From Bacteroidota bacterium (GTDB lineage Bacteria > Bacteroidota > Bacteroidia > Bacteroidales > UBA12077), in the NCBI GenBank assembly GCA_020444275.1, contig JAHLLG010000001.1:647773-711772 (forward strand): a stretch of 64,000 bases of DNA. The letters run 5' to 3'. The position numbers were made by a program, and so were the translations under genes. Of the stretch, positions 1-64,000 are shown piece after piece (the stretch's first letter is position 1; every line of letters begins with the position of its first letter). Below the pieces are notes generated by a model. It worked only from the letters and a program-made list of their open reading frames with translations. It was not told the DNA's origin and did no database searches.

Positions 1-2
1 TT

Positions 3-353
3 GATGAATCAAAGGGAGTTTTGGAAGATCGTACTGGAGATTTGGATACGAAGAAAGCAGAGTTGAATTCAATTACATCGGAAACACAAAAGGAAGAGGA
101 AGACCTTGAGAAGAAATCACTTCAAATACAGGAAATTATTGAAGATCGATTACGTAACGCATATAAAAAGATTAGAGGAAATGCACGCAATGGTTTAGCT
201 GTTGTGCCTGTTCAGCGTGATGCTTGTGGTGGTTGTTTTAACAAAATTCCTCCGCAACGTCAGTTAGATGTTCGTTCAAGAAAGAAAATTATTGTTTGCG
301 AATATTGCGGACGTATTCTTGTTGATCCGGATATGGAAGAAGAGTTTAAATAG
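3..353 (+). CDS. C4-type zinc-ribbon coiled-coil protein, 5' end missing
   Basis: The reading frame is open to the left edge, so the true start lies outside the window and about 117 C-terminal codons are visible. The first part is a charged helix typical of a coiled coil. It is followed by a C4 zinc ribbon: CGGC near the middle and CEYCGR near the end, about 30 residues apart. This is the layout of the COG1579 (DUF164, zf-RING_7) family, whose members have a long N-terminal coiled coil and a C-terminal zinc ribbon and are thought to bind nucleic acid or ribosomes. The Bacteroidota role is not firmly established. The gene ends at a strong hairpin shared with the convergent gene downstream. Confidence 0.85.
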   Translation, partial: DESKGVLEDRTGDLDTKKAELNSITSETQKEEEDLEKKSLQIQEIIEDRLRNAYKKIRGNARNGLAVVPVQRDACGGCFNKIPPQRQLDVRSRKKIIVCEYCGRILVDPDMEEEFK

Positions 354-366
354 ATTATAATTTAAT

Positions 367-409
367 AAAAACATGAAGGCTGATCAATTTGATCAGCCTT
401 CATGTTTTT
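367..409. terminator. Bidirectional intrinsic terminator
   Basis: A near-perfect inverted repeat of about 20 bp per arm (367-387 and 389-409) is flanked by A5 on the left and T5 on the right. It lies between two convergent genes and overlaps the stop codon of the minus-strand gene by 2 bases. It can therefore serve as a rho-independent terminator for both strands. Confidence 0.9.
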
Positions 410-1280
410 AATACCACCTTAGTTCTTTCCAATATTCCTTTGGAGGAATAATTCTGGTGATTCTATTGGTTGAATAAGCAAGGAAAAATCCTAGCGGGTC
501 ATCATTATTATTGTCATTTTCAGTTAGTTCATAAATGTTCCCGTTCGGATTAGCCGGAGGTCCGCCAAATGGTCCCATGTTCCAATCAGTAACAGTTAAC
601 AATTGCGAAACGTAGTTATAATACTCCTCAGTAATCGATAAGGTTTCCAGGGTAATTGTATCGCCAACGTGTGCATTCCTAATCCAGCCTACCTCTACAT
701 CATTCATGTAATAACCATTAACAAACTGGTCATCAGAAAAGTAAACTTCATTAATAGTATCCGTATCCAACACATTATTAATATAAATATTCCACATGTA
801 GTAATTGTCGGTTGTTTCTGGTTCCTGTGCATTTAACAGAACATAAGCAGAGCTGTCTACAATATCGTAATCACTAAAATCATAAAAGCCGAAATTAATA
901 GAATCTGCTTCTGGGCAAGGATTCAAACGGCAACTTGCTTCATAGGTCTTTCCTTCAGTAATAATGGTTAGGGTGTATGTTTTACCTCTTTCACCTGCAA
1001 TAATATCTGTTTCATATAAACCGTCTGATATTTCAGTTAAGGTGTAAACCATTTCTCCATCAGAAATAGTAACCTCTGCTCCGGTTACTTTTGGTGCAGG
1101 TTGATTCGAGAAATAATCGGCACTTTTTGTTAATGAAACCTGGTGATTTTTAAGTTCATCAGTTATTGATCCTTGCACAACTAAACGTTCATAACTACCT
1201 TCAAGAGTTGTTTCATAAGGTTCGGTGCAAGCACTTGCAATTAGCAATAAACCTATAATTATGTATGTAATTTTTTTCAT
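408..1280 (-). CDS. DUF4249 family outer-membrane-associated lipoprotein
   Basis: The 290-residue product has a lipoprotein signal with lipobox LIASAC, then a beta-rich N-terminal region with the family-typical 'RLVVQGSITDE' segment. This places it in the DUF4249 family, which is largely confined to Bacteroidota. No enzymatic motif is visible. It follows the TonB-dependent receptor gene by 12 bases on the same strand. DUF4249 proteins are commonly encoded next to such receptors, so a surface-exposed partner or lid role is inferred; the substrate is unknown. The gene ends inside the bidirectional terminator. Confidence 0.88.
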   Translation of the reverse strand: MKKITYIIIGLLLIASACTEPYETTLEGSYERLVVQGSITDELKNHQVSLTKSADYFSNQPAPKVTGAEVTISDGEMVYTLTEISDGLYETDIIAGERGKTYTLTIITEGKTYEASCRLNPCPEADSINFGFYDFSDYDIVDSSAYVLLNAQEPETTDNYYMWNIYINNVLDTDTINEVYFSDDQFVNGYYMNDVEVGWIRNAHVGDTITLETLSITEEYYNYVSQLLTVTDWNMGPFGGPPANPNGNIYELTENDNNNDDPLGFFLAYSTNRITRIIPPKEYWKELRWY

Positions 1281-1292
1281 GATTCGGGTATT

Positions 1293-3614
1293 TTAAAAAT
1301 GAAAATTCCAGGTTAATGAAGGTATAATTGGAAAAACATAAACCATTTCAGCCACTGTACTGTTCGGATTGTCTTCATCTTCACTAAAATTAATCATCCA
1401 TGCATTATGACGATTGTATACATTGTATACTGATAAATTCAGATCACTCTTTAAGCGTTTATTTGGTTTTTCTTTACTTTTTAGCGTTATGGAAATATCC
1501 ATTCGATGATACGCTGGCATTCGATAACCATTTCGTTCAGAATATATTGGCACAATCATGTTACCTTGTTCATATCTTCCGGTTGGAAAAGTTACCGGAG
1601 TTCCCGATGCATAAACCCATGTGGCAGATACATTCCATCGATTTGATAAATCATAACTTCCAACAATTGAAATGTTATGCGGACGATCATATGATGATGA
1701 ATAAACCTTGCCCTCATTAATCTCAAGGATCTTTCGTTCAGCTTTTGATAAGGTATAGCTTATCCAGCCGGTAAAATTCCCCTGCTGTTTCCTGATAAAA
1801 AATTCAGCTCCATACGACCATGCACTGCCAAAACGAAACTCACCCTCATATTGATCATTTAACATCAGGTTAGCAAAGTCTTTAAAATCGATCTGATTTT
1901 GCATGTCTTTGTAGTATATCTCAACGGACGTTTCAACTGCATTATCCCAAAGATTTCTAAAATAACCCAATGCAACTTGATCTGCCAGCTGAGGTTGAAT
2001 GTTAGGCGAAGATGGCACCCACACATCTAATGGTGATCCCGCTGTGCTGTTCGATGCAAGATGCATATATTGAATAGTTCTTGAATAACTTGCTTTAATA
2101 GAATTTTTCTGGTTAAACGTATAATTTAAACTTAGCCTGGGTTCCAGTCCCGAGAAAGTATTGAATATTTCCCATCGGTCATAAACGGTTGAGTCTAACG
2201 GTTCATAATTTTCATCAAAATTATAAGAAGTAGCATTACCCATACTCTGAAACATTGATCCTCTTAAACCATAATTTAATGTCAATTTATCTAATAGTTT
2301 ATGCTCGTTGCTTAAGTATAAACCATATTCAAGAGCGTATGATTCGGGTACTGATATGGAAATGTCTGATATTGAATTTGTACTACTTGCCGTACCAGGA
2401 ATAAAATGATGATGGATTACTTCTAATCCAAATTTCACAGTGTTTCTGGGATTTGGAAAGTAATTTAAATCAGCTTTGAACTTAAAATCTTCGAGGTTCG
2501 ATATCCATTTAAAACCCAACGACTCGTTTCCACTTTCCATTTTATAGTCATACTTGCTATAGATCAATGAGAAGTTTGAGAAAAGTTTATCACTAAATAG
2601 GTGATTCCATCGAGTTGTAAGTGTATAATTTCCCCAGTCGAAACTATACATTTCTCCAAATTTCAGTACATCACGGCCAAAATATCCAGATACGAATATT
2701 CTGTTGTTATCATTAATCTTATAATTTGTTTTAAGATTAAGATCATAAAAATAGAGTTGAGTTGATTTTAATGCATCATCACTAGATAATAGTAGGAAAA
2801 TATCAGCATACGTTCTTCGTCCGGCCACCAACACCGACCACTTATCTTCAATTATTGGTCCTTCAAGCGTTAATCTCGATGAAATAGTACCAATACCTCC
2901 TGTAGCTTCAAATTTCTTCTGGTTTCCTTCTTTCATTCTAATATCTAAAAGAGAAGAGAGTCGTCCTCCATACTGGGCAGGAATGTCGCCTTTATAAATT
3001 TTTAAATCTTTCACAGCATCGTTGTTAAAAACCGAGAAGAAGCCCATTAAATGCGAAGCATTGTAAACAGTTGCTTCGTCGAACAGTATTAGGTTTTGAT
3101 CGGGACTTCCACCTCGTACATTGAAGCCTGAAAATCCTTCTCCTGTTGCCTGGATTCCTGGTAGTAGTTGCAGTGCTTTAATTACATCAACTTCACCCAT
3201 TAATGCCGGGATTTTTTTGATCTCTTTTGCTTGCAACTTTACCGTGCTCATTTCAGTTTTTACAACATTCTCATTTTTCCTTTTTGCTGTAACGATAACC
3301 TCTTCGATGTTTTTGGTTTTTTCCTGAAGGACAACATTCAGATGTTGATCTTTGGTAAGATCTATTTGTTTCGAGTTAGTCTCATAACCCATGTAAGAAT
3401 AGTCAACTTGATAGTTTCCCTCTTTTAAAGTTAGTGAGTAAAAACCATACACATTAGTTACTGTTCCCGTTTTGAGCTCCTTAACATAAATTGTTGCTCC
3501 GATAAGATCTTCTCCTGCTTCATCTTTTACATGCCCACTTATGGTATATTTATTTTCGGCATATGTTTGGAAGGATAGAAACGAAAGAATTATAAGTACT
3601 ACTAAGTTTTTCAT
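1293..3614 (-). CDS. TonB-dependent receptor with carboxypeptidase-like N-terminal domain
   Basis: This 773-residue outer-membrane protein starts with a signal peptide ending near TYAE. A carboxypeptidase-regulatory-like beta-sandwich follows (about residues 22-110, including 'GEDLIGATIYVKELKTGT'). Next come a plug domain (about 115-225, with 'GFNVRGGSPDQNLILFDEA') and a 22-strand-type barrel to the C-terminal 'LTWNFHF', whose terminal Phe fits BAM recognition. It is transcribed ahead of the DUF4249 lipoprotein gene. Unlike SusC proteins it is short and has no SusD neighbour. The substrate cannot be read from sequence; DUF4249-paired receptors are usually not assigned to glycans. Confidence 0.92.
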   Translation of the reverse strand: MKNLVVLIILSFLSFQTYAENKYTISGHVKDEAGEDLIGATIYVKELKTGTVTNVYGFYSLTLKEGNYQVDYSYMGYETNSKQIDLTKDQHLNVVLQEKTKNIEEVIVTAKRKNENVVKTEMSTVKLQAKEIKKIPALMGEVDVIKALQLLPGIQATGEGFSGFNVRGGSPDQNLILFDEATVYNASHLMGFFSVFNNDAVKDLKIYKGDIPAQYGGRLSSLLDIRMKEGNQKKFEATGGIGTISSRLTLEGPIIEDKWSVLVAGRRTYADIFLLLSSDDALKSTQLYFYDLNLKTNYKINDNNRIFVSGYFGRDVLKFGEMYSFDWGNYTLTTRWNHLFSDKLFSNFSLIYSKYDYKMESGNESLGFKWISNLEDFKFKADLNYFPNPRNTVKFGLEVIHHHFIPGTASSTNSISDISISVPESYALEYGLYLSNEHKLLDKLTLNYGLRGSMFQSMGNATSYNFDENYEPLDSTVYDRWEIFNTFSGLEPRLSLNYTFNQKNSIKASYSRTIQYMHLASNSTAGSPLDVWVPSSPNIQPQLADQVALGYFRNLWDNAVETSVEIYYKDMQNQIDFKDFANLMLNDQYEGEFRFGSAWSYGAEFFIRKQQGNFTGWISYTLSKAERKILEINEGKVYSSSYDRPHNISIVGSYDLSNRWNVSATWVYASGTPVTFPTGRYEQGNMIVPIYSERNGYRMPAYHRMDISITLKSKEKPNKRLKSDLNLSVYNVYNRHNAWMINFSEDEDNPNSTVAEMVYVFPIIPSLTWNFHF

Positions 3615-3678
3615 ATGTTCGGTAAAAAAAAATTAATCAAAAATATTCTGTTTTGATATCAATATTAATGCCAGAAGA

Positions 3679-5304
3679 TTATGGCTTTCTTAACTTAATA
3701 CTATTTTTTATTGATTTAGACATTAAATTATGCACAAAAGTGTAAAGAAACATAAAAATAGCAAGAAATCCAGATATGCGTCCTATGTAATCACCATATC
3801 GCACATAAAAAGTTTGATGATGATTTAGTTTTAAAGAATCCTGCATGGCATCTTCTATCCATCCTTTTGTTTGCTTTACAATTTCGCCACGTTGATTTAT
3901 AAATGCCGATATTCCTGTATTAGCGCAGCGTGCAATACTTCTTCTGGTTTCAATAGCTCTAATCTGCGACAAACGTAAATGTTGTTTGTATCCGGGAGAT
4001 TCCCCCCACCATCCATCATTGGTTAATATAAAAATCAGATTAGCACCTTGTTTAATATAATCGCTAACATGTTCGCCAAAGGCAGATTCATAGCAAATTA
4101 CGGGGGCAATAGAAATACTTTTTTTTGTATGATTAAATACACCTCGTTCTTTTTGATTACAAATGCTTCCTGTTACACCTCCAAAATCAAAAAAGATATT
4201 TTCAAGAAAACCAAAGAATTGAAGGAAAGGCATGGTTTCCACTCCTGAAACTAATTTTGATTTATAATAAATGGGAATCCGACTTGTTGTATCAATTTGC
4301 AATGCTGCATTATATGCGTTATAATAATAATTATCTTCACTGTTGTATTTTGAACACGGCGATAGTTGATTTTCTGCAATCTTTTTTAACGTGTTTGCAC
4401 CAATTATGAAAGTAAGGTTGTGATGGTTATGAATAAACTTTTTAATTTGCAGAATAGATGAATCTGTATCTAAATTACTTTCCCATATTGGATTACTAAT
4501 AGAAGTTTCGGGAGCGATAACATACTCAGTTTGTTCATTAACAATACTATCCGATAAATGAAGGATTCGCTCCAATTGCAGGTCTTGGGGCAAATCATAC
4601 TTATCGTGGTAAGGATCGAAATTTGGTTGCACAATAGCTATTGTTACATTTTCGCCTGTTTCCTGGCGTGTTTTAAATATATTCCTTGAGATTAAAATAG
4701 GAATAACAAAAAATAAAATAAATATAAAAAGGTTTGATGTTAACACCTTAATATTTTTATACTGAAAGTACAGTTTTATAGCTTTAAAAAACGTGATATT
4801 TAAAATTATTATCCATAAAGATCCACCAAGTGTTCCCGTATATTCGTACCACTGAATTAGTTTAACATTACCCGAAAATGCATTTCCCAGATTTAACCAG
4901 GGCCAGGTTAAATGTACGTGCAAAAACGTATACTCAAAGCTTAGCCAGTAAACGATTAAAGATAAGTAACCAATTTTATTTCCAAAGCTCCTTTTTGTTA
5001 TATGAAAAAGGCCAAAAATTATGGCCATCGCCAGTGTGTTAGAACAAATAACAATGCTGGCTGCCACTATATTTGAGTTTTTTAGCCAGTATGTGGCAAT
5101 GATATTCCAAATAAAAAAAGTTAGAACTGTATATCCATAAAGCGAGTTGTTATCCGAAGATTTTATTTTAAAAAAGTTATCTTCAATAATTAGCAGAGGT
5201 ACAAGTGCTATAGAAGCTATGAGTCCTGAAAAGTTGTCATGCCAAGGCAAAGCAAGCAAAATGCCACTTAGTAGTGCAAAAATAAGAAGTGTATATTTTT
5301 TCAT
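3679..5304 (-). CDS. lnt: Apolipoprotein N-acyltransferase
   Basis: This enzyme N-acylates the N-terminal Cys of mature lipoproteins, the last step of lipoprotein maturation, in the inner membrane. The 541-residue protein has several N-terminal membrane helices (about residues 1-205), a periplasmic nitrilase (CN_hydrolase) domain (about 220-490) and a last helix near 515-530. The nitrilase triad is visible: Glu266 in 'VIAPETS', Lys348/350 in 'IYYKSKLVSG' and Cys404 in 'APVICYESAFG'. 'NDGWWGESPGYKQH' is also typical of Lnt. Its start codon overlaps the stop of the upstream transporter gene in an ATGA overlap, indicating translational coupling. Confidence 0.95.
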   Translation of the reverse strand: MKKYTLLIFALLSGILLALPWHDNFSGLIASIALVPLLIIEDNFFKIKSSDNNSLYGYTVLTFFIWNIIATYWLKNSNIVAASIVICSNTLAMAIIFGLFHITKRSFGNKIGYLSLIVYWLSFEYTFLHVHLTWPWLNLGNAFSGNVKLIQWYEYTGTLGGSLWIIILNITFFKAIKLYFQYKNIKVLTSNLFIFILFFVIPILISRNIFKTRQETGENVTIAIVQPNFDPYHDKYDLPQDLQLERILHLSDSIVNEQTEYVIAPETSISNPIWESNLDTDSSILQIKKFIHNHHNLTFIIGANTLKKIAENQLSPCSKYNSEDNYYYNAYNAALQIDTTSRIPIYYKSKLVSGVETMPFLQFFGFLENIFFDFGGVTGSICNQKERGVFNHTKKSISIAPVICYESAFGEHVSDYIKQGANLIFILTNDGWWGESPGYKQHLRLSQIRAIETRRSIARCANTGISAFINQRGEIVKQTKGWIEDAMQDSLKLNHHQTFYVRYGDYIGRISGFLAIFMFLYTFVHNLMSKSIKNSIKLRKP

Positions 5305-6197
5305 TCTTTGTTCCGTTTATTAACTAAATAAACGCCAACAAGTATTAAACTTATCCATAAAAACTGAACTGCAGTTAAAGTTTCTCCATCAAATAAACCC
5401 CACATTATGGCAAAAACAGGAATCAGGTAGGTTACCGAAGCACCAAAAAGTGCCGATGTATTTTGAATTAGGGTATTGAATATAACTAAAGCCAATACGG
5501 TACCTATTACTGCTAATATGGTTATGTAAAACAAATTCAACCCGTAATCAGGTGTTGATAAGGCAAATGAAAAATCAGTAAAGAGAAGATAAACTCCGGC
5601 AAACGGACCTGCAAACATAAAGGCCAATGAAGTAAGTTCTAATCCGTTGAGGTTTTTTATCTTATATTTAACCTGATTAACATTAATACCATAACAAATG
5701 GTGGCAAGTATCACATAAAAACCATAATAGTTTACATTACCTAATAAACTATCTCCATTTGCTGTATAAATGATCAGTCCTGTTGCACCTACTAAGCCTA
5801 AGAAAACACCAATCGTATTGATAAGTTTTGCTGTGCTTTTATAAAATACTAATCCAATTATAAGCGTAAACAACGGAGTTATGGAGTTAAGAACTCCAGC
5901 TAAAGAACTATCTATTTGAGTTTGTGCTTTGGTAAATAAAAATGCAGGAAAAACAGAGCCTACGAATCCAACTATTAGTAACGATTTTATATTTTCTTTA
6001 CTTATCTTTTTATAATATTTTATGCCAAACGGTATAAATGCAATAAATGAGATAAAAATACGAAAGGCTGCAACCTGATCGTGAGAATAAGAGCGCAACC
6101 CTTTTTTCATTAAAATAAAACTACTTCCCCAAATAAATGATAAAAAAATGAGGGTTAACCATTGCCAAACTTTATTTTTAAAATCTATTTTTAACAT
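5301..6197 (-). CDS. EamA/DMT family transporter
   Basis: This inner-membrane protein of about 298 residues has ten predicted hydrophobic segments and two EamA repeats. The first includes 'FIWGSSFILMKKGL' near the N-terminus, and the second begins about halfway. This is the drug/metabolite transporter fold (RhaT/RarD/YdcZ relatives); the substrate is unpredictable. I place the start at the ATG at 6197. A TTG four codons upstream in the same frame is possible but less likely. It is the first gene of a two-gene unit with lnt. Confidence 0.9.
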   Translation of the reverse strand: MLKIDFKNKVWQWLTLIFLSFIWGSSFILMKKGLRSYSHDQVAAFRIFISFIAFIPFGIKYYKKISKENIKSLLIVGFVGSVFPAFLFTKAQTQIDSSLAGVLNSITPLFTLIIGLVFYKSTAKLINTIGVFLGLVGATGLIIYTANGDSLLGNVNYYGFYVILATICYGINVNQVKYKIKNLNGLELTSLAFMFAGPFAGVYLLFTDFSFALSTPDYGLNLFYITILAVIGTVLALVIFNTLIQNTSALFGASVTYLIPVFAIMWGLFDGETLTAVQFLWISLILVGVYLVNKRNKE

Positions 6198-6302
6198 ACT
6201 TATATTCAATTAAGGCGATAAAGATAAGATATAAATTAACAAATGAACGGGCGTGTTGTTTTATCTTTTTGTAAATAGAGTGGGATTCTATATCAAAAAA
6301 AT

Positions 6303-6310
6303 TAATTTTG
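6303..6310 (+). promoter_or_regulatory. Probable -7 box (Bacteroidota type) for the aldehyde dehydrogenase gene
   Basis: TAATTTTG matches the Bacteroidota sigma-ABfr -7 consensus TAnnTTTG and sits 26 bases before the start codon. It lies in the 138-base divergent gap between the EamA and dehydrogenase genes. No convincing -33 TTTG is seen at the standard distance, so confidence is moderate. Confidence 0.45.
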
Positions 6311-6335
6311 TGCTTATTAACAAAAGTGTAAACCG

Positions 6336-7760
6336 ATGAGTGAGTATAAATTATATATAGGTGGAGAGTTTTTAGCTACGAATCAAAAGTTGGTGGTTAA
6401 TAACCCTTACGATGATAGTGTTGTAGGCGAAACTTTTCTTGCCGGAAGTGCAGATTTGGAAAAGGCCATTAATAAAGCATTAAGTGTTAAAGAAAAGATG
6501 CGAAAGCTACCTTCACATAAGAAGTATGAAATTTTATCGGAAATTGCACATAAGATCGAACTTAAAAAAGAGGAGTTAGCTTTAATTTTGGCAAAAGAGG
6601 CAGGAAAACCTTTAAAATATGCTTTAGGTGAAATCAGCAGAGCCATACAGGTTTTTACTGTTGCTGCAGAAGAATCGAAACGATTGCCTAAGGAATATTT
6701 TTCAATAGACTGGACACCTGCCGGTGAAGGGAAAGAAGGACTGGTTAAATATTTCCCCGTAGGATTAATAGCTGGTATTGCTCCGTTTAATTTTCCGTTA
6801 AACTTAGCAGTTCATAAAATTGCTCCGGCAATTGCTTCGGGGAACCCGATTATCTTAAAACCAGCGCGATCAACTCCGCTTTCTGTATTAGAGTTGGCAA
6901 AAATTATCGATGAAACTGAGCTGCCCAAAGGTGCTTTTTCGGTTCTTCCGATGGACAGAGAGGCAGGAAATCAGTTGGTTACTGATGAGCGCTTTAATAT
7001 GCTATCGTTTACAGGTAGTCCGGCAGTAGGGTGGAAAATGAAAGCCAATGCTGGTAAGAAAAAGGTGGCCTTAGAATTGGGTGGAAACGCAGGTGTAATA
7101 GTATCAGAGAATGCAAATGTTGATTTAGCAGTTAATAAATGCCTTGTGGGTGGATTTGCATATTCAGGACAGGTATGCATTCATGTACAGCGAATATATG
7201 TTCATGAAAATATCTTTGATGATTTTGTTCAGAAATTCATTAAGAAAACAGAAAAATTAACGTTTGGAGCTCCTGACGATTCTTCGGCCGATATTTCTGT
7301 AATGATCGATAAAGATAATGCAAAGCGAGTTGAAGATTGGGTAAATGAGGCTGTTGCTGATGGTGCAAAAGTGCTTTATGGAGGGAAAAGAAAAGATACC
7401 TACTACGAACCAACAATTCTTACCAATACGAAGAAACAAATGAAGGTTTGTGCGTTGGAAATATTTGGTCCGGTAGTTACTATCGAAAAGTATGCTAACT
7501 TTAGCAATGCCATAAGTGAGGTTAATGATTCTGAATATGGGCTTCAGGCAGGAGTTTTTACCAATGCTATTGATGAAATGAACGAAGCTTTTAATGAGCT
7601 TGAAGTAGGTGGTGTTATTATTAACGATGTTCCTACATTCAGGGTAGATCATATGCCTTACGGAGGAGTTAAGAATTCGGGTTTTGGCAGAGAGGGTGTA
7701 AAATACTCCATATTCGAAATGCTTGAACCAAGATTGTTAGTAAAAAATAATGATTATTAA
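6336..7760 (+). CDS. NAD(P)-dependent aldehyde dehydrogenase
   Basis: This 474-residue member of the aldehyde dehydrogenase superfamily oxidises an aldehyde to the acid. Recognisable parts are the Rossmann segment 'IAGIAPFNFPLNLAVHKIAP' (about 145-165), the general base Glu247 in 'VALELGGN', the nucleophile Cys281 in 'YSGQVCIHVQ' and the 'EIFGPVV' motif. The closest groups by general pattern are lactaldehyde/glyceraldehyde-3-phosphate (non-phosphorylating) type enzymes, but I cannot fix the substrate. It is followed 20 bases later by a LysE-type exporter in the same direction. A cytoplasmic detoxifying or carbon-catabolic role is plausible. Confidence 0.9.
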   Translation: MSEYKLYIGGEFLATNQKLVVNNPYDDSVVGETFLAGSADLEKAINKALSVKEKMRKLPSHKKYEILSEIAHKIELKKEELALILAKEAGKPLKYALGEISRAIQVFTVAAEESKRLPKEYFSIDWTPAGEGKEGLVKYFPVGLIAGIAPFNFPLNLAVHKIAPAIASGNPIILKPARSTPLSVLELAKIIDETELPKGAFSVLPMDREAGNQLVTDERFNMLSFTGSPAVGWKMKANAGKKKVALELGGNAGVIVSENANVDLAVNKCLVGGFAYSGQVCIHVQRIYVHENIFDDFVQKFIKKTEKLTFGAPDDSSADISVMIDKDNAKRVEDWVNEAVADGAKVLYGGKRKDTYYEPTILTNTKKQMKVCALEIFGPVVTIEKYANFSNAISEVNDSEYGLQAGVFTNAIDEMNEAFNELEVGGVIINDVPTFRVDHMPYGGVKNSGFGREGVKYSIFEMLEPRLLVKNNDY

Positions 7761-7780
7761 TATATAGTAAAGGTTTTACT

Positions 7781-8407
7781 GTGGGACTGGAATTTTTATT
7801 AAAAGGACTTATTGTTGGATTTTTGGCATCGATTCCTCTCGGACCTGTTGGTGTTTTATGCATTCAAAGGACGATAAATAAAGGAAGAGTATCGGGATTG
7901 ATTTCCGGTATGGGAGCTTCTACCGTGGATTCCTTTTTTGCTTTGGTTGCAGCATTAGGATTAACTTACATTATTAACTTTATCGAAGAACAGCATTTTT
8001 ATATACAACTAATTGGAGGTGGAGTTCTGGTTTTTTTAGGAGCCAAAATTTTTAATACCAATCCGGTTAAACAAATCCGACGCCATCGCAGAAAAAAAAA
8101 TAAACTAATTGAAGACTATTTTTCTGTTTTATTTCTTACCATATCTAATCCTTTGGCAGTATTTTTATTTGTGGCAGCATTTGCCGGTATTGGATTAGTA
8201 ACCGCAAAAGACAGCTCACTAAAATCTTCGCTTATTATTGCAGGAGTTTTTGCCGGGGCGACACTTTGGTGGGTTTTGTTAACGTTTCTTGTAGATCTTT
8301 TTAGGAAACGCTTCCGTTTAAAACAATTGTGGTGGATTAACAAAATTGCCGGAATTATTATTTTAATTTTTGGAGTTGCTGCAATATTATCAGTTTTTAT
8401 TAGATAA
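7781..8407 (+). CDS. LysE family amino-acid/metabolite exporter
   Basis: This 208-residue inner-membrane protein has five to six hydrophobic segments. Its N-terminus, 'GFLASIPLGPVGVLC', matches the first helix of LysE/RhtB exporters. A basic loop ('RRHRRKKNK') separates the two halves. The start chosen is the GTG at 7781; there is no in-frame ATG nearby that preserves helix 1. It lies 20 bases after the aldehyde dehydrogenase gene, so the two may be co-transcribed. Substrate unknown. Confidence 0.85.
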   Translation: MGLEFLLKGLIVGFLASIPLGPVGVLCIQRTINKGRVSGLISGMGASTVDSFFALVAALGLTYIINFIEEQHFYIQLIGGGVLVFLGAKIFNTNPVKQIRRHRRKKNKLIEDYFSVLFLTISNPLAVFLFVAAFAGIGLVTAKDSSLKSSLIIAGVFAGATLWWVLLTFLVDLFRKRFRLKQLWWINKIAGIIILIFGVAAILSVFIR

Positions 8408-8474
8408 AAACTGAAATAACTATTGACTTATTTTTTTATTACTAAAATATATCGAATCTAAAAAACCATCTGAA

Positions 8475-9077
8475 ATGGATATAAAATCAGCTGAATTTGT
8501 TTCAAGTTATACCAACTATAAAGATTGCCCAAATACTGATACTCCAGAATATGCTTTTGTTGGCAGGTCCAATGTTGGAAAATCTTCATTAATAAATATG
8601 TTAATGGAGAGAAAAAAGCTGGCTAAAACATCTCAAAGTCCGGGGAAAACACAATTGATTAATCAGTTTAGCATAAATAACGACTGGTTTTTGGTAGACC
8701 TGCCTGGATATGGATTTGCCAAAGTTGCTAAATCAATACGAAAAGATTTTAATACCCTAATCAAAGATTATGCAATGTACCGAGAGAATCTAATGTGCTT
8801 GTTTGTATTGTTAGATTCCAGACATGAACCTCAAAAAAACGATTTGGCTTTTATGAGATGGCTGGGTGAAAACCAAATTCCTTTTGCAATGGTTTTTACA
8901 AAAGTTGATAAGCTATCCAGTTCAGCACTGAATAAGAATTTAAAACATTATAAGAATGAAATGCTGAAACACTGGGAAGCATTACCGGATGTTTTTATAA
9001 CATCTTCGGAAAACCGAATAGGTCGTGCAGATATTTTAGACTTTATTGAGAACATAAATAAATCTGTAAAAAAATAG
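8475..9077 (+). CDS. engB: Ribosome-biogenesis GTPase EngB/YsxC
   Basis: This 200-residue TRAFAC-class GTPase is required for assembly of the large ribosomal subunit. Visible motifs are G1 'GRSNVGKSSL' (about 29-38), G3 'DLPGYGFAK' (about 75-83) and G4 'TKVDK' (about 140-144). The length matches the family. It stands just upstream of prs, which has its own promoter box. Confidence 0.96.
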   Translation: MDIKSAEFVSSYTNYKDCPNTDTPEYAFVGRSNVGKSSLINMLMERKKLAKTSQSPGKTQLINQFSINNDWFLVDLPGYGFAKVAKSIRKDFNTLIKDYAMYRENLMCLFVLLDSRHEPQKNDLAFMRWLGENQIPFAMVFTKVDKLSSSALNKNLKHYKNEMLKHWEALPDVFITSSENRIGRADILDFIENINKSVKK

Positions 9078-9130
9078 ATTCTGCACTTTAAATTTCTACA
9101 TAAACACGGTGTAAAATAGAATGATATTTT

Positions 9131-9138
9131 TAAATTTG
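9131..9138 (+). promoter_or_regulatory. Probable -7 box for prs
   Basis: TAAATTTG is an exact TAnnTTTG match, 43 bases before the prs start codon and within the 104-base gap after engB. It implies transcription starting near 9145 and separate expression of prs. Confidence 0.6.
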
Positions 9139-9181
9139 CACATCCAAAAGTAAAATATTAATATATTGAAAATTAGTAACA

Positions 9182-10120
9182 ATGAGTCTTCAACCTCCAA
9201 TTAAACTTTTTTCAGGGACAAAATCACGCTATATAGCAGAAAAAATTGCAAAAGAGTATGGTGTTGAGTTAGGTAGCACAGCTTTTATTGAATTTAGTGA
9301 TGGGGAATTCCAAACCTCTTTTGAAGAAACTGTTCGTGGTGCTTACGTTTTTATTATTCAATCTACCTTTCCTCCATCAGATAATTTAATGGAACTATTA
9401 TTAATGATTGATGCAGCCAAAAGAGCATCAGCATATAAAGTTGTAGCTGTAATGCCTTACTTTGGTTTTGCACGCCAGGACAGAAAAGATAAGCCAAGAG
9501 TATCCATTGGAGCCAAATTAGTTGCGAATCTTTTAAATGCAGCTGGTGTTGATCGTATTATGACGCTTGATTTACATGCTGATCAAATTCAGGGATTTTT
9601 TGATGTTCCGGTTGACCATCTTTATGCATCTTCTATTTTTGTTCCTTATATCAAGAGTTTAAATTTGGACAACTTAGTAATTGCTGCTCCAGATATGGGG
9701 GGTACAAAAAGAGCAAATGCGTATTCAAAGTTTTTAGAAACTCCGATGGTAATATGTCATAAATCAAGAAAAAAGGCCAACGTAGTTGATGAACTTACTG
9801 TAATTGGTGATGTTGAAGGGAAAAATATTGTTATACTCGATGATATGATAGACACAGCTGGAACAATTACAAAAGCTGCAGATATGATGATGGAAAAAGG
9901 AGCTCTAAGTGTAAGAGCTTTTGCCACACATGCCGTTTTATCCGGACCAGCCTACGAACGAATTAATGATTCAGAAATTACAGAGATTATTGTTACCGAT
10001 TCATTGCCAATTAAGCCTATTTCAGATAAAATAAAGGTGTTATCTATAGCCGATGTTTTTGCCGATGTTATAAATAAAGTATATAATTATCAATCAATAA
10101 GTTCGAATTTTATAGTTTAA
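9182..10120 (+). CDS. prs: Ribose-phosphate pyrophosphokinase
   Basis: This enzyme makes 5-phosphoribosyl-1-pyrophosphate from ribose 5-phosphate and ATP for nucleotide, His and Trp synthesis. The 312-residue length is typical. Diagnostic segments are the flexible-loop region 'YFGFARQDRKDKPR', the Mg-binding 'DLHADQIQGFFD' and the PRPP loop 'VILDDMIDTAGTI'. It acts as a cytoplasmic hexamer. Downstream, L25 has its own -7 box, as in many Bacteroidota where prs, rplY(ctc) and pth are neighbours. Confidence 0.97.
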   Translation: MSLQPPIKLFSGTKSRYIAEKIAKEYGVELGSTAFIEFSDGEFQTSFEETVRGAYVFIIQSTFPPSDNLMELLLMIDAAKRASAYKVVAVMPYFGFARQDRKDKPRVSIGAKLVANLLNAAGVDRIMTLDLHADQIQGFFDVPVDHLYASSIFVPYIKSLNLDNLVIAAPDMGGTKRANAYSKFLETPMVICHKSRKKANVVDELTVIGDVEGKNIVILDDMIDTAGTITKAADMMMEKGALSVRAFATHAVLSGPAYERINDSEITEIIVTDSLPIKPISDKIKVLSIADVFADVINKVYNYQSISSNFIV

Positions 10121-10125
10121 AAATA

Positions 10126-10133
10126 TATATTTG
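10126..10133 (+). promoter_or_regulatory. Probable -7 box for the L25 gene
   Basis: TATATTTG fits TAnnTTTG and starts 6 bases after the prs stop codon. The start codon of the L25 gene is 100 bases further on, giving a leader of about 90 bases, which is common for ribosomal-protein genes. Confidence 0.6.
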
Positions 10134-10232
10134 CACTCCCAATTTAAAAGCATATTGTATAAAAGTGTGATGGGGAATAAGACGCTTTAAGGGTTTTTGT
10201 ATTATTCTGAGTAACACAAAAAAAAATGAAAA

Positions 10233-10889
10233 ATGAAATCAGTAGAGATTAAAGGAAATTTAAGAAATGATTTAGGAAAATCATCTTCAAAGAATTTAAG
10301 AAAACAAGATCAAATTCCATGTGTATTATATGGTAATGGCGAGAATGTTCATTTCCACACACATGAAAATTCTTTTAAAGAAATTGTATATACGCCAAAT
10401 GCGTATTTAGTTACAATCGATATAGAAGGAAAACAATATCAAGCAGTATTGCGTGATATTCAGTATCATCCGGTAACAGATAAAATACTTCACGTTGATT
10501 TCTTCCAGGTACATGAAAAAGAACCTGTGTGGATTCGCGTACCAGTTGTATTGGAAGGTAGTTCAATTGGTGTATTAAATGGTGGTAGATTGGTACAAAA
10601 GATGAGAAAAGTAAGAATTAAAGGTGTGCCAAGTGCTTTACCAGATGAGTTGAAAATTGATATTTCCAACTTAGCTATTGGTAAATCTATTAAGATTGCC
10701 GATTTACAGATAGAAGGATTAGAATTCTTAGAACCAGAAAATGCAGTAGTAGTTCTTGTGAAAACAGCTCGTTCTGTTGTTCTTCCTGAAGATGAAGAAG
10801 GAGAAGAAGGAGAAGAAGGTGAAGGAGAAGAAGGTGAAACTTCTGAAGGTGAAGGAGGAGATGCTCCTGCTGAAGAATCAGCCGAATAA
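10233..10889 (+). CDS. rplY: 50S ribosomal protein L25/general stress protein Ctc
   Basis: The 218-residue product is the long (Ctc/TL5) form of L25, which binds 5S rRNA. The N-terminal L25 domain (about residues 1-92) begins 'MKSVEIKGNLRNDLGKSS'. The C-terminal beta domain (about 98-180) is followed by a tail of about 30 residues made almost only of Glu and Gly. Acidic tails of this sort are common in Bacteroidota L25. It is followed by pth, a pairing seen in many bacteria. Confidence 0.95.
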   Translation: MKSVEIKGNLRNDLGKSSSKNLRKQDQIPCVLYGNGENVHFHTHENSFKEIVYTPNAYLVTIDIEGKQYQAVLRDIQYHPVTDKILHVDFFQVHEKEPVWIRVPVVLEGSSIGVLNGGRLVQKMRKVRIKGVPSALPDELKIDISNLAIGKSIKIADLQIEGLEFLEPENAVVVLVKTARSVVLPEDEEGEEGEEGEGEEGETSEGEGGDAPAEESAE

Positions 10890-10921
10890 ACTTTTATTAT
10901 TAAATTAAACAGATAATTGGT

Positions 10922-11485
10922 GTGAAGTACCTTATTGTCGGTTTAGGAAATATTGGAACAGAGTATATAAATACTCGTCATAATATTGGATTTAAAATAT
11001 TGGATGCATTAGCTAATGCATCCAATATTACTTTTGAGGACAGGCGTTATGCTTTTCGTGCCGAATATAAATTTAAAGGCAGAACGTTTGTGCTTATAAA
11101 ACCTACCACTTACATGAACTTAAGTGGAAAGGCAGTTAATTATTGGTTACAGAAAGAAAAACTTTCAGTTGATAAACTCCTCGTGTTAGTTGACGATGTA
11201 GCTTTACCGTTTGGTGCCATAAGAATACGAGCTAAAGGCGCTGATGCAGGACATAATGGTTTAAAAGATATTAACTTCACATTAGGTCATCAGAATTACC
11301 CGCGATTACGATTTGGCATTGGTGATAATTATCCTAAAGGCGCACAAGTGCATTATGTGCTTAGTCCTTGGACCGATGAAGAAAAACAACAGCTCCCGGA
11401 AAGAATTGATTTAGCTATTGAAGCTATTAGGAGCTTTGGTACAGTAGGAATAGCTAATACCATGAACGAATATAATAATAGATAG
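10922..11485 (+). CDS. pth: Peptidyl-tRNA hydrolase
   Basis: This enzyme releases peptides from prematurely dissociated peptidyl-tRNA. The 187-residue protein carries the family signatures 'VGLGNIG' at the N-terminus, 'NTRHNIGF' (catalytic His near residue 20), 'TYMNLSGKAV' and 'GADAGHNGLK'. Translation starts at GTG (10922), which places the conserved 'KYLIVGLGNIG' strand directly after the initiator. It lies 32 bases after L25. Confidence 0.96.
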   Translation: MKYLIVGLGNIGTEYINTRHNIGFKILDALANASNITFEDRRYAFRAEYKFKGRTFVLIKPTTYMNLSGKAVNYWLQKEKLSVDKLLVLVDDVALPFGAIRIRAKGADAGHNGLKDINFTLGHQNYPRLRFGIGDNYPKGAQVHYVLSPWTDEEKQQLPERIDLAIEAIRSFGTVGIANTMNEYNNR

Positions 11486-11544
11486 TATTCTTTCTTTCAT
11501 TTAGTTTAATTCCTAATTTTGTTTTCTGTTTTAGATTTAGAATC

Positions 11545-11931
11545 ATGCAACACGAAGAAAATTTACGTATCGATAAATGGTTGTGGGCTGTGCGACTTTT
11601 TAAAACACGTAGTCAGGCGGCCGAGGCATGCAAAAAGGGGCGTGTGTTAATCGATGAGGTTCAGGTTAAACCGTCAAGAGTTTTGAAAGTTGGTGAGATA
11701 GTTTTTATTAAACGACCACCGGTTATTTATCAGTATAAGGTTTTAGGATTGTTAGGGAAACGGCAATCAGCCTCAATAGCGGCAGAATATGTTGAAGATA
11801 TTACTCCCGAAGAGGAAAAAGAAAAACTGGAAATGAAAAAACATGCCGGATTTGAAATTCGTGATCGAGGAGTTGGTCGCCCAACAAAAAAACAACGTAG
11901 ATTAATTGATCAGTTAAAAAGAAAGATGTAA
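11545..11931 (+). CDS. S4-domain RNA-binding protein (Hsp15/RqcP-like)
   Basis: The product is 128 residues. The S4 domain occupies about residues 7-70 ('RIDKWLWAVRLFKTRSQAAE', then 'GRVLIDEVQVKPSRVLKVG'), followed by a basic tail ending 'RLIDQLKRKM'. This is the Hsp15/YrfH family pattern; relatives bind stalled 50S subunits carrying peptidyl-tRNA. Placement next to pth is consistent with a role in rescue of stalled ribosomes. It is followed 2 bases later by the DUF4924 gene, so the two are likely co-transcribed. Confidence 0.88.
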   Translation: MQHEENLRIDKWLWAVRLFKTRSQAAEACKKGRVLIDEVQVKPSRVLKVGEIVFIKRPPVIYQYKVLGLLGKRQSASIAAEYVEDITPEEEKEKLEMKKHAGFEIRDRGVGRPTKKQRRLIDQLKRKM

Positions 11932-11933
11932 TT

Positions 11934-12476
11934 ATGATAATTGCCAAACAAAAGAAAAAAGAGAATATTGCAGAATATATTTTATATATGTGGCAGGTTG
12001 AAGACTTGATAAGAGCATATAACCTGAATATGGACCAGATTAATAAAAACATTGTTGAAAGATTTAATCAACCCGAACCGGTTAAAAAAGAAATTTCGGA
12101 TTGGTATGCCGGACTGGTTGATCTAATGCAAGAGGAAGACAAAAAAGAGTCGGGGCATTTACAATTTATCCAGAATACAATAAACGATTTAAACGACTTG
12201 CATTTGTGGTTGCTAAAATCGCCCGATCATCTGGATTACATTGATATCTATAATAAAGCAAAAGCTGGAATCATTGAACTGATGAACAAATCAAAAGGTT
12301 CTGTAGAAAACGAAGTTGAAGCTTGCTTTAATGGATTATATGGTATTCTCATGTTACGACTGCAGCAAAAAACAATTAATATAGAAACTGCCACAGCCAT
12401 GACATCGGTTAGTCAGCTAATTGCGCTGTTAAGTAAAAAATATAAGTTAATAGAAGAAGGAAAAATTGAATTATAA
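11934..12476 (+). CDS. DUF4924 family protein
   Basis: This 180-residue soluble, mainly helical protein has the N-terminal 'NIAEYILYMWQVEDLIRAY' segment characteristic of DUF4924, a Bacteroidota family of unknown function. There is no signal peptide and no catalytic motif. It starts 2 bases after the S4-domain gene and ends 10 bases before the cupin gene, so the three likely share a transcript. Confidence 0.85.
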   Translation: MIIAKQKKKENIAEYILYMWQVEDLIRAYNLNMDQINKNIVERFNQPEPVKKEISDWYAGLVDLMQEEDKKESGHLQFIQNTINDLNDLHLWLLKSPDHLDYIDIYNKAKAGIIELMNKSKGSVENEVEACFNGLYGILMLRLQQKTINIETATAMTSVSQLIALLSKKYKLIEEGKIEL

Positions 12477-12486
12477 AAAATAACTT

Positions 12487-12831
12487 ATGGACAAGCCTGT
12501 TGAAACCATTTATCCCGAGATGATTCAACATCTTCCGGATGCCGATATTCCCTTTAAAGGTGTAAATGGTAAGATTTTTCAAAGTGAAAAGCATCAGATT
12601 GTATTTTTTGATATTGAGCCTATTGGTGAAGTAGCTGAGCACACGCATGGAGCGCAGTGGGGTGTGGTTTTTGAAGGTGAAATGGATTTAACGATAAATG
12701 GTGTTACAAAAACGTATAAAAACGGTGACCGGTATTATATTCCTGCCGGGGTTAAACATTCTGCTAACTTTAAGAAAAGAACGTTGGTAATGGATTTTTT
12801 CGAAGATAAAAACCGGTATCTGAAAAAATAA
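12487..12831 (+). CDS. Small single-domain cupin protein
   Basis: The 114-residue protein consists of one cupin barrel. Motif 1 is recognisable in 'EHTHGAQWGVVFEGEMDL' (two His, one Glu) and motif 2 in 'NGDRYYIPAGVKHSA' (terminal His), giving a plausible metal site. Function and ligand cannot be assigned; such proteins range from sugar isomerases to oxygenases and binding proteins. It is the last gene of the S4-DUF4924-cupin run. Confidence 0.85.
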   Translation: MDKPVETIYPEMIQHLPDADIPFKGVNGKIFQSEKHQIVFFDIEPIGEVAEHTHGAQWGVVFEGEMDLTINGVTKTYKNGDRYYIPAGVKHSANFKKRTLVMDFFEDKNRYLKK

Positions 12832-12851
12832 AATTATTACATTTAGATAAT

Positions 12852-12904
12852 CGGCTGAAGTCCGGGTAAAGTTAGGACACAGTCTATTAAAGGACTTTAG
12901 TCCT
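12852..12904. repeat. Palindromic element between convergent genes
   Basis: The gap holds the inverted repeat AGGACT-TT-AGTCCT (12891-12904) and a related segment, CTGAAGTCC, at 12854. The repeated (T)GAAGTCC/GGACTT words look like a short dispersed palindromic element. It may double as a transcription stop between the cupin gene and the convergent DCC gene. Whether it recurs elsewhere in the genome cannot be seen here. Confidence 0.35.
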
Positions 12905-12907
12905 GAT

Positions 12908-13342
12908 TTATACAAGAAACTTATAACTTAAATCTTCGTTTGGCATATAACAGCTATCTTTTTTTCCAAACCACTTAAAACGATGGTTGGCAATAAAACT
13001 ATACATAGTATCTCGTAAAGGTCTGGGAACAATTCTAAATAAATACAACAGAGGCCAAAGATGACGTAATTTTTTTGCAATCCTAAGTGCGGCATCAGAT
13101 TTAAAATAAATCGAAGTATCTTCTATAAGAACAACTGATTGATCGAAATTATCTGGTAAATCAAACTGGTTTAACAATTGGCTGCTAACAGTCGATTGTA
13201 GTGATGCAAATCTAAAATAGTCATTCTTATCTCTTTTAATGATAAACTGCACCGACCATGAACAAAGATTACAGTATCCGTCAAAAAGGATAACACCTTT
13301 GTGCTTTAATGTTTTGCTTATATTATTTACTTTTTTCTTCAC
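12908..13342 (-). CDS. DCC family thiol-disulfide oxidoreductase-like protein
   Basis: The N-terminal 'VILFDGYCNLCSWSVQFI' carries the DxxCxxC motif that names the DCC (DUF393) family of small predicted thiol-disulfide oxidoreductases. The product is about 144 residues from the GTG at 13342. An ATG 14 codons further upstream (13384) is in frame but would overlap manA by 62 bases, so I prefer GTG with a 20-base overlap. Overlap with manA suggests co-transcription. No signal peptide is seen; the redox partner is unknown. Confidence 0.82.
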   Translation of the reverse strand: MKKKVNNISKTLKHKGVILFDGYCNLCSWSVQFIIKRDKNDYFRFASLQSTVSSQLLNQFDLPDNFDQSVVLIEDTSIYFKSDAALRIAKKLRHLWPLLYLFRIVPRPLRDTMYSFIANHRFKWFGKKDSCYMPNEDLSYKFLV

Positions 13343-14330
13343 CAGGCTCAGGAATGTAAACTTCCAATAGTTTACTCTGAACAACAGGATTTAATTGTAA
13401 ATGTTCGATTACAGCAGGAATCAAAACTGTTTCTCCTTTTTTAACCCGAATGCTTTCCACTTCCTCATAAATTATTTCAAATTCTCCTTCAAGGCATATA
13501 TAAATTACAAATGAATCCAGTTGATTATATTCTTTCTCAACAGGTTGATCAAAGCTCACGATATTTGTTTCAAAATATTTCGATTTCAAAATACGAGCTG
13601 TTCTGTTTTGTACTGCTTTATATTCAGTTCTATACGAGTCATACAGCTTAAAGTCGATAGCATCAAGTGCTTGTTCAGTGTGTAATTCGCGCTCGTTTCC
13701 CTGGTCATCTTTCCTATTCCAGTCAAAAATTCGATAGGTTATATCCGAGGTTTGTTGTATTTCGGCCAGAACAATTCCTGAGCCAATGGCATGAACTCTT
13801 CCCGATGGAATATAAAACACATCGCCAGCTTGCACCGTTTCATAATTTAATATCTGCGGAAGCTCATTATTCTCAAGATGCTTCAGATAATGATCTTTAT
13901 CCATTTCGTGATTAAAGCCAGAAATTAACTGAGCGTTTTTTTTAGCATCAATGACATACCACATTTCTGTTTTTCCACTTGAATTGTGTCTTTCTTTGGC
14001 TAATTCATCATTCGGATGAACCTGAATCGAAAGATCATCATTAGCATCAATAAATTTAATAAGCAAGGGAAACTCGTAAGCAAACTGATCGAATATCCTG
14101 TCGCCAATTAAATCGCCCATGTAAACTTCGATTAGCTCGTTCAATTTGTTTCCTGCCAGGAAACCATTTTCTATTTCTGATATGTTATTTTCAACTCCTG
14201 ATATCTCCCAACTTTCGCCAATTTTTTTATCGCCAGGTATTTCCTTATTTAAGGTGGATTTTAAATGCTGACCTCCCCAGATCTTTTCTTTTAATATCGG
14301 TTTAAACTTTAGTGGATATAATTGATTCAT
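13323..14330 (-). CDS. manA: Mannose-6-phosphate isomerase, class I
   Basis: This enzyme interconverts mannose 6-phosphate and fructose 6-phosphate, feeding GDP-mannose and glycan synthesis. The 335-residue protein shows the zinc-site and active-site segments 'SIQVHPNDELA', 'KTEMWYVIDA' and 'YIPSGRVHAIGSG' of the short bacterial class I form. A second cupin-like half occupies the C-terminus. It lies 12 bases after the Dabb-domain gene on the same strand and overlaps the DCC gene. Confidence 0.93.
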   Translation of the reverse strand: MNQLYPLKFKPILKEKIWGGQHLKSTLNKEIPGDKKIGESWEISGVENNISEIENGFLAGNKLNELIEVYMGDLIGDRIFDQFAYEFPLLIKFIDANDDLSIQVHPNDELAKERHNSSGKTEMWYVIDAKKNAQLISGFNHEMDKDHYLKHLENNELPQILNYETVQAGDVFYIPSGRVHAIGSGIVLAEIQQTSDITYRIFDWNRKDDQGNERELHTEQALDAIDFKLYDSYRTEYKAVQNRTARILKSKYFETNIVSFDQPVEKEYNQLDSFVIYICLEGEFEIIYEEVESIRVKKGETVLIPAVIEHLQLNPVVQSKLLEVYIPEPGEEKSK

Positions 14331-14342
14331 TACTGATTTATT

Positions 14343-14645
14343 TTAAAATTCGTAGTCGATTACTGCCTTCTCCTTTTCTATATCTTTACAATTATCAATT
14401 GCTTTTTTATGTTCCGGATGATTAATGTAGGTTTCCAAATCGTTCCAGGTATTAAATTCAGAAATTAATGCAACATCGTATGAAAATTCTGTTTTTCTCT
14501 CGTTTATAGCTACTTCATACGATTCAACAACATTAATTATATTTCGTAAAGGCAAAAAAAATGATTTAATCTTATTCGTTTTTTGTAAACGATCTTCATC
14601 ATTTTTTACATTCTTAAATTTAAACATAATAATATGTCTGATCAT
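14343..14645 (-). CDS. Dabb (stress-responsive alpha/beta barrel) family protein
   Basis: The 100-residue protein begins 'MIRHIIMFKFKN', the typical first strand of Dabb-domain (dimeric alpha+beta barrel) proteins. It also contains 'YDVALISEFNTWNDLETY', matching the conserved middle. Bacterial members are small dimeric proteins of mostly unknown function. It is the first gene of the run ending in manA and the DCC protein. Confidence 0.85.
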   Translation of the reverse strand: MIRHIIMFKFKNVKNDEDRLQKTNKIKSFFLPLRNIINVVESYEVAINERKTEFSYDVALISEFNTWNDLETYINHPEHKKAIDNCKDIEKEKAVIDYEF

Positions 14646-14718
14646 GATTTTAAATTTTCTGTAAATTTATAGTATCTTCATGCCAAATTAAGCTAAAAGT
14701 TACTAAAAAATTATCGAT

Positions 14719-15348
14719 ATGTCTTTTATTATTGGAATAGCAGGCGGAACAGGTTCGGGGAAAACAACAGTAGTTCGAAAAGTTATTGAAACTTTACCTA
14801 AAGATGAGGTTGCTATCATACCTCAGGATTCGTATTATAAGGATAATGGCCATTTACCATTAGAAGAGCGACAGGAGATTAACTTTGACCACCCAAGATC
14901 ATTGGAATTTCGCTTGTTGATTGAGCATATCAAAAGGTTAAAAGAAGGTAAAGAAATTAAGCAACCGATCTACTCTTATCTTACATGCACTCGTTCTGAT
15001 GAAACAATTCTCGTAAAACCTAAAAAAGTAATTATCGTTGAAGGAATTCTGATTTTGCAGAATGCTCAACTGCGTAATTTAATGGATATTAAGGTTTTTG
15101 TCGATGCCGATAATGATGACCGGCTAATGAGAGTTATCCAACGCGATTTGGTAGAGCGCGGACGATCGGTGAATAAAGTGTTAGAACGTTACGAAAAAAC
15201 GGTAAAACCGATGCACTTGCAATTTATTGAGCCTACCAAGCGCTATGCCGATGTGATTATTCCTCAGGGGGGAGACAATAAGGTAGGAATTGATTTGTTA
15301 TCATCTATTATTGAGAAAAACTTACATCTCGGAAAAAACAATAAATAG
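14719..15348 (+). CDS. udk: Uridine kinase
   Basis: This enzyme phosphorylates uridine and cytidine to UMP and CMP in pyrimidine salvage. The 209-residue length is typical. The Walker A 'GIAGGTGSGKTTV' is at residues 5-17, 'QDSYYKD' follows at about 36-42, and the DH box is in 'INFDHPRSLEF'. 'VEGILIL' is the Walker-B-like strand. It is followed 6 bases later by a 3'-5' exonuclease gene. Confidence 0.95.
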   Translation: MSFIIGIAGGTGSGKTTVVRKVIETLPKDEVAIIPQDSYYKDNGHLPLEERQEINFDHPRSLEFRLLIEHIKRLKEGKEIKQPIYSYLTCTRSDETILVKPKKVIIVEGILILQNAQLRNLMDIKVFVDADNDDRLMRVIQRDLVERGRSVNKVLERYEKTVKPMHLQFIEPTKRYADVIIPQGGDNKVGIDLLSSIIEKNLHLGKNNK

Positions 15349-15354
15349 TTCATT

Positions 15355-16083
15355 ATGCTTAATCAGGTTAAAACAGAAAATATTTTATTTCTCGATATTG
15401 AAACAGTTCCGCAACATGAAAACTTCGATTTGGTTGATGAGAAGTTTAAAGAATTCTGGGAAAAGAAATCTTCATATTTTAGAGAAGATGAACAAACCGC
15501 TGCTGATGTTTATCAGAGAGCCGGGATCTATGCGGAGTTTGGAAAGATTATCTGTATCTCGGTAGGGATAGTCGTTGCTAAAAGCAGTATGAGAACATTT
15601 AGATTAAAATCCTTTTTTGGCGATAACGAAGAAGCACTGCTTAAAGAATTTGCTTTAATGTTGCAGAACTATTCTAGAACCAATAAAAATCTTCAGCTTT
15701 GCGCACATAACGGTAAGGAATTCGATTTTCCATATATTGCACGCCGAATGCTGGTTCATGGAATACAACTACCTGATATTTTGGATGTAGCAGGTAAAAA
15801 ACCGTGGGAAGTACAGTTTCTGGATACTATGGAGTTGTGGAAATTTGGCGATTATAAACACTATACATCGTTAAATTTATTAACTCATATTTTTAATATT
15901 CCAACGCCCAAAGATGATATAGACGGCAGTATGGTTGCAGAAGTATATTATAAGGAAAAGAACATTGAGCGTATTGTAAAATATTGCGAAAAAGATGTGC
16001 TGGCTGTAGCTCAATTATTTTCTAAATATAAAGGAGAAGATCTTATCTCTGATGAAGATGTAGAATCAACAACGATTGGCTGA
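15355..16083 (+). CDS. Predicted 3'-5' exonuclease (RNase H-like, DEDD fold)
   Basis: The 242-residue protein resembles the PolB-like 3'-5' exonuclease family. Motif I is 'ILFLDIETVPQ' (Asp and Glu near residues 15-17), motif II lies around 'CAHNGKEFDFPYIARR', and motif III is 'KYCEKDVLAVAQLF' (Asp near 215). No polymerase domain is present. A DNA-repair or nucleic-acid-processing role is inferred. It ends one base before the stop codon of the convergent hydrolase gene, leaving no terminator space. Confidence 0.88.
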   Translation: MLNQVKTENILFLDIETVPQHENFDLVDEKFKEFWEKKSSYFREDEQTAADVYQRAGIYAEFGKIICISVGIVVAKSSMRTFRLKSFFGDNEEALLKEFALMLQNYSRTNKNLQLCAHNGKEFDFPYIARRMLVHGIQLPDILDVAGKKPWEVQFLDTMELWKFGDYKHYTSLNLLTHIFNIPTPKDDIDGSMVAEVYYKEKNIERIVKYCEKDVLAVAQLFSKYKGEDLISDEDVESTTIG

Positions 16084-16875
16084 TTACTGTAAAATAAATT
16101 CCGTCACCTTTTTCATAAATAACTCAGGTTGCTCTGCATGCAGCCAGTGTCCGGCATCGGGTATGGTTTCAAAATCGGCATAAGGAAAAATATTCTCAAT
16201 CATTTCTTTATCCTTATCCATAATATAATCAGATTTTTCGCCCTTTATAAACAGTACAGGGAATCCTGTTATTGCAGGTTGGTTTTCATCTAAACCATCC
16301 ATAATATTCCGAAGCTCATTTTTTATAGTTTTAATATTTATGCTCCAGCTATATTCGTTATCTTTTGATCGATGGATATTTTTAAGGAGAAATTGTCGTA
16401 TTCTATCCTGGGGTATGGATTTTGCCAAAATATCGTCAATTTCTTGCCTGTTCTGAATTCCATAAAAATCAAGATTATACATTGCCCTTATAATTGACTC
16501 GTGCATTTTTAGCTGACTTGAACTGGTCGTTTTGTAAGATCTAGGCGAAATATCAACAACAATTAAATGGCTTATTTTTTCGGGATAATCAGTTGCAAAA
16601 AACATGGCTGTTTTTCCTCCCATGGAATGGCCTAAGATTATTGCTTTTTCTATAGCATGTTGCTCCATAAACGTATGCAAATCTTCTTTCATCAAATCAT
16701 AATTATGATCAATAGTGTGTGGCGATTTACCATGATTCCGTTGATCAATCAGATAAACTTCGAAGTTTTCAGCCAACTCTCTGCCAACACTAACCCAGTT
16801 ATCTGATGATCCGTACAAACCATGTAAGATAATCAAAGGAGGCCCTTCGCCATATTTCCTGTAGAATAAATCCAT
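16084..16875 (-). CDS. Alpha/beta-hydrolase (YbfF-like esterase)
   Basis: The 263-residue protein has an alpha/beta-hydrolase fold. The oxyanion segment is 'LHGLYGSSDNW', the nucleophile elbow is 'GHSMGGKTA' (Ser near residue 90), and the late His is in 'DAGHWLHAEQPE'. The pattern matches the YbfF-type acyl-ester hydrolases. No signal peptide is seen, so it is likely cytoplasmic. It follows pdxJ by 4 bases, suggesting one transcript; the substrate is unknown. Confidence 0.87.
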   Translation of the reverse strand: MDLFYRKYGEGPPLIILHGLYGSSDNWVSVGRELAENFEVYLIDQRNHGKSPHTIDHNYDLMKEDLHTFMEQHAIEKAIILGHSMGGKTAMFFATDYPEKISHLIVVDISPRSYKTTSSSQLKMHESIIRAMYNLDFYGIQNRQEIDDILAKSIPQDRIRQFLLKNIHRSKDNEYSWSINIKTIKNELRNIMDGLDENQPAITGFPVLFIKGEKSDYIMDKDKEMIENIFPYADFETIPDAGHWLHAEQPELFMKKVTEFILQ

Positions 16876-16879
16876 ATCG

Positions 16880-17593
16880 TTATTTCAATTCACGAAGATA
16901 CATCTGGATGGTATTTTCTAAACCAAGATATAATGCATCAGAAATCAGTGCATGCCCGATGGAAACTTCCAATAAACCCGGTACATTCTGATTAAAATAT
17001 TTAAGGTTATCAAGATTTAAATCGTGTCCGGCGTTTAGTCCGAGTCCAACTTTAATCGCTTCTTCCGCTGCTTTAACAAACGGTTCAACAGCTTGTTCTT
17101 TGTTCTGATCAAACTGCGCAGCGTAGGGTTCGGTGTATAATTCAACCCGGTTGGTTCCTGTATCTGCAGCATTTTTAATAAGCTCGGTATCCGTTTCAAT
17201 AAAAATTGAAGTTCTGATATTCGCCGCATGGAACTTTGCAATAATCTCTTTAAGGTGATTTTTATGTTTAATCGTATCCCATCCGGCATTTGATGTTAAT
17301 GCATCGGGTGGATCAGGAACAAGTGTTACTTGGTTGGGGCGTACATCTAAAACCAACTCAATGAATTTATCCGAGGGATATCCTTCAATATTAAATTCGG
17401 TAGTAATAATTGGCTTAATATCATACACATCCTGATATCGGATATGCCTTTCGTCGGGGCGTGGGTGAACAGTTATACCTTGAGCTCCGAACCGCTCACA
17501 ATTAATTGCAGCATCTAAAACATTTGGAACATTTCCGCCTCGTGCGTTTCGTAATGTTGCAATTTTATTTATATTTACACTTAGTCTGGTCAT
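16880..17593 (-). CDS. pdxJ: Pyridoxine 5'-phosphate synthase
   Basis: This enzyme condenses 1-deoxy-xylulose 5-phosphate with 3-amino-2-oxopropyl phosphate in the DXP-dependent vitamin B6 pathway. The 237-residue TIM barrel begins '[18 protein letters not shown]' and contains '[16 protein letters not shown]', 'GYPSDKF' and '[11 protein letters not shown]', all signatures of PdxJ. It is divergent from the CBS gene and heads a two-gene unit with the hydrolase. Confidence 0.96.
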
Positions 17594-17611
17594 ATGTTGT
17601 TATTTGACAAT

Positions 17612-17634
17612 AGAATAAACAAATAGCTTATTCT
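17612..17634. promoter_or_regulatory. Inverted repeat in the pdxJ / CBS-protein divergent promoter region
   Basis: AGAATAA (17612-17618) and TTATTCT (17628-17634) form a 7-bp inverted repeat with a 9-base spacer. It overlaps an AACAAA...TTTGTT pair. It lies in the 89-base gap between two divergent genes and could bind a regulator. With AT-rich DNA, chance occurrence is possible. Confidence 0.3.
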
Positions 17635-17661
17635 GTTTGTTAATTGAACAAAAATACGAGT

Positions 17662-17669
17662 ATTTTTGA
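17662..17669 (+). promoter_or_regulatory. Possible -7 box for the CBS-protein gene
   Basis: TATTTTTG fits TAnnTTTG. A TTTG at 17636-17639 could serve as the -33 element, with a spacer slightly longer than usual. The box is only 13 bases from the start codon, so the transcript would have a very short leader. Confidence 0.4.
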
Positions 17670-17682
17670 AAACAGTTAAAAT

Positions 17683-18348
17683 ATGTTGGCAAAAGATTTA
17701 ATATCCGATGAAATACCTGCTTTACGAACTTCAGATACGGCTGTTGAGGCTCTGAACTGGATGGAGGTTTTTCGTATTTCACATTTGCCAATTGTTAATA
17801 ATAAAGAATTTCTGGGATTAATTTCCGATGATGATATTTTCGATTTAAATAAACCGGAAGAGGCTATTGGCAATCATAAATTATCGCTCATGAGGCCTTC
17901 TGTAAATGCCGATCAGCATATTTATGAAATCATGGAGGTGGCTGCTCGTTTAAAGTTAACTGTCGTTCCCGTGTTAGATCATCATAAAAACTTTTTAGGG
18001 GTTGTGTTAATGACAGATCTCTTGCACTACTTCTCCAAACTCTCTGCAATAGAAAAACCGGGTGGAATAATTGTTTTGGAAATTACCGAAAGTGATTACT
18101 CCATGACAGAAATATCACAAATTGTTGAATCGAACGATGCTAAAATATTGAGCATGTATGTAAATTCACTGCCTGATTCAACTAAAATTGAAGTTACTCT
18201 AAAAGTTAATTTAACCGATATTACCTCAATTATACAAACATTCAATCGATACGAATATGACATAAAGGCTTCATTCATGGAGTTTGATGAACAGGATGAT
18301 CTTTATAACGAAAGGTACGATTTGTTCATGCGTTTTTTAAATACTTAA
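17683..18348 (+). CDS. CBS-domain protein with C-terminal ACT-like domain
   Basis: The 221-residue protein has two CBS repeats in the first ~130 residues ('LPIVNNKEFLGLISDDDIF' and 'LTVVPVLDHHKNFLGVVLMT'). A C-terminal ACT-like half follows ('GGIIVLEITESDYSMTEI'). This resembles AcuB-like adenosyl-ligand-sensing proteins. It is the first gene of the envelope-biogenesis block and is 8 bases from the next gene. A regulatory role responding to adenylate or another nucleotide is inferred. Confidence 0.85.
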   Translation: MLAKDLISDEIPALRTSDTAVEALNWMEVFRISHLPIVNNKEFLGLISDDDIFDLNKPEEAIGNHKLSLMRPSVNADQHIYEIMEVAARLKLTVVPVLDHHKNFLGVVLMTDLLHYFSKLSAIEKPGGIIVLEITESDYSMTEISQIVESNDAKILSMYVNSLPDSTKIEVTLKVNLTDITSIIQTFNRYEYDIKASFMEFDEQDDLYNERYDLFMRFLNT

Positions 18349-18356
18349 TTTGCATA

Positions 18357-19766
18357 ATGTTCAAATCTCGTCGCTATCTTTTTCTTTTAATTCCAGTGTT
18401 GTGGTCTCTTAATCTATTTTCTCAGCAGAGTAATAAGGATGTTTCGTCGTACATTGTTAGCGAAATAATTATTGAAGGAAATACAATTACCAAAGAGAAA
18501 ATTATTTATCGTGAATTATTATTTCAGGTAGGTGATACCATTCCTGATTCTGATTTAGAAAAGATAATTCTAAAATCCAAAGAAAATCTGCTAAATACTT
18601 CCTTATTCAATTTTGTTACAATTGAAACCATTCCGGATTCAGGGTACATTCGCATAGTTATCATACTGCAAGAACGTTGGTATGTATGGCCCTATCCTAT
18701 ATTGGAACAGGCAGATCGGAACGTAAGTTCGTTTTTAAGAAACCAGGAGTGGTCAAGAATTGATTATGGATTATATGTTCTTATTAATAATTTCCGCGGA
18801 CGTAAAGAAATACTTAAGCTAAAAACTATTTTTGGTTATAATAACAGCTTTATCTTGTTTTATAAAATACCATATATTGATAAAAGACAAAAGATAGGTG
18901 CAGGAATTGACATTATTTATACCAGAAATCATGAAATACCTTATCAAATATCCAGTGATGAACTGCAGTATGTAAAACTAACCAATCGATTTGCCAGAGA
19001 AACCATAAAGCTATCTAATTTTTATACATACCGACCTCAGCTTTATACAAATCATTTACTCAATTTAAAATATACTCGCGTTGCGCTCAACGATTCGGTA
19101 TTGTTTTTAAACAGTGTATATTTTTATGATAATAAAAAAGAGGTTTCTTACCTAACCATCGGATACAATTTTGATTATGATAAAAGAGATTCAAAAATTT
19201 ATCCGTTAAACGGATATCGCTTCTTTTTCTCTGCTACTAAAAACGGTTTAGGGATTCTATCTGATAAAGGTAATACGGTTTTACAAACCAGTGTTGAAGA
19301 AAATTATAAGATAGTAAACAGACTGTTTATGAATACAAGTATACTGGGGCAATTAAATCTTAATAATTTTAAATCATTTTATTTTTCAGAAGCTATAGGA
19401 TATAAAAACTATTTGCGCGGAATGGAATATTATGTGACAAATGGCACAAGTTATTATATATCAAAAACCAATTTCAAATTTGAATTATTCCCTCAAACTA
19501 AATTTGATTTAAAATTTATTCCTACCGATAAATTCAGTAAAATTCACCTGGCACTATATGTAAATCTCTTTTTCGATACAGGTTATGTAGATTCCGATTA
19601 TACTTTTTCAAATAGTATTACCAATGAATGGTTATATACAGGAGGTGTAGGTCTCGATTTAGTAACTTATTATGATAAAGTTTTGCGTTTTGAGTATTCA
19701 TTGAATAAATTTGGAGAACACGGAATATTTTTCCACCTTGGTGCACCAATAAATGTAACAAATTAA
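18357..19766 (+). CDS. Small BamA/TamA-family outer-membrane protein
   Basis: The 469-residue protein has a signal peptide ending near 'LFSQQ', one POTRA-like domain (about 30-110, 'VSEIIIEGNTITKEKIIYRE') and a barrel of about 350 residues. The Omp85 loop-6 motif is seen as 'YLRGMEYYV'. It has far fewer POTRA domains than the full BamA encoded 4.6 kb downstream, and its C-terminus ends in Asn rather than an aromatic residue. It is probably an Omp85 paralogue with a specialised insertion or secretion role. The gene sits 6 bases before nadK in an operon. Confidence 0.85.
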   Translation: MFKSRRYLFLLIPVLWSLNLFSQQSNKDVSSYIVSEIIIEGNTITKEKIIYRELLFQVGDTIPDSDLEKIILKSKENLLNTSLFNFVTIETIPDSGYIRIVIILQERWYVWPYPILEQADRNVSSFLRNQEWSRIDYGLYVLINNFRGRKEILKLKTIFGYNNSFILFYKIPYIDKRQKIGAGIDIIYTRNHEIPYQISSDELQYVKLTNRFARETIKLSNFYTYRPQLYTNHLLNLKYTRVALNDSVLFLNSVYFYDNKKEVSYLTIGYNFDYDKRDSKIYPLNGYRFFFSATKNGLGILSDKGNTVLQTSVEENYKIVNRLFMNTSILGQLNLNNFKSFYFSEAIGYKNYLRGMEYYVTNGTSYYISKTNFKFELFPQTKFDLKFIPTDKFSKIHLALYVNLFFDTGYVDSDYTFSNSITNEWLYTGGVGLDLVTYYDKVLRFEYSLNKFGEHGIFFHLGAPINVTN

Positions 19767-19772
19767 AATACC

Positions 19773-20651
19773 ATGAAGGTAGCTATATATGGCCGTAATT
19801 TCGATAAAGGGTTTAAAGAATATGTAAAAAAGTTCTTCGAAATCTTACAGGCAAATAATATTGAAATTACAATTTTCTATAAGTTTTATGATTTTCTAAA
19901 CAGGGAGATCGATTTAAATTTGGCATCAATATCTACTTTTAAAAAGCATCATGACATAAAGCAGGGAGTAGATCTTTTATTTAGTATCGGAGGAGATGGA
20001 ACTATCTTAGATACAGTGACTTTTGTGCGTAATTACAACATTCCCATAGTTGGAATTAACACCGGAAAACTGGGTTTTCTTGCCAGCATAGCAAAAGAAG
20101 AAATTGAACCGGCCTTATCAGCAATATTTAACGGAAATTATAGTATAGAAGAGCGCACTTTACTTAGATTAGAATCATCATCAGGACTTTTTAAAGATTT
20201 TCCGTACAGTTTGAATGAGATATCTGTTCAGAAGGTTGATTCAGCAATGATTACAGTGCATGCATATATAGATGGAGAATTTCTCAACTCATATTGGGCA
20301 GATGGATTATTAATTTCAACACCAACAGGTTCAACGGCTTATTCTCTAAGTGTTGGCGGCCCAATTATTACCCCGCAATCCGGCAATTTTATTATTTCTC
20401 CAATATCTCCTCACAATTTAACTGTAAGACCAATTGTTTTGCCTGACACAAGTGTGTTGCAATTAAAGCTTGAAGACCGTTCATTAAATTATATAGCCTC
20501 GTTGGATCATCGCTCTTTATTAATTAAAAACACAGAAGAAATTTCTATTCGTAAAGCAGATTTTAAAATCAGATTGATTAAATTAGATCAATCAAGTTTT
20601 TATAAGACGTTGCGAAATAAATTAATGTGGGGTATGGATAAAAGAAACTAA
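19773..20651 (+). CDS. nadK: NAD kinase
   Basis: This enzyme phosphorylates NAD to NADP using ATP or polyphosphate. The 292-residue protein contains 'LFSIGGDGTILDTV' (the GGDGT motif, about residues 70-83), 'GINTGKLGFLA' and 'STPTGSTAYSLSVGGPI', all diagnostic. It follows the Omp85-like gene by 6 bases; association of nadK with the CBS gene and uppS-bamA is a common Bacteroidota arrangement. Confidence 0.96.
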   Translation: MKVAIYGRNFDKGFKEYVKKFFEILQANNIEITIFYKFYDFLNREIDLNLASISTFKKHHDIKQGVDLLFSIGGDGTILDTVTFVRNYNIPIVGINTGKLGFLASIAKEEIEPALSAIFNGNYSIEERTLLRLESSSGLFKDFPYSLNEISVQKVDSAMITVHAYIDGEFLNSYWADGLLISTPTGSTAYSLSVGGPIITPQSGNFIISPISPHNLTVRPIVLPDTSVLQLKLEDRSLNYIASLDHRSLLIKNTEEISIRKADFKIRLIKLDQSSFYKTLRNKLMWGMDKRN

Positions 20652-20726
20652 ATACATCTAAATAAAACAATTTACAACTAAATAACGTTTAATGATAGAA
20701 ACTTAAAAAGTTGAAAATAATCTTGT

Positions 20727-20758
20727 TATTGTAGATTTTAAGAAAAATGATAACTTTG
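20727..20758 (+). promoter_or_regulatory. Promoter for the DUF6089-uppS-bamA operon
   Basis: TAACTTTG (20751-20758) is an exact -7 consensus, and TTG at 20729-20731 lies 19 bases upstream as the -33 element. Transcription would begin near 20765, a few bases before the ATG at 20773. The 121-base gap after nadK supports a separate promoter here. Confidence 0.65.
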
Positions 20759-20772
20759 TATAAAAGATTTTC

Positions 20773-21525
20773 ATGAAACTGTCAAAATATATCATATTAG
20801 TTATTCTTATTGTATCGCCAGTACTCTCGGTAGCTCAGAGATGGAAACTGTCGCGATCCGAATATGTGTATGGTGTAGGTGTTTCAAATTATTTTGGTGA
20901 TATTGGTGGTTCTGAAAAAGCAGATGCTTCGGGATTTGCCGATATAGATATTACAAATACAAGACCAAGCCTTTCCATTGGTTATAGATATAAATTATAT
21001 GAACGAATTGCAGTTAAGGCAAGCTTAACGTATGCCAACATTCATGGGACTGATGTAAAATCTATTAATGAAGGTCGTAATTATTCTTTTACCACAAATA
21101 TGTTTGAGCTTAATGGGCATGTTGAGTATCATATTACAGAAGAAAAAGCAGCAGTTTCATACAAAAGTATGTCGTTGAGAGGAAAATTAAAGAAATTTAA
21201 TGCCGGTATTAATCTGTATGTTTTTTTAGGAGTTGGAGGAGCATACTTCAAACCAAAAGCCCTGGATGATTTTGCAGATAGCGAAAGGTTTATTGAAGAT
21301 AAAAATATGGGTTTGGTCGTTCCTTTTGGAGTTGGATTAAAGTATCCATTAACTTCTCAATCCTATATTGGGCTTGAGTTTGGAAGGCGATTTATAACAT
21401 CAGATTACTTAGATGGATTTAGTCCTGAGGCATCAGATGCAAAAGATGTATACTATTTCACAGTAATAAACGTTTCTTATAAAATTAAAAGGAAAAGTAA
21501 GCGTAGGCCTGAATATCGATTTTAA
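20773..21525 (+). CDS. DUF6089-like outer-membrane beta-barrel protein
   Basis: The 250-residue protein has a signal peptide ending 'VLSVAQ' and alternating hydrophobic/polar strands. It also has the 'GVGVSNYFGDIGG' segment typical of the DUF6089-like small barrels found just before uppS in Bacteroidota. A role in outer-membrane integrity is inferred from context only. It is the first of two adjacent paralogues, separated by 6 bases. Confidence 0.82.
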   Translation: MKLSKYIILVILIVSPVLSVAQRWKLSRSEYVYGVGVSNYFGDIGGSEKADASGFADIDITNTRPSLSIGYRYKLYERIAVKASLTYANIHGTDVKSINEGRNYSFTTNMFELNGHVEYHITEEKAAVSYKSMSLRGKLKKFNAGINLYVFLGVGGAYFKPKALDDFADSERFIEDKNMGLVVPFGVGLKYPLTSQSYIGLEFGRRFITSDYLDGFSPEASDAKDVYYFTVINVSYKIKRKSKRRPEYRF

Positions 21526-21531
21526 TGTTAT

Positions 21532-22203
21532 ATGAAAAGAATTTTATTACTGTACTTATTACTCTTCACAACAAATCTTGTAATAGCCCAAAGTAAAGCA
21601 GAAGCTGGAGCACTGCTGGGTACATCATATTATCAGGGCGATATAAATAATTCCAAAATATTTTATTCACCTTCACTGGCTTATGGATTAATTTTTAAAT
21701 ATAACTTAAGCGATCACTTATCTGCAGGAATTAAAGGTTATTATGGAAAACTGAAAGCAAACGATGCTGATTTTTCAGAACTTGAAAACCAGTTACGAGG
21801 TGCATCCTTTTCGGCAACATTAATTGATATCTCGGTTTTAATTGAATTCAATTTCTTACCCTATAATAGTTCCGGATACATAAAAAAGAATAAACACCGG
21901 TTTGCACCATTTGTTTTTCTTGGTATTGGAGGTAATTATATTTTTGGTTCAGGAGGTTTTGAAAATCCAATTACAATTCCTTTTGGATTAGGAATTAAAT
22001 ATAATATCTTTGAGCGCTTAACTTTAGGCTTGGAGTGGAGTTATAGGAAAACATTTAATGATCAAATAGACGGCGTTCTTAATGTTCAAGATGATGTAAA
22101 TACACCTGTGATCCACAACGACGACTGGTACTCGTTTTGCGGAGTATTTGTAACGTATAAATTGTTTAGAGATAAAATTGAGTGTCCTACATATTATAAA
22201 TAG
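21532..22203 (+). CDS. DUF6089-like outer-membrane beta-barrel protein, second copy
   Basis: This 223-residue protein has the signal peptide '...TTNLVIAQ' followed by 'GALLGTSYYQGDINNSK', which parallels the YFGDIGG segment of the preceding gene. The rest is a predicted 8- to 10-strand barrel with 'PFVFLGIGGNYIF' and a conserved 'TLGLEWSYRKTF' strand. It is followed 3 bases later by uppS, so translation is probably coupled. The exact role is unknown. Confidence 0.82.
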   Translation: MKRILLLYLLLFTTNLVIAQSKAEAGALLGTSYYQGDINNSKIFYSPSLAYGLIFKYNLSDHLSAGIKGYYGKLKANDADFSELENQLRGASFSATLIDISVLIEFNFLPYNSSGYIKKNKHRFAPFVFLGIGGNYIFGSGGFENPITIPFGLGIKYNIFERLTLGLEWSYRKTFNDQIDGVLNVQDDVNTPVIHNDDWYSFCGVFVTYKLFRDKIECPTYYK

Positions 22204-22206
22204 GAA

Positions 22207-22953
22207 ATGGAGTTAAAGGATAAGATTGATAAGGAGAATCTGCCAAAACATATTGCTGTTATTATGGATGGTAATGGCAGATGGGCTCAGAAAAAAGGTA
22301 ATCAACGTATATTTGGACATAAAAATGGAGTAAAGGCCGTTCGTGATACTGTTGAAGGTGCAGCCGAACTTGGCATACAATTCTTAACATTATATGCTTT
22401 TTCAACTGAAAACTGGGGTCGTCCAAAAAAGGAAATTGATGCATTGATGTCTTTATTAATTTCTACAATTAATTCCGAAACCGATACACTAATTAAAAAT
22501 AATGTTCGTTTATTGACCATAGGCGATATAGATGGACTACCAGTTACTGTTAAGAAAAATTTAAAAGAGTTAATCGAAAAAACATCTCAAAATACAGGTT
22601 TAACATTAATATTGGCATTAAACTATAGCGCACGATGGGAAATTGTTAATGCAGTTAAACAAATAGTTGCTGATAATAAGAATGAACCAATTGATGTAGA
22701 TGAAATTAACAATGAATTCTTTGAAAAGTATTTAAACACTGCGGATATTCCCGATCCTGATTTACTGATCAGAACAAGTGGTGAATATCGAATTAGTAAT
22801 TTTCTAATATGGCAGATCGCATACTCCGAACTTTATTTTACAGAAGTGTTGTGGCCCGATTTTAGAAGATCTGACTTGCACGAAGCTATAGTAGATTTTC
22901 AAAGAAGAGAACGTAGGTTCGGAAAAATAAGTGAACAAGTAAAAAAGAATTAA
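22207..22953 (+). CDS. uppS: Isoprenyl (undecaprenyl diphosphate) synthase
   Basis: This enzyme condenses isopentenyl diphosphate units onto farnesyl diphosphate to give the C55 lipid carrier for peptidoglycan and O-antigen. The 248-residue length is normal. Signatures are 'IAVIMDGNGRWAQKKG' (catalytic Asp near residue 24), 'TLYAFSTENWGRP' and 'PDPDLLIRTSGEYRISNFL'. It lies directly between the DUF6089-like genes and bamA in one operon. Confidence 0.96.
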   Translation: MELKDKIDKENLPKHIAVIMDGNGRWAQKKGNQRIFGHKNGVKAVRDTVEGAAELGIQFLTLYAFSTENWGRPKKEIDALMSLLISTINSETDTLIKNNVRLLTIGDIDGLPVTVKKNLKELIEKTSQNTGLTLILALNYSARWEIVNAVKQIVADNKNEPIDVDEINNEFFEKYLNTADIPDPDLLIRTSGEYRISNFLIWQIAYSELYFTEVLWPDFRRSDLHEAIVDFQRRERRFGKISEQVKKN

Positions 22954-22976
22954 CATTTAATCGAATTATTAATAAT

Positions 22977-25571
22977 ATGATAAGAAGAATCTTATTTAGT
23001 ATAATTGCACTTCTAATAATTAACAACGTTTTTGCTCAGGAATTGAATTATAAGGAAATGCCGGTTTCCGATTATAAAAAACCTAAAGAATACACTATTA
23101 AGGAAATTAATGTAACCGGAATTAGATATTTAGATCAAAATATTCTGGTAAATCTGTCGGGATTAGCTGTTGGTACAACTATTTTTATTCCGGGCGACGA
23201 TATAACAAATGCCATTGAAAGATTATGGGATCAGGGATTATTCTCTGACGTAAAGATATATGCCAAAGAATTTGTTGGAGATAGTGTAGTGCTGGAATAC
23301 TATTTACAGGAGCGGCTGCGATTGTCAGAATTAGAGATTACTGGTCTTAGAAAGGGTAAAGAGAATGATATTCGAGAAAAGCTTGAGCTGAAGAGGGGGA
23401 TGCAGGTTACGCAGAATTTGGTTAATAATTCAGAGCGTATTATTAAAAAATATCTCTACGATAAAAAATTCTTAAATGCTAAAGTAGATATTGTACAGGT
23501 AGATGATACTTCTGCTGGTTCTAATAATGTTATATTAAGAATATTCATTGATAAAGGTAAAAAAGTTAAAATTAAGGATATTAATTTTTATGGTAATGAG
23601 GTGTTTTCTGATGGAAAACTTCGTCGTAAAATGAAAGAAACAAAGAAAATCAATCTTAATTTCTTTAAAGGGTCTAAGTTTATCGATGAACAATATGAAA
23701 ACGATAAAGATTTGGTAATTAAGGAGTATAATACAGAAGGTTATAGAGATGCTGAGATTTTAAAAGATTCTATTTATCAAGTTAAACCAAACCGATTAGC
23801 AATTGATATCTATCTTAATGAAGGTAAACAATATTTCTTCAGAGATATCGACTGGGTAGGTAACACAAAGTATACCAGTGAGGCATTAAGCAGAATTCTG
23901 AAAATTAAAAAAGGAGACCCTTACGACACAGAACTTTTGGAGAACCGATTAAATATGGATGAAGATGCATTAAGTAACTTATACCTGGATAATGGATATA
24001 TGTTTTTTAATGTTATGCCTACCATAATGAGAATTGAGAATGATTCTATTGATCTTCAAATGAGAATCTCGGAAGGGAAGAGAGTTAGGCTAAGTAAAGT
24101 AATAATACATGGAAATACTAAAACGAACGAACATGTTATTCGTCGTGAGTTAAGAACAAAACCTGGCGAACTTTTTAGTAAAGCAGAAATTATACGATCG
24201 CAGAGAGAATTAGCGCAGTTAGGTTATTTCGATCCGGAACAGTTTGGTATCGAACCTACAAATATTAATCAGGCCGAAGGACTGGTAGATCTTGAGTATA
24301 CGTTAGTTGAGAAATCGACTGATCAGTTAGAGGTTTCCGGCGGATGGGGTAACAATATGTTTGTAGGTACGTTAGGTCTAAGATTTAGTAATTTCTCTGC
24401 CCGGAACATGTTCAAAAAAGGAGCATGGCGTCCTATACCATCAGGAGATGGTCAAACAGTTGCCATTAGAGCACAGACAAATGGGCAGTATTATTCATCA
24501 TATAGTGTAAGCTTTATAGAACCTTGGTTTGGAGGTAAAAAGCCAAATTCATTATCTGTATCAGCATACTATAACATTCAAAAAAGTACAAATTACTTTT
24601 ACGAAGTTGGTGATGAGTATATGAAGATAATTGGAGCTTCAGTAGGTTTAGGTCAAAGGTTAAAATGGCCCGATGATTACTTTACAATATCTAACTCAGT
24701 TAGTTATCAGCGTTACGAGTTAAAAGACTGGACTTATTACTTATTTCAAAACGGGATATCACATAATCTGAGTTTCTCAACAACTTTTGCAAGAAACTCA
24801 ACTGACCAGATGATATATCCGAGAAGAGGTTCGTCATTTGCTTTAACATTGCAATTAACACCACCTTATTCGTTATTTAAAGAGAATAAATTCTGGGAGT
24901 TATCTGCAACAGAAAGACAAGAGATTGAAGACCGAAACGACTTAGCTGATCAAAGAAATGCTGAAGCAGGAACCACGGTAGATGAATATCGTGTTATACC
25001 TGAAGATGTTGAAAATTCAAGAAAATATGAGTGGATTGAATATCATAAATGGAGATATAAAGGATCATGGTATTTGAAACTTTGGAAAGATATGGTATTG
25101 GCTGTTAACTCTGAGTTTGGTTATTTAGGATATTACAATAAAGATGTTGGTTATTCGCCATTTGGTAAATTCGACTTAGGTGGCGATGGAATGTCAGGAT
25201 ATAGTCTTTATGGAGTTGACAATATTTCGTTGCGTGGTTATGAAAATAGTTCGTTAACACCGCGTACTTCAACCGGCTTAAAGCAGGGTAATGTTTATGA
25301 AAAATTGAACTTTGAACTTCGTTATCCTGTATCGTTAAAACCTCAAGCAACCATTTATGTATTAGGATTTGTTGAAGCCGGTAATGCATGGGCCGATATG
25401 GATAATTATAATCCATTTAATATTAAAAGATCTGCAGGACTAGGATTAAGAGCATTTTTACCTATGTTTGGTTTGCTAGGAATTGACTGGGGATACGGAT
25501 TTGATGATGTTCCCGGGTTACCAGATGCCAATGGCAGTCAGTTCCATTTTGTTATTGGACAGCAATTCTAA
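22977..25571 (+). CDS. bamA: Outer-membrane protein assembly factor BamA
   Basis: This essential Omp85 protein inserts beta-barrels into the outer membrane. It has 864 residues: a signal peptide ending 'NVFAQ', five POTRA domains over roughly residues 40-440 (for example 'IKEINVTGIRYLDQNILVNL'), then a C-terminal barrel. The barrel carries the loop-6 motif 'LRGYENSSL' and ends in Phe ('VIGQQF'). Inserts in barrel loops near residues 640-690, rich in charged residues, are typical of Bacteroidota. It is followed by two ompH/skp chaperone genes. Confidence 0.96.
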   Translation: MIRRILFSIIALLIINNVFAQELNYKEMPVSDYKKPKEYTIKEINVTGIRYLDQNILVNLSGLAVGTTIFIPGDDITNAIERLWDQGLFSDVKIYAKEFVGDSVVLEYYLQERLRLSELEITGLRKGKENDIREKLELKRGMQVTQNLVNNSERIIKKYLYDKKFLNAKVDIVQVDDTSAGSNNVILRIFIDKGKKVKIKDINFYGNEVFSDGKLRRKMKETKKINLNFFKGSKFIDEQYENDKDLVIKEYNTEGYRDAEILKDSIYQVKPNRLAIDIYLNEGKQYFFRDIDWVGNTKYTSEALSRILKIKKGDPYDTELLENRLNMDEDALSNLYLDNGYMFFNVMPTIMRIENDSIDLQMRISEGKRVRLSKVIIHGNTKTNEHVIRRELRTKPGELFSKAEIIRSQRELAQLGYFDPEQFGIEPTNINQAEGLVDLEYTLVEKSTDQLEVSGGWGNNMFVGTLGLRFSNFSARNMFKKGAWRPIPSGDGQTVAIRAQTNGQYYSSYSVSFIEPWFGGKKPNSLSVSAYYNIQKSTNYFYEVGDEYMKIIGASVGLGQRLKWPDDYFTISNSVSYQRYELKDWTYYLFQNGISHNLSFSTTFARNSTDQMIYPRRGSSFALTLQLTPPYSLFKENKFWELSATERQEIEDRNDLADQRNAEAGTTVDEYRVIPEDVENSRKYEWIEYHKWRYKGSWYLKLWKDMVLAVNSEFGYLGYYNKDVGYSPFGKFDLGGDGMSGYSLYGVDNISLRGYENSSLTPRTSTGLKQGNVYEKLNFELRYPVSLKPQATIYVLGFVEAGNAWADMDNYNPFNIKRSAGLGLRAFLPMFGLLGIDWGYGFDDVPGLPDANGSQFHFVIGQQF

Positions 25572-25582
25572 AAAATATCACT

Positions 25583-26095
25583 ATGAAGAAGATTATTTTA
25601 GGCTTGGTTTTTGTTTGTGCAACAATAGTTGTGCATGCACAGAGATATGCATTTGTTGATACGGAATATATCATGAATAATATTCCTGCCTACAAAGCGG
25701 CTCAGGATAAACTGAATAAAATGTCTGTAGATTGGCAAAAAGAAATAGAACAAGACTATAATGAACTGGATAAACTGTACAAAGAGTTTCAGTCTGAAAA
25801 AGTTCTGTTAACCAATGAAATGATTAAACAGCGGGAGGCTGAGTTGGATGAAAAGGATAGAGCTATTAAGAATTTGCAAAAAAGATTTTTCGGTCCCGGA
25901 GGAGAGTTGTTTCAAAAACGCCAAGAGTTAATAAAACCGATTCAGGATGAAGTATTTAGTGTAATAAAAGATATTGCAGAATCGGGCAATTATGCAATTA
26001 TCTTTGATACTGCTTCCGGATCTAATATTTTATTTACAGATCCTAAGTATGACAAGAGTGATGAAGTTTTAGAAAAATTAGGCTATAAGAATTAA
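25583..26095 (+). CDS. OmpH/Skp family periplasmic chaperone (copy 1)
   Basis: The 170-residue protein has a signal peptide ending 'VVHAQ', a conserved start 'RYAFVDTEYIMNNIPAY', a long charged coiled coil (about 40-120) and a C-terminal beta segment ending 'ILFTDPKYDKSDEVLEKLGY'. Skp-like proteins hold unfolded outer-membrane proteins on the way to BamA. It lies 11 bases after bamA. Confidence 0.92.
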   Translation: MKKIILGLVFVCATIVVHAQRYAFVDTEYIMNNIPAYKAAQDKLNKMSVDWQKEIEQDYNELDKLYKEFQSEKVLLTNEMIKQREAELDEKDRAIKNLQKRFFGPGGELFQKRQELIKPIQDEVFSVIKDIAESGNYAIIFDTASGSNILFTDPKYDKSDEVLEKLGYKN

Positions 26096-26100
26096 TTTTA

Positions 26101-26108
26101 TAAATTTG
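26101..26108 (+). promoter_or_regulatory. Possible -7 box for the second ompH gene
   Basis: TAAATTTG matches TAnnTTTG exactly. It lies 5 bases after the first ompH stop codon and 26 bases before the next start. It could give extra transcription of the second chaperone; no clear -33 element is seen. Confidence 0.45.
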
Positions 26109-26133
26109 CATATAAATTAAAAAACAGGAACAT

Positions 26134-26649
26134 ATGAAAAAATTATTAGGTATTATTTTGATAGCGGTTTTAGTTTCTGCGTCAAATGTTTTTGCACAAA
26201 AAGATTATAAATTTGGTCATATAAATTCAAATGAATTACTTTCAGTGATGCCTGAAAGAGACAGTGCAAGAATTGAAATACAAAACTATAGTCAAATGTT
26301 GCAGCAGGAAATGGAAGCCATGCAAGTTGAGCTTCAAAATAAATATACAACTTACATGGAAAAGCAAGAAACTTATTCAGATCTTGTAAGACAATCTAAA
26401 GAACAGGAAATTCAAGAAATGCAACAGCGAATCCAAAGTTTCCAGCAAACTGCACAACAGGATTTACAGCAAAAAGAAGCTGAATTATTCCAGCCAATTA
26501 TGGATAAAGCGCAGGCAGCTATAGAAAAGGTTGCTAAAGCGAATGGTTTTACATATATTTTTGATTTAGGAGCTGGTGGTGTTCTATATTTCTCAGAGCA
26601 GAGTACAGATATTCTTCCATTAGTAAAAAAAGAATTAGGTATTGAATAA
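26134..26649 (+). CDS. OmpH/Skp family periplasmic chaperone (copy 2)
   Basis: The 171-residue paralogue of the preceding gene has a signal peptide ending 'SNVFAQ', 'KFGHINSNELLSVMPERD', a Gln-rich coiled coil (about 45-115) and a C-terminal 'GGVLYFSEQSTDILPLV'. Two tandem skp genes after bamA are a conserved Bacteroidota arrangement. The coiled coil of this copy is unusually Gln/Met/Glu-rich. It ends before a strong terminator. Confidence 0.92.
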   Translation: MKKLLGIILIAVLVSASNVFAQKDYKFGHINSNELLSVMPERDSARIEIQNYSQMLQQEMEAMQVELQNKYTTYMEKQETYSDLVRQSKEQEIQEMQQRIQSFQQTAQQDLQQKEAELFQPIMDKAQAAIEKVAKANGFTYIFDLGAGGVLYFSEQSTDILPLVKKELGIE

Positions 26650-26671
26650 ACCAATAGAATTAGATATTTTT

Positions 26672-26703
26672 AACCATCTTTAATTTTAAAGATGGTTTTT
26701 TTA
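26672..26703 (+). terminator. Rho-independent terminator after ompH copy 2
   Basis: A perfect 10-bp stem (26672-26681 with 26688-26697, loop of 6) is followed directly by a T-rich run to 26703. It ends the bamA-ompH-ompH transcript and lies only 8 bases before the murI start, so murI transcription either reads through it or depends on partial termination. Confidence 0.88.
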
Positions 26704-26711
26704 TTTGTAAA

Positions 26712-27503
26712 ATGAACAATAGTAAACAACCTATAGGGATATTTGATTCAGGAGTAGGAGGTTTGACTGTTTGGAAAGAGCTGGTAAAGGTTTTGCCAAA
26801 TGAGTCAGTTATATATTATGCAGATAATAAACATTGCCCATATGGTCCTAAAAGTAAAGATGAAATCATAAAGCTCGCATCAAATGTTGTTGATTTTTTA
26901 ATCGAAAAAAAATGTAAAATAGTTATTGTAGCATGCAATACAGCAACGGCAGCCGCTATTGATTTTTTACGTGCCAATTATGATATCCCCTTTATAGGAA
27001 TGGAGCCGGCAGTAAAACCTGCCGCATTAAATACAAAAACAAAAAGTATTGCTGTTTTGGCAACTGAAGGTACTTTCAACGGTAAATTATATATCGAAAC
27101 AAGCCGAAAATTTGCATGCGATGTAGAATTAAATATTCAAGTAGGAGACAAACTGGTTGATATTGTTGAAAAAGGATTGGTAAATGAACAATCTACCAAA
27201 AAACATCTCGAAAAGATGGTTGAATCGTTAATAAAAAAAAATATTGATCATTTAGTTTTAGGTTGTACCCACTATCCCTTCTTAACAGGTGTTTTAAAAG
27301 AAGTTTTACCAGAAAATGTAGAAATAATTAATCCCGCTCCTGCGGTTATAAAACAGACACAACGAATTCTTAAAGCGAATAATTTAGTAAACAACTTATT
27401 TGCAAAACCTGCATATGAGTTTTTTGTATCAGGAGATTCGGCAGTGCTAAAAAACATTTTAAAGGAGATAACAAGCTTATCTTACAAAGTAATTAACTTG
27501 TAA
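26712..27503 (+). CDS. murI: Glutamate racemase
   Basis: This enzyme makes D-glutamate for peptidoglycan. The 263-residue protein has 'GIFDSGVGGLTVWKEL' (about 8-23) and the two catalytic Cys motifs 'VACNTATAAA' (about residue 76) and 'LGCTHYPFL' (about 190). It begins 8 bases after a strong terminator, leaving no room for a separate promoter downstream of it. Its stop codon is directly adjacent to the stop of the convergent carbonic anhydrase gene. Confidence 0.96.
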   Translation: MNNSKQPIGIFDSGVGGLTVWKELVKVLPNESVIYYADNKHCPYGPKSKDEIIKLASNVVDFLIEKKCKIVIVACNTATAAAIDFLRANYDIPFIGMEPAVKPAALNTKTKSIAVLATEGTFNGKLYIETSRKFACDVELNIQVGDKLVDIVEKGLVNEQSTKKHLEKMVESLIKKNIDHLVLGCTHYPFLTGVLKEVLPENVEIINPAPAVIKQTQRILKANNLVNNLFAKPAYEFFVSGDSAVLKNILKEITSLSYKVINL

Positions 27504-28016
27504 CTATTCGTACCATTTAGAATACATTAAATAGTTATTTGCAATTCCCTCAATCATTTCACGGGTATGCTCAGGTTCAATGGTCTTTATTTTTTTAGCC
27601 GGCATACCACCATAAATTGTACCCGGTTCAATAATAGTATTTTCCAAAACTAATGCACCAGCTGCTATAATTGAATTTTCTCCAATAACAGCATTATCCA
27701 TAATAATTGAACCCATTCCGATTAATACGTTATGATTTATAGTACAACCATGTACGATTGCATTGTGAGCAATCGAAACATTATCGCCAATAATCGTTTT
27801 TGTTTTTTTAAATGTGCAATGAATAACTGCTCCATCCTGAATGTTAACTTTATTTCCTATACGAATCGAATTAACATCACCGCGCACCACAGAATTAAAC
27901 CAAAAACTACAATCATTACCAATAACAACATCACCTGCAATTGTTGCGTTTTCTGCTAAATAGCAATTCTTGCCAAATTGGGGAGAATATCCTCGTACTG
28001 TTTTAATTAACGCCAT
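27504..28016 (-). CDS. Gamma-carbonic anhydrase family protein
   Basis: The 170-residue left-handed beta-helix protein has hexapeptide repeats ('IAGDVVIGNDCSFWFNSVVRG'-like; about residues 20-140). It has three His consistent with the gamma-class metal site, in 'VIHCTF' and 'SIAHNAIVHG'. This is the YrdA/CaiE-like group; many members have the metal site but unproven activity. It is a lone gene on the minus strand. Confidence 0.9.
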   Translation of the reverse strand: MALIKTVRGYSPQFGKNCYLAENATIAGDVVIGNDCSFWFNSVVRGDVNSIRIGNKVNIQDGAVIHCTFKKTKTIIGDNVSIAHNAIVHGCTINHNVLIGMGSIIMDNAVIGENSIIAAGALVLENTIIEPGTIYGGMPAKKIKTIEPEHTREMIEGIANNYLMYSKWYE

Positions 28017-28150
28017 AAATAAGTATCTGATAAAGTGTTTTTTACAAAACTACAATTAGAATTGGTTTAATTATAGAAAAAGTGAGAAAAATCATATTAT
28101 TTAGATTGAAATTTAATGCTTTTTTTACTTAATAATTAATTAACATTGCT

Positions 28151-28158
28151 TAATTTTG
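28151..28158 (+). promoter_or_regulatory. Probable -7 box for korAB
   Basis: TAATTTTG fits TAnnTTTG. Transcription would start near 28165, leaving a leader of about 140 bases before korA, which holds the hairpin at 28222-28255. Confidence 0.5.
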
Positions 28159-28221
28159 TCTTGTAAATAATTCAATTGTTTTGTTATAGAAACATTACAG
28201 AATAAGAATAAAAGGTAAAAG

Positions 28222-28255
28222 ATGCATATGAAATAGGTAACTATTCCATATGCAT
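28222..28255 (+). promoter_or_regulatory. Long hairpin in the korAB leader
   Basis: ATGCATATG (28222-28230) pairs with CATATGCAT (28247-28255). After one A/C mismatch, AATAG (28232-28236) pairs with CTATT (28241-28245) around a GTAA loop. The 34-base hairpin is inside the predicted korA leader, 50 bases before the start codon. It has no U-run directly after it, so it is more likely an operator or mRNA-structure element than a terminator. Confidence 0.5.
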
Positions 28256-28304
28256 TTATAGTTTTAAACATCTGTTAATTTAATCTACTAAATAGAAAAA
28301 CATT

Positions 28305-30152
28305 ATGGGTAAAAAAGCAGATACCATTGAACGTGAAGAGGTCGTTGTCCGGTTTTCGGGAGACTCTGGTGATGGTATGCAACTTACAGGGACGTTATTT
28401 TCGGATACGTCTGCATTTATAGGAAATGATTTATCAACATTTCCGGATTATCCTTCAGAAATCAGAGCTCCTCAAGGAACTATTGGTGGGGTTTCAGGTT
28501 TTCAGGTGCATGTAGGACAAACAGCAATTAAAACCCCGGGCGATTATGCCGATATCTTAGTTGCAATGAATCCTGCTGCATTAAAAGCAACATCAAAATG
28601 GGTTAAAGAAGGCGGAACCATCATTATCGATGAAGATAGTTTAGATGAGCGCGGCCTTAAAAAAGCTGGTTACAAAACCGATGACCCTATTAAAGAAGAT
28701 AAACTAGATAAATATAATATTATTCTTGCTCCCATTAGTTCTTTAACTAAAGAAGCTTTAAAAGATAAAGGTTTAGATCCGAAAAGTATCTTACGAAGCA
28801 AGAATATGTTTGCACTAGGTATGGTTTATTGGATTTTTGATCGCCCGTTAAATTATACCGAACAGTTCTTTGAAAAGAAATTTAAAAATAAACCCCTTGT
28901 TATTGATGCCAATAAAACTGTTTTAAGAGCTGGATACAATTATGCAGAAACAATGGAGCATATGGCTCCTTCTTATAAAGTAAGTCCTGCAAAAATTGAG
29001 AAAGGTACATACAGAAACATTAGTGGTAACATAGCAACAGCATGGGGATTTATTGCTGCAGCAGAAAAAGCGGGTTTAGAACTGTTTTGTGGTTCCTATC
29101 CTATTACTCCGGCAACAGAAATATTACAGGAGCTTTCTGTTAGAAAAGATTTAGGAGTAAAATCATTCCAGGCTGAAGATGAAATTGCAGGTATTTGTAC
29201 TTCAATAGGTGCAAGTTTTGCCGGTGATTTGGCAGTAACAACAACATCCGGACCTGGTCTAGCCCTTAAAGGTGAGGCCATAGGATTAGCTGTTATGACC
29301 GAGCTTCCTGTAGTAATTGTTAACGTTCAGCGAGGAGGACCATCAACAGGATTACCAACTAAACCAGAACAGTCGGATTTAATGCAAGCACTATACGGAA
29401 GAAACGGAGAAAGTCCGGTTGTAGTAATTGCAGCAAGCACCCCATCAAATTGCTTCCAATATGCATTTGAAGCTGCTAAAATAGCATTGGAGCATATGAC
29501 TCCCGTTATTTTACTTACTGATGGTTTTCTTGCAAATGGCTCAGAACCTTGGAGAATACCTAAGATGTCAGATTACCCGGAAATAAAAGCCCCAATTGCA
29601 AAAGAGGGAGATAAAGACTGGCAACCTTATGCTCGAGATGATGAAAAGTTAGCAAGAACTTGGGCAATACCGGGGATGAAAGAACTAGAGCACAGAATTG
29701 GTGGATTAGAAAAGGATGAGTTGAAGGGGTCTGTATCTCACGATCCGGTTAATCATCAAAAGATGGTTAATATTCGTGAAGAGAAAGTACAGCGAGTTAG
29801 TAAGTTTATTCCAGAACTTAAGGTTGATGGAAAAGAGAGCGGTAAATTATTAGTAGTTGGTTGGGGTGGTACTTATGGTCACTTGGCCACTGCTGTAAAA
29901 GATATGCAGGAAAAAGGAGCGGATATTAGCTTAGCTCATTTTAATTATATTAAACCTCTGCCTGCAAATGTAAAAGAGGTATTTAAGAATTTTGATAAGA
30001 TTGTTGTTTGCGAAAACAATATGGGTCAGTTTGCTGATTACCTTCGAATGACAAATCCTGAGTTTACCTATTTACAGTATAATAAAGTTCAGGGATTACC
30101 TTTTACAACAATCGAATTAGAAAATCATTTTGAAAAATTATTGGAGGAATAA
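28305..30152 (+). CDS. korA: 2-oxoacid:ferredoxin oxidoreductase, alpha subunit (gamma-alpha fusion)
   Basis: With the beta subunit, this enzyme oxidatively decarboxylates a 2-oxoacid to acyl-CoA and reduces ferredoxin; 2-oxoglutarate is the most likely substrate. The 615-residue protein begins with the gamma domain ('VVRFSGDSGDGMQLTGTLFS', about 9-28). The pyrimidine-binding alpha domain follows ('CGSYPITPATEILQELS' near 265) with a C-terminal domain. The gamma-alpha fusion is typical of two-subunit KorAB enzymes. Oxygen-sensitive enzymes of this kind suggest anaerobic or microaerobic life. korB follows 2 bases later. Confidence 0.93.
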   Translation: MGKKADTIEREEVVVRFSGDSGDGMQLTGTLFSDTSAFIGNDLSTFPDYPSEIRAPQGTIGGVSGFQVHVGQTAIKTPGDYADILVAMNPAALKATSKWVKEGGTIIIDEDSLDERGLKKAGYKTDDPIKEDKLDKYNIILAPISSLTKEALKDKGLDPKSILRSKNMFALGMVYWIFDRPLNYTEQFFEKKFKNKPLVIDANKTVLRAGYNYAETMEHMAPSYKVSPAKIEKGTYRNISGNIATAWGFIAAAEKAGLELFCGSYPITPATEILQELSVRKDLGVKSFQAEDEIAGICTSIGASFAGDLAVTTTSGPGLALKGEAIGLAVMTELPVVIVNVQRGGPSTGLPTKPEQSDLMQALYGRNGESPVVVIAASTPSNCFQYAFEAAKIALEHMTPVILLTDGFLANGSEPWRIPKMSDYPEIKAPIAKEGDKDWQPYARDDEKLARTWAIPGMKELEHRIGGLEKDELKGSVSHDPVNHQKMVNIREEKVQRVSKFIPELKVDGKESGKLLVVGWGGTYGHLATAVKDMQEKGADISLAHFNYIKPLPANVKEVFKNFDKIVVCENNMGQFADYLRMTNPEFTYLQYNKVQGLPFTTIELENHFEKLLEE

Positions 30153-30154
30153 CC

Positions 30155-31174
30155 ATGGCTGAAATACAAAATACACTTACTTCAAAAGATTATAAAAGTG
30201 ATCAGGAGGTTAGATGGTGTCCTGGTTGTGGTGACCATGCTATTATGAATGCTATTCAGAGAGCATTACCTGAATTAGACGTTAAAAAAGAAGATTTCGC
30301 ATTTATATCTGGTATTGGTTGTTCTTCGCGATTCCCTTACTATATGAATACTTATGGTTTTCATAGTATCCATGGTCGTGCATCAGCAATTGCTTCTGGT
30401 GTAAAAGTTGCTAATCCTAAGCTAAGTGTATGGCAAATTACTGGCGATGGTGATGCTATGGCTATTGGTGGTAATCATTTTATTCACGCAATTCGAAGAA
30501 ATATTGATGTAAATATTATTCTGTTTAATAACGAGATATACGGATTAACAAAAGGACAATACTCCCCAACCTCAAAATTTGGAGCAGTTACTAAAACATC
30601 TCCATACGGAACGGTTGAGCATCCTTTTCATCCGGGCGAACTCGTTATTGGTGCACAGGGAAAATTCTTTGCCCGATCTATAGATAGTAACTTAAAATTA
30701 AGCCAGGAAATATTTATTGAAGCTGGAAAATATCATGGAGCATCTGTTGTCGAAGTACTACAAAATTGTGTAATTTATAATGATAAGACACATGCTGCAC
30801 TTTCAGATCGTGAGCACAAGGAAGATAGAACTATTATACTTAAGCATGGTGAACCTATGATATTTGGTAAAGACAGAGATAAAGGTTTAATCTTAGACGC
30901 TGAGCATCTGAAATTAAAAGTAGTTGAGCTTGGCGATAAGTATACCGAAAAAGATCTTTTGGTGCATAATGCTAAAGAAAAAAATCCAGGTATTCATTTA
31001 ATGTTAGCAAACATGAGATATCCTGATTATCCTGTAGCTTTTGGTGTAATAAGATCTGTTGAAGCTCAAACTTACGATCAGGCTGTATCGAAACAAGTTG
31101 AGGAGATAAAAGCAAAATCAAGCTTTAAATGTGTTGATGACTTGTTAAACAGCGGAACTACCTGGGAAGTATAG
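30155..31174 (+). CDS. korB: 2-oxoacid:ferredoxin oxidoreductase, beta subunit
   Basis: This is the thiamine-diphosphate- and 4Fe-4S-binding subunit of KorAB. Of its 339 residues, 'RWCPGCGDHAIMNAIQRA' near the N-terminus carries two cluster Cys, and 'GIGCSSRFPYYMNTYGFH' carries a third. The TPP/Mg motif runs from 'QITGDGDAMAIGG' to 'NNEIYGLTKGQYSPTS'. It starts 2 bases after korA, after the Shine-Dalgarno-like GGAGG that overlaps the korA end. A perfect terminator follows. Confidence 0.94.
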   Translation: MAEIQNTLTSKDYKSDQEVRWCPGCGDHAIMNAIQRALPELDVKKEDFAFISGIGCSSRFPYYMNTYGFHSIHGRASAIASGVKVANPKLSVWQITGDGDAMAIGGNHFIHAIRRNIDVNIILFNNEIYGLTKGQYSPTSKFGAVTKTSPYGTVEHPFHPGELVIGAQGKFFARSIDSNLKLSQEIFIEAGKYHGASVVEVLQNCVIYNDKTHAALSDREHKEDRTIILKHGEPMIFGKDRDKGLILDAEHLKLKVVELGDKYTEKDLLVHNAKEKNPGIHLMLANMRYPDYPVAFGVIRSVEAQTYDQAVSKQVEEIKAKSSFKCVDDLLNSGTTWEV

Positions 31175-31200
31175 GATTAAAGGTTAAACAAAATATGAAA

Positions 31201-31231
31201 GAGATAAATCGAAAGATTTATCTCTTTTTTT
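31201..31231 (+). terminator. Rho-independent terminator after korB
   Basis: GAGATAAATC and GATTTATCTC form a perfect 10-bp stem around a GAAA tetraloop (31201-31224), followed by seven T. This is a strong intrinsic terminator that separates korAB from the receiver-PPDK_N genes. Confidence 0.93.
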
Positions 31232-31403
31232 ATCAATTAACTCAAATAATAAAAATCTATTTGTTAAGCAATTAAAATACTTTCATCTGCACTAAAAAAC
31301 TTCTATATTTATAGAGAATAAACTCATTTCAAATGTCATAAAATTTGAACACGAGTATTATAAGGTATGTTATCTTTCAATATCACAATTAACATCAATT
31401 GAT

Positions 31404-34400
31404 ATGTCAGACCTCAATCAACCCAATAACGACTTTAAAAAACTTTTAGCTGAGAATAAAGAAAGGTTAAAAGAGTTAGCATGTATAAACGAAACTACGA
31501 AGATTATAAAGGAAGGCAAGTCTGTTGAAGAAACATTTCAGAAGATTGCACTGCGGTTGCCAAAGGCGTGGCAATATCCGGAATATACAGTGGCAAGAAT
31601 TGTTTATGGGGGGCACGAGTTTAGAAGTCCGGGTTTTAGAGAAACAAAGTGGTCGCAAATACAAACTTTTCAGTCGTTAGATGGTGAAGAAGGTTCCATT
31701 GAGATATTTTATACTAAGGAATTTCCCCGAATGTTCGAAGGGCCTTTCTTAAAAGAAGAAAGAGATCTGATATTGAACTTATCCAATTTATTACTTGGAT
31801 TCATTAATAGTATTAAAGCAAAGCAAATTATTTGGAAGAAGGATAAGCAAAGAGAAAAAAGAAAAGAAGGAGAAGGAAAAGGGAAAATCTTAAATAGCCG
31901 CCAATTACTACAAAAATTCCTAAATAAACATAATGCAGATCGTGATTTATTGCACGATCTGATGCCTTTTAAAGTTAAAGAAATTCTTTTAATTGCTAAT
32001 TTATACGATGCATACAGTATAGAGAAAGAAGGACGATTCTCAGACCATATATTGGGTGAATACCATCAGTTAAATCTTACATCTCTTCCGCGAGTAACAG
32101 GTGTTTCTAACGAAGAAGAAGCCTTAGAAGCCCTGGAGAATAAACATTTCGATTTAGTTATACTAATGATGGGTGTTGATAAAAAAACACCACTGGTTAT
32201 TGCACAAACTTTAAAAAAGAAGTATCCATATATTCCTACTTTTTTATTGTTAAATAATAATAGCGACATGGTAGTTCTGGAGCATGAGAAGAGAGATATG
32301 TCCAGCATTGATAAGATTTTTATTTGGAACGGTGATTCAAAGGTCTTCTTTGCCATGGTTAAACTTATTGAAGATAAAGTAAATGCCGATAATGACACTA
32401 AACTTGGTTTAACACGTGTAATTCTACTCGTTGAAGATTCTCCCAAATATTATTCAAGGTATTTACCAATGCTCTATAAAATTATAATGGAGCAGACACA
32501 ACGTTTAATTGAAGATGTGAATACCGATGATCTTTATAAGGTTTTAAAAATGAGGGCCAGACCAAAAATTTTATTAGCACATAGCTATGAAGAGGCAATG
32601 GATATTTTTAACATGTATAAAGATTACTTTTTATGTGTAATTTCTGATGTTTGTTTCCCTAAAGATGGTGAACTCTCTAAATCTGCCGGCTTTGAGTTTA
32701 TCAAGTTTGTAAAATCTAATGTATTGAATTTGCCAACGGTACTGCAATCATCAGATCCTGAAAATGCCAAAAAATCTTACGAGATTAAATCAAATTTTAT
32801 AAATAAAAATTCTGAGAGCTTATTACAAGATCTAAAAAGCTTTATTAACTATCACCTGGGATTTGGCCACTTTGTATATCGCGATAATCAAGGAAGACAG
32901 ATTGCAGTTGCCAAATCGATGGCCGAGTTTGAATCATACCTCAAAACGGTACCCGAAGATTCACTCATTTATCATGCAGTAAAAAATCAGTTTTCGCTAT
33001 GGCTAATGGCCAGAGGTGAAATTCAGATTGCTAAAATTATAAACCCGCTGCGCATAACAGACTTTGATAATCCGAATCAACTGCGTGATTTCTTAATTAA
33101 TATCTTAAAGCTCTACCGTAATGAACAGGAAAAGGGTAAGATTGTAAACTTTAGTGAATCGGCTGTTTTGGAAGAAAATAATATTGTAAGTCTCGCTCCC
33201 GGTGCATTAGGTGGTAAAGGGAGAGGATTAGCATTTATCAATACATTAATTTATAATTTTAAATTCAAGGAACTTTTACCACTAATTAACGTTCGTACAC
33301 CACGCACAAGTATTATTGGAACAGAAGAGTTCGATTTATTTATTGAGAGTAACCACCTTGCTGATGTTATACATGATGTTACCGATTATGGTGAGTTAAG
33401 AAGAATATTTCTTAATGGTGATCTGTCATACACTCTTAAAAAGAAATTAAAAACTTTTGTTAAGCTTATAACTAAGCCGATTGCGGTAAGATCATCAAGT
33501 TTGTTTGAAGATAGTATAACACAGCCTTTTTCCGGTATTTTTGAAACATATATACTTCCAAATAATGGTGAGGTCGACAAGCGTTTTAAGCAATTAATGA
33601 ATGCTATAAAACTGGTTTATGCCTCTATATATTCTAAAAATGCACGAACATATTTTAAGGCAATAGATTATAAAGTAGAGGAAGAGAAAATGGCGGTTGT
33701 GCTTCAGGAGGTTGTGGGAAATACGTTTAACGGATGCTATTATCCGCATATTAGCGGTACAGCCCAATCGCATAATTTTTACCCGGTGGCACATATGAAA
33801 CCTGACGAAGGATTTGCTGTGGCAGCATTGGGATTAGGTCAGTATGTGGTAGAAGGAGAAAAAGCATTTAGATTTTCACCCACTTACCCAAATTTGGATA
33901 TAGTTTCAACCAAAGATTTATATAAAGGATCTCAGGTGTATTTCTATGCTGTTGATTTAGATAAGAGCGATATCAACTTGCTGGAAGGAGAAGATGCAGG
34001 CTTGGTAAAACTCGATATTGATCAGGCAGAAAAGCACGGAACACTGAAGCACCTTGTGAGTGTATATAATCCAGAGAATGATACTGTGAGTCCCGGGTTA
34101 GACGCATACGGACCAAGGATAATCAATTTCGCCAATGTTTTAAAATACGAGTACATTCCGTTGGCAAAAACAATTAACGTAATACTTGATGTTGTTAAAG
34201 AAGCATTAGGTTCTCCGGTGGAAATAGAATTTGCAGTCGATTTAACCAAGGATAAAAGTGGATTGGCTTCGTTTTATTTATTACAAATTAAACCATTGGT
34301 ATGCAATGAAGATGATTTTAATGTAGATGTAAATAAAATAGATAAGAAGCATTTGGTGTTGTATTCCGAAAAAACAATGGGTAATGGTAAAATTCAAAAT

Positions 34401-34865
34401 ATTAAGGATGTAATTTATGTAATGCCCGAGAAATTTGATAATACCAAAACCGTGGAAATGAAAAATGAGATTGATGCATTAAACCAGAAGATGCAGGAAG
34501 CGGGGAAACAATATGTGCTTATTGGTCCGGGCCGTTGGGGAACACGAGACAGGTTTATTGGAATTCCGGTTGCCTGGCCCCAAATTTCTAATGCGAAAAT
34601 TATTGTTGAAATGAGCCTGGACGATTTTGCGCTGGATGCTTCTTTAGGTTCACATTTCTTTCACAATGTAACATCAATGAATGTTGGATATTTTTCCGTT
34701 AATCATAAATCGATTAAAGATAAAATTTCCTGGGATACGTTAAATAGTCAGAAAGTTGTAAATGAGTCGAAGTTTTTTAAACATGTTGAGTTTGAAAAGC
34801 CATTAACCATTATAATGGACGGTAGAAAAAGAATTTCGGCAATTACATGGAATAACAATAAATAA
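31404..34865 (+). CDS. Multidomain sensor/receiver-PEP/pyruvate-binding (PPDK_N) protein, copy 1
   Basis: The 1153-residue soluble protein has five parts. (1) About 20-140: a sensor domain resembling one found in some histidine kinases ('RLPKAWQYPEYTVARIVYGG', 'EGPFLKEERDLI'). (2) About 190-325: a receiver-like fold without the acidic pocket. (3) About 337-480: a receiver with Glu344/Asp345, candidate phospho-acceptor Asp415 ('VISDVCFP'), Ser449/450 and Lys468, interrupted by an insert. (4) About 595-965: a PPDK_N nucleotide-binding domain with 'GALGGKGRGLAFI' (GGK 603-605) and 'IAVRSSSLFEDS' (693-704). (5) A C-terminal domain with 'IGPGRWG' (1040-1046) and 'GSHFFHN'. No PEP-utilizer swivelling His domain is recognisable. 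Function unknown; inferred to be a signal-controlled phosphotransfer enzyme or scaffold. A paralogue follows 8 bases later. Confidence 0.88.
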   Translation: MSDLNQPNNDFKKLLAENKERLKELACINETTKIIKEGKSVEETFQKIALRLPKAWQYPEYTVARIVYGGHEFRSPGFRETKWSQIQTFQSLDGEEGSIEIFYTKEFPRMFEGPFLKEERDLILNLSNLLLGFINSIKAKQIIWKKDKQREKRKEGEGKGKILNSRQLLQKFLNKHNADRDLLHDLMPFKVKEILLIANLYDAYSIEKEGRFSDHILGEYHQLNLTSLPRVTGVSNEEEALEALENKHFDLVILMMGVDKKTPLVIAQTLKKKYPYIPTFLLLNNNSDMVVLEHEKRDMSSIDKIFIWNGDSKVFFAMVKLIEDKVNADNDTKLGLTRVILLVEDSPKYYSRYLPMLYKIIMEQTQRLIEDVNTDDLYKVLKMRARPKILLAHSYEEAMDIFNMYKDYFLCVISDVCFPKDGELSKSAGFEFIKFVKSNVLNLPTVLQSSDPENAKKSYEIKSNFINKNSESLLQDLKSFINYHLGFGHFVYRDNQGRQIAVAKSMAEFESYLKTVPEDSLIYHAVKNQFSLWLMARGEIQIAKIINPLRITDFDNPNQLRDFLINILKLYRNEQEKGKIVNFSESAVLEENNIVSLAPGALGGKGRGLAFINTLIYNFKFKELLPLINVRTPRTSIIGTEEFDLFIESNHLADVIHDVTDYGELRRIFLNGDLSYTLKKKLKTFVKLITKPIAVRSSSLFEDSITQPFSGIFETYILPNNGEVDKRFKQLMNAIKLVYASIYSKNARTYFKAIDYKVEEEKMAVVLQEVVGNTFNGCYYPHISGTAQSHNFYPVAHMKPDEGFAVAALGLGQYVVEGEKAFRFSPTYPNLDIVSTKDLYKGSQVYFYAVDLDKSDINLLEGEDAGLVKLDIDQAEKHGTLKHLVSVYNPENDTVSPGLDAYGPRIINFANVLKYEYIPLAKTINVILDVVKEALGSPVEIEFAVDLTKDKSGLASFYLLQIKPLVCNEDDFNVDVNKIDKKHLVLYSEKTMGNGKIQNIKDVIYVMPEKFDNTKTVEMKNEIDALNQKMQEAGKQYVLIGPGRWGTRDRFIGIPVAWPQISNAKIIVEMSLDDFALDASLGSHFFHNVTSMNVGYFSVNHKSIKDKISWDTLNSQKVVNESKFFKHVEFEKPLTIIMDGRKRISAITWNNNK

Positions 34866-34873
34866 AAATAACT

Positions 34874-37843
34874 ATGACATTTTATACAAACCAACAAGAT
34901 AGTTTAAAAATAGATTTTAACGATACATCTTTTAACCTGTTAATGCAACGAAGAATCCACAAAGTGCTTTTGGTTTCAAGTAATTACGATTCGTTTATGT
35001 TAGAGGAAGATGGTAGAATCGATGAGCAGATTTTTAATGAATACGTATCGTTAAACTTAAGGTATCCACCAATTTTTGTTATGGCAAATTCTGCCGACAA
35101 GGCACATGAGATTTTAAAGAATGATAGTATCGATCTGGTTATTAGCATGCTCAGAATTGGCGACACGGATACTTTCCAATTTGCTACTCAGGTTAAAAAG
35201 AATTATCCAAAAATACCAATTGTTATCTTAACCCATTTCTCACGCGAGATCACTATCAGGCTCGAAAAAGAAGATTTGAGTGCAATCGATTATGTTTTTT
35301 GTTGGTTAGGTAATGCTGATATCTTATTAGCAATTATTAAGCTTATTGAGGATAGAATGAATGTTCAGTATGATGTTGAAGTGGTTGGAGTACAAACCAT
35401 TCTCCTGGTAGAAGATTCAGTTCGCTATATATCAACATATTTACCAAACATTTATAAAATTATATTTAAGCAATCGAAAGAGTATATGCGGGAAGCATTG
35501 AACGAACACCAAAAAATGCTTCGAATGCGTGGGCGTCCTAAAATTCTTTTAGCAACAAATTACGAGCAGGCTCTTCAAATCTATGAAAAGTACAAATATA
35601 ATATGTTAGGTATTATTTCAGATATAACATATCCGAGAAAAGGAGTAAAGGATAAGTTGGCCGGAATAAAACTATGTAAGAAAGTTAAGGAAGATGATGA
35701 ATTCATGCCTTTACTGCTGCAGTCTTCAGATATGTCGAATAAGAAATATGCCGATGAATTAAAAGTAGGATTTATACATAAATATTCGAAAACGTTATCT
35801 ATAGAGCTTCGCAATTATATTATTAAACAATTTGCATTTGGCGAATTTGTATTTCGCGATCCGAACACTAACAAAGAAATAGGCAGAGCGTCAGATTTAC
35901 AGTCTTTGCAGCATATGATATTAACCATACCTGATAAATCATTAGCTTATCATGCCGGTCGCAATGATTTGTCAAAATGGCTTAATGCCAGGGCTGTTTT
36001 TCCTATTGCACAATTATTCAAATATCTAAAACTAAGCGATTTTAAGGATTTGAAGGAGGTGCGAACATATATTTATCGTGCCATTTCAAGCTATCGAATG
36101 AGCAAGGGTAGAGGTGTAATCGCTAAATTCGACAAAAATAGTTTCGACGAATACCTCATATTTTCTCGAATAGGAGATGGATCAATTGGTGGGAAAGCTA
36201 GAGGATTAGCATTCATAAACTCTATAATTAAAAAGAACAATATATTTAATAAATTTCCTGGAGTAATCATAACTATCCCAAGAACAGTTGTTTTGAGTAC
36301 CGACATTTTCGATGATTTTATGGAAGAAAATGATTTGTATAAAATAGGTATGTCGGATAAAAGTGATGAAGAGATTCTAACTAATTTTATTAGTGCTAAA
36401 CTGCCAAGTAGAGTATATCAGGATTTATATGCATTTATTTCGGTAATTAAAAATCCAATTGCAATTCGCTCCTCATCAAAATTGGAAGATTCACATTATC
36501 AGCCATTTGCCGGAATATACTCCACGTATATGATTCCAAAAACTTCCAATAATACATTAATGATTAAGATGCTTTCGGATGCTATTAAGTGTGTATATGC
36601 TTCTGTATATTTTAAAGGAAGTAAGGCCTATATGGCAGCAACATCAAATGTTATTGATGAGGAAAAAATGGGAATTGTACTACAAGAAGTGTGCGGCAAA
36701 CAGTATGGTAACATGTTTTATCCTACAATATCCGGGGTAGCGCGTTCAATAAACTTTTACCCTATTGAACCTGAAAAATCGGAAGATGGAATAGCTAATA
36801 TTGCCTATGGTCTGGGAAAACAAATTGTTGATGGTGGAATATCATTGCGCTTTTCACCAAAGCACCCTAAAAAAGTCTTGCAACTTTCTTCTCCCGATAT
36901 GGCATTAAAAGATACACAAAAGTATTTTTATGGGCTGGATATGTGTCCTACAAAATTTGAACCATCAACAGACGATGGCATAAACCTGGTAAAAAACGAA
37001 ATACAGAAAGCTGAAAAACACTCATCTTTCAATTATTCTGCATCAACTTACGATTTTCAAAATCATGTAATTAGAGACGGAACTATTTACGATGGAAAAA
37101 GAGTTATTACGTTTGCCAATGTGCTCAAATACGATTCTTTTCCATTGGCTGAAATATTGAAAACATTATTAGATGTTGGTCAGAAAGAAATGAATAATCC
37201 TATTGAAATTGAGTTTGCTGTTGATTTAAATGTAGAGAAAGGACAGCCTGTTGTATTTAATTTCTTACAAATTCGACCAATTGTTGATAACGATCAATCA
37301 GCCGATGTAGATCTGGACGAAGTAAAAATGGAAGATTCTATTATTTACTGCGAATCGGCATTGGGCAATGGACAGATTGATAATATGTGCGATTTTGTAT
37401 ATGTTAAACCAGAGGCTTTTTCTTCATTGGAAAGCAAAAATATTGCAGCCGAAATCAACTTATTAAACGAGAAATTCATTAATGAAACGAGAAATTATGT
37501 ATTGGTTGGTCCGGGAAGATGGGGATCAAGTGATCCCAGCCTCGGAATACCAGTAAAATGGGCGCATATTTCCCAGGCAAGAGTTATTGTTGAATCTGGA
37601 TTAGAGAATTTTAGAATTGACCCAAGTCAGGGAACTCACTTTTTTCAGAATTTAACTTCATTTCGCGTAGGTTACTTTACTATAAATCCTTATATCAACG
37701 ATGGATTTTATGATTTGGATTATTTGAACAGCTTTAAAGCGCATTTTGAGAATAAATATATAAGGCACATTCGATTTAAAAAGCCTATGCTTGTTCAGAT
37801 TGATGGTAAAAATAACAAAGGAGTTATTTTAAAGACAGAATAG
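34874..37843 (+). CDS. Receiver-PEP/pyruvate-binding (PPDK_N) protein, copy 2
   Basis: This 989-residue paralogue of the preceding gene lacks the N-terminal sensor domain. It begins directly with the degenerate receiver (about 28-160). The second receiver (about 173-315) has Glu180/Asp181, Asp250 ('IISDITYP'), Ser284/285 and Lys303. The PPDK_N domain shows 'GSIGGKARGLAFI' (GGK 439-441) and 'IAIRSSSKLEDS' (529-540), with the C-terminal 'VGPGRWG' (878-884) and 'GTHFFQN' (His922). As in copy 1, no classical phosphohistidine swivelling domain follows. The two genes are 8 bases apart and must be one transcript; products may form a hetero-complex. Exact reaction unknown. Confidence 0.87.
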   Translation: MTFYTNQQDSLKIDFNDTSFNLLMQRRIHKVLLVSSNYDSFMLEEDGRIDEQIFNEYVSLNLRYPPIFVMANSADKAHEILKNDSIDLVISMLRIGDTDTFQFATQVKKNYPKIPIVILTHFSREITIRLEKEDLSAIDYVFCWLGNADILLAIIKLIEDRMNVQYDVEVVGVQTILLVEDSVRYISTYLPNIYKIIFKQSKEYMREALNEHQKMLRMRGRPKILLATNYEQALQIYEKYKYNMLGIISDITYPRKGVKDKLAGIKLCKKVKEDDEFMPLLLQSSDMSNKKYADELKVGFIHKYSKTLSIELRNYIIKQFAFGEFVFRDPNTNKEIGRASDLQSLQHMILTIPDKSLAYHAGRNDLSKWLNARAVFPIAQLFKYLKLSDFKDLKEVRTYIYRAISSYRMSKGRGVIAKFDKNSFDEYLIFSRIGDGSIGGKARGLAFINSIIKKNNIFNKFPGVIITIPRTVVLSTDIFDDFMEENDLYKIGMSDKSDEEILTNFISAKLPSRVYQDLYAFISVIKNPIAIRSSSKLEDSHYQPFAGIYSTYMIPKTSNNTLMIKMLSDAIKCVYASVYFKGSKAYMAATSNVIDEEKMGIVLQEVCGKQYGNMFYPTISGVARSINFYPIEPEKSEDGIANIAYGLGKQIVDGGISLRFSPKHPKKVLQLSSPDMALKDTQKYFYGLDMCPTKFEPSTDDGINLVKNEIQKAEKHSSFNYSASTYDFQNHVIRDGTIYDGKRVITFANVLKYDSFPLAEILKTLLDVGQKEMNNPIEIEFAVDLNVEKGQPVVFNFLQIRPIVDNDQSADVDLDEVKMEDSIIYCESALGNGQIDNMCDFVYVKPEAFSSLESKNIAAEINLLNEKFINETRNYVLVGPGRWGSSDPSLGIPVKWAHISQARVIVESGLENFRIDPSQGTHFFQNLTSFRVGYFTINPYINDGFYDLDYLNSFKAHFENKYIRHIRFKKPMLVQIDGKNNKGVILKTE

Positions 37844-37898
37844 TGTAGGGTAAACTGGCAATTATTAATCTTAATGTTATTAACCAAAAAAATACCAA

Positions 37899-38585
37899 GT
37901 GATGAGAAAACTAATCGGATTACTTCTTCCTTTATTATTGATGTATGGCATTTCGTGTGCTCAGGAAAACCAACAAGACTGCAAAGTACTTGTAAAAGAA
38001 ATTTCAGATTCTTACCGCGGCGACTGTAAAGATGGATTAGCACATGGTGATGGTATAGCATCAGGTATTGATGTTTACCAGGGGAAGTTTAAAAATGGCT
38101 ATCCATGGGGTAGCGGTAAGTATATATGGGCAAACGGAGATTATTACGACGGACGTTGGAAAAAGGGTGAAAGAAATGGTAAAGGTATTCTGTATACAAA
38201 AAAATCTGATACTGAGATAAAAGGAATCTGGAGAAATGATGAATTTGTCAGAGAGTTAAAAGACCCGCCATATGAGGTAACTTTGAAATATGGTGTTACT
38301 GGCTTAAACTTTTATAAGTACGACGAAAACGAACCGCATGATATTGAGGTTCAGTTTCAAAGAGATGGGAGTCAATCAAGTCTTGTGGGACAATTACTTT
38401 TAGTTTCAACCAGCGGTAGTATAAAAACATCTAATAGTTTCAGTGGTTTTGAAAAGGTTCAATTCCCTTTTGAAGGATCCGTTGAATTTGTTGAACCAAG
38501 TAGAATGGGTTCTGTTAATGTGAGGTATGAAGTAAAGTTTAAAATTATAGAGGAAGGATCCTGGAGAATTGTAATTCGCTATTAA
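37899..38585 (+). CDS. MORN-repeat lipoprotein
   Basis: The 228-residue product has a lipoprotein signal with Cys after 'LLMYGIS'. About three MORN repeats follow (roughly residues 35-115: 'YQGKFKNGYPWGSGKYIWAN', 'YYDGRWKKGERNGKGILYT'). A C-terminal beta-rich region without known motif completes it. Bacterial MORN proteins are mostly of unknown role; some bind lipids or other proteins. It follows the receiver-PPDK_N pair by 55 bases in the same direction and may be part of that transcript. Confidence 0.83.
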   Translation: MMRKLIGLLLPLLLMYGISCAQENQQDCKVLVKEISDSYRGDCKDGLAHGDGIASGIDVYQGKFKNGYPWGSGKYIWANGDYYDGRWKKGERNGKGILYTKKSDTEIKGIWRNDEFVRELKDPPYEVTLKYGVTGLNFYKYDENEPHDIEVQFQRDGSQSSLVGQLLLVSTSGSIKTSNSFSGFEKVQFPFEGSVEFVEPSRMGSVNVRYEVKFKIIEEGSWRIVIRY

Positions 38586-38680
38586 GTGCTATTAATATTC
38601 ATTTTACAATCCTGATAAAAATCATATCAAACTGTGTTATATAATATCTTGTTTTATTAATATTAAGTAATCATAAAACA

Positions 38681-38688
38681 TATTTTTG
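38681..38688 (+). promoter_or_regulatory. -7 box for gdhA
   Basis: TATTTTTG fits TAnnTTTG and is 61 bases before the gdhA start. Its last base is the first base of the adjoining inverted repeat, so the predicted transcription start (about 38695) falls inside that repeat. Confidence 0.6.
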
Positions 38689-38711
38689 TACTGTTATTTA
38701 ATTAACAGTAC
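38688..38711. promoter_or_regulatory. Perfect inverted repeat at the gdhA transcription start
   Basis: GTACTGTTA (38688-38696) and TAACAGTAC (38703-38711) form a perfect 9-bp inverted repeat with a TTTAAT spacer. It abuts the -7 box, covers the predicted start of transcription and is followed by TTTT. It is a candidate operator or 5'-end hairpin controlling glutamate dehydrogenase. Confidence 0.6.
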
Positions 38712-38748
38712 TTTTATTATAGTGTAATTATTTTTAAAACTTGATATT

Positions 38749-40089
38749 ATGAATGTAGATAAATTAATGCTTCAGTTGGAGCAAAAACATCCGGGAGAAT
38801 CTGAATATCTTCAGGCCGTACGCGAAGTATTAGAATCAATCGAGGAAGTTTACAATCAAAACCCTCAATTCGAAGCAGCAGGTATCATCGAGCGCATCGT
38901 TGAGCCAGATCGTATTTTAACCTTTAAGGTGCCTTGGGTAGGCGACGATGGAAAAGTAAACGTTAACTTAGGTTACCGTGTACAATTTAATAACGCTATT
39001 GGACCATACAAAGGTGGCTTACGTTTTCACCCAAGTGTAACTTTAAGCGGATTAAAATTCTTAGGATTCGAGCAAATCTTCAAGAATTCATTAACAACCC
39101 TACCAATGGGTGGTGGTAAAGGAGGATCTGATTTCAATCCAAAAGGAAAATCAGATGCGGAAGTAATGCGTTTTTGCCAGTCATTCATGATGGAATTATG
39201 GAAACTGATCGGACCAGAGACAGATGTACCAGCAGGAGACATCGGAGTAGGTGGCCGTGAGATTGGTTTCTTATATGGAATGTACAGAAAATTAGCAAGA
39301 GAAAATACAGGAGTATTAACCGGAAAAGGTGGTAACTGGGGAGGAAGTTTAATTCGTCCTGAGGCAACAGGTTTCGGTAATGTATACTTTGCCAAAGAGA
39401 TGTTAGCAACTAAAGGAGAATCATTCGAAGGTAAAACAGTTGCTATTTCTGGTTTTGGTAACGTATCTTGGGGTGCAACAATGAAAGCTACTGAGTTAGG
39501 AGCAAAAGTTGTATGTATTTCAGGTCCTGATGGATATATCTACGATCCAGATGGAATCAATACTGAAGAGAAATTTAATTACATGTTAGAGCTTCGTGCT
39601 TCTAATAACGATATTGTTAAGCCTTATTCATATAAATTTGAAAATGCTCAGTTCTTTGAAGGTAAAAAACCTTGGGAACAAAAAGTTGATATTGCTCTTC
39701 CATGTGCAATTCAGAACGAATTAAACGAAGAAGATGCTAAGCAATTAGTAGCTAACGGATGTATTTGTATTTCAGAAGGTGCCAACATGCCATGTACACC
39801 AGAGGCAATTGAAGTAATCCAAGAGAATAAGTTACTTTATGGTCCTGGTAAAGCTGCTAACGCAGGTGGTGTTGCAACTTCAGGATTAGAAATGTCACAA
39901 AACTCTATGAAGTTAAGCTGGAGTAGAGAAGAAGTTGATGAGAAATTACACGGAATTATGTGTAACATCCACGAAGCATGTGTTAAGTATGGAAAAGATG
40001 CCGATGGTCATGTTGACTATGTAAAAGGAGCCAATATTGCTGGTTTCTTGAAAGTTGCCAACGCAATGTTAGATCAAGGAGTTATTTAA
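38749..40089 (+). CDS. gdhA: NADP-specific glutamate dehydrogenase
   Basis: This enzyme reductively aminates 2-oxoglutarate to glutamate, assimilating ammonium. The 446-residue hexameric form has 'YKGGLRFHPSVTLSGLKFL', the catalytic Lys region 'LPMGGGKGGSDF' (about 120-131), 'PAGDIGVGGREIG' and the dinucleotide fold 'VAISGFGNVSWGA' (about 227). Its codons look optimised, as expected for a highly expressed gene. It is monocistronic, with its own promoter and two downstream hairpins. Its substrate links it to KorAB upstream. Confidence 0.97.
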   Translation: MNVDKLMLQLEQKHPGESEYLQAVREVLESIEEVYNQNPQFEAAGIIERIVEPDRILTFKVPWVGDDGKVNVNLGYRVQFNNAIGPYKGGLRFHPSVTLSGLKFLGFEQIFKNSLTTLPMGGGKGGSDFNPKGKSDAEVMRFCQSFMMELWKLIGPETDVPAGDIGVGGREIGFLYGMYRKLARENTGVLTGKGGNWGGSLIRPEATGFGNVYFAKEMLATKGESFEGKTVAISGFGNVSWGATMKATELGAKVVCISGPDGYIYDPDGINTEEKFNYMLELRASNNDIVKPYSYKFENAQFFEGKKPWEQKVDIALPCAIQNELNEEDAKQLVANGCICISEGANMPCTPEAIEVIQENKLLYGPGKAANAGGVATSGLEMSQNSMKLSWSREEVDEKLHGIMCNIHEACVKYGKDADGHVDYVKGANIAGFLKVANAMLDQGVI

Positions 40090-40110
40090 TAGTCTATTAT
40101 ATAGCTTGTA

Positions 40111-40157
40111 GCCTGCCTGTCGACTACCTGACGGTAGACAGAGCAGACAGGTTTTTT
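40111..40157 (+). terminator. Complex palindromic element after gdhA
   Basis: CCTGTC...GACAGG arms enclose CTACC-TGAC-GGTAG, followed by TTTTTT. The imperfect nested palindrome and T-run suit a terminator. The CCTGCCTGTC...AGACAGG wording also resembles dispersed palindromic repeats. Confidence 0.6.
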
Positions 40158-40175
40158 AGTTTGTAATTTATGGTT

Positions 40176-40201
40176 AAAAGGGAGCTTTGCTCCCTTTTTT
40201 T
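40176..40201. terminator. Second intrinsic terminator after gdhA
   Basis: GGGAGC (40180-40185) pairs with GCTCCC (40189-40194) around TTT, with AAAA before and seven T after. It can act on both strands and backs up the palindromic element 20 bases upstream. Confidence 0.82.
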
Positions 40202-40327
40202 ATGTTCATAATTTTAGTAGTACTGTCTATTTGTCATAGAATTACTGTTAATAATTCTAAAAATATACAAATGTACATATATAAACAAATTGGTATAAAA
40301 ATTGTATAATTGTAAAAAAAACAAAAT

Positions 40328-40561
40328 ATGAAAGATTTTATTTTAAAGCATAAATACGCATTAATCCTGTTTATACCTGGAATTGTAGCCGGTTTTTTAT
40401 ACTGGAAATATGTGGGTTGTTTAAGTGGTACATGTCCAATTACATCAAACTGGCATTCCATGGTTTTATTTGGAGGTTTAATTGGGTATTTTATTGGCGA
40501 TAGCATTGATGATATGATCAAAAAAAGAAAAAGTAAAGAAGAAAAGAATGGCCAAGTTTAA
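40328..40561 (+). CDS. DUF6132 family small membrane protein
   Basis: The 77-residue protein has two hydrophobic helices (about residues 9-27 and 44-64) and a basic C-terminal tail. The conserved 'YWKYVGCLSGTCPITSNW' loop with two Cys is typical of DUF6132. Such proteins are often encoded with thioredoxins or rhodaneses; here the gene overlaps trxA by 14 bases. A role in membrane thiol chemistry is inferred from the paired Cys and the neighbours. Confidence 0.82.
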   Translation: MKDFILKHKYALILFIPGIVAGFLYWKYVGCLSGTCPITSNWHSMVLFGGLIGYFIGDSIDDMIKKRKSKEEKNGQV

Positions 40562-40844
40562 CGAAATAATTAATGAAAATAAACCTGTGCTTGTTGATTT
40601 TTACGCGGATTGGTGCCAACCTTGTAAAATGGTTACACCTATATTAGAACAAGTGAAGAAAGATTTAGGCAATCAGGTAAGGATTATTAAAATTAATGTT
40701 GACAATAACCCGTCTATATCTGCAAAATACGGAATAAGAAGTATTCCAACATTGATGTTATTCAAAAATGGAAAAATGAAATTTAATCAGGCAGGAGTTG
40801 TGCCAGCCGAACAAATAAAAAATATTGTATTAGAAAATTCTTAA
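40548..40844 (+). CDS. trxA: Thioredoxin
   Basis: The 98-residue cytoplasmic thioredoxin has the active site 'FYADWCQPCKMV' (CQPC in place of the usual CGPC) and the cis-Pro segment 'IRSIPTLMLFKNG'. It overlaps the DUF6132 gene and is followed 6 bases later by a thioredoxin-domain lipoprotein gene, making a three-gene thiol-redox operon. Confidence 0.93.
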   Translation: MAKFNEIINENKPVLVDFYADWCQPCKMVTPILEQVKKDLGNQVRIIKINVDNNPSISAKYGIRSIPTLMLFKNGKMKFNQAGVVPAEQIKNIVLENS

Positions 40845-40850
40845 AAATTA

Positions 40851-41372
40851 ATGAATATGAAAAAGTTATTATTAGTGCTGTTAATAGCATCCATTGGTTT
40901 AAACCAGGCTTGTGAAGCAAAGACTAATTCGGATTCAGATTCGAAGGATGATAAAATAAAATCTGAGCAGTCATCCGAAGTTAAAAAGGAAGGAAAAGCT
41001 ACCATTACCTTAAGTAAAGAAGAGTTTAAGAAACGTGTTTTAGACTATGAAAAAAATAAGGAGTGGAAATTCGAAGGAGATCTTCCTTGTATTGTTGACT
41101 TTTATGCCGATTGGTGTGGACCATGTCGAATTGCAGCACCAATTTTGGAAGAAATTGCTCAGGAGTATAAAGGAAGAATAAATGTTTATAAGGTTGACAC
41201 TCAAAAAGATCCTGAGTTAGCCGGTTTGTTCGGAGTTCAAGGAATTCCAGCGTTTTTATACTGCCCAATGGAAGGAGAGCCACGAATGAGTTCAGGCATT
41301 GGACAAACTAAAGAGCAAACAAAAGAAATGTTTCGAAGAGCTGTTGAAGAAGTTTTACTAAAGGGAAAATAA
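40851..41372 (+). CDS. Thioredoxin-domain lipoprotein
   Basis: The 173-residue protein has a lipoprotein signal with Cys near residue 21 ('IGLNQACEA') and a Ser/Lys/Asp-rich linker. The thioredoxin domain (about 80-170) has 'FYADWCGPCRIA' and the cis-Pro 'VQGIPAFLYCP'. It is likely anchored in the envelope, reducing or exchanging disulfides in periplasmic proteins. Translation may also start at the Met two codons downstream. It is the last gene of the operon; a hairpin follows. Confidence 0.88.
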   Translation: MNMKKLLLVLLIASIGLNQACEAKTNSDSDSKDDKIKSEQSSEVKKEGKATITLSKEEFKKRVLDYEKNKEWKFEGDLPCIVDFYADWCGPCRIAAPILEEIAQEYKGRINVYKVDTQKDPELAGLFGVQGIPAFLYCPMEGEPRMSSGIGQTKEQTKEMFRRAVEEVLLKGK

Positions 41373-41418
41373 GATTTTGCATAATTGTTTCATTTAGTTA
41401 ATTGTTGCACATGAAAAG

Positions 41419-41451
41419 AGCTGTTATATATAATTTATAGCAGCTTTTTTT
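41419..41451 (+). terminator. Terminator after the thioredoxin operon
   Basis: AGCTGTTATA (41419-41428) pairs with TATAGCAGCT (41436-41445) with one G-U pair, followed by a run of T to 41451. Confidence 0.82.
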
Positions 41452-41571
41452 GTAACAAAGTTTTATAATTAATCAAAAAAAGCTACTTTTAATTTAGAAA
41501 CCGAATAGTTAATTATTTGGTGGTGTATGCTGAAAAACCAAAGAGTAAGCTAACTTTTCATTATTAAAATT

Positions 41572-42159
41572 ATGCGTAAAACTACAATTTTATTAACTGT
41601 TTTATTAACTATTTTTGTGTTTAGCTCACAAGCTCAGCGATTTGGAGTTAAAGGCGGTTTAAACATTACTAACTTAAAAGTTGAAAATGAAGATTTTAAT
41701 GCGAAGGCAGGAGTGCATATAGGACCTGTTGCCGAATTCCATTTTGGAGATATTTTTGGATTAGAAACTGGTATGCTACTAACAAATAAAGGAGGAAAGG
41801 AAGATATTAGTGATATCAAAGTAAATATCACTTATTTAGAATTTCCGGTACATTTCAGGGCAGGTTACGATTTCGGACCACAAAGAGTTTATGGAATTTT
41901 TGGACCTTATTTCGGATTTGCACTGGGTGGGAAATATAAAGATGGTGATACATCGGAAAAAATAGATTTTGGTGGTGATGGCGAGCCGAAACGATTTGAT
42001 GCTGGTTTATCAATAGGTGCGTGCACAGCAATTAGCTTTTTCGAAATAGGATTTACTTACAATCATGGGTTAGTTAATTTTGGTGATTGGCATGATATGA
42101 AAAACAGAGCATTTTACATATCTGTAGCTTATAAGTTTGGCAAGAACCCTTTTAAGTAA
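41572..42159 (+). CDS. PorT-like outer-membrane beta-barrel protein
   Basis: The 195-residue protein has a signal peptide ending 'VFSSQAQ', then 'RFGVKGGLNITNLKVENED', the opening strand common to PorT/OMP_b-brl_2 proteins. It is an eight-strand barrel in prediction. The role is unknown; some PorT proteins are linked to secretion or gliding, but this short form is not diagnostic. It is a single gene between two terminators. Confidence 0.82.
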   Translation: MRKTTILLTVLLTIFVFSSQAQRFGVKGGLNITNLKVENEDFNAKAGVHIGPVAEFHFGDIFGLETGMLLTNKGGKEDISDIKVNITYLEFPVHFRAGYDFGPQRVYGIFGPYFGFALGGKYKDGDTSEKIDFGGDGEPKRFDAGLSIGACTAISFFEIGFTYNHGLVNFGDWHDMKNRAFYISVAYKFGKNPFK

Positions 42160-42172
42160 AAATAATAAAGAG

Positions 42173-42204
42173 AAGCGTCGGCAGTTAAACCGGCGCTTTT
42201 TTAT
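42173..42204. terminator. Terminator between convergent genes
   Basis: AAGCGTCGG (42173-42181) pairs with CCGGCGCTT (42190-42198), allowing one G-U pair, followed by six T. It ends the barrel gene and lies directly against the stop of the convergent histidine kinase gene. Confidence 0.8.
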
Positions 42205-43980
42205 TTACGTATTGGCTTTGGGTAAAGAAAAGAGAAATTCTATACCTCCTCCATTTTTATTTTTTACGGAAATTTCTCCTTTGTGAAGCATAACAGCATT
42301 TTTTACAATTGCTAATCCAAGCCCTGTGCCTCCTAATTTTCGAGATCTGTCAGAATCTATTCTGTAAAAACGCTCAAATATCCTGGCTAGATGTTCATCA
42401 GGAATACCAACACCATTGTCTGATAAAGAGAAATAATAGAAATTATTATCCTGTCTGTAGATTTGGATCGTTATTTTGCACTTTTGGCCAGCGTAGTTTA
42501 TCGAATTTTCAAGTAAATTTCTAAATACAGATAAAATAAGAGATCTGTTTCCACTAACAATAATATCTTCATGCAGTAACAATTCTATCTTCATCGACTT
42601 CTCGGTAATCATACTTTGGTAATCATCGAGTATTTCATCAATTATTTCGTTAATGTTCAGATTAGTGAATGCAAAAAAGTCGCCGGTTTCCTCAATTTTA
42701 TTTAAGATTACAATATCATTAATCAGATCTGTAAGTCGATTCGTTTGAGCATCGGCACGTTCAATAAATCTTCGTTGCTGAGCAGGTTCCATTTCAGGAT
42801 CATTAATTATAGTCTCAAGATATCCTTTAATGGAAGTTATTGGAGTTTTTAATTCATGAGAAATATTGGAGGTCATTTGTTGTTTAATAATCCTGTTCTT
42901 TTCCATTTTTGTGATATTGGTAATAATAATCTCAAAACTGTTATCATTAAAAATAATACATTGTATTTTGAAATATTTAGCACTTTTATGAATTGATATT
43001 TCTTTACTTGGTAAGGTTTCAAACAGGTCTAACTTAGCCTTTGTTATGGTTTGATCAATAAACTCATTAATTGGATCAAACTCAGGTATTGTAAAAAAAT
43101 CTTCAGCCGATATGGAAAGCTTGTTCGATATGATATTCAAGTACTGAATAAAATGATTATTGGTTAGTATTTTGGTTTTATTTTTTGAAAAAAATGCGAC
43201 TCCTTCGTTTAAAACATAAAGATGGTTAAATAACTTTCCTTTTTCCAGAGCGAGTGAATCTTTAGCTTTTCTAAGATTGTCGTAAAGTTGAATTATTTCA
43301 TGTCCGATTACACCTAGCTCATCCTTTGGAAATTTTTGATCAGCTTCAAAATCTTCATCTTTTCTCACTTTTATCACAAAATCTTTAAGTTTTGTAATAG
43401 ATTCCGCAAATTTTCTGGTAATAAAATCTAAAACAATCCAGGTGAGCAGAAATATTACTGCAATAAAAAGCAGGAAAATGTGTTCAGCACGAAGAAAATT
43501 CTTTACTTCAATATTATAAACTACCGCAACTCGAATAAAATACTCGCCAAAATATCTTGAATAGTAGTAATATTCCTGTCCGGTAGTAACAGATCTTCGA
43601 ATAATTGTTCCATAATCATTATACAACGATTCTTGAATTTCAGGCCGGTACAGGTGATTCTCCATCAAACTGTAATTATCGACAAAATTGTCGAACAATA
43701 CCGTACCATGAGAATTGATCAACGTTAAACGAACATCTGGTTGAGGAAATATTTTTGTTAACGAATCAAGTAAATTTAACTTATTATTTTCAAGGATAGC
43801 GTTATGAGCAATAAAATGATGTGTAATCTGTGTTATATTTTCCAGTGTATTATCCAGCTGGTCTACCCTGTACTTCTTTTCACGCGAAAACTGAAAAACA
43901 AGTATTATTAATGTAAAAACAAGAAATACCGAAAAGAAATATACAAATAATTTCTTACGAAATGAGAATCTTTTAATCAT
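42205..43980 (-). CDS. Membrane sensor histidine kinase (PhoR-like)
   Basis: The 591-residue protein has TM1 (about 12-30), an extracytoplasmic sensor region (about 35-165) and TM2 (about 167-188). A HAMP-like segment and a degenerate PAS region (about 245-355) follow. The dimerisation/His box is 'SNISHELKTPITSIKG' (His near 377). The ATPase domain has 'NLLENSINYA', 'DNGVGIPDEH' and 'GGTGLGLAIVKNA'. This is the PhoR-type arrangement. No response-regulator gene lies beside it, which is unusual for this type; its partner must be encoded elsewhere. Confidence 0.9.
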   Translation of the reverse strand: MIKRFSFRKKLFVYFFSVFLVFTLIILVFQFSREKKYRVDQLDNTLENITQITHHFIAHNAILENNKLNLLDSLTKIFPQPDVRLTLINSHGTVLFDNFVDNYSLMENHLYRPEIQESLYNDYGTIIRRSVTTGQEYYYYSRYFGEYFIRVAVVYNIEVKNFLRAEHIFLLFIAVIFLLTWIVLDFITRKFAESITKLKDFVIKVRKDEDFEADQKFPKDELGVIGHEIIQLYDNLRKAKDSLALEKGKLFNHLYVLNEGVAFFSKNKTKILTNNHFIQYLNIISNKLSISAEDFFTIPEFDPINEFIDQTITKAKLDLFETLPSKEISIHKSAKYFKIQCIIFNDNSFEIIITNITKMEKNRIIKQQMTSNISHELKTPITSIKGYLETIINDPEMEPAQQRRFIERADAQTNRLTDLINDIVILNKIEETGDFFAFTNLNINEIIDEILDDYQSMITEKSMKIELLLHEDIIVSGNRSLILSVFRNLLENSINYAGQKCKITIQIYRQDNNFYYFSLSDNGVGIPDEHLARIFERFYRIDSDRSRKLGGTGLGLAIVKNAVMLHKGEISVKNKNGGGIEFLFSLPKANT

Positions 43981-44115
43981 TATGGCGAATTAGTTATTGT
44001 TCACAGTACGATGTGATCGTGCAAATTTAGGTAAAGTTGCTAAAATTAATTTTAAAAATAGATGGATCAGGTAAATTTAACAATTAATTAATATACTGCA
44101 GTTAAGTGATTTAGA

Positions 44116-45711
44116 TTACTCGGTATAGCAAACCTCCATGCTATCGCAAATATGGTTTGCGAAACCAACGCCGGCTTCAGTCTTCTGATCAAATGCCAGG
44201 TTAACACCTAAGGCTTTTAACTTTTCTAATTCATCGTTGTATTCTGCAGTAGATGCTATTATCCCCTTGTATTTTATAGCTTTAAGACTTTCAATGGCAT
44301 ATAGATTCGATTTATGATCCATACAAAGTACTACGATTCTAACTTGTTGTGATTTTATTTTACTATGCTGTATGCGCTCCCAAAATTCACTATCGGTAGA
44401 GTCGTCGTGTGTAACCTGAACTCCTTGTTTTTTAAGTTGTTCAACCTTTTCAAAATTGTAATCTAATCCCAATACTTTTTTACCATATTTCTTGTTAAGT
44501 TGATCATAAGTAGCCTTACCGAATCTTCCCATTCCAAATATCAGAATTTCAGCATTGCCAATATCATAAGTCTTATCATAATTTAATCTGAGTTGCGTTT
44601 CAAATGGTTTAAGTTTTTCTTTTATGATTAAATAAATCTTATGTGCGTATGAATTAAGAGGGGAAGAAATTATAAACGATAAAGAAAGTGCAATAGCCAT
44701 TATTATTAACCAGTCGTTCGAAAGCCAGCTTTTTGAAACTGCTATTGAGGCAATAATTAGTCCAAATTCACTGAAGTTAGCTAAACTTAATGCGGTAAAA
44801 ATGGATGTTCTTGCTCTTAATTTAAATCGAGTAAAAACCAAAAAGTAAAGAATAACTTTAACATTTACAGTTAAGGCTATAATTATTGCAACAATTAATA
44901 TGTTTAGGGTTGGTATTCCCGATAGACCAATTGATAGAAAAAATCCAATAAGAAAGATATCCTTAAAACTCATTAAGGTATCGGCCATCTCTTTTGCTTT
45001 TTTATGGTTGGCAATGAGCATGCCGACAATCAATGCACCTAGATCCGGTTTTAAACCAACCAGATAAAATAGTTCTGCCCCAATAATAAACGCAAGGAAA
45101 AATCCAAACAATGTTAAAAGCTCGCCGTGTCCTACTACATCTAGTATTTTATAGAGTATGGGTTTTAATATAATAAGTATAAAAGGTACAGCAAGGGCAT
45201 AAATTTCGGGCATTTCTCCCTTTTCAAAAGCTAGAAATATTACGGCAAAAATATCCTGGATAATTAATACACTAATGGCGGTAATACCATGAAATGAGGT
45301 TAACTCACCTTTTTCCTCCAAAACTTTTACCGCAAATACGGTACTCGAAAAGCTTAAAGCAAAAGCAATGAGTAGAACCATTTTAAGGTTAAATGAAGAA
45401 AAGTATCGTATGGCGGTAAAACTTAAAGCATAGAATACCAGAAGGAGGAACGACATAAAAAGAATCATCTGCACTGTTGTGCCACCCCAAATTTCTTTTT
45501 TAAGTAGATTTTTAAATTTTAGCTTTAATCCGATAGTAAACAATAACAGCATGATTCCAATGTCGGACATTGTTTGAATAACCTCACCCGATTCAACACC
45601 CAGGAGGTTAAGTATAAAACCCGCCAGTAGATAACCCACCAGAGGAGGCAACTTAATCAGTTTAGCTCCAAATCCGAGTATAAATGCAACAATAAACCAT
45701 AACGGTTCCAT
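44116..45711 (-). CDS. Kef-type cation:proton antiporter with TrkA-N domain
   Basis: The 531-residue inner-membrane protein has twelve or so helices (about 1-370) of the CPA2 family, beginning 'FILGFGAKLIKLPPLVGYLL'. A cytoplasmic TrkA-N Rossmann domain follows (about 385-510: 'ILIFGMGRFGKATYDQLNKK') that senses NAD(H) or a similar ligand. It probably exchanges K+ or Na+ for protons. A TrkA-C domain is not evident. It is a single gene divergent from the VTC-domain gene. Confidence 0.9.
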   Translation of the reverse strand: MEPLWFIVAFILGFGAKLIKLPPLVGYLLAGFILNLLGVESGEVIQTMSDIGIMLLLFTIGLKLKFKNLLKKEIWGGTTVQMILFMSFLLLVFYALSFTAIRYFSSFNLKMVLLIAFALSFSSTVFAVKVLEEKGELTSFHGITAISVLIIQDIFAVIFLAFEKGEMPEIYALAVPFILIILKPILYKILDVVGHGELLTLFGFFLAFIIGAELFYLVGLKPDLGALIVGMLIANHKKAKEMADTLMSFKDIFLIGFFLSIGLSGIPTLNILIVAIIIALTVNVKVILYFLVFTRFKLRARTSIFTALSLANFSEFGLIIASIAVSKSWLSNDWLIIMAIALSLSFIISSPLNSYAHKIYLIIKEKLKPFETQLRLNYDKTYDIGNAEILIFGMGRFGKATYDQLNKKYGKKVLGLDYNFEKVEQLKKQGVQVTHDDSTDSEFWERIQHSKIKSQQVRIVVLCMDHKSNLYAIESLKAIKYKGIIASTAEYNDELEKLKALGVNLAFDQKTEAGVGFANHICDSMEVCYTE

Positions 45712-45868
45712 ATAGTCTATATTTAAAATGGTTAAATTATAAAATTAAATTTAAAAAATAAGAATACTTGATTATTGATTAATCCTTATTTAATAACTAA
45801 TTTACCACATCATTTTTTAATAAGGGTAAAGCGGTAATTATTCATCTTATATGTAAAGATTCTAAATA

Positions 45869-46636
45869 ATGAAAGGTGCATTAATAAATATATTGCAAAG
45901 TAGTGATCCGATAAGCCTGGACGAGCTCACTGTTTGTCGTCTTCTAAACAGGATTGATACTAAATATATATGTCATGTGAATAATTTACCACAAATACTG
46001 GAAAAATCTCAAAAGGATTTTAGGGTTCAGGAAATTGGGAACGAGCGTATCTTTAAATATGAATCGTTATACTTTGATACACCTGATATGAGAACTTACT
46101 TTGATCATCATCAGGGTAAACGTAACAGGTATAAAATTCGTCTTCGAACATATATTGAAACCGGAGATACTTTTCTGGAAGTAAAGAAGAAAAAGAATTA
46201 CAGAAGAACAGATAAACGAAGAACACAAATTCGTTTTACGGATAGCTTAACAGATTTGCACTACGATTTTATTAGCAATCATATACCTTTAAAACATGAC
46301 GGTTTAAACTCAACAATCTGGACCATTTTCGATAGAATAACACTTGCAGGAAAAAACCACATTGAACGAATTACAATTGATACAAATATCCGATTTAAGA
46401 AGGGAGAAAAGGAGATTCATTTACCAAACCTTTCAATTATCGAAGTTAAAAGAGAAAAAACAGGAGGTATAAGTCCTTTTTCGCAGATTTTGCACGATTC
46501 CATGCTTAAACCATATGGAATAAGTAAATATATCTTAGGAAATATACTATTAACGCCTGAACTAAAACATAATCGATTCACAAAAAAAATATTAACTATT
46601 AATAAAATATGTTATGGTAGCCGATTTCATAATTAA
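45869..46636 (+). CDS. VTC-domain protein (predicted polyphosphate polymerase)
   Basis: The 255-residue protein contains a VTC tunnel domain. Basic and acidic residues line the predicted tunnel: 'RIDTKYICH', 'YKIRLRTYIETGDTFLEVKK', 'KRRTQIRF' and 'LSIIEVKREK'. Eukaryotic Vtc4 makes polyphosphate from ATP with this fold. No membrane segment or SPX domain is present. The stop overlaps the start of the DUF4956 membrane gene by 23 bases, indicating a tight functional unit. Confidence 0.87.
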   Translation: MKGALINILQSSDPISLDELTVCRLLNRIDTKYICHVNNLPQILEKSQKDFRVQEIGNERIFKYESLYFDTPDMRTYFDHHQGKRNRYKIRLRTYIETGDTFLEVKKKKNYRRTDKRRTQIRFTDSLTDLHYDFISNHIPLKHDGLNSTIWTIFDRITLAGKNHIERITIDTNIRFKKGEKEIHLPNLSIIEVKREKTGGISPFSQILHDSMLKPYGISKYILGNILLTPELKHNRFTKKILTINKICYGSRFHN

Positions 46637-47285
46637 TACATTAGAGTCAGCAAAAGTTTTTGGATTGGATTTCTTTCATGCCGAAGATTTTGTTCATCTT
46701 ATTACCCGATTTGGATATAATCTGTTTTGGGTGTTTATTCCTTCATACTTTCTTTATTTTAAAAAGCAGGGCGATAAAGAGTATTTCTTTACTTTCATGA
46801 TTGCCAGTGTTATTGTTTTTCAAATATGTATGCTACTGGGCACAGTAAGTTTGCGTATTGGATTTGCACTAGGATTGTTTGCTATTTTTGGGATTTTGCG
46901 ATATAGAACCAATCCAATTCCACCGCGCGAAATGACCTATCTGTTCCTGGTAATTGGTATGTCGGTTAAAAATGCTCTGGCCAATCAAAATATCAGTATG
47001 GCCGAACTTTTAATTACTGATGTTATTACCATTATTGTAGCTTACATTATTGAGGTATATTTTACCAAAATGAAGCTGGTTCGTAAAAATATTGTATACG
47101 ATCGGACAGACTTAATTAAGCCTGAAAAATATAATGAACTGTTAGAAGATCTTTCGGACCGGTTTGGTGTAAAGGTAGAACGCGCAGATATAGGATTTGT
47201 TGATTTGATTCGAGATCAGGTTAAGCTGGTTATTTATTTTCAGAAGGTTGAGGGGATTCGATATTTTGATTCACCCAAAAGCTAG
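46614..47285 (+). CDS. DUF4956 membrane protein
   Basis: The 223-residue protein has four hydrophobic segments between about residues 25 and 155 and a soluble C-terminal domain (about 160-223). 'FGILRYRTNPIPPREMTYLF' is the highly conserved DUF4956 core. The family is of unknown function but is repeatedly encoded next to VTC-domain proteins. Here it overlaps the VTC gene by 23 bases. It may form the membrane channel or anchor for the polymerase, as VTC1-like subunits do in yeast (inference). Confidence 0.87.
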   Translation: MVADFIINTLESAKVFGLDFFHAEDFVHLITRFGYNLFWVFIPSYFLYFKKQGDKEYFFTFMIASVIVFQICMLLGTVSLRIGFALGLFAIFGILRYRTNPIPPREMTYLFLVIGMSVKNALANQNISMAELLITDVITIIVAYIIEVYFTKMKLVRKNIVYDRTDLIKPEKYNELLEDLSDRFGVKVERADIGFVDLIRDQVKLVIYFQKVEGIRYFDSPKS

Positions 47286-47297
47286 GAATTATAATTT

Positions 47298-48356
47298 ATG
47301 AGGATTTTAATAGTCATATTAAGTATAGTGGTCTATTTTCAGACGGGTTTTGCACAACCAGTTACTGATTCAGCTGCAGATAGTGATACCATACTTTTTC
47401 CCAAAGATTTTTTTGATCAAAGTGAAATTTTGAATTTGGAGTTAGCTTTTGATATTAAGAAATTTATGACCGAAAAATCCGATTCTGAGTACCTGCCGGC
47501 TAAATTGATATATCACTCTGCAGATCAAAATATAATAGAGAAAGAAGTAAGAATAAAAGCCAGAGGAGAGTTTCGAAGAAATACCTGTCCATTTCCACCA
47601 TACTGGTTAAATATCAAAAAATCAAATGTAAATAATGATCATCTTTTCGAGGCTAAGAAAGTAAAAGTGGTTACGCATTGCAAAGATTCCAGAGCGGTGG
47701 ATTATGAAGATTATTTAATAAGAGAATATCTCATCTATAAAATGTATAATATAATTACAGATTATAGCTTTCGTGTGCGATTGTTAAATATAAAATACAC
47801 AGATACAGGAAGGAACAACAAAACATACGAGAAACTGGCTTTTATGATAGAACCGGAAAAAGCAATGGCTGAAAGGTTAGAAGCATACCCGTTAGAAATG
47901 GATGATATCAAGTTTAGCCTTACCGATACAGTGATGACTGTAACCATGAGTATTTTTAATTATATGATTGGGAATACAGACTATTCTATTTCTGGCAGAC
48001 ATAATATAAAGTTGCTTACCTTAAAAGATTACACAAAACCAGATCCAGTGCCAGTACCATACGACTTCGATTTTGCCGGACTGGTGAATGCTTTTTATGC
48101 TAACCCAAGACCAGAACTTGGCATTGAAGATGTTACGGAAAGATATTTTTATGGTATATGCAGAACCGATAATTTGTACAATATTGTTCTGGATATTTAT
48201 AAAGATAAACAAGAAGAGATTTACGAATTACTGGAATCATTTGAACCTCTTCATAAAAGGAGCAGGCGAGAAATTATAAAGTATATAGATGATTTCTATA
48301 AAGAAATTGAAAAACCTGATTTTATTGAAGTTCATCTAAGATCAACTTGTGAATAG
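47298..48356 (+). CDS. Secreted CotH-like protein of the VTC/DUF4956 cluster
   Basis: The 352-residue protein has a signal peptide ending 'QTGFAQ'. The segments 'VRIKARGEFRRNTCPFPPYW', 'NYMIGNTDYSISGRHNIKLL' and 'VPYDFDFAGLVN' loosely follow the CotH kinase pattern (arginine-rich start, N-W/Y-D core, D-F-D segment). I therefore call it CotH-like with moderate confidence. CotH-type kinases are a known third partner of VTC/DUF4956 gene pairs. It starts 12 bases after DUF4956. Being exported, it may act on envelope protein. Confidence 0.65.
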   Translation: MRILIVILSIVVYFQTGFAQPVTDSAADSDTILFPKDFFDQSEILNLELAFDIKKFMTEKSDSEYLPAKLIYHSADQNIIEKEVRIKARGEFRRNTCPFPPYWLNIKKSNVNNDHLFEAKKVKVVTHCKDSRAVDYEDYLIREYLIYKMYNIITDYSFRVRLLNIKYTDTGRNNKTYEKLAFMIEPEKAMAERLEAYPLEMDDIKFSLTDTVMTVTMSIFNYMIGNTDYSISGRHNIKLLTLKDYTKPDPVPVPYDFDFAGLVNAFYANPRPELGIEDVTERYFYGICRTDNLYNIVLDIYKDKQEEIYELLESFEPLHKRSRREIIKYIDDFYKEIEKPDFIEVHLRSTCE

Positions 48357-48358
48357 CT

Positions 48359-49528
48359 TTAAAGATCCATTATTGTACCACTAGTGGAACCTCTGGAATA
48401 TCTTCCGTTTTCATAAATAAATACTTCTCCATAATCACCCAATTTAATACTTGAATCTATTCCGAAAATTTTATTATCAAAAAGGGTGACAATATTAGGC
48501 ATGGAGGTATGACCCACAATAATATGATCAATTCCAAAGTAATTGAGTATGTTGTTGATTTTTTCTTCTGTTAAAGTGGTGTCTTCAAAATACCCTCTGT
48601 ACCAAACCGGGCCTTTATTGCCCATCAAGAAGGATAATGTTTGATTTGTAAGTATTTCTTTCCAACTATTGCCAACAATATTTTCTGTAAATAATTTATT
48701 GGTTCCTGATCTGGTATAACCATTTAAAACAAAATCTTCCGATACTCCGGCATGAACAAAAAGCATATCATTTATGGTTACCATCACCGGCTTTTTTCTA
48801 AGCCAGTTACCAATTAAGTTATTTTCACTATATAGTTTATCGTATGTTGTTTCAAACAGTCGGGCTGTTGTTAAATACTTTTCATGAATATAACGTGCAT
48901 CACTATTTAAAACCATAATTTCATGGTTGCCTAGTAAAAAATGCACTTTACCACCAGCTGTTTCCGCCTGTTTTTCTAATCGGTAAATTAACCATAACGC
49001 TTCGGTTACTTTTGCTCCTCGGTCCATCATGTCGCCTAATATAACCAAATGACCATTGCCAAACGACCAGTTAAATTGATCATCAATAACGTTAAACTGC
49101 TTCAGGAGTTTTACTAAAACATCATATTGTCCATGCACATCACTTAACGCAATAATCTTATCAACATTATTAAAACGTTGCACATAGTTGGGTTGGGTTG
49201 TTAAATCCTGTTTTATCCAATCGTAGTTAAACTCGAATCCAAATTTTCTTTTAACCACATTGAAATTTCTTCCATAAATATGTCTTTCAACGGGTCTGTT
49301 TTTATAAATCCATTTAACGGTTACGTGGTTGTCTTCTAAAAAGAAATACGGACCATCCTTAATATTGCTTTTGGCAAAATAGGGTGATTCAACATGAACG
49401 TTAATATCGTTAACATCTTCTTTTGGGGGGGCTGAATTATTCTTAAATGCAGTAGCCGACAGAAATAAGAATACTCCTGTTATGAAAAAGCCAATATGTT
49501 TGTAATTCCTTCTCATCCCCACATGCAT
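48359..49528 (-). CDS. Envelope metallophosphoesterase (Ser/Thr-phosphatase-like)
   Basis: The 389-residue protein has an N-terminal hydrophobic signal or anchor (about 10-28) and an approximately 100-residue leading region. The calcineurin-type metallophosphoesterase domain follows with 'ALSDVHGQYDVL', 'VILGDMMDRGA', 'LLGNHEIMVL', 'FVHAGVSEDF' and 'IVGHTSM'. All dinuclear metal ligands are present. The layout resembles Shewanella-like protein phosphatases. A start at the Met four codons downstream (49516) is also possible. It converges on the CotH-like gene with only 2 bases between stops. Confidence 0.88.
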   Translation of the reverse strand: MHVGMRRNYKHIGFFITGVFLFLSATAFKNNSAPPKEDVNDINVHVESPYFAKSNIKDGPYFFLEDNHVTVKWIYKNRPVERHIYGRNFNVVKRKFGFEFNYDWIKQDLTTQPNYVQRFNNVDKIIALSDVHGQYDVLVKLLKQFNVIDDQFNWSFGNGHLVILGDMMDRGAKVTEALWLIYRLEKQAETAGGKVHFLLGNHEIMVLNSDARYIHEKYLTTARLFETTYDKLYSENNLIGNWLRKKPVMVTINDMLFVHAGVSEDFVLNGYTRSGTNKLFTENIVGNSWKEILTNQTLSFLMGNKGPVWYRGYFEDTTLTEEKINNILNYFGIDHIIVGHTSMPNIVTLFDNKIFGIDSSIKLGDYGEVFIYENGRYSRGSTSGTIMDL

Positions 49529-49613
49529 TTAGATCACTTGCATATAAACACTCGGATAACTTTAAAGTTCAAATTTAATGGTTTTGATGAATTATGCTAA
49601 AAAAAACAATAAT

Positions 49614-50654
49614 TTAAGGTATAATTTTTATAGCAGATGATTTAAAGGATAGCCATACCTGACGTTGCTCCTTGAATTTATATTTCAACATAGAGTGTTC
49701 CGATATAATAACTGATAGTTCAATTCCAATATCAACAATTATCTCATAGTTTGAAAAATAGGGAATAATTTGTTTGATAGTTCCTTTAAAATTATTTGAA
49801 GCACTCGATTCCATTTTATCATTAGAAAGAATTATCTCTTCGCCACGAATTATGATCTTTCCATTAGATAAAAAATCATGATTATCGACCGAAATTTTAA
49901 TCTGATCATTAATAATAGCCGTGTTAAACGGTGAAAAATCAGCCTTAAAAAAGTTCTTAACTCCTGTGAATCGGGCTACAAATGCATTTACAGGTTTTTT
50001 AAAAACCTCACGTGTTAAACCTTTTTGTATTATTTTTCCTTTTTGCATTACGGCTACTTTGTTCGAAAGTGCAATGGCTTCTTCGTAATCGTGCGTAACG
50101 TGCAGAATTGTTGTTCCTTTTTGATTAATTCGGCGCAATAAATTTCGTAAATCACCTTTTAATTGCACATCGAGTGAAGCCAGGGGCTCGTCCAATAGTA
50201 AACAATCTGGCTTTGAAATTAAGGTACGCGCCAAAGCAACCCGTTGTTTTTCTCCTCCTGAAAGATTATTAGGTTTTCGGGTTAATAAATGGGTGATATT
50301 GGTAAGTTCGGCAAACTCCTGAACAAGTTTCCTCTTTTCTGCTTTTGATATTTTTTTATTTTTTATAGGATATTCAATGTTTTGATATACTGTAAAATGC
50401 GGAAATATGGAGAAATCTTGGAAAACGATTCCAACTCTGCGATTTTGTATTTTTTTGCGTGTGATATCTTCGTTATTAAGTAGGATTTGTCCCGAATCAG
50501 GCCGTATTAATCCGGCGATAATTTCAAGAAGTACGGTTTTCCCAACACCCGATTTACCTAAAAGAACATAGTAATCATTTTTCTCCAGCTCAAGGGTAAC
50601 ATTTTTGAGCTGAAATTCAGAAAAACGAATAGATATGTTACTTAGTTTAAGCAT
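49614..50654 (-). CDS. wtpC: Tungstate/molybdate ABC transporter, ATP-binding subunit
   Basis: The 346-residue ATPase has Walker A 'LLGKSGVGKTVLLEII' (about 32-47), the Q-loop 'GIVFQDFSIFP', signature 'NLSGGEKQRVALARTL', Walker B 'CLLLDEPLA' and 'HVTHDYEEA'. The C-terminal ~100 residues form a TOBE/MOP-like domain, the binding part of oxyanion transporters. It overlaps the permease gene by 8 bases. The oxyanion assignment comes from the WtpA-like binding protein of the same cluster. Confidence 0.88.
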   Translation of the reverse strand: MLKLSNISIRFSEFQLKNVTLELEKNDYYVLLGKSGVGKTVLLEIIAGLIRPDSGQILLNNEDITRKKIQNRRVGIVFQDFSIFPHFTVYQNIEYPIKNKKISKAEKRKLVQEFAELTNITHLLTRKPNNLSGGEKQRVALARTLISKPDCLLLDEPLASLDVQLKGDLRNLLRRINQKGTTILHVTHDYEEAIALSNKVAVMQKGKIIQKGLTREVFKKPVNAFVARFTGVKNFFKADFSPFNTAIINDQIKISVDNHDFLSNGKIIIRGEEIILSNDKMESSASNNFKGTIKQIIPYFSNYEIIVDIGIELSVIISEHSMLKYKFKEQRQVWLSFKSSAIKIIP

Positions 50655-51441
50655 TTCTATGTTCTTTCTCTTTAGTTAAAGCACGTAATAAAATAAAAAA
50701 GACCAGGCATACCAGTATAAATACAACAGATATTGGACGGGCATATTTTAATCCAAATGAACCAAAGCGTTCATATATCATTACGGGTGTAATCATCGGG
50801 TGATAGGCTACAATAACAACAGCTCCAAATTCACTCAATCCGCGTGCAAACATCATGATTAGTCCTGATAGTATATTTTTCCAGGCTAATGGCAGAGATA
50901 TGGTAAAAAAAACACGAACCGGCGATGCACCCAAATTTAGTGCAGTTTTTTCAAGTCGTTCAGGAACATTCTCAAAGCCATCGCGAGCTGCATTAATCAA
51001 AAAGGGAATACTTACAAAGGCCATGGCAAGAGCTATGCCAATTGGGTGTCCAACAAAATTTAATCCTACCGACGAAGCTAACTTTCCTAAAACCGAATCT
51101 CGCGAAATAAATCCTAATATGGCAATACCAGCTGCTGAGTGTGGTATTACAATCGGTATATCAATTATTCCGTTAATAATTTTTTTTAGTTTAAAGTTTG
51201 TGCGTGCAAGAAAGTACGACAGGGGAATAGCACCTATGGCAAAAAACAGTGTTGCCAGAAACGAAACTCGTAAAGTAAGCCAAATACTGTTTACTACTTC
51301 GGGATCTTTTGAGGTTTCAAAAAGTTGTACAGGAGTTGTGGCTAAAAACATGCCAAGAAGCGGACTAATAATGAATAACAATATTAGTCCACCTAACAAT
51401 ATGAATATAATGTCGAATGTTCTTAGCCTGTTTTTATACAT
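50647..51441 (-). CDS. wtpB: Tungstate/molybdate ABC transporter, permease subunit
   Basis: The 264-residue permease has six membrane helices. The EAA loop is visible as 'EKTALNLGASPVRVFFTISL' (about 160-180). It matches ModB/WtpB permeases. It sits between the molybdopterin-fold lipoprotein gene (2-base gap) and the ATPase gene (8-base overlap). Ion specificity cannot be told from the permease alone. Confidence 0.9.
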   Translation of the reverse strand: MYKNRLRTFDIIFILLGGLILLFIISPLLGMFLATTPVQLFETSKDPEVVNSIWLTLRVSFLATLFFAIGAIPLSYFLARTNFKLKKIINGIIDIPIVIPHSAAGIAILGFISRDSVLGKLASSVGLNFVGHPIGIALAMAFVSIPFLINAARDGFENVPERLEKTALNLGASPVRVFFTISLPLAWKNILSGLIMMFARGLSEFGAVVIVAYHPMITPVMIYERFGSFGLKYARPISVVFILVCLVFFILLRALTKEKEHRNA

Positions 51442-51443
51442 AT

Positions 51444-52517
51444 TTATTGTTCGTTAGCCGAAAAATGAATGGCTGTAATTCCTTTAATTGCTCTGTCTGA
51501 AAAGAAATCACAAGCCGGAAAAAGCCTAAAGATACCATTATCTTTTACTTCAGGTCGGCAAATAAGTAAAACTTCTGACTGATCGTTTCGGTTCATTATC
51601 TCGCTAAACGTAAATACACCTCTGTATCCGTCTTTTGCAGATACAAGGAAAATTCCCTCACGAATGTTCTTTTGATTTAGGTTGGTATATCCTGCAAGCA
51701 CATCTTTTAGCATAACACCATTAAATGGTTGTGTTGAGTGAATACCCCTACCTCTTCCGTAGAAAATAGTATGAAACTTCTCTTCTTGTAAATCCTCAGG
51801 GTTTCCTGTGAGTGTTTCTACTTTCTCATTTTCGTTATAGATGTCAATTGTTTCGGAATAAAGTGGCTTTAATCCTTTAACCGTTTTAAATGATTTTGGG
51901 TATGATTTTACTGTAATTTTAACCGGGTTAGAGATGTTTCTTTCTGTAATTAAATCAGTTGCTACCACTAATTTTCCGGTTTTGGGTAATGGCCACAGCT
52001 CATTTGTTTTCGAAGGGACAATGCGCATTACACGTTTTGCAATAATAATTTCCTGTAAGTGGTTAGGATAATAAATTTCTCCCCAGCTAATATTTACTTT
52101 TTCGCCTTTATCGTTTTCAATCTGCACATACAGGTCGATAATAGGATTAAATTCTTCGGCATTTTTCTTGTCTAGTTTACACTGGTTAAGAATATCGTAC
52201 AGCGCATAACCATCATAACGATAAGCTCCAACAAATTGATCTCCGTTTTCTGATAATACGGTTTCTTTCACAATCACGCTGCGAAGCGGCAATCTTGAAA
52301 AATTGACCATTCCGGGATTTTCGATCTCACCAGCGACTTGTATAGGTTTTACTGGTAATTCAATAGTTTTAGCGTTATCGTAAAAATCGTTGGTAGCATC
52401 AACCGTATCAGCTTCTGCTGATCGTAAATAATTATTGTTTGATGTGTTTTCGGGTGTTTTTACATTGCATGCGGCTAATATAAAAACAAGTAGGGTTAAT
52501 AATGTTACATTCTTCAT
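51444..52517 (-). CDS. Lipoprotein with duplicated molybdopterin-oxidoreductase-like fold
   Basis: The 357-residue protein has a lipobox with Cys after 'LLVFILAA'. Two regions (about 50-215 and 235-355) each resemble the sulfite-oxidase-type molybdopterin-binding fold. Both have a 'G(A)YRYDGYALYDIL'/'PFNGVMLKDVLAG' helix, a middle 'DLYVQ...FS'-like strand and an end 'KTGKLVVATDLI...' or 'FPACDFFSDRAIKGI'. The cofactor-binding Cys is not evident in the first unit. It sits between a TonB receptor and the oxyanion permease, so a role in binding molybdate/tungstate or a pterin is plausible. Function unproven. Confidence 0.68.
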   Translation of the reverse strand: MKNVTLLTLLVFILAACNVKTPENTSNNNYLRSAEADTVDATNDFYDNAKTIELPVKPIQVAGEIENPGMVNFSRLPLRSVIVKETVLSENGDQFVGAYRYDGYALYDILNQCKLDKKNAEEFNPIIDLYVQIENDKGEKVNISWGEIYYPNHLQEIIIAKRVMRIVPSKTNELWPLPKTGKLVVATDLITERNISNPVKITVKSYPKSFKTVKGLKPLYSETIDIYNENEKVETLTGNPEDLQEEKFHTIFYGRGRGIHSTQPFNGVMLKDVLAGYTNLNQKNIREGIFLVSAKDGYRGVFTFSEIMNRNDQSEVLLICRPEVKDNGIFRLFPACDFFSDRAIKGITAIHFSANEQ

Positions 52518-52535
52518 GGTTATTAAGTTTAAGTA

Positions 52536-54851
52536 TTAAAATCGTGTTCCAAGTTCTAGCATAATAAATCTTCCGGGATTTACTGCGCCTTTACTATCAT
52601 AAAATTTAGCATCTAAAATATTTTGTATGGTTAAATTTACAAATACCTTGTGAATTGTTTTTGATAATTTAAGATCAATAGTTGTGTAGGCATCATACTG
52701 ATCATCCTGAACAATTTCATCGAACTGATTGGTGTCGTTAACCCAGCGTTTGCCCATATATTTGGCATTTAGACCGGCATTCACCAATTTATTGTTCCAC
52801 TGTAACGAAGCTGCTGCCATATGATTGGGCACATCCGAAAGGTATTTATTGGTTAAATCAACCGGATCTTCAGTGCTCAAAGGTTCATAGTTGGTTACTT
52901 GTGAATGTGCATATGCATAATTTGCATTAATAATAATATTTTCGTTAAGCCAATAGTTAATTTCTATTTCTGTACCATAAATTTCAACTTGCGAGATATT
53001 TGAAGCTTTTATGATTGGCCTCGGCCCATAACTAAACTCAATTGAATCGCCCGTGTTTACATAATACATAAAGTCATTTCCCAATGAGTAATAAGCAGAA
53101 ACAGATGTTCTTAAGCGATCAAAAAAACGTGCATCGGCACCCACTTCAAAGTTGTTCAGGTATTCGGGTTGTAATCCGGGATCGGAAACTTTAAAGCCTC
53201 CTCTGATTCTTCCTGATCGGCACATGTCATCCAATACCGCAGGCCTGAATCCACGAGCATAGTTTGCATAAATACGGTAATCATTGGTAAACTCATACTG
53301 AACAGAAACTTTTGGGCTTAACGCACTCCAGCTATCTTCGTTAAGATCTTCATCATGATAATTAATCATAAAAGTAGTTTCCGATGTAGGGTCTTCAATT
53401 TCAAATCCGCCATCAAAAAAGTTCGCATAGTCATAGCGAAGACCTGCAACTATTTTTAGCTGATCATTGAATAGTCGCACTTCATCCTGGATAAATAATC
53501 CCAGTGTATTCATTTTACCACGATTATAGACAATATCTGTTGAAGTATAATATTCATCTCTGGCATCAACACTTCCCTGTTTAAGGTCTATTCCTCCTGT
53601 AATGATTTGCTTCTCAAGGTTATACGAAAGCGTGGACAATGCACCTAAATCTACCCGGTTTGAAAGTACTTTGTAGAAGGTATAATCATCTTTGATCCAT
53701 TCGCTTATTCGTTTATAATCTTCATTCAGGTAAAAGATGTTAACTTTCCAGTTCAGTTTGTTTTTTGATCCTGAGTAGTTTGCTCTAATATGATATGTAT
53801 CGTGTTCACGGTTATTTCCTTCGGGTTGATAAACCTTTTCACCGGTAGCTCGGTCGTCATCATAGTACAATACACTTAGCTCTATATTGTTATTTTTATT
53901 GATATCGTATCCTAACTTGGCTGAAGCTTCCCACTCCTGCAAATCGGATTCAACAATATACGGATTAGCCAACTGATCTGCTTCTGATGCGGATATGTAA
54001 CCATCGCTTTGACGATAGTAACTACTAAGATTCCAGTATAAACCTTTATCCGAGTCAGGATTTACTTTTCCTGACAGAAATAACTGGCCTCGCATTGTAT
54101 TGTATGTTCCGTAGTCGGCACTTACTTTACCTTGTAACGATTCGTTGGGCTTTTTGGTGATAATATTTATAGCACCGCCCATAGCATTTCCACCATACAA
54201 TGATGATCCGGGACCTTTAACCACTTCGATACGTTCTATCTGATCTGAGTTTAGCATGTTCCAGTTTACCGATCCGCCATCAGATTTGTTGGTTGGAACA
54301 CCATCGATCATAACCAGCACACGACCTTGTTCTTGACCGTTTAATCCGCGCATGGTAACATTGGCATGGTGTGAGAATATGCCAAACGAACGACTAACGT
54401 TAACTCCCGGAACAAAATTTAATAATTCATCGGTAGTTTGAGCAGGAAGTGACTCAATTTGTCTTGATGAAACCAGGTTAACACGCACCGGGATATCCTG
54501 AATATAATTCTCGGTTTTTGTCGCAGTTACAATAACTTCTTCAGATAAGTAGGTTTTTGATGCTAAAAAGAATTCAAAATAATTATCTGATTGCTTATTT
54601 ACAACAATTTCCTGAGTGAGATTTTGATAACCAACGCAGGATATTTTTATCGTGTACTTTCCTTCCGGAATATTTTTTAACGTAAATATACCACTTTCGT
54701 CACTTGCTGTGCCTTTATTATCCAAAGTAATAGTGGCATAGGGTATGGTTTCGTTGGTCTTTGTATCAAATATTTTTCCGGTAATGTTTTGCTGTGCTTG
54801 GCTATACATTACAGGGAGTAATAGGATGATAATTAAAATATATTTTTTCAT
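52536..54851 (-). CDS. TonB-dependent receptor of the oxyanion cluster
   Basis: The 771-residue outer-membrane protein has a signal peptide ending 'YSQAQ' and a carboxypeptidase-like N-terminal domain (about 22-105, 'NETIPYATITLDNKGT'). The plug (about 115-230) has 'NVTMRGLNGQEQGRVLVMID' and 'YGGNAMGGAINIITKKP', followed by the barrel. It lies in the same run as WtpBC genes, 18 bases from the molybdopterin-fold lipoprotein and 15 bases from a lipoprotein gene. It may import molybdate/tungstate complexes, but siderophore- or vitamin-type substrates are possible. Confidence 0.9.
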   Translation of the reverse strand: MKKYILIIILLLPVMYSQAQQNITGKIFDTKTNETIPYATITLDNKGTASDESGIFTLKNIPEGKYTIKISCVGYQNLTQEIVVNKQSDNYFEFFLASKTYLSEEVIVTATKTENYIQDIPVRVNLVSSRQIESLPAQTTDELLNFVPGVNVSRSFGIFSHHANVTMRGLNGQEQGRVLVMIDGVPTNKSDGGSVNWNMLNSDQIERIEVVKGPGSSLYGGNAMGGAINIITKKPNESLQGKVSADYGTYNTMRGQLFLSGKVNPDSDKGLYWNLSSYYRQSDGYISASEADQLANPYIVESDLQEWEASAKLGYDINKNNNIELSVLYYDDDRATGEKVYQPEGNNREHDTYHIRANYSGSKNKLNWKVNIFYLNEDYKRISEWIKDDYTFYKVLSNRVDLGALSTLSYNLEKQIITGGIDLKQGSVDARDEYYTSTDIVYNRGKMNTLGLFIQDEVRLFNDQLKIVAGLRYDYANFFDGGFEIEDPTSETTFMINYHDEDLNEDSWSALSPKVSVQYEFTNDYRIYANYARGFRPAVLDDMCRSGRIRGGFKVSDPGLQPEYLNNFEVGADARFFDRLRTSVSAYYSLGNDFMYYVNTGDSIEFSYGPRPIIKASNISQVEIYGTEIEINYWLNENIIINANYAYAHSQVTNYEPLSTEDPVDLTNKYLSDVPNHMAAASLQWNNKLVNAGLNAKYMGKRWVNDTNQFDEIVQDDQYDAYTTIDLKLSKTIHKVFVNLTIQNILDAKFYDSKGAVNPGRFIMLELGTRF

Positions 54852-54866
54852 GATGTAAGAAACCTA

Positions 54867-55769
54867 TTATTGTTGAATTTTTACTGCAATTTCTATAGAT
54901 CCTGTTTCTATTTCATCGGCGTGGATCACTTTTATCAGGCCATATTTTCCATCTCCGGTTTTAAACGGAATGATTTTATCGGTATAACAAAACTTACATG
55001 TTCCGCTGGTACTTGCAGGTAAGTAACCATTCACCAGTAAACTGTCGTTTTGTGCAGCATCAAATTCTTCAATGGAGATCAGGTCGTTATCGGTAGTTTG
55101 GTAATCGTAAAGCACAGAATTTTTAACGCTCCAGCTATTCATTGCGGTATGGAAAGTCCGTGCAGTTTCGTATGATGGGCACGAAAGGGTTGGCGACGAA
55201 GTACCTGAGCTTAAGTAATAGTAGCTAACCAAATCGACTGTAGCTTCACTGCCAACTACTGTTACATTATCGTAAGCATTTCCTGTATGCAAATCAACAT
55301 AAAAAGGCAGGGTGGTATTGTCTTGATATCCGATCGTTATAGACGGAAAATAATTGATATCACCATAGGCACTGCCTTCGCCTCTATATACTACAACACT
55401 TGTATAAGCTACATCGCGATGATCGTTCATAATCGAAAACTTCCAGGTTTCTTGTTCAGATGCACTTTTTATAAAAGTAACCGTAGTGTCTAAACCACCG
55501 GAAGTAATATACATTCCCTGATCAAGTTCGGTAATGGTTTCGTTATCGGTAATTCTTTGTATAGTTAAATTAGTAATAACTGCACCATCGCCAATGGCAG
55601 AAATCCCAAATTTCATTTGTGCACCAACCGGAACGCGTGCCTCGTTTTGGGTAAACTCGTTGTCGGATTTTAACAGGATAAAAGGGTTGGTATCAGATAG
55701 CTCTTCTTCGCTACAGGAAAAAAAAGATACTATAAAAATGAGTATAAAAAAAAGCTTATAAACTTTCAT
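54867..55769 (-). CDS. Two-domain lipoprotein of the oxyanion cluster
   Basis: The 300-residue protein has a lipobox with Cys after 'IVSFFS'. An N-terminal Ig-like region (about 25-135) is followed by a C-terminal domain (about 140-300: 'PSITIGYQDNTTLPFYVDLH', then 'FKTGDGKYGLIKV'). The C-terminal domain is clearly related to the whole mature part of the neighbouring 194-residue lipoprotein. Two Cys in 'CKFCYTDK' could bind a metal. No family name is recognised. It is likely surface-exposed and a partner of the TonB receptor 15 bases downstream. Confidence 0.72.
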   Translation of the reverse strand: MKVYKLFFILIFIVSFFSCSEEELSDTNPFILLKSDNEFTQNEARVPVGAQMKFGISAIGDGAVITNLTIQRITDNETITELDQGMYITSGGLDTTVTFIKSASEQETWKFSIMNDHRDVAYTSVVVYRGEGSAYGDINYFPSITIGYQDNTTLPFYVDLHTGNAYDNVTVVGSEATVDLVSYYYLSSGTSSPTLSCPSYETARTFHTAMNSWSVKNSVLYDYQTTDNDLISIEEFDAAQNDSLLVNGYLPASTSGTCKFCYTDKIIPFKTGDGKYGLIKVIHADEIETGSIEIAVKIQQ

Positions 55770-55894
55770 GATTAGTAGTGATTAAAAGGGGTGCTCCCTT
55801 CTAAAAAGTTTATAAACTTATTGGAGTTAATACTTGCTGCAAAACGAGATCAGTTTACAGCAAGTATAACTATAAGAACACCCTTAAGTGTTAC
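55770..55894 (-). promoter_or_regulatory. Structured leader candidate between the two lipoprotein genes
   Basis: Read on the minus strand, the 125-base gap can form an enclosing stem P1 (55876-55885 with 55786-55796, about 10 pairs with one bulge). Inside it sit a perfect 10-bp stem (55858-55867 with 55830-55839) and the palindrome AAGTTTATAAACTT (55806-55819). An upstream 5-bp hairpin (55888-55892 with 55877-55881) would use the same bases as the P1 5' arm, so the two are mutually exclusive. This resembles a switchable leader for the downstream operon. The palindrome could equally be an operator. Confidence 0.5.
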
Positions 55895-56476
55895 TTATTT
55901 TTTTAAGATATACTTAATTTGAACGTATCCTGTTTCTCCCTGAACAACAGAAATAACTTTGAAGATACCATAGGTACCATCCTCGGTTTGGAAAGAATAC
56001 ATATCATTAACCTGTAAATCTTTAGCTTTTCTTTTTGCTTCTTCTGCATTGAAAAGAGTTTGAATTAAAGCATCAGTTTCTGTTAACGCATCAAATGCAG
56101 CTACAGTTAAAACAGTTGCATCAACATTTAATTCATAAAAGTAAGTAGTATTCAATGTAGTCCAATTTTCAGGTGCATCATCACCAACAAAAATATCTTT
56201 AATATTTGCACCTGGAGAGGATAAAGTAGTATAATTTTCATGATCTGCTGTTAATTCATAGAAACATAATAAATCTACTGAAGCTTGATTTGTATTTGCA
56301 TCTGCTAAATTATATACTTTTTCTGTTGTGAAAGAGTAAAATCCGCCCATATCCGTGTTATCTTGAGCTCCTATTGTAACAGTTTTGAAAGGAGATGAAT
56401 CGTCATCGTCATCACATGAAACAAAAGCTGTGCTAGCTACTAATGTAAAAATGAATAAATAAATAAGTCTTTTCAT
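55895..56476 (-). CDS. Small lipoprotein with the same unnamed domain
   Basis: From the ATG at 56476 the product is about 193 residues, with a lipoprotein signal (Cys after 'ASTAFVS') and an Asp-rich stretch. One domain follows ('KTVTIGAQDNTDMGGFYSFT', 'VDLLCFYELTADHENYTTL', 'TEDGTYGIFKVISV'). The same order of motifs (T-I-G-x-Q-D-N-T, V-D-L, E/A-F-D-A, D-G-x-Y-G-x-I/F-K-V) appears in the C-terminal half of the next gene, so both belong to one family. Function unknown; position suggests a surface component of oxyanion uptake. Confidence 0.72.
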   Translation of the reverse strand: MKRLIYLFIFTLVASTAFVSCDDDDDSSPFKTVTIGAQDNTDMGGFYSFTTEKVYNLADANTNQASVDLLCFYELTADHENYTTLSSPGANIKDIFVGDDAPENWTTLNTTYFYELNVDATVLTVAAFDALTETDALIQTLFNAEEAKRKAKDLQVNDMYSFQTEDGTYGIFKVISVVQGETGYVQIKYILKK

Positions 56477-56536
56477 GATTTTTTCTTTTAATTTAGGTTT
56501 CAATTTATTGATATGTATAATAATGCATATCGCTTG

Positions 56537-56544
56537 CAAAAATA
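56537..56544 (-). promoter_or_regulatory. Possible -7 box for the small lipoprotein gene
   Basis: On the minus strand TATTTTTG fits TAnnTTTG, 61 bases before the start codon at 56476. It would allow this gene and those downstream to be transcribed separately from wtpA. Confidence 0.4.
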
Positions 56545-56604
56545 ATAGAGTATTTGAATTATTACCTATTTTTTAAAAATATTTTTCTGTAATAGGTTAG
56601 TTTA

Positions 56605-57543
56605 TTACCATTCTAAAGGAATTTGTTCAGCATATTTTTCATCGAACTTAAGCATTGCAGGCTGGCCATTTTGTTCCATAATTTTCTGACCACCATTTTC
56701 AGAAAGTACAAATTTTAGAAACTTTTTGGCCAGTGGTTTATTAGGCGCATCAGTAAGTATAGTTATCCCATAAACCATTGCTTGTCCGTGTTGGGTAATA
56801 GAACTCCCAGGTTTTTTACCGGTAATATCAACACTTACTTTTTTATAATAATTGTTTAAATCTGGGTTTTTCAGATTTACAGAATCGGGTAATAGAACAT
56901 AGCTTAATCCATGTTGTTCGGCTACAGACCGGTAAAGAAATATATAATCGATGGTATTTGATTCCAATAGTGCAATCAAATCGACCTCTTTGGGGCGGAT
57001 ATATTCCTGATCTTTGTTTTTTATTTTTTCGGTTAAACCGGGAGAGTTATAGTATTGTTCAGCCAGTTGAGTTGTTAATAAAGCTCGGTAACCACAAGGG
57101 TCTGTATTTGGATCTGACCGGCCAAAAATAACATCATCGCGCAGTAAAATTTGGTGCCAGTTGTTTGAATTTATTTCTTTAGCATATTTTGATTCATCAT
57201 GATAAACGATAGACATTTCATTGGCGGCAAACTGAATATTCCATTTAGCATACCCGGGAATTAGCATCTTGTCAATAATGGTATAATCGGCCGATGCCAT
57301 AATGTCGCACTCTTTTTTCAAATCGACTATTTTTCTTGCACATTGAACACTTCCTGCAGATTCTAAAAGGATCTCCGTCCCGGGATTTTCTTTCTCAAAT
57401 TGTTCTTTCATTTGCTTAAATGGAACCGATAAGCTTCCTGCATGGAATATGATTAACCGATTATCCTCCTTTTTCGTAGAGGTGCAAGATATCAGGTTAA
57501 TGCTAAAAATGAATAATGTAATATAAATACTAATCTTTTTCAT
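56605..57543 (-). CDS. wtpA: Tungstate/molybdate-binding lipoprotein (WtpA-type)
   Basis: This is the extracytoplasmic oxyanion-binding subunit of the ABC importer. From the Met at 57543 the product is about 312 residues, with a lipobox (Cys after 'FSINLIS'). Type signatures are 'IIFHAGSLSVPFKQM', 'LLESAGSVQCARKI', 'DIMASADYTIIDKML', 'GRSDPNTDPCGYRALL' and the C-terminal 'FLKFVLSENGGQKIM'. This pattern is characteristic of WtpA. It is the first gene of the cluster, 128 bases before the small lipoprotein gene. Tungstate versus molybdate preference cannot be settled by eye. Confidence 0.9.
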   Translation of the reverse strand: MKKISIYITLFIFSINLISCTSTKKEDNRLIIFHAGSLSVPFKQMKEQFEKENPGTEILLESAGSVQCARKIVDLKKECDIMASADYTIIDKMLIPGYAKWNIQFAANEMSIVYHDESKYAKEINSNNWHQILLRDDVIFGRSDPNTDPCGYRALLTTQLAEQYYNSPGLTEKIKNKDQEYIRPKEVDLIALLESNTIDYIFLYRSVAEQHGLSYVLLPDSVNLKNPDLNNYYKKVSVDITGKKPGSSITQHGQAMVYGITILTDAPNKPLAKKFLKFVLSENGGQKIMEQNGQPAMLKFDEKYAEQIPLEW

Positions 57544-57619
57544 AACGATATACACGTTAAATTATGGATATGCAAAAATAAGCATATCACAACAAGAATG
57601 AAATGTTTTAATCCGATAA

Positions 57620-57869
57620 TTATTTATAACGTATTTTTAGAAAAAGAATAGTAGCCGCAAAAAGTAGCGTTACAGCATTAGCAAGAATTACAGGCCAATC
57701 ATTTCGAAGGATTCCATAAATTAACCAAAGTAAAACTCCCGATGTAAACAAAGAATACATTACCAGGGAAAGATCTCGGGTATGTTTCGTTCTGATTGCT
57801 TTTATGGCTTGAGGTAAAAATTGTAGTACACAATGCTGCTATGAGTCCTATTAATGTTGCTATTTTCAT
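57620..57869 (-). pseudogene. SemiSWEET (MtN3/saliva, PQ-loop) sugar transporter gene with a frameshift
   Basis: From the ATG at 57869 the frame reads 'MKIATLIGLIAALCTTI', then shifts near 57816-57823. In the next frame it continues 'LPQAIKAIRTKHTRDLSL' and 'LVMYSLFTSGVLLWLIYGIL' to a stop at 57620-57622. The joined product of about 83 residues has three membrane helices and the PQ-loop motif of bacterial SemiSWEET transporters, which are normally 80-100 residues. A single-base change of length in or next to a run of A explains it. It may be a real pseudogene or a sequence error. Confidence 0.8.
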
Positions 57870-58022
57870 ATATTGAATCTTTAAGTAAAGTTACAATAAA
57901 AAGAGTAAATGTCTTTAAAAAGAAAGGTTAGTTGAAAAAAACAAGTACTTTTATTAAACATTTATTTAATAAAGTCATTTAAGAATATATCATATTATAT
58001 ATAATTAATGGAGGTACCAGAA

Positions 58023-59321
58023 ATGAAATCAGTATCAAAAAAAATAGGTCTTTGGGAAGCTGTTGCTATGGCAGTTGGAACAATGATTGGAGCAAGTATA
58101 TTTTCCATATTTGGATTAGGGGCAAAAATAGCAGGGAAGAATTTACCGGAGGCATTTCTTTTATCAGGTGTGTTTGCATTAATCGTGGGGTACTCATATG
58201 CTAAACTTGGAAGCAAAATAATATCCAATGCGGGCCCTATAGCTTTTATAATAAAAGGTATTGGTGATAATGTTATTACTGGAGCTTTATCGGTATTAAT
58301 GTGGTTAAGTTATGTTGTTTCCATATCTTTATTTGCTAAAGGTTTTGCTGGGTATTTTCTTCCGTTAGTTAAACTCCCGGTGTCCAGCCTGTCTATTGGA
58401 ATAACAGAGGTTTTACTGATAACATTTTTTACTGCTATAAACTCTTTTGGTAGTAAGGCAGTTGGTAAATTGGAGTTTTATATCGTTTTAGTTAAACTTT
58501 CGATTTTAGGTTTGTTTATTGTGTTGGGATTTCTTTACATTGTTCCGGGAAACTTAACACCTGCGATAAACACAGAAGGTGTTCACAGTATACTTAATGC
58601 TGCTGTTGTATTTTTCCTTTCATATATGGGTTTCGGACTCATCACCAACGCTTCGGAAAATATGAAAAATCCGGGAAGAAATGTTCCGCGCGCCATTTAT
58701 ATAAGTATTGTAGTGGTAATGTTTATTTACATTTCAGTTTCTGTTGTTGCCATAGGGAACCTTTCAATTGCCGAAATAATTAAAGCAAAAGAAAATGCCT
58801 TAGCTGTTGCATCAAAACCATTTCTTGGAAACTTTGGATTTGTACTGATTTCCATAGGTGCACTTTTTTCCATTTCCTCAGCGATGAATGCTACAATTTA
58901 TGGTGGAGCTAACATATCTTATTCACTTGCCAAAGATGGAGAACTTCCCGAGTTCTTCGAAAGAAAAACGTGGTTTAAATCAACCGAAGGGTTGTATATA
59001 ACTGCCGGACTAAGCATATTATTTGCCCTTTTATTTAACATTGGGGCTATTGCATCCATAACCAGCGCTATTTTTACCATAATCTATATTTTTGTTTTAA
59101 TATCGCACTACCGGGTAGCTCATGTGTATGGTGGTAAGAGGTGGGTATTATTGATGAATACAGGCGTTCTGATTTTAGTCTTCATTGCACTGTCATATTA
59201 TCAATGGCAAACTCAACGAGGTGCATTTTATGGAACCATTATAACTTTTGCAGGGGCAGTTCTGGTAGAATATATCTATCGTTATATTAAGAAGGAGAGA
59301 ACATTTGTGGAAAAGAATTAA
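58023..59321 (+). CDS. APC superfamily amino-acid/polyamine permease
   Basis: The approximately 432-residue inner-membrane protein has twelve hydrophobic segments. It opens with 'GLWEAVAMAVGTMIGASIFS', the G-x-G-x-x-G-x-G-like helix-1 pattern of APC permeases. I choose the ATG at 58023, preceded at 8 bases by GGAGG; the ATG five codons upstream (58008) lies before that site. Substrate unknown, likely an amino acid or amine. It is a single gene, with the frameshifted SemiSWEET gene divergent to it. Confidence 0.88.
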   Translation: MKSVSKKIGLWEAVAMAVGTMIGASIFSIFGLGAKIAGKNLPEAFLLSGVFALIVGYSYAKLGSKIISNAGPIAFIIKGIGDNVITGALSVLMWLSYVVSISLFAKGFAGYFLPLVKLPVSSLSIGITEVLLITFFTAINSFGSKAVGKLEFYIVLVKLSILGLFIVLGFLYIVPGNLTPAINTEGVHSILNAAVVFFLSYMGFGLITNASENMKNPGRNVPRAIYISIVVVMFIYISVSVVAIGNLSIAEIIKAKENALAVASKPFLGNFGFVLISIGALFSISSAMNATIYGGANISYSLAKDGELPEFFERKTWFKSTEGLYITAGLSILFALLFNIGAIASITSAIFTIIYIFVLISHYRVAHVYGGKRWVLLMNTGVLILVFIALSYYQWQTQRGAFYGTIITFAGAVLVEYIYRYIKKERTFVEKN

Positions 59322-59389
59322 ATCTTTCATCTGATTTTTATATTACCAGTGTAATTTGAATATCTAAAAATCAAGAAATCTAAAAAACA

Positions 59390-59421
59390 TTTGCAAAACT
59401 AACAAACGTTAGTTAGTATTG
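59390..59421 (+). promoter_or_regulatory. Promoter with palindromic operator of the TetR gene
   Basis: TTTG at 59390-59393 (-33) and TAGTATTG at 59414-59421 (-7) are 20 bases apart, which is the usual spacing. Between them lies the inverted repeat ACTAAC-AAAC-GTTAGT (59398-59413). A TetR regulator binding there would block its own promoter, so autoregulation is likely. Confidence 0.68.
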
Positions 59422-59439
59422 TAGCAAAATCTTAAATTG

Positions 59440-60039
59440 ATGAAATCAAACAGAGAAAAGATAGAACAAACGGCAATCAGGTTAATCGGAACAAGGGGCT
59501 ATGATGCTGTTTCTATCCGAAATATTACTCGCGAAGTAGGAATAAAAGAGAGTTCGTTTTATAATCATTTTAAAAGTAAAGAATCTCTATTAAATGAGAT
59601 TTTTGAGATAATGAAGAACAATCTGAATAAAATACGTCCGGACAAAAAAGGTATTGAAAACCTTTGTAAAGAAATGTCTTTGCACGAATTTCTTAAACAC
59701 CGATTAGACCAGTTTATAAAGAGTTGGAATATGTCCGAAGCAAGATATTTATGGTATGTTGTTTCGCAGCAACAATATAAAAATGAGCAAGCGGCCTCAC
59801 TCATAGTTAAGGAGAGTGAAAAATCCATCGAAATGTTTCGATGGGCTTTTGAATTTTTAATGAATCAGCACAAAATGAAGCAAGGTGATCCGGATTATTT
59901 AGCTAACATTTATGGTTTTAGCATCAGGGCAATACATTTGGATTGCACTTACAGGCAATTTATAAATCAAGATTCGGAGGTAAATTTTGATCGGATGTAC
60001 GATGTAATGGAAAATTTTGTAAAACAACATGAAATATAG
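59440..60039 (+). CDS. TetR/AcrR family transcriptional regulator
   Basis: The approximately 199-residue protein has an N-terminal helix-turn-helix (about 5-52; 'SIRNITREVGIKESSFYNHF') typical of the TetR family and a helical ligand-binding domain. The ATG at 59440 is preferred over the TTG one codon upstream. It lies 31 bases before the frameshifted membrane-protein gene, which it probably controls, and its promoter holds a palindromic operator. Ligand unknown. Confidence 0.9.
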   Translation: MKSNREKIEQTAIRLIGTRGYDAVSIRNITREVGIKESSFYNHFKSKESLLNEIFEIMKNNLNKIRPDKKGIENLCKEMSLHEFLKHRLDQFIKSWNMSEARYLWYVVSQQQYKNEQAASLIVKESEKSIEMFRWAFEFLMNQHKMKQGDPDYLANIYGFSIRAIHLDCTYRQFINQDSEVNFDRMYDVMENFVKQHEI

Positions 60040-60070
60040 AAGGATTTATAAATTTTAAAAAGGGTTAGTT

Positions 60071-60480
60071 ATGAGTACAAAAAAGAGTATTGTTTATGCA
60101 GTAGTTGCATTGTTGGTTTTTCAGGCATTTAACGGATTAAGCGGACTTATTGGAGGATTCATGTTGATCAAAGATCCTACAGGTGCCAGTTTACATATGA
60201 GAATGGAGTGGTTACAAGGTACACCGTTTTCTACTTTCCTGATTCCAGGAATCATATTATTTATGCTAAATGGAGTTGGAAATGTACTTGGATTCTGGAT
60301 TAGCATAAAAAGAAAACAAATGCCGGTTTATTTGGAGCCGTGTTTGGCGCCATAATGATGATCTGGATTACAACTCAGGTTATATTGATTGGTTATAAAG
60401 ATTTTCTGCAGCCTCTTTACTTTTCAACAGGTATGTTTCAGCTTATTTCCGGCTTGGTATATCATAAGGTAAAGAATTAG
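60071..60480 (+). pseudogene. Small membrane protein gene with a -1 frameshift
   Basis: The frame from 60071 encodes 'MSTKKSIVYAVVALLVFQ' and further helices up to 'ISIKRKQ', then leaves its natural frame near 60320-60325 and would end at 60353-60355. In the next frame it continues 'NAGLFGAVFGAIMMIWITTQ' to 'GLVYHKVKN' and stops at 60478-60480. The joined product of about 136 residues has four membrane helices. One missing base after an A-rich stretch explains the break. The family is not recognised. It is the second gene of the TetR unit. Confidence 0.78.
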
Positions 60481-60575
60481 AACGTTTAATGTGGATTCTG
60501 ACATATATGGTTTACATTATACCAAACAAACAATTATATTTGCTGTTTACTATTTTAAGAGAAGAGGGTAACTGA

Positions 60576-61778
60576 ATGAAATTTACAGAGTTTAAACTGC
60601 ACAACCAGATATTAGAAGCCATATCGTACATGAATTTTGACGAAGCTACTCCCATACAGGAGAAGGCTATTCCGGAGATATTAAATAAAAATGATTTAAT
60701 TGCATGCGCACAAACAGGAACGGGTAAAACAGCAGCTTTTATTTTGCCTGTTCTCGATTTTATTGCTCAGGGCAACCATAAAGATGTTAGTACATTGGTT
60801 ATTGTTCCTACGCGTGAATTGGCAATGCAGATAGATCAGCAGATTCAGGGATTCTCATACTTTGTTCCGGTTAGTTCGTGCCCGGTATATGGTGGTGGAG
60901 ATGGACAGGACTTTGAGGTTGAGCGTAAGGCGTTGGCTGGAAATGTGGATATTATTGTGGCAACACCAGGAAAATTGTTAACGCATTTAAAAATGGGACA
61001 TGTAAAATTCGATTCCGTGAAGTACTTAATACTGGATGAAGCCGATAAAATGTTGGATATGGGTTTTTATGATGATATTCAACGAATTATTACTTATATT
61101 CCCAAGAAAAGGCAAACCTTAATGTTTAGTGCTACCATGCCACCTAAAATCAGAATGTTGGCTAATAAGATATTAACTGCCCCCAAAGAAATTAGTATTG
61201 AACTTTCAAAGCCTGCCGAAGGTGTACTGCAAGCATCATATCTTGTTTATGATCAGAATAAGATTGCTTTAATAAAACAGCTGATAGCAGGCAAGGCAGA
61301 ATATGATAGCATCTTAATATTTACATCGACTAAAAGTAAAGTTGGCGAAATTGTTCGTGGGTTGAGGAGTAGAAATTATAAGGTGGAAGGAATTTCTTCT
61401 GATTTGGAACAACAGGAGAGAGAAGAGGTTTTATCGAGGTTTCGCTCAAGAAATACCCGCGTTCTTGTAGCTACCGATGTTATAAGTAGAGGAATAGATA
61501 TTAAGGATATTAATTTGGTAATCAATTTCGATGTGCCGCAAGATGCAGAAGATTATGTACACCGGGTAGGAAGAACTGCACGAGCAAAAACAACCGGAGT
61601 GGCAATTACCTTAATAAATGAAGCAGATATGTTTCGATTTAAGCGAATCGAAAATCTTATTGATAAAGAGCTTGTAAAAATACCTACACCTTCTGAAATT
61701 GGAGAAAGCCCGGCATGGAATCCACAACAGGCTAATAAATTTAAAAAGAAAAAATATAGTAAAAAGAGAAAAAAATAG
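60576..61778 (+). CDS. DEAD-box RNA helicase (RhlE-like)
   Basis: The 400-residue ATP-dependent RNA helicase has the Q motif ('TPIQEKAIPEIL'), motif I 'AQTGTGKTAA', Ia 'PTRELAMQ', Ib 'TPGKLLTH', II 'LDEADKML', III 'MFSATMP', V 'TDVISRGIDI' and VI 'HRVGRTARA'. The C-terminus is a short basic tail ('FKKKKYSKKRKK'). It resembles RhlE-type helicases that act on rRNA assembly or mRNA decay. The stop codon is in the upstream arm of a hairpin. Confidence 0.95.
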   Translation: MKFTEFKLHNQILEAISYMNFDEATPIQEKAIPEILNKNDLIACAQTGTGKTAAFILPVLDFIAQGNHKDVSTLVIVPTRELAMQIDQQIQGFSYFVPVSSCPVYGGGDGQDFEVERKALAGNVDIIVATPGKLLTHLKMGHVKFDSVKYLILDEADKMLDMGFYDDIQRIITYIPKKRQTLMFSATMPPKIRMLANKILTAPKEISIELSKPAEGVLQASYLVYDQNKIALIKQLIAGKAEYDSILIFTSTKSKVGEIVRGLRSRNYKVEGISSDLEQQEREEVLSRFRSRNTRVLVATDVISRGIDIKDINLVINFDVPQDAEDYVHRVGRTARAKTTGVAITLINEADMFRFKRIENLIDKELVKIPTPSEIGESPAWNPQQANKFKKKKYSKKRKK

Positions 61779-61822
61779 CGACTACAATTGGTATGTTGAA
61801 GTTTTAGCCATTTTGTAGTCGC
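61778..61822. terminator. Hairpin between convergent helicase and barrel genes
   Basis: GCGACTACAA (61778-61787) pairs perfectly with TTGTAGTCGC (61813-61822) across a 25-base loop. It overlaps the last base of the helicase stop codon. There is no strong T-run, so it may be a weak or factor-assisted terminator. Confidence 0.55.
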
Positions 61823-61836
61823 TTGTTTACTTTATC

Positions 61837-62421
61837 TTAGAAATTTTTTACAATTCCCACACGCACCATGATGTAATTTAAATCTAACGATGTTTCAGTT
61901 GATCCCAAATCTAAATCTCTTGAAAGCGTATTAAACTTTAAACCCGGATTAAGATTCCAGTTTGATCCTAGCGGAATGCTAATTCCGGCTGCTACCTGAA
62001 AACCTAAGCCGTGACCAGTATCTTCAATAATATCGTCGCCTTCTTCTATTTCAATGTGATTGTATAATCCTCCTAATCGTGCATAATACGAAAGTGAAGA
62101 GGTGCTGATCGGATGCATAAATTGTAATCCAAAAACATATCCTGTTTCTTCAAAATCAACTGAGCTGCCAGCAAATTTGTCATCAGTCGAAAATTTGTTC
62201 CAACCCCAACCGGCATAAGCTCCCAGGTGGTCCATAAAACGATAATGGAATAGTGTTTCAAATCCAAACCCTGTGTTTAAATCTACTCCACCTAGTTCAC
62301 GGGTTGCAAAAGAGGCTCCTCCGTTTAATTCAATTCCAAAACGGTTTTCTTTTTCTTGTCCAAAACTATTTAACGATAGTAATGTAATTGCTGCTAAAAT
62401 TAATAATCCTTTTGTTTTCAT
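61837..62421 (-). CDS. Small outer-membrane beta-barrel protein
   Basis: The 194-residue protein has a signal peptide ending 'SLNSFGQ'. Strands of alternating polarity follow ('FGIELNGGASFATREL', 'YVFGLQFMHPI', 'FQVAAGISIPLGSNW'), and it ends 'VRVGIVKNF' with a terminal Phe suited to BAM recognition. It is an eight-strand OmpA/OprF-like barrel without a periplasmic domain. The role is unknown. It is convergent with the helicase gene. Confidence 0.82.
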   Translation of the reverse strand: MKTKGLLILAAITLLSLNSFGQEKENRFGIELNGGASFATRELGGVDLNTGFGFETLFHYRFMDHLGAYAGWGWNKFSTDDKFAGSSVDFEETGYVFGLQFMHPISTSSLSYYARLGGLYNHIEIEEGDDIIEDTGHGLGFQVAAGISIPLGSNWNLNPGLKFNTLSRDLDLGSTETSLDLNYIMVRVGIVKNF

Positions 62422-62652
62422 AATTTTTAATATTTAAACGTTTTACTTTAATCAATTTGTTGATACAAACGTACCGGTAGTTTACATGCTAAAAAATAAA
62501 AACATGATGAGCTTGCATAAATACAAAATGAATTTGCATCATTTAAAGATGAACGTTATAAGACCAGGTAAAAAATAATAAAAACTGATTTCAAGTATTC
62601 ATCGCGTTAATTTTAGTAACTTAGCATCAGAAAACAGGTTAATAAAGATATT

Positions 62653-62853
62653 ATGTCATTGAGTGAAAGTAGTGAACGTTTGCGTCGGGTTATTAATAAA
62701 GCCATTGAAGATCATATTATTACTCCGGAAGAATATCAGGAAATTATTGAAATAACTTACGAGGATGGGCATATGGATTCTCAAGAAAGAGCATTACTTG
62801 CACAGCTACAACAAATGATTGAAAATAAGGAAGTGAAATTTGCAAAAGGTTAA
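62653..62853 (+). CDS. Small helical protein of unknown function
   Basis: The 66-residue product is highly charged and helical ('RVINKAIEDHIITPEEYQEI', then 'DGHMDSQERALLAQLQQM'). Its two-helix layout with acidic loops resembles part of a TerB-like or EF-hand-like unit, but no family is recognised. The ATG at 62653 follows a possible -7 box TAACTTAG at 62617-62624. No transmembrane segment or signal. Confidence 0.65.
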   Translation: MSLSESSERLRRVINKAIEDHIITPEEYQEIIEITYEDGHMDSQERALLAQLQQMIENKEVKFAKG

Positions 62854-62921
62854 AGTGCTCTGAAACTATTCTTTAGAAGTTACTTAACATCATATTAACA
62901 GCTTTCAAACAAAAAATATCC

Positions 62922-62929
62922 TACATTTG
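62922..62929 (+). promoter_or_regulatory. -7 box for the DUF4395 gene
   Basis: TACATTTG matches TAnnTTTG exactly, 69 bases before the start codon. It suggests a leader of about 60 bases. Confidence 0.55.
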
Positions 62930-62997
62930 CTATAGTTAAAGATTAAGACATCTCTTTTTCTTAAAACACATTACGTTTATTCATAAAAACTGTTATA

Positions 62998-63663
62998 ATG
63001 AACAAAGAAAACAAAATCATTCAGTTCGGTGAGCATGTGGAAGGATATTCTATCCCCGTATTAAATGAACGTGAAATTCGTGCTACAGCAGGGATTCTAT
63101 TTTTATTCGCCTATATAGCAATTCAGATGGCGGTTGGAGGGAACTTTGTTCCTATTAAGTATTTTATTATCATTTTCCTTACTGATTTTTTAATCCGTGT
63201 ATTTATCAATCCAAAATATTCCCCAACATTAATTATAGGTCGTTGGATTGTTCGCAGGCAAACACCAGAGTATGTTGGAGCAGCACAAAAACGGGTTGCA
63301 TGGATAATTGGAATCGGATTAGCAGCTGTGGTAATGTTCATTTTGATGATTATACTGAACACTTTTAGTGTAATTACCGGACTGATTTGTATGATCTGTT
63401 TACTTTTTCTGTTTTTCGAATCGGCCTTTGGAATATGTCTGGGGTGTTTAGCTTATAAATGGTATTATGGTAAAAAGGCACAATATTGTCCGGGTGAAGT
63501 TTGTGATGTTAAATCGCGCCACGAAATTCAGAAAACTTCGTGGAAACATTTTTTTATCGTTTTGGCTTTTATTGCATTTATTGTTGCTGCCGTGTTTTTA
63601 TTAAACGATATTTTTAGTGCTGAACCCCAGGAATTATTTGAAATGATCAAGAATTCTAAATAA
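62998..63663 (+). CDS. DUF4395 membrane protein
   Basis: The 221-residue protein has four or five hydrophobic segments and the DUF4395 core 'LNEREIRATAGILFLFAY'. Also visible are 'DFLIRVFINPKYSPT' and 'FESAFGICLGCLAYKWYYG', with two Cys spaced CLGC and later 'CPGEVC'. DUF4395 proteins are often found near thiol-redox or thiosulfate/rhodanese genes. The function is unknown; the paired Cys suggest a redox or metal role in the inner membrane. Confidence 0.85.
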   Translation: MNKENKIIQFGEHVEGYSIPVLNEREIRATAGILFLFAYIAIQMAVGGNFVPIKYFIIIFLTDFLIRVFINPKYSPTLIIGRWIVRRQTPEYVGAAQKRVAWIIGIGLAAVVMFILMIILNTFSVITGLICMICLLFLFFESAFGICLGCLAYKWYYGKKAQYCPGEVCDVKSRHEIQKTSWKHFFIVLAFIAFIVAAVFLLNDIFSAEPQELFEMIKNSK

Positions 63664-63686
63664 AATTAAATTAGCAATTAATTGAA

Positions 63687-63708
63687 AAGCCTGCTTTCAT
63701 GCAGGCTT
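63687..63708. terminator. Hairpin after the DUF4395 gene
   Basis: AAGCCTGC (63687-63694) pairs perfectly with GCAGGCTT (63701-63708) around TTTCAT, and the flanks TTAATT/AATTAA extend it partly. A T-run is short on both strands, so it may work as a bidirectional stop between the DUF4395 gene and the small minus-strand gene. Confidence 0.6.
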
Positions 63709-63738
63709 CCTAATTAATAGACCATAAAGTCTGGGTTT

Positions 63739-63903
63739 TTATGACTTAGAATAACTTAGCTCCTTTCCTAAAAATATATCTATTACAGATTGATCAAAAG
63801 TTATTTCCTGCTTAATCTCCAACTTTGGTTGTGACAAAAGATTCCAAACTGCCTGAAATAAATTTTCAGTAAAATAATGCAGTAATAATAGAATAATGAT
63901 CAT
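63739..63903 (-). CDS. Hypothetical small protein (54 residues)
   Basis: On the minus strand an ATG at 63901-63903 opens a 54-codon frame. Its hydrophobic start ('MIIILLLLHYFTENLFQAVW') is followed by a soluble tail, ending at 63739-63741. It fills the gap after the terminator hairpin. It shows no family match by eye and could be a chance frame; its position 55 bases downstream of another minus-strand stop is compatible with an operon. Confidence 0.35.
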   Translation of the reverse strand: MIIILLLLHYFTENLFQAVWNLLSQPKLEIKQEITFDQSVIDIFLGKELSYSKS

Positions 63904-63958
63904 GATATCAGAGTTCTAATTTATTAAGTATAACAAATTTACAGAAATATTGTTAAAA

Positions 63959-64000
63959 TTACTCCTGTTCTTTCTGTTTTTTTAGCTGTGCAGCTAGTGG
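63959..64000 (-). CDS. C-terminal end of a minus-strand gene running out of the window
   Basis: Thirteen codons and a stop are visible: the frame reads 'PLAAQLKKQKEQE' and stops at 63959-63961. The basic/Gln-rich tail suggests the end of a real protein, but its identity cannot be told from this fragment. Its start lies to the right of the window. Confidence 0.4.
   Translation of the reverse strand, partial: PLAAQLKKQKEQE

Follow-up and report, generated by a model that had tools for sequence, protein, structure and literature searches.

VadK (Rv1127c), a histidine kinase derived from PPDK, is reported to control the methylcitrate cycle (PMC13400623). VadK is described there as composed of the canonical PPDK His domain and an ATP-binding domain only, and its gene lies close to the genes of enzymes that it reportedly regulates. 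PPDK_N enzymes use ATP to phosphorylate a His, as described for rifampin phosphotransferase (RPH; PMC4844700). In the two-component dikinases HpeHI and PpsAB, the ATP-grasp domain is alone on its chain; in HpeHI, the His and substrate domains are on a separate chain (PMC12167813). With regard to glutamate dehydrogenase (GDH), a 1996 paper by Baggio and Morrison, listed among the references of PMC4539542, refers in its title to trans-acting gene(s) downstream of gdhA that affect GDH activity in Bacteroides thetaiotaomicron.

The window analysed here, a stretch of 64,000 nucleotides from a Bacteroidota genome, encodes two adjacent paralogues at 31404-37843, P0001 and P0002, separated by 8 bp. 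Both ORFs had been proposed in an earlier, sequence-only reading and were found at these coordinates. A GDH gene, which that reading did not mention, follows 0.9 kb downstream of P0002. The features of the locus are as follows.

28305-31174, plus strand: 2-oxoacid:acceptor oxidoreductase alpha and beta (two ORFs; alpha over an NCBIfam cut-off, beta under)
31404-34865, plus strand: P0001, 1153 aa; sensor-like domain, receiver 1, receiver 2, PPDK_N and C-terminal His domain (from the ORF, Pfam and alignment with P0002 and homologues)
31404-31898, plus strand: P0001 N-terminal sensor-like domain, residues 1-165 (from its recurrence in ORFs of the same genome, in 18/20 group 3 homologues and in a sensor-nucleotidyltransferase protein next to another GDH)
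31977-32408, plus strand: P0001 receiver 1, degenerate (weak PF00072 match at residues 226-291, under the cut-off; acceptor column without Asp)
32412-32858, plus strand: P0001 receiver 2 (Asp415 codon 32646-32648; aligned to P0002 receiver 2, Asp/Ser/Lys kept)
33207-34346, plus strand: P0001 PPDK_N ATP-grasp domain, residues 602-981 (PF01326, E 2.2e-36; Lys in place of the QxR Arg)
34350-34862, plus strand: P0001 C-terminal domain with GPGRWG (His1084 codon 34653-34655; from alignment)
34874-37843, plus strand: P0002, 989 aa; receiver 1, receiver 2, PPDK_N and C-terminal His domain (from the ORF, Pfam and a structure model)
34958-35386, plus strand: P0002 receiver 1, degenerate (best PF00072 stretch 70-141; acceptor column without Asp)
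35390-35833, plus strand: P0002 receiver 2 (Asp250 codon 35621-35623; Asp/Ser/Lys kept)
36182-37333, plus strand: P0002 PPDK_N ATP-grasp domain, residues 437-820 (PF01326, E 1.9e-38)
37334-37840, plus strand: P0002 C-terminal domain with GPGRWG (His922 codon 37637-37639; from the model and alignment)
37899-38585, plus strand: MORN-repeat protein with a GTG start, between P0002 and GDH (PF02493)
38749-40089, plus strand: GDH, 446 aa (NCBIfam PRK14030, 840 bits, cut-off 743), the proposed target

No NCBIfam model reached its cut-off in P0001 or P0002. The scores were 39 and 24.2 bits for PEP synthase (TIGR01418, cut-off 739.75) and 21.7 and 15.2 bits for RPH (NF041857, cut-off 999), the latter from the N-terminal part only. 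The full-length structure of P0002 was predicted with a pLDDT of 88.3 and a pTM of 0.81. In Foldseek, the top PDB matches of this model were the RPH structures 5hv3 (5e-12), which was the best, and 5hv2 (3e-9) and the ATP-grasp relative HpeI (9goj, E 2e-10), followed by receiver proteins. The 5hv3 match (412 columns) was taken to represent the ATP-grasp region, since the ATP-grasp-only HpeI aligns over 391 columns. A DUF5752-like stretch lies between the receivers and PPDK_N (weak, under the Pfam cut-off). The N-terminal sensor-like domain of P0001 is absent from the sequence-only reading and is added here; it was found again in other ORFs of the same genome, one of which is a PAS-HisKA-HATPase histidine kinase by Pfam. 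We take this domain to be GAF-like.

Conservation was determined in 160 distinct sequences covering the core of the family, of which 122 bear receivers. With the Pfam model Response_reg (cut-off 30.2), P0002 passed at 41.2 bits over two stretches, while P0001 stayed short at 18.3. The acceptor residue of receiver 2 (Asp250/Asp415) is Asp in all 121 receiver-bearing homologues with a residue at this position, one further sequence having a gap. Glu180 (121/122), Ser284 (120/122) and Lys303 (121/122) are likewise kept, which gives receiver 2 of the family the acceptor Asp, acidic pair, Ser/Thr and Lys of a response regulator. The acceptor column of receiver 1 holds Asp in 0/122 sequences (Met 87, Thr 25, Trp 6, others 4). 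The earlier description of a degenerate receiver followed by an intact one hence applies throughout the receiver-bearing members.

PF01326 matched both ATP-grasp domains well over its cut-off (126 bits for P0001, 133 bits for P0002). The GGK and RSSS motifs described earlier for both proteins recur in the family, with the GGK Lys in 158/158, RSS in 160/160 and the third Ser in 156/160 sequences; Lys441, Arg532, Glu780 and Gln799 are invariant where present. Profile alignment (hhalign) gave a probability of 99.2% to PEP synthase, with GGK, RSSxxxED, D/ExE and QxR all matched, and of 2.4% to PPDK. P0001 belongs to a clade of 13 sequences (support 0.975) in which the QxR Arg is replaced by Lys in 13/13, against Arg in the other 147, so P0001 and P0002 may differ in activity.

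The His of the GSHFF/GTHFF motif in the C-terminal domain (His922/His1084), previously put forward as a candidate phosphocarrier, is present in 160/160 homologues and is the sole invariant His. Arg882-Trp883 of GxGRWG are kept in 160/160 and Asp887 in 159/160 sequences, while Glu907 and Tyr934 are invariant where present. Modelled alone, the C-terminal domain of P0002 gave a pLDDT of 91.3 and a pTM of 0.89. The order of elements in the model is strand, strand, helix, strand, short helix, strand, helix, strands, and the second long helix begins one residue before His922. This order, with the His at a helix start, resembles that of the swivelling domain.

With Pfam, neither PF00391 nor PF02896 matched P0001 or P0002 at E<=1, in agreement with the earlier statement that the His swivelling domain and the PEP-binding TIM barrel are not recognisable. 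A hidden swivelling domain at the C-terminus was looked for with Pfam, PDB profile, hhalign and Foldseek searches and was found by none of them. PF00391 was detected in 0/61 C-terminal domains of members, and the nine families that did match did so in a single member each, at E 0.017 or weaker. A PDB sequence-profile search with the domain yielded nothing significant (best E 0.044), hhalign found no link to 13 PPDK swivel regions or to 11 PEP synthases and 13 PPDKs, and Foldseek returned no PDB match at E<=0.001 among the best 50 of 470 weak matches. The motif T/SxxGGxxxH, given for the swivelling domain in PMC12167813, is absent from the C-terminal domain. In the own genome, PF00391 was found only in a 919-aa ORF on another contig, which is also the best PPDK_N match there. 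Neither an intact swivelling or PEP-binding domain nor a loss of the receiver Asp or of GGK among homologues, which the sequence-only reading had named as observations that would speak against it, was seen.

Compared to PEP synthase and PPDK, the family thus shares the ATP-grasp domain with GGK, RSSxxxED, ExE and QxR, but is without the PF00391 swivelling domain and the PF02896 barrel. In HpeHI the functions are split between chains, whereas here the ATP-grasp domain and the candidate His are on one chain, the former fused to receivers and the C-terminal domain. In layout the family partly resembles VadK (PMC13400623): a PPDK_N-type ATP-grasp domain is followed by a domain with the candidate His, a PEP-binding domain was not found, and the gene of the family lies near a gene for a putative target, GDH, in many genomes. 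It differs from VadK in that its C-terminal domain is not the canonical His domain and is unrecognised, in its two receivers and in the neighbouring GDH.

The family was detected in 49/296 genomes of the phylum, the own genome included, and was not found described in the listed open-licence papers, as judged by title and start of abstract. Three architectures were distinguished. Group 1 (28 sequences plus P0001 and P0002) has the order receiver, receiver, PPDK_N, C-terminal domain. Group 2 (n=11, about 580 aa) consists of PPDK_N and the C-terminal domain only. Group 3 proteins contain the same core with sensor and nucleotidyltransferase modules in place of the receivers, are mostly about 1060 aa long (shortest 778) and carry the N-terminal sensor-like domain known from P0001 in 18/20 cases; a C-terminal nucleotidyltransferase scored over the Pfam cut-off in 4/5 scanned, L045 being the exception. 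In the genus Bacteroides (that of G230), the family occurs in 96/99 genomes, including 63/63 good ones and all with a completeness >=97% (68-69 genomes). One Bacteroides genome has the family gene as two adjoining pieces (G369:C74:19511-22440).

For the gene neighbourhood, 120 loci were sampled, comprising 80 named loci and 40 regions (20 of group 2/3, 20 of group 1) that were hand-picked from the 73 family matches listed and in which adjacency was counted by eye. A gene cluster with a median length of 445 aa occurs in 60/120 loci, and the window GDH is matched by 87/87 of its members. The ORF next to the family gene encodes GDH in 16/20 regions of group 2/3, 17/20 of group 1 and 21/80 named loci; for a GDH at up to 5 kb, the corresponding values are 16/20, 17/20 and 27/80. 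All 16 adjacencies of group 2/3 are on the same strand, with the GDH of L039 standing beside a group 1 gene. One of the four group 2/3 regions without an adjacent GDH (L034) has lost its GDH side at a contig end. Contig ends as the cause of the weaker linkage in the named loci were ruled out, since GDH is present in only 15/38 of those with 5 kb on both flanks. The weaker linkage there is consequently real and lowers the case for GDH.

The linked GDHs are of two types, 62 with 57-85% identity to the window GDH and 25 with 30-34%, the latter mostly 428-429 aa long. Loci with the window type number 17 in group 1 and 27 among the named ones; those with the type of about 428 aa number 16 in group 2/3 and 8 in group 1. 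Pfam identified two GDHs per type as glutamate-type dehydrogenases (4/4). Linkage to two GDH types raises the case for GDH.

Among 84 typed family matches in Bacteroides, 67 share their contig with a listed GDH, at a distance of up to 1 kb in 27 cases, up to 5 kb in 53 and up to 100 kb in 66 (median 1754 bp, maximum 225 kb). The 14 remaining Bacteroides matches add one more pair, at 8.9 kb. Random placement would give a distance of up to 5 kb in about 0.7% of cases (two GDHs in 4.4 Mb), a value to be read with the reservation that genomes of one genus are not independent trials. The pairs more than 5 kb apart (14/67) include those of the large genomes G363, G373, G389 and G403, at 44-61 kb. 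In G230, G238, G371, G376, G394 and G411 the family gene is convergent with a GDH and lies 100-319 bp 3' of it. Such varying orientation indicates that the linkage is not one frozen operon.

In 20 sampled genomes without the family, a GDH match was found in 20/20 and a window-type GDH in 13/20 (56-67% identical). When the window-type GDHs were compared, 59 linked against 13 from family-less genomes, no position passed the set rule for separating residues, so no modification site is visible. In locus L092, the gene between the family gene and GDH (L092:8526-9677) encodes a 383-aa protein in which the sensor-like domain seen in P0001 is joined to a Crp-type part that binds cyclic nucleotides and DNA. 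The relative in L152, a contig named Deltaproteobacteria, adjoins a DUF790 protein and an XPB-like helicase; its genome, whose completeness is not established, gave no GDH match at 1e-20.

The own genome has four GDH genes. On contig C3 at about 96-99 kb (L243:8070-11175), a GDH 90% identical to that of the window is followed by genes for a calcineurin-like phosphoesterase and a 276-aa protein. The phosphoesterase (Pfam 49.5 bits, cut-off 21.5) is 55% identical to a group 3 neighbour, and the same phosphoesterase cluster stands beside the family in 10/20 group 2/3 regions, in L051 with a small ORF between. The 276-aa protein corresponds to both ends of the group 3 proteins, with a sensor (37% identical to L037) and a nucleotidyltransferase (44%; Pfam 27 bits, cut-off 21), and is without the PPDK_N core. 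Since these parts are fused in group 3 and split in the own genome, we read them as one GDH-linked control module. Two more GDHs, sharing 97% and 62% identity with that of the window, lie close together elsewhere in the own genome (L244:7254-11421); no family member was found in the surrounding 19 kb.

Because three architectures are linked to GDH, a role in controlling glutamate metabolism is suggested. The reading that we tentatively place first, with close to an even chance of being right, is that P0001 and P0002 are signal-gated, dikinase-derived regulatory histidine kinases that set the activity of the GDH encoded beside them. Based on the analogy to VadK and the PPDK_N enzymes and on the GDH linkage, we infer autophosphorylation, with GDH as the target. 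The ATP-grasp domain would use ATP to phosphorylate the C-terminal domain at His922, or at His1084 in P0001. The gate might be phosphorylation of Asp250/Asp415 in receiver 2 or, in P0001, the sensor domain, and the phospho-His form would bind GDH or hand the phosphate on, changing GDH activity. The sequence-only reading had arrived at a receiver-controlled phosphotransferase with a C-terminal His phosphocarrier and a substrate that it left unnamed. The kept ATP-grasp set, Asp250 and His922 fit the first part, in which the reaction remains putative, and the GDH linkage narrows the second toward glutamate metabolism.

In a wider scheme, Bacteroidota would have a dedicated covalent control of GDH with a role like that of the glutamine synthetase nucleotidylylation cascade. 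Dikinase-derived His kinases, either receiver-gated or nucleotidyltransferase-fused, would act as writers, and the metallophosphoesterase would be the eraser; the phosphate would travel from ATP via the new His domain to GDH. We consider this scheme possible, but on the unlikely side.

A metabolic dikinase is a rather improbable explanation, at about one chance in a few. Its substrate would be a small molecule from the metabolism of glutamate or 2-oxoglutarate; the receivers would switch the enzyme on and off, and both the His and the substrate site would be in the C-terminal domain. Apart from VadK, the characterised PPDK_N enzymes considered here (PEP synthase, PPDK, RPH and HpeHI) phosphorylate small molecules, and genes for 2-oxoacid oxidoreductase, malic enzyme and peptidases are among the neighbours of the family. 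However, Pfam detected no PEP-binding or other substrate domain, the receiver, sensor and nucleotidyltransferase modules are signalling parts, and the commonest neighbour is a single enzyme, GDH, rather than a pathway.

We regard it as quite unlikely that the family is merely co-regulated with GDH and acts on another target, for instance a transcription factor or a further receiver, in response to a nitrogen signal that both share. The often divergent orientation of family gene and GDH in Bacteroides would suit this explanation, as would the histidine kinase and LuxR regulator in 5 neighbourhoods, the majority of named loci without GDH within 5 kb and the L152 genome without a GDH match; it is opposed by the same-strand linkage in 16/20 regions, the three architectures and the two GDH types. 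Equally doubtful is a pseudo-kinase scaffold that binds nucleotide and, switched by receiver phosphorylation, only titrates or stabilises GDH with no phospho-His chemistry, because the otherwise complete ATP-grasp set and the His in 160/160 sequences are hard to explain without chemistry, even though the QxR Arg is Lys in 13/13 of the P0001-type clade and no recognised His domain is present.

GDH is a main ammonia entry point in Bacteroidota, including the gut genus Bacteroides. The position of the family beside GDH in many Bacteroidota suggests an undescribed way of governing nitrogen uptake and release in these bacteria. If the family does act as regulatory histidine kinases, a dikinase would have become a signalling kinase by a second route, beside VadK, and here the fold of the C-terminal domain is not a recognised one.

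The family is a concrete candidate for the trans-acting gene of B. thetaiotaomicron (Baggio and Morrison 1996). Going by the title, that gene lies outside gdhA and affects GDH activity; the family is core in the same genus, with a gene of 3 kb. The title also places it downstream of gdhA, whereas in four large-genome Bacteroides 44-61 kb separate the family gene from the closest GDH listed. In one of these, G373, one GDH is followed on its 3' side by a gene that clusters with an M24 peptidase. A 3-kb segment was reportedly needed in the 1996 work. A search of the open-licence literature by name and locus tag returned only BT_1971, a catalase. GDH of B. fragilis reportedly undergoes reversible inactivation; a report of this was not found in the open-licence literature.

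Further neighbours of the family are S9 peptidase, M24 peptidase and malic enzyme genes, as well as a histidine kinase with a LuxR-type regulator in the 5 neighbourhoods mentioned. In 7 named loci, relatives of the oxidoreductase alpha and beta (56-73% identical) immediately precede the family gene. The MORN protein has a relative (49% identical) at the same position in L074 only and none in the other 119/120 loci. In the window, an ORF at 42205-43980 on the minus strand appears histidine-kinase-like by eye. Promoter-like sites are no commoner in the window than in shuffles (47 against 55.2), whereas 14 matches to a hairpin pattern were found against 6.2 expected, these being pattern matches only. 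One hairpin with a T run follows the oxidoreductase genes (31198-31227; listed on the minus strand by the scan, the plus-strand T run having been read separately) and another precedes GDH (38688-38711), so that transcription of P0001, P0002 and the MORN gene may be joint and that of GDH separate.
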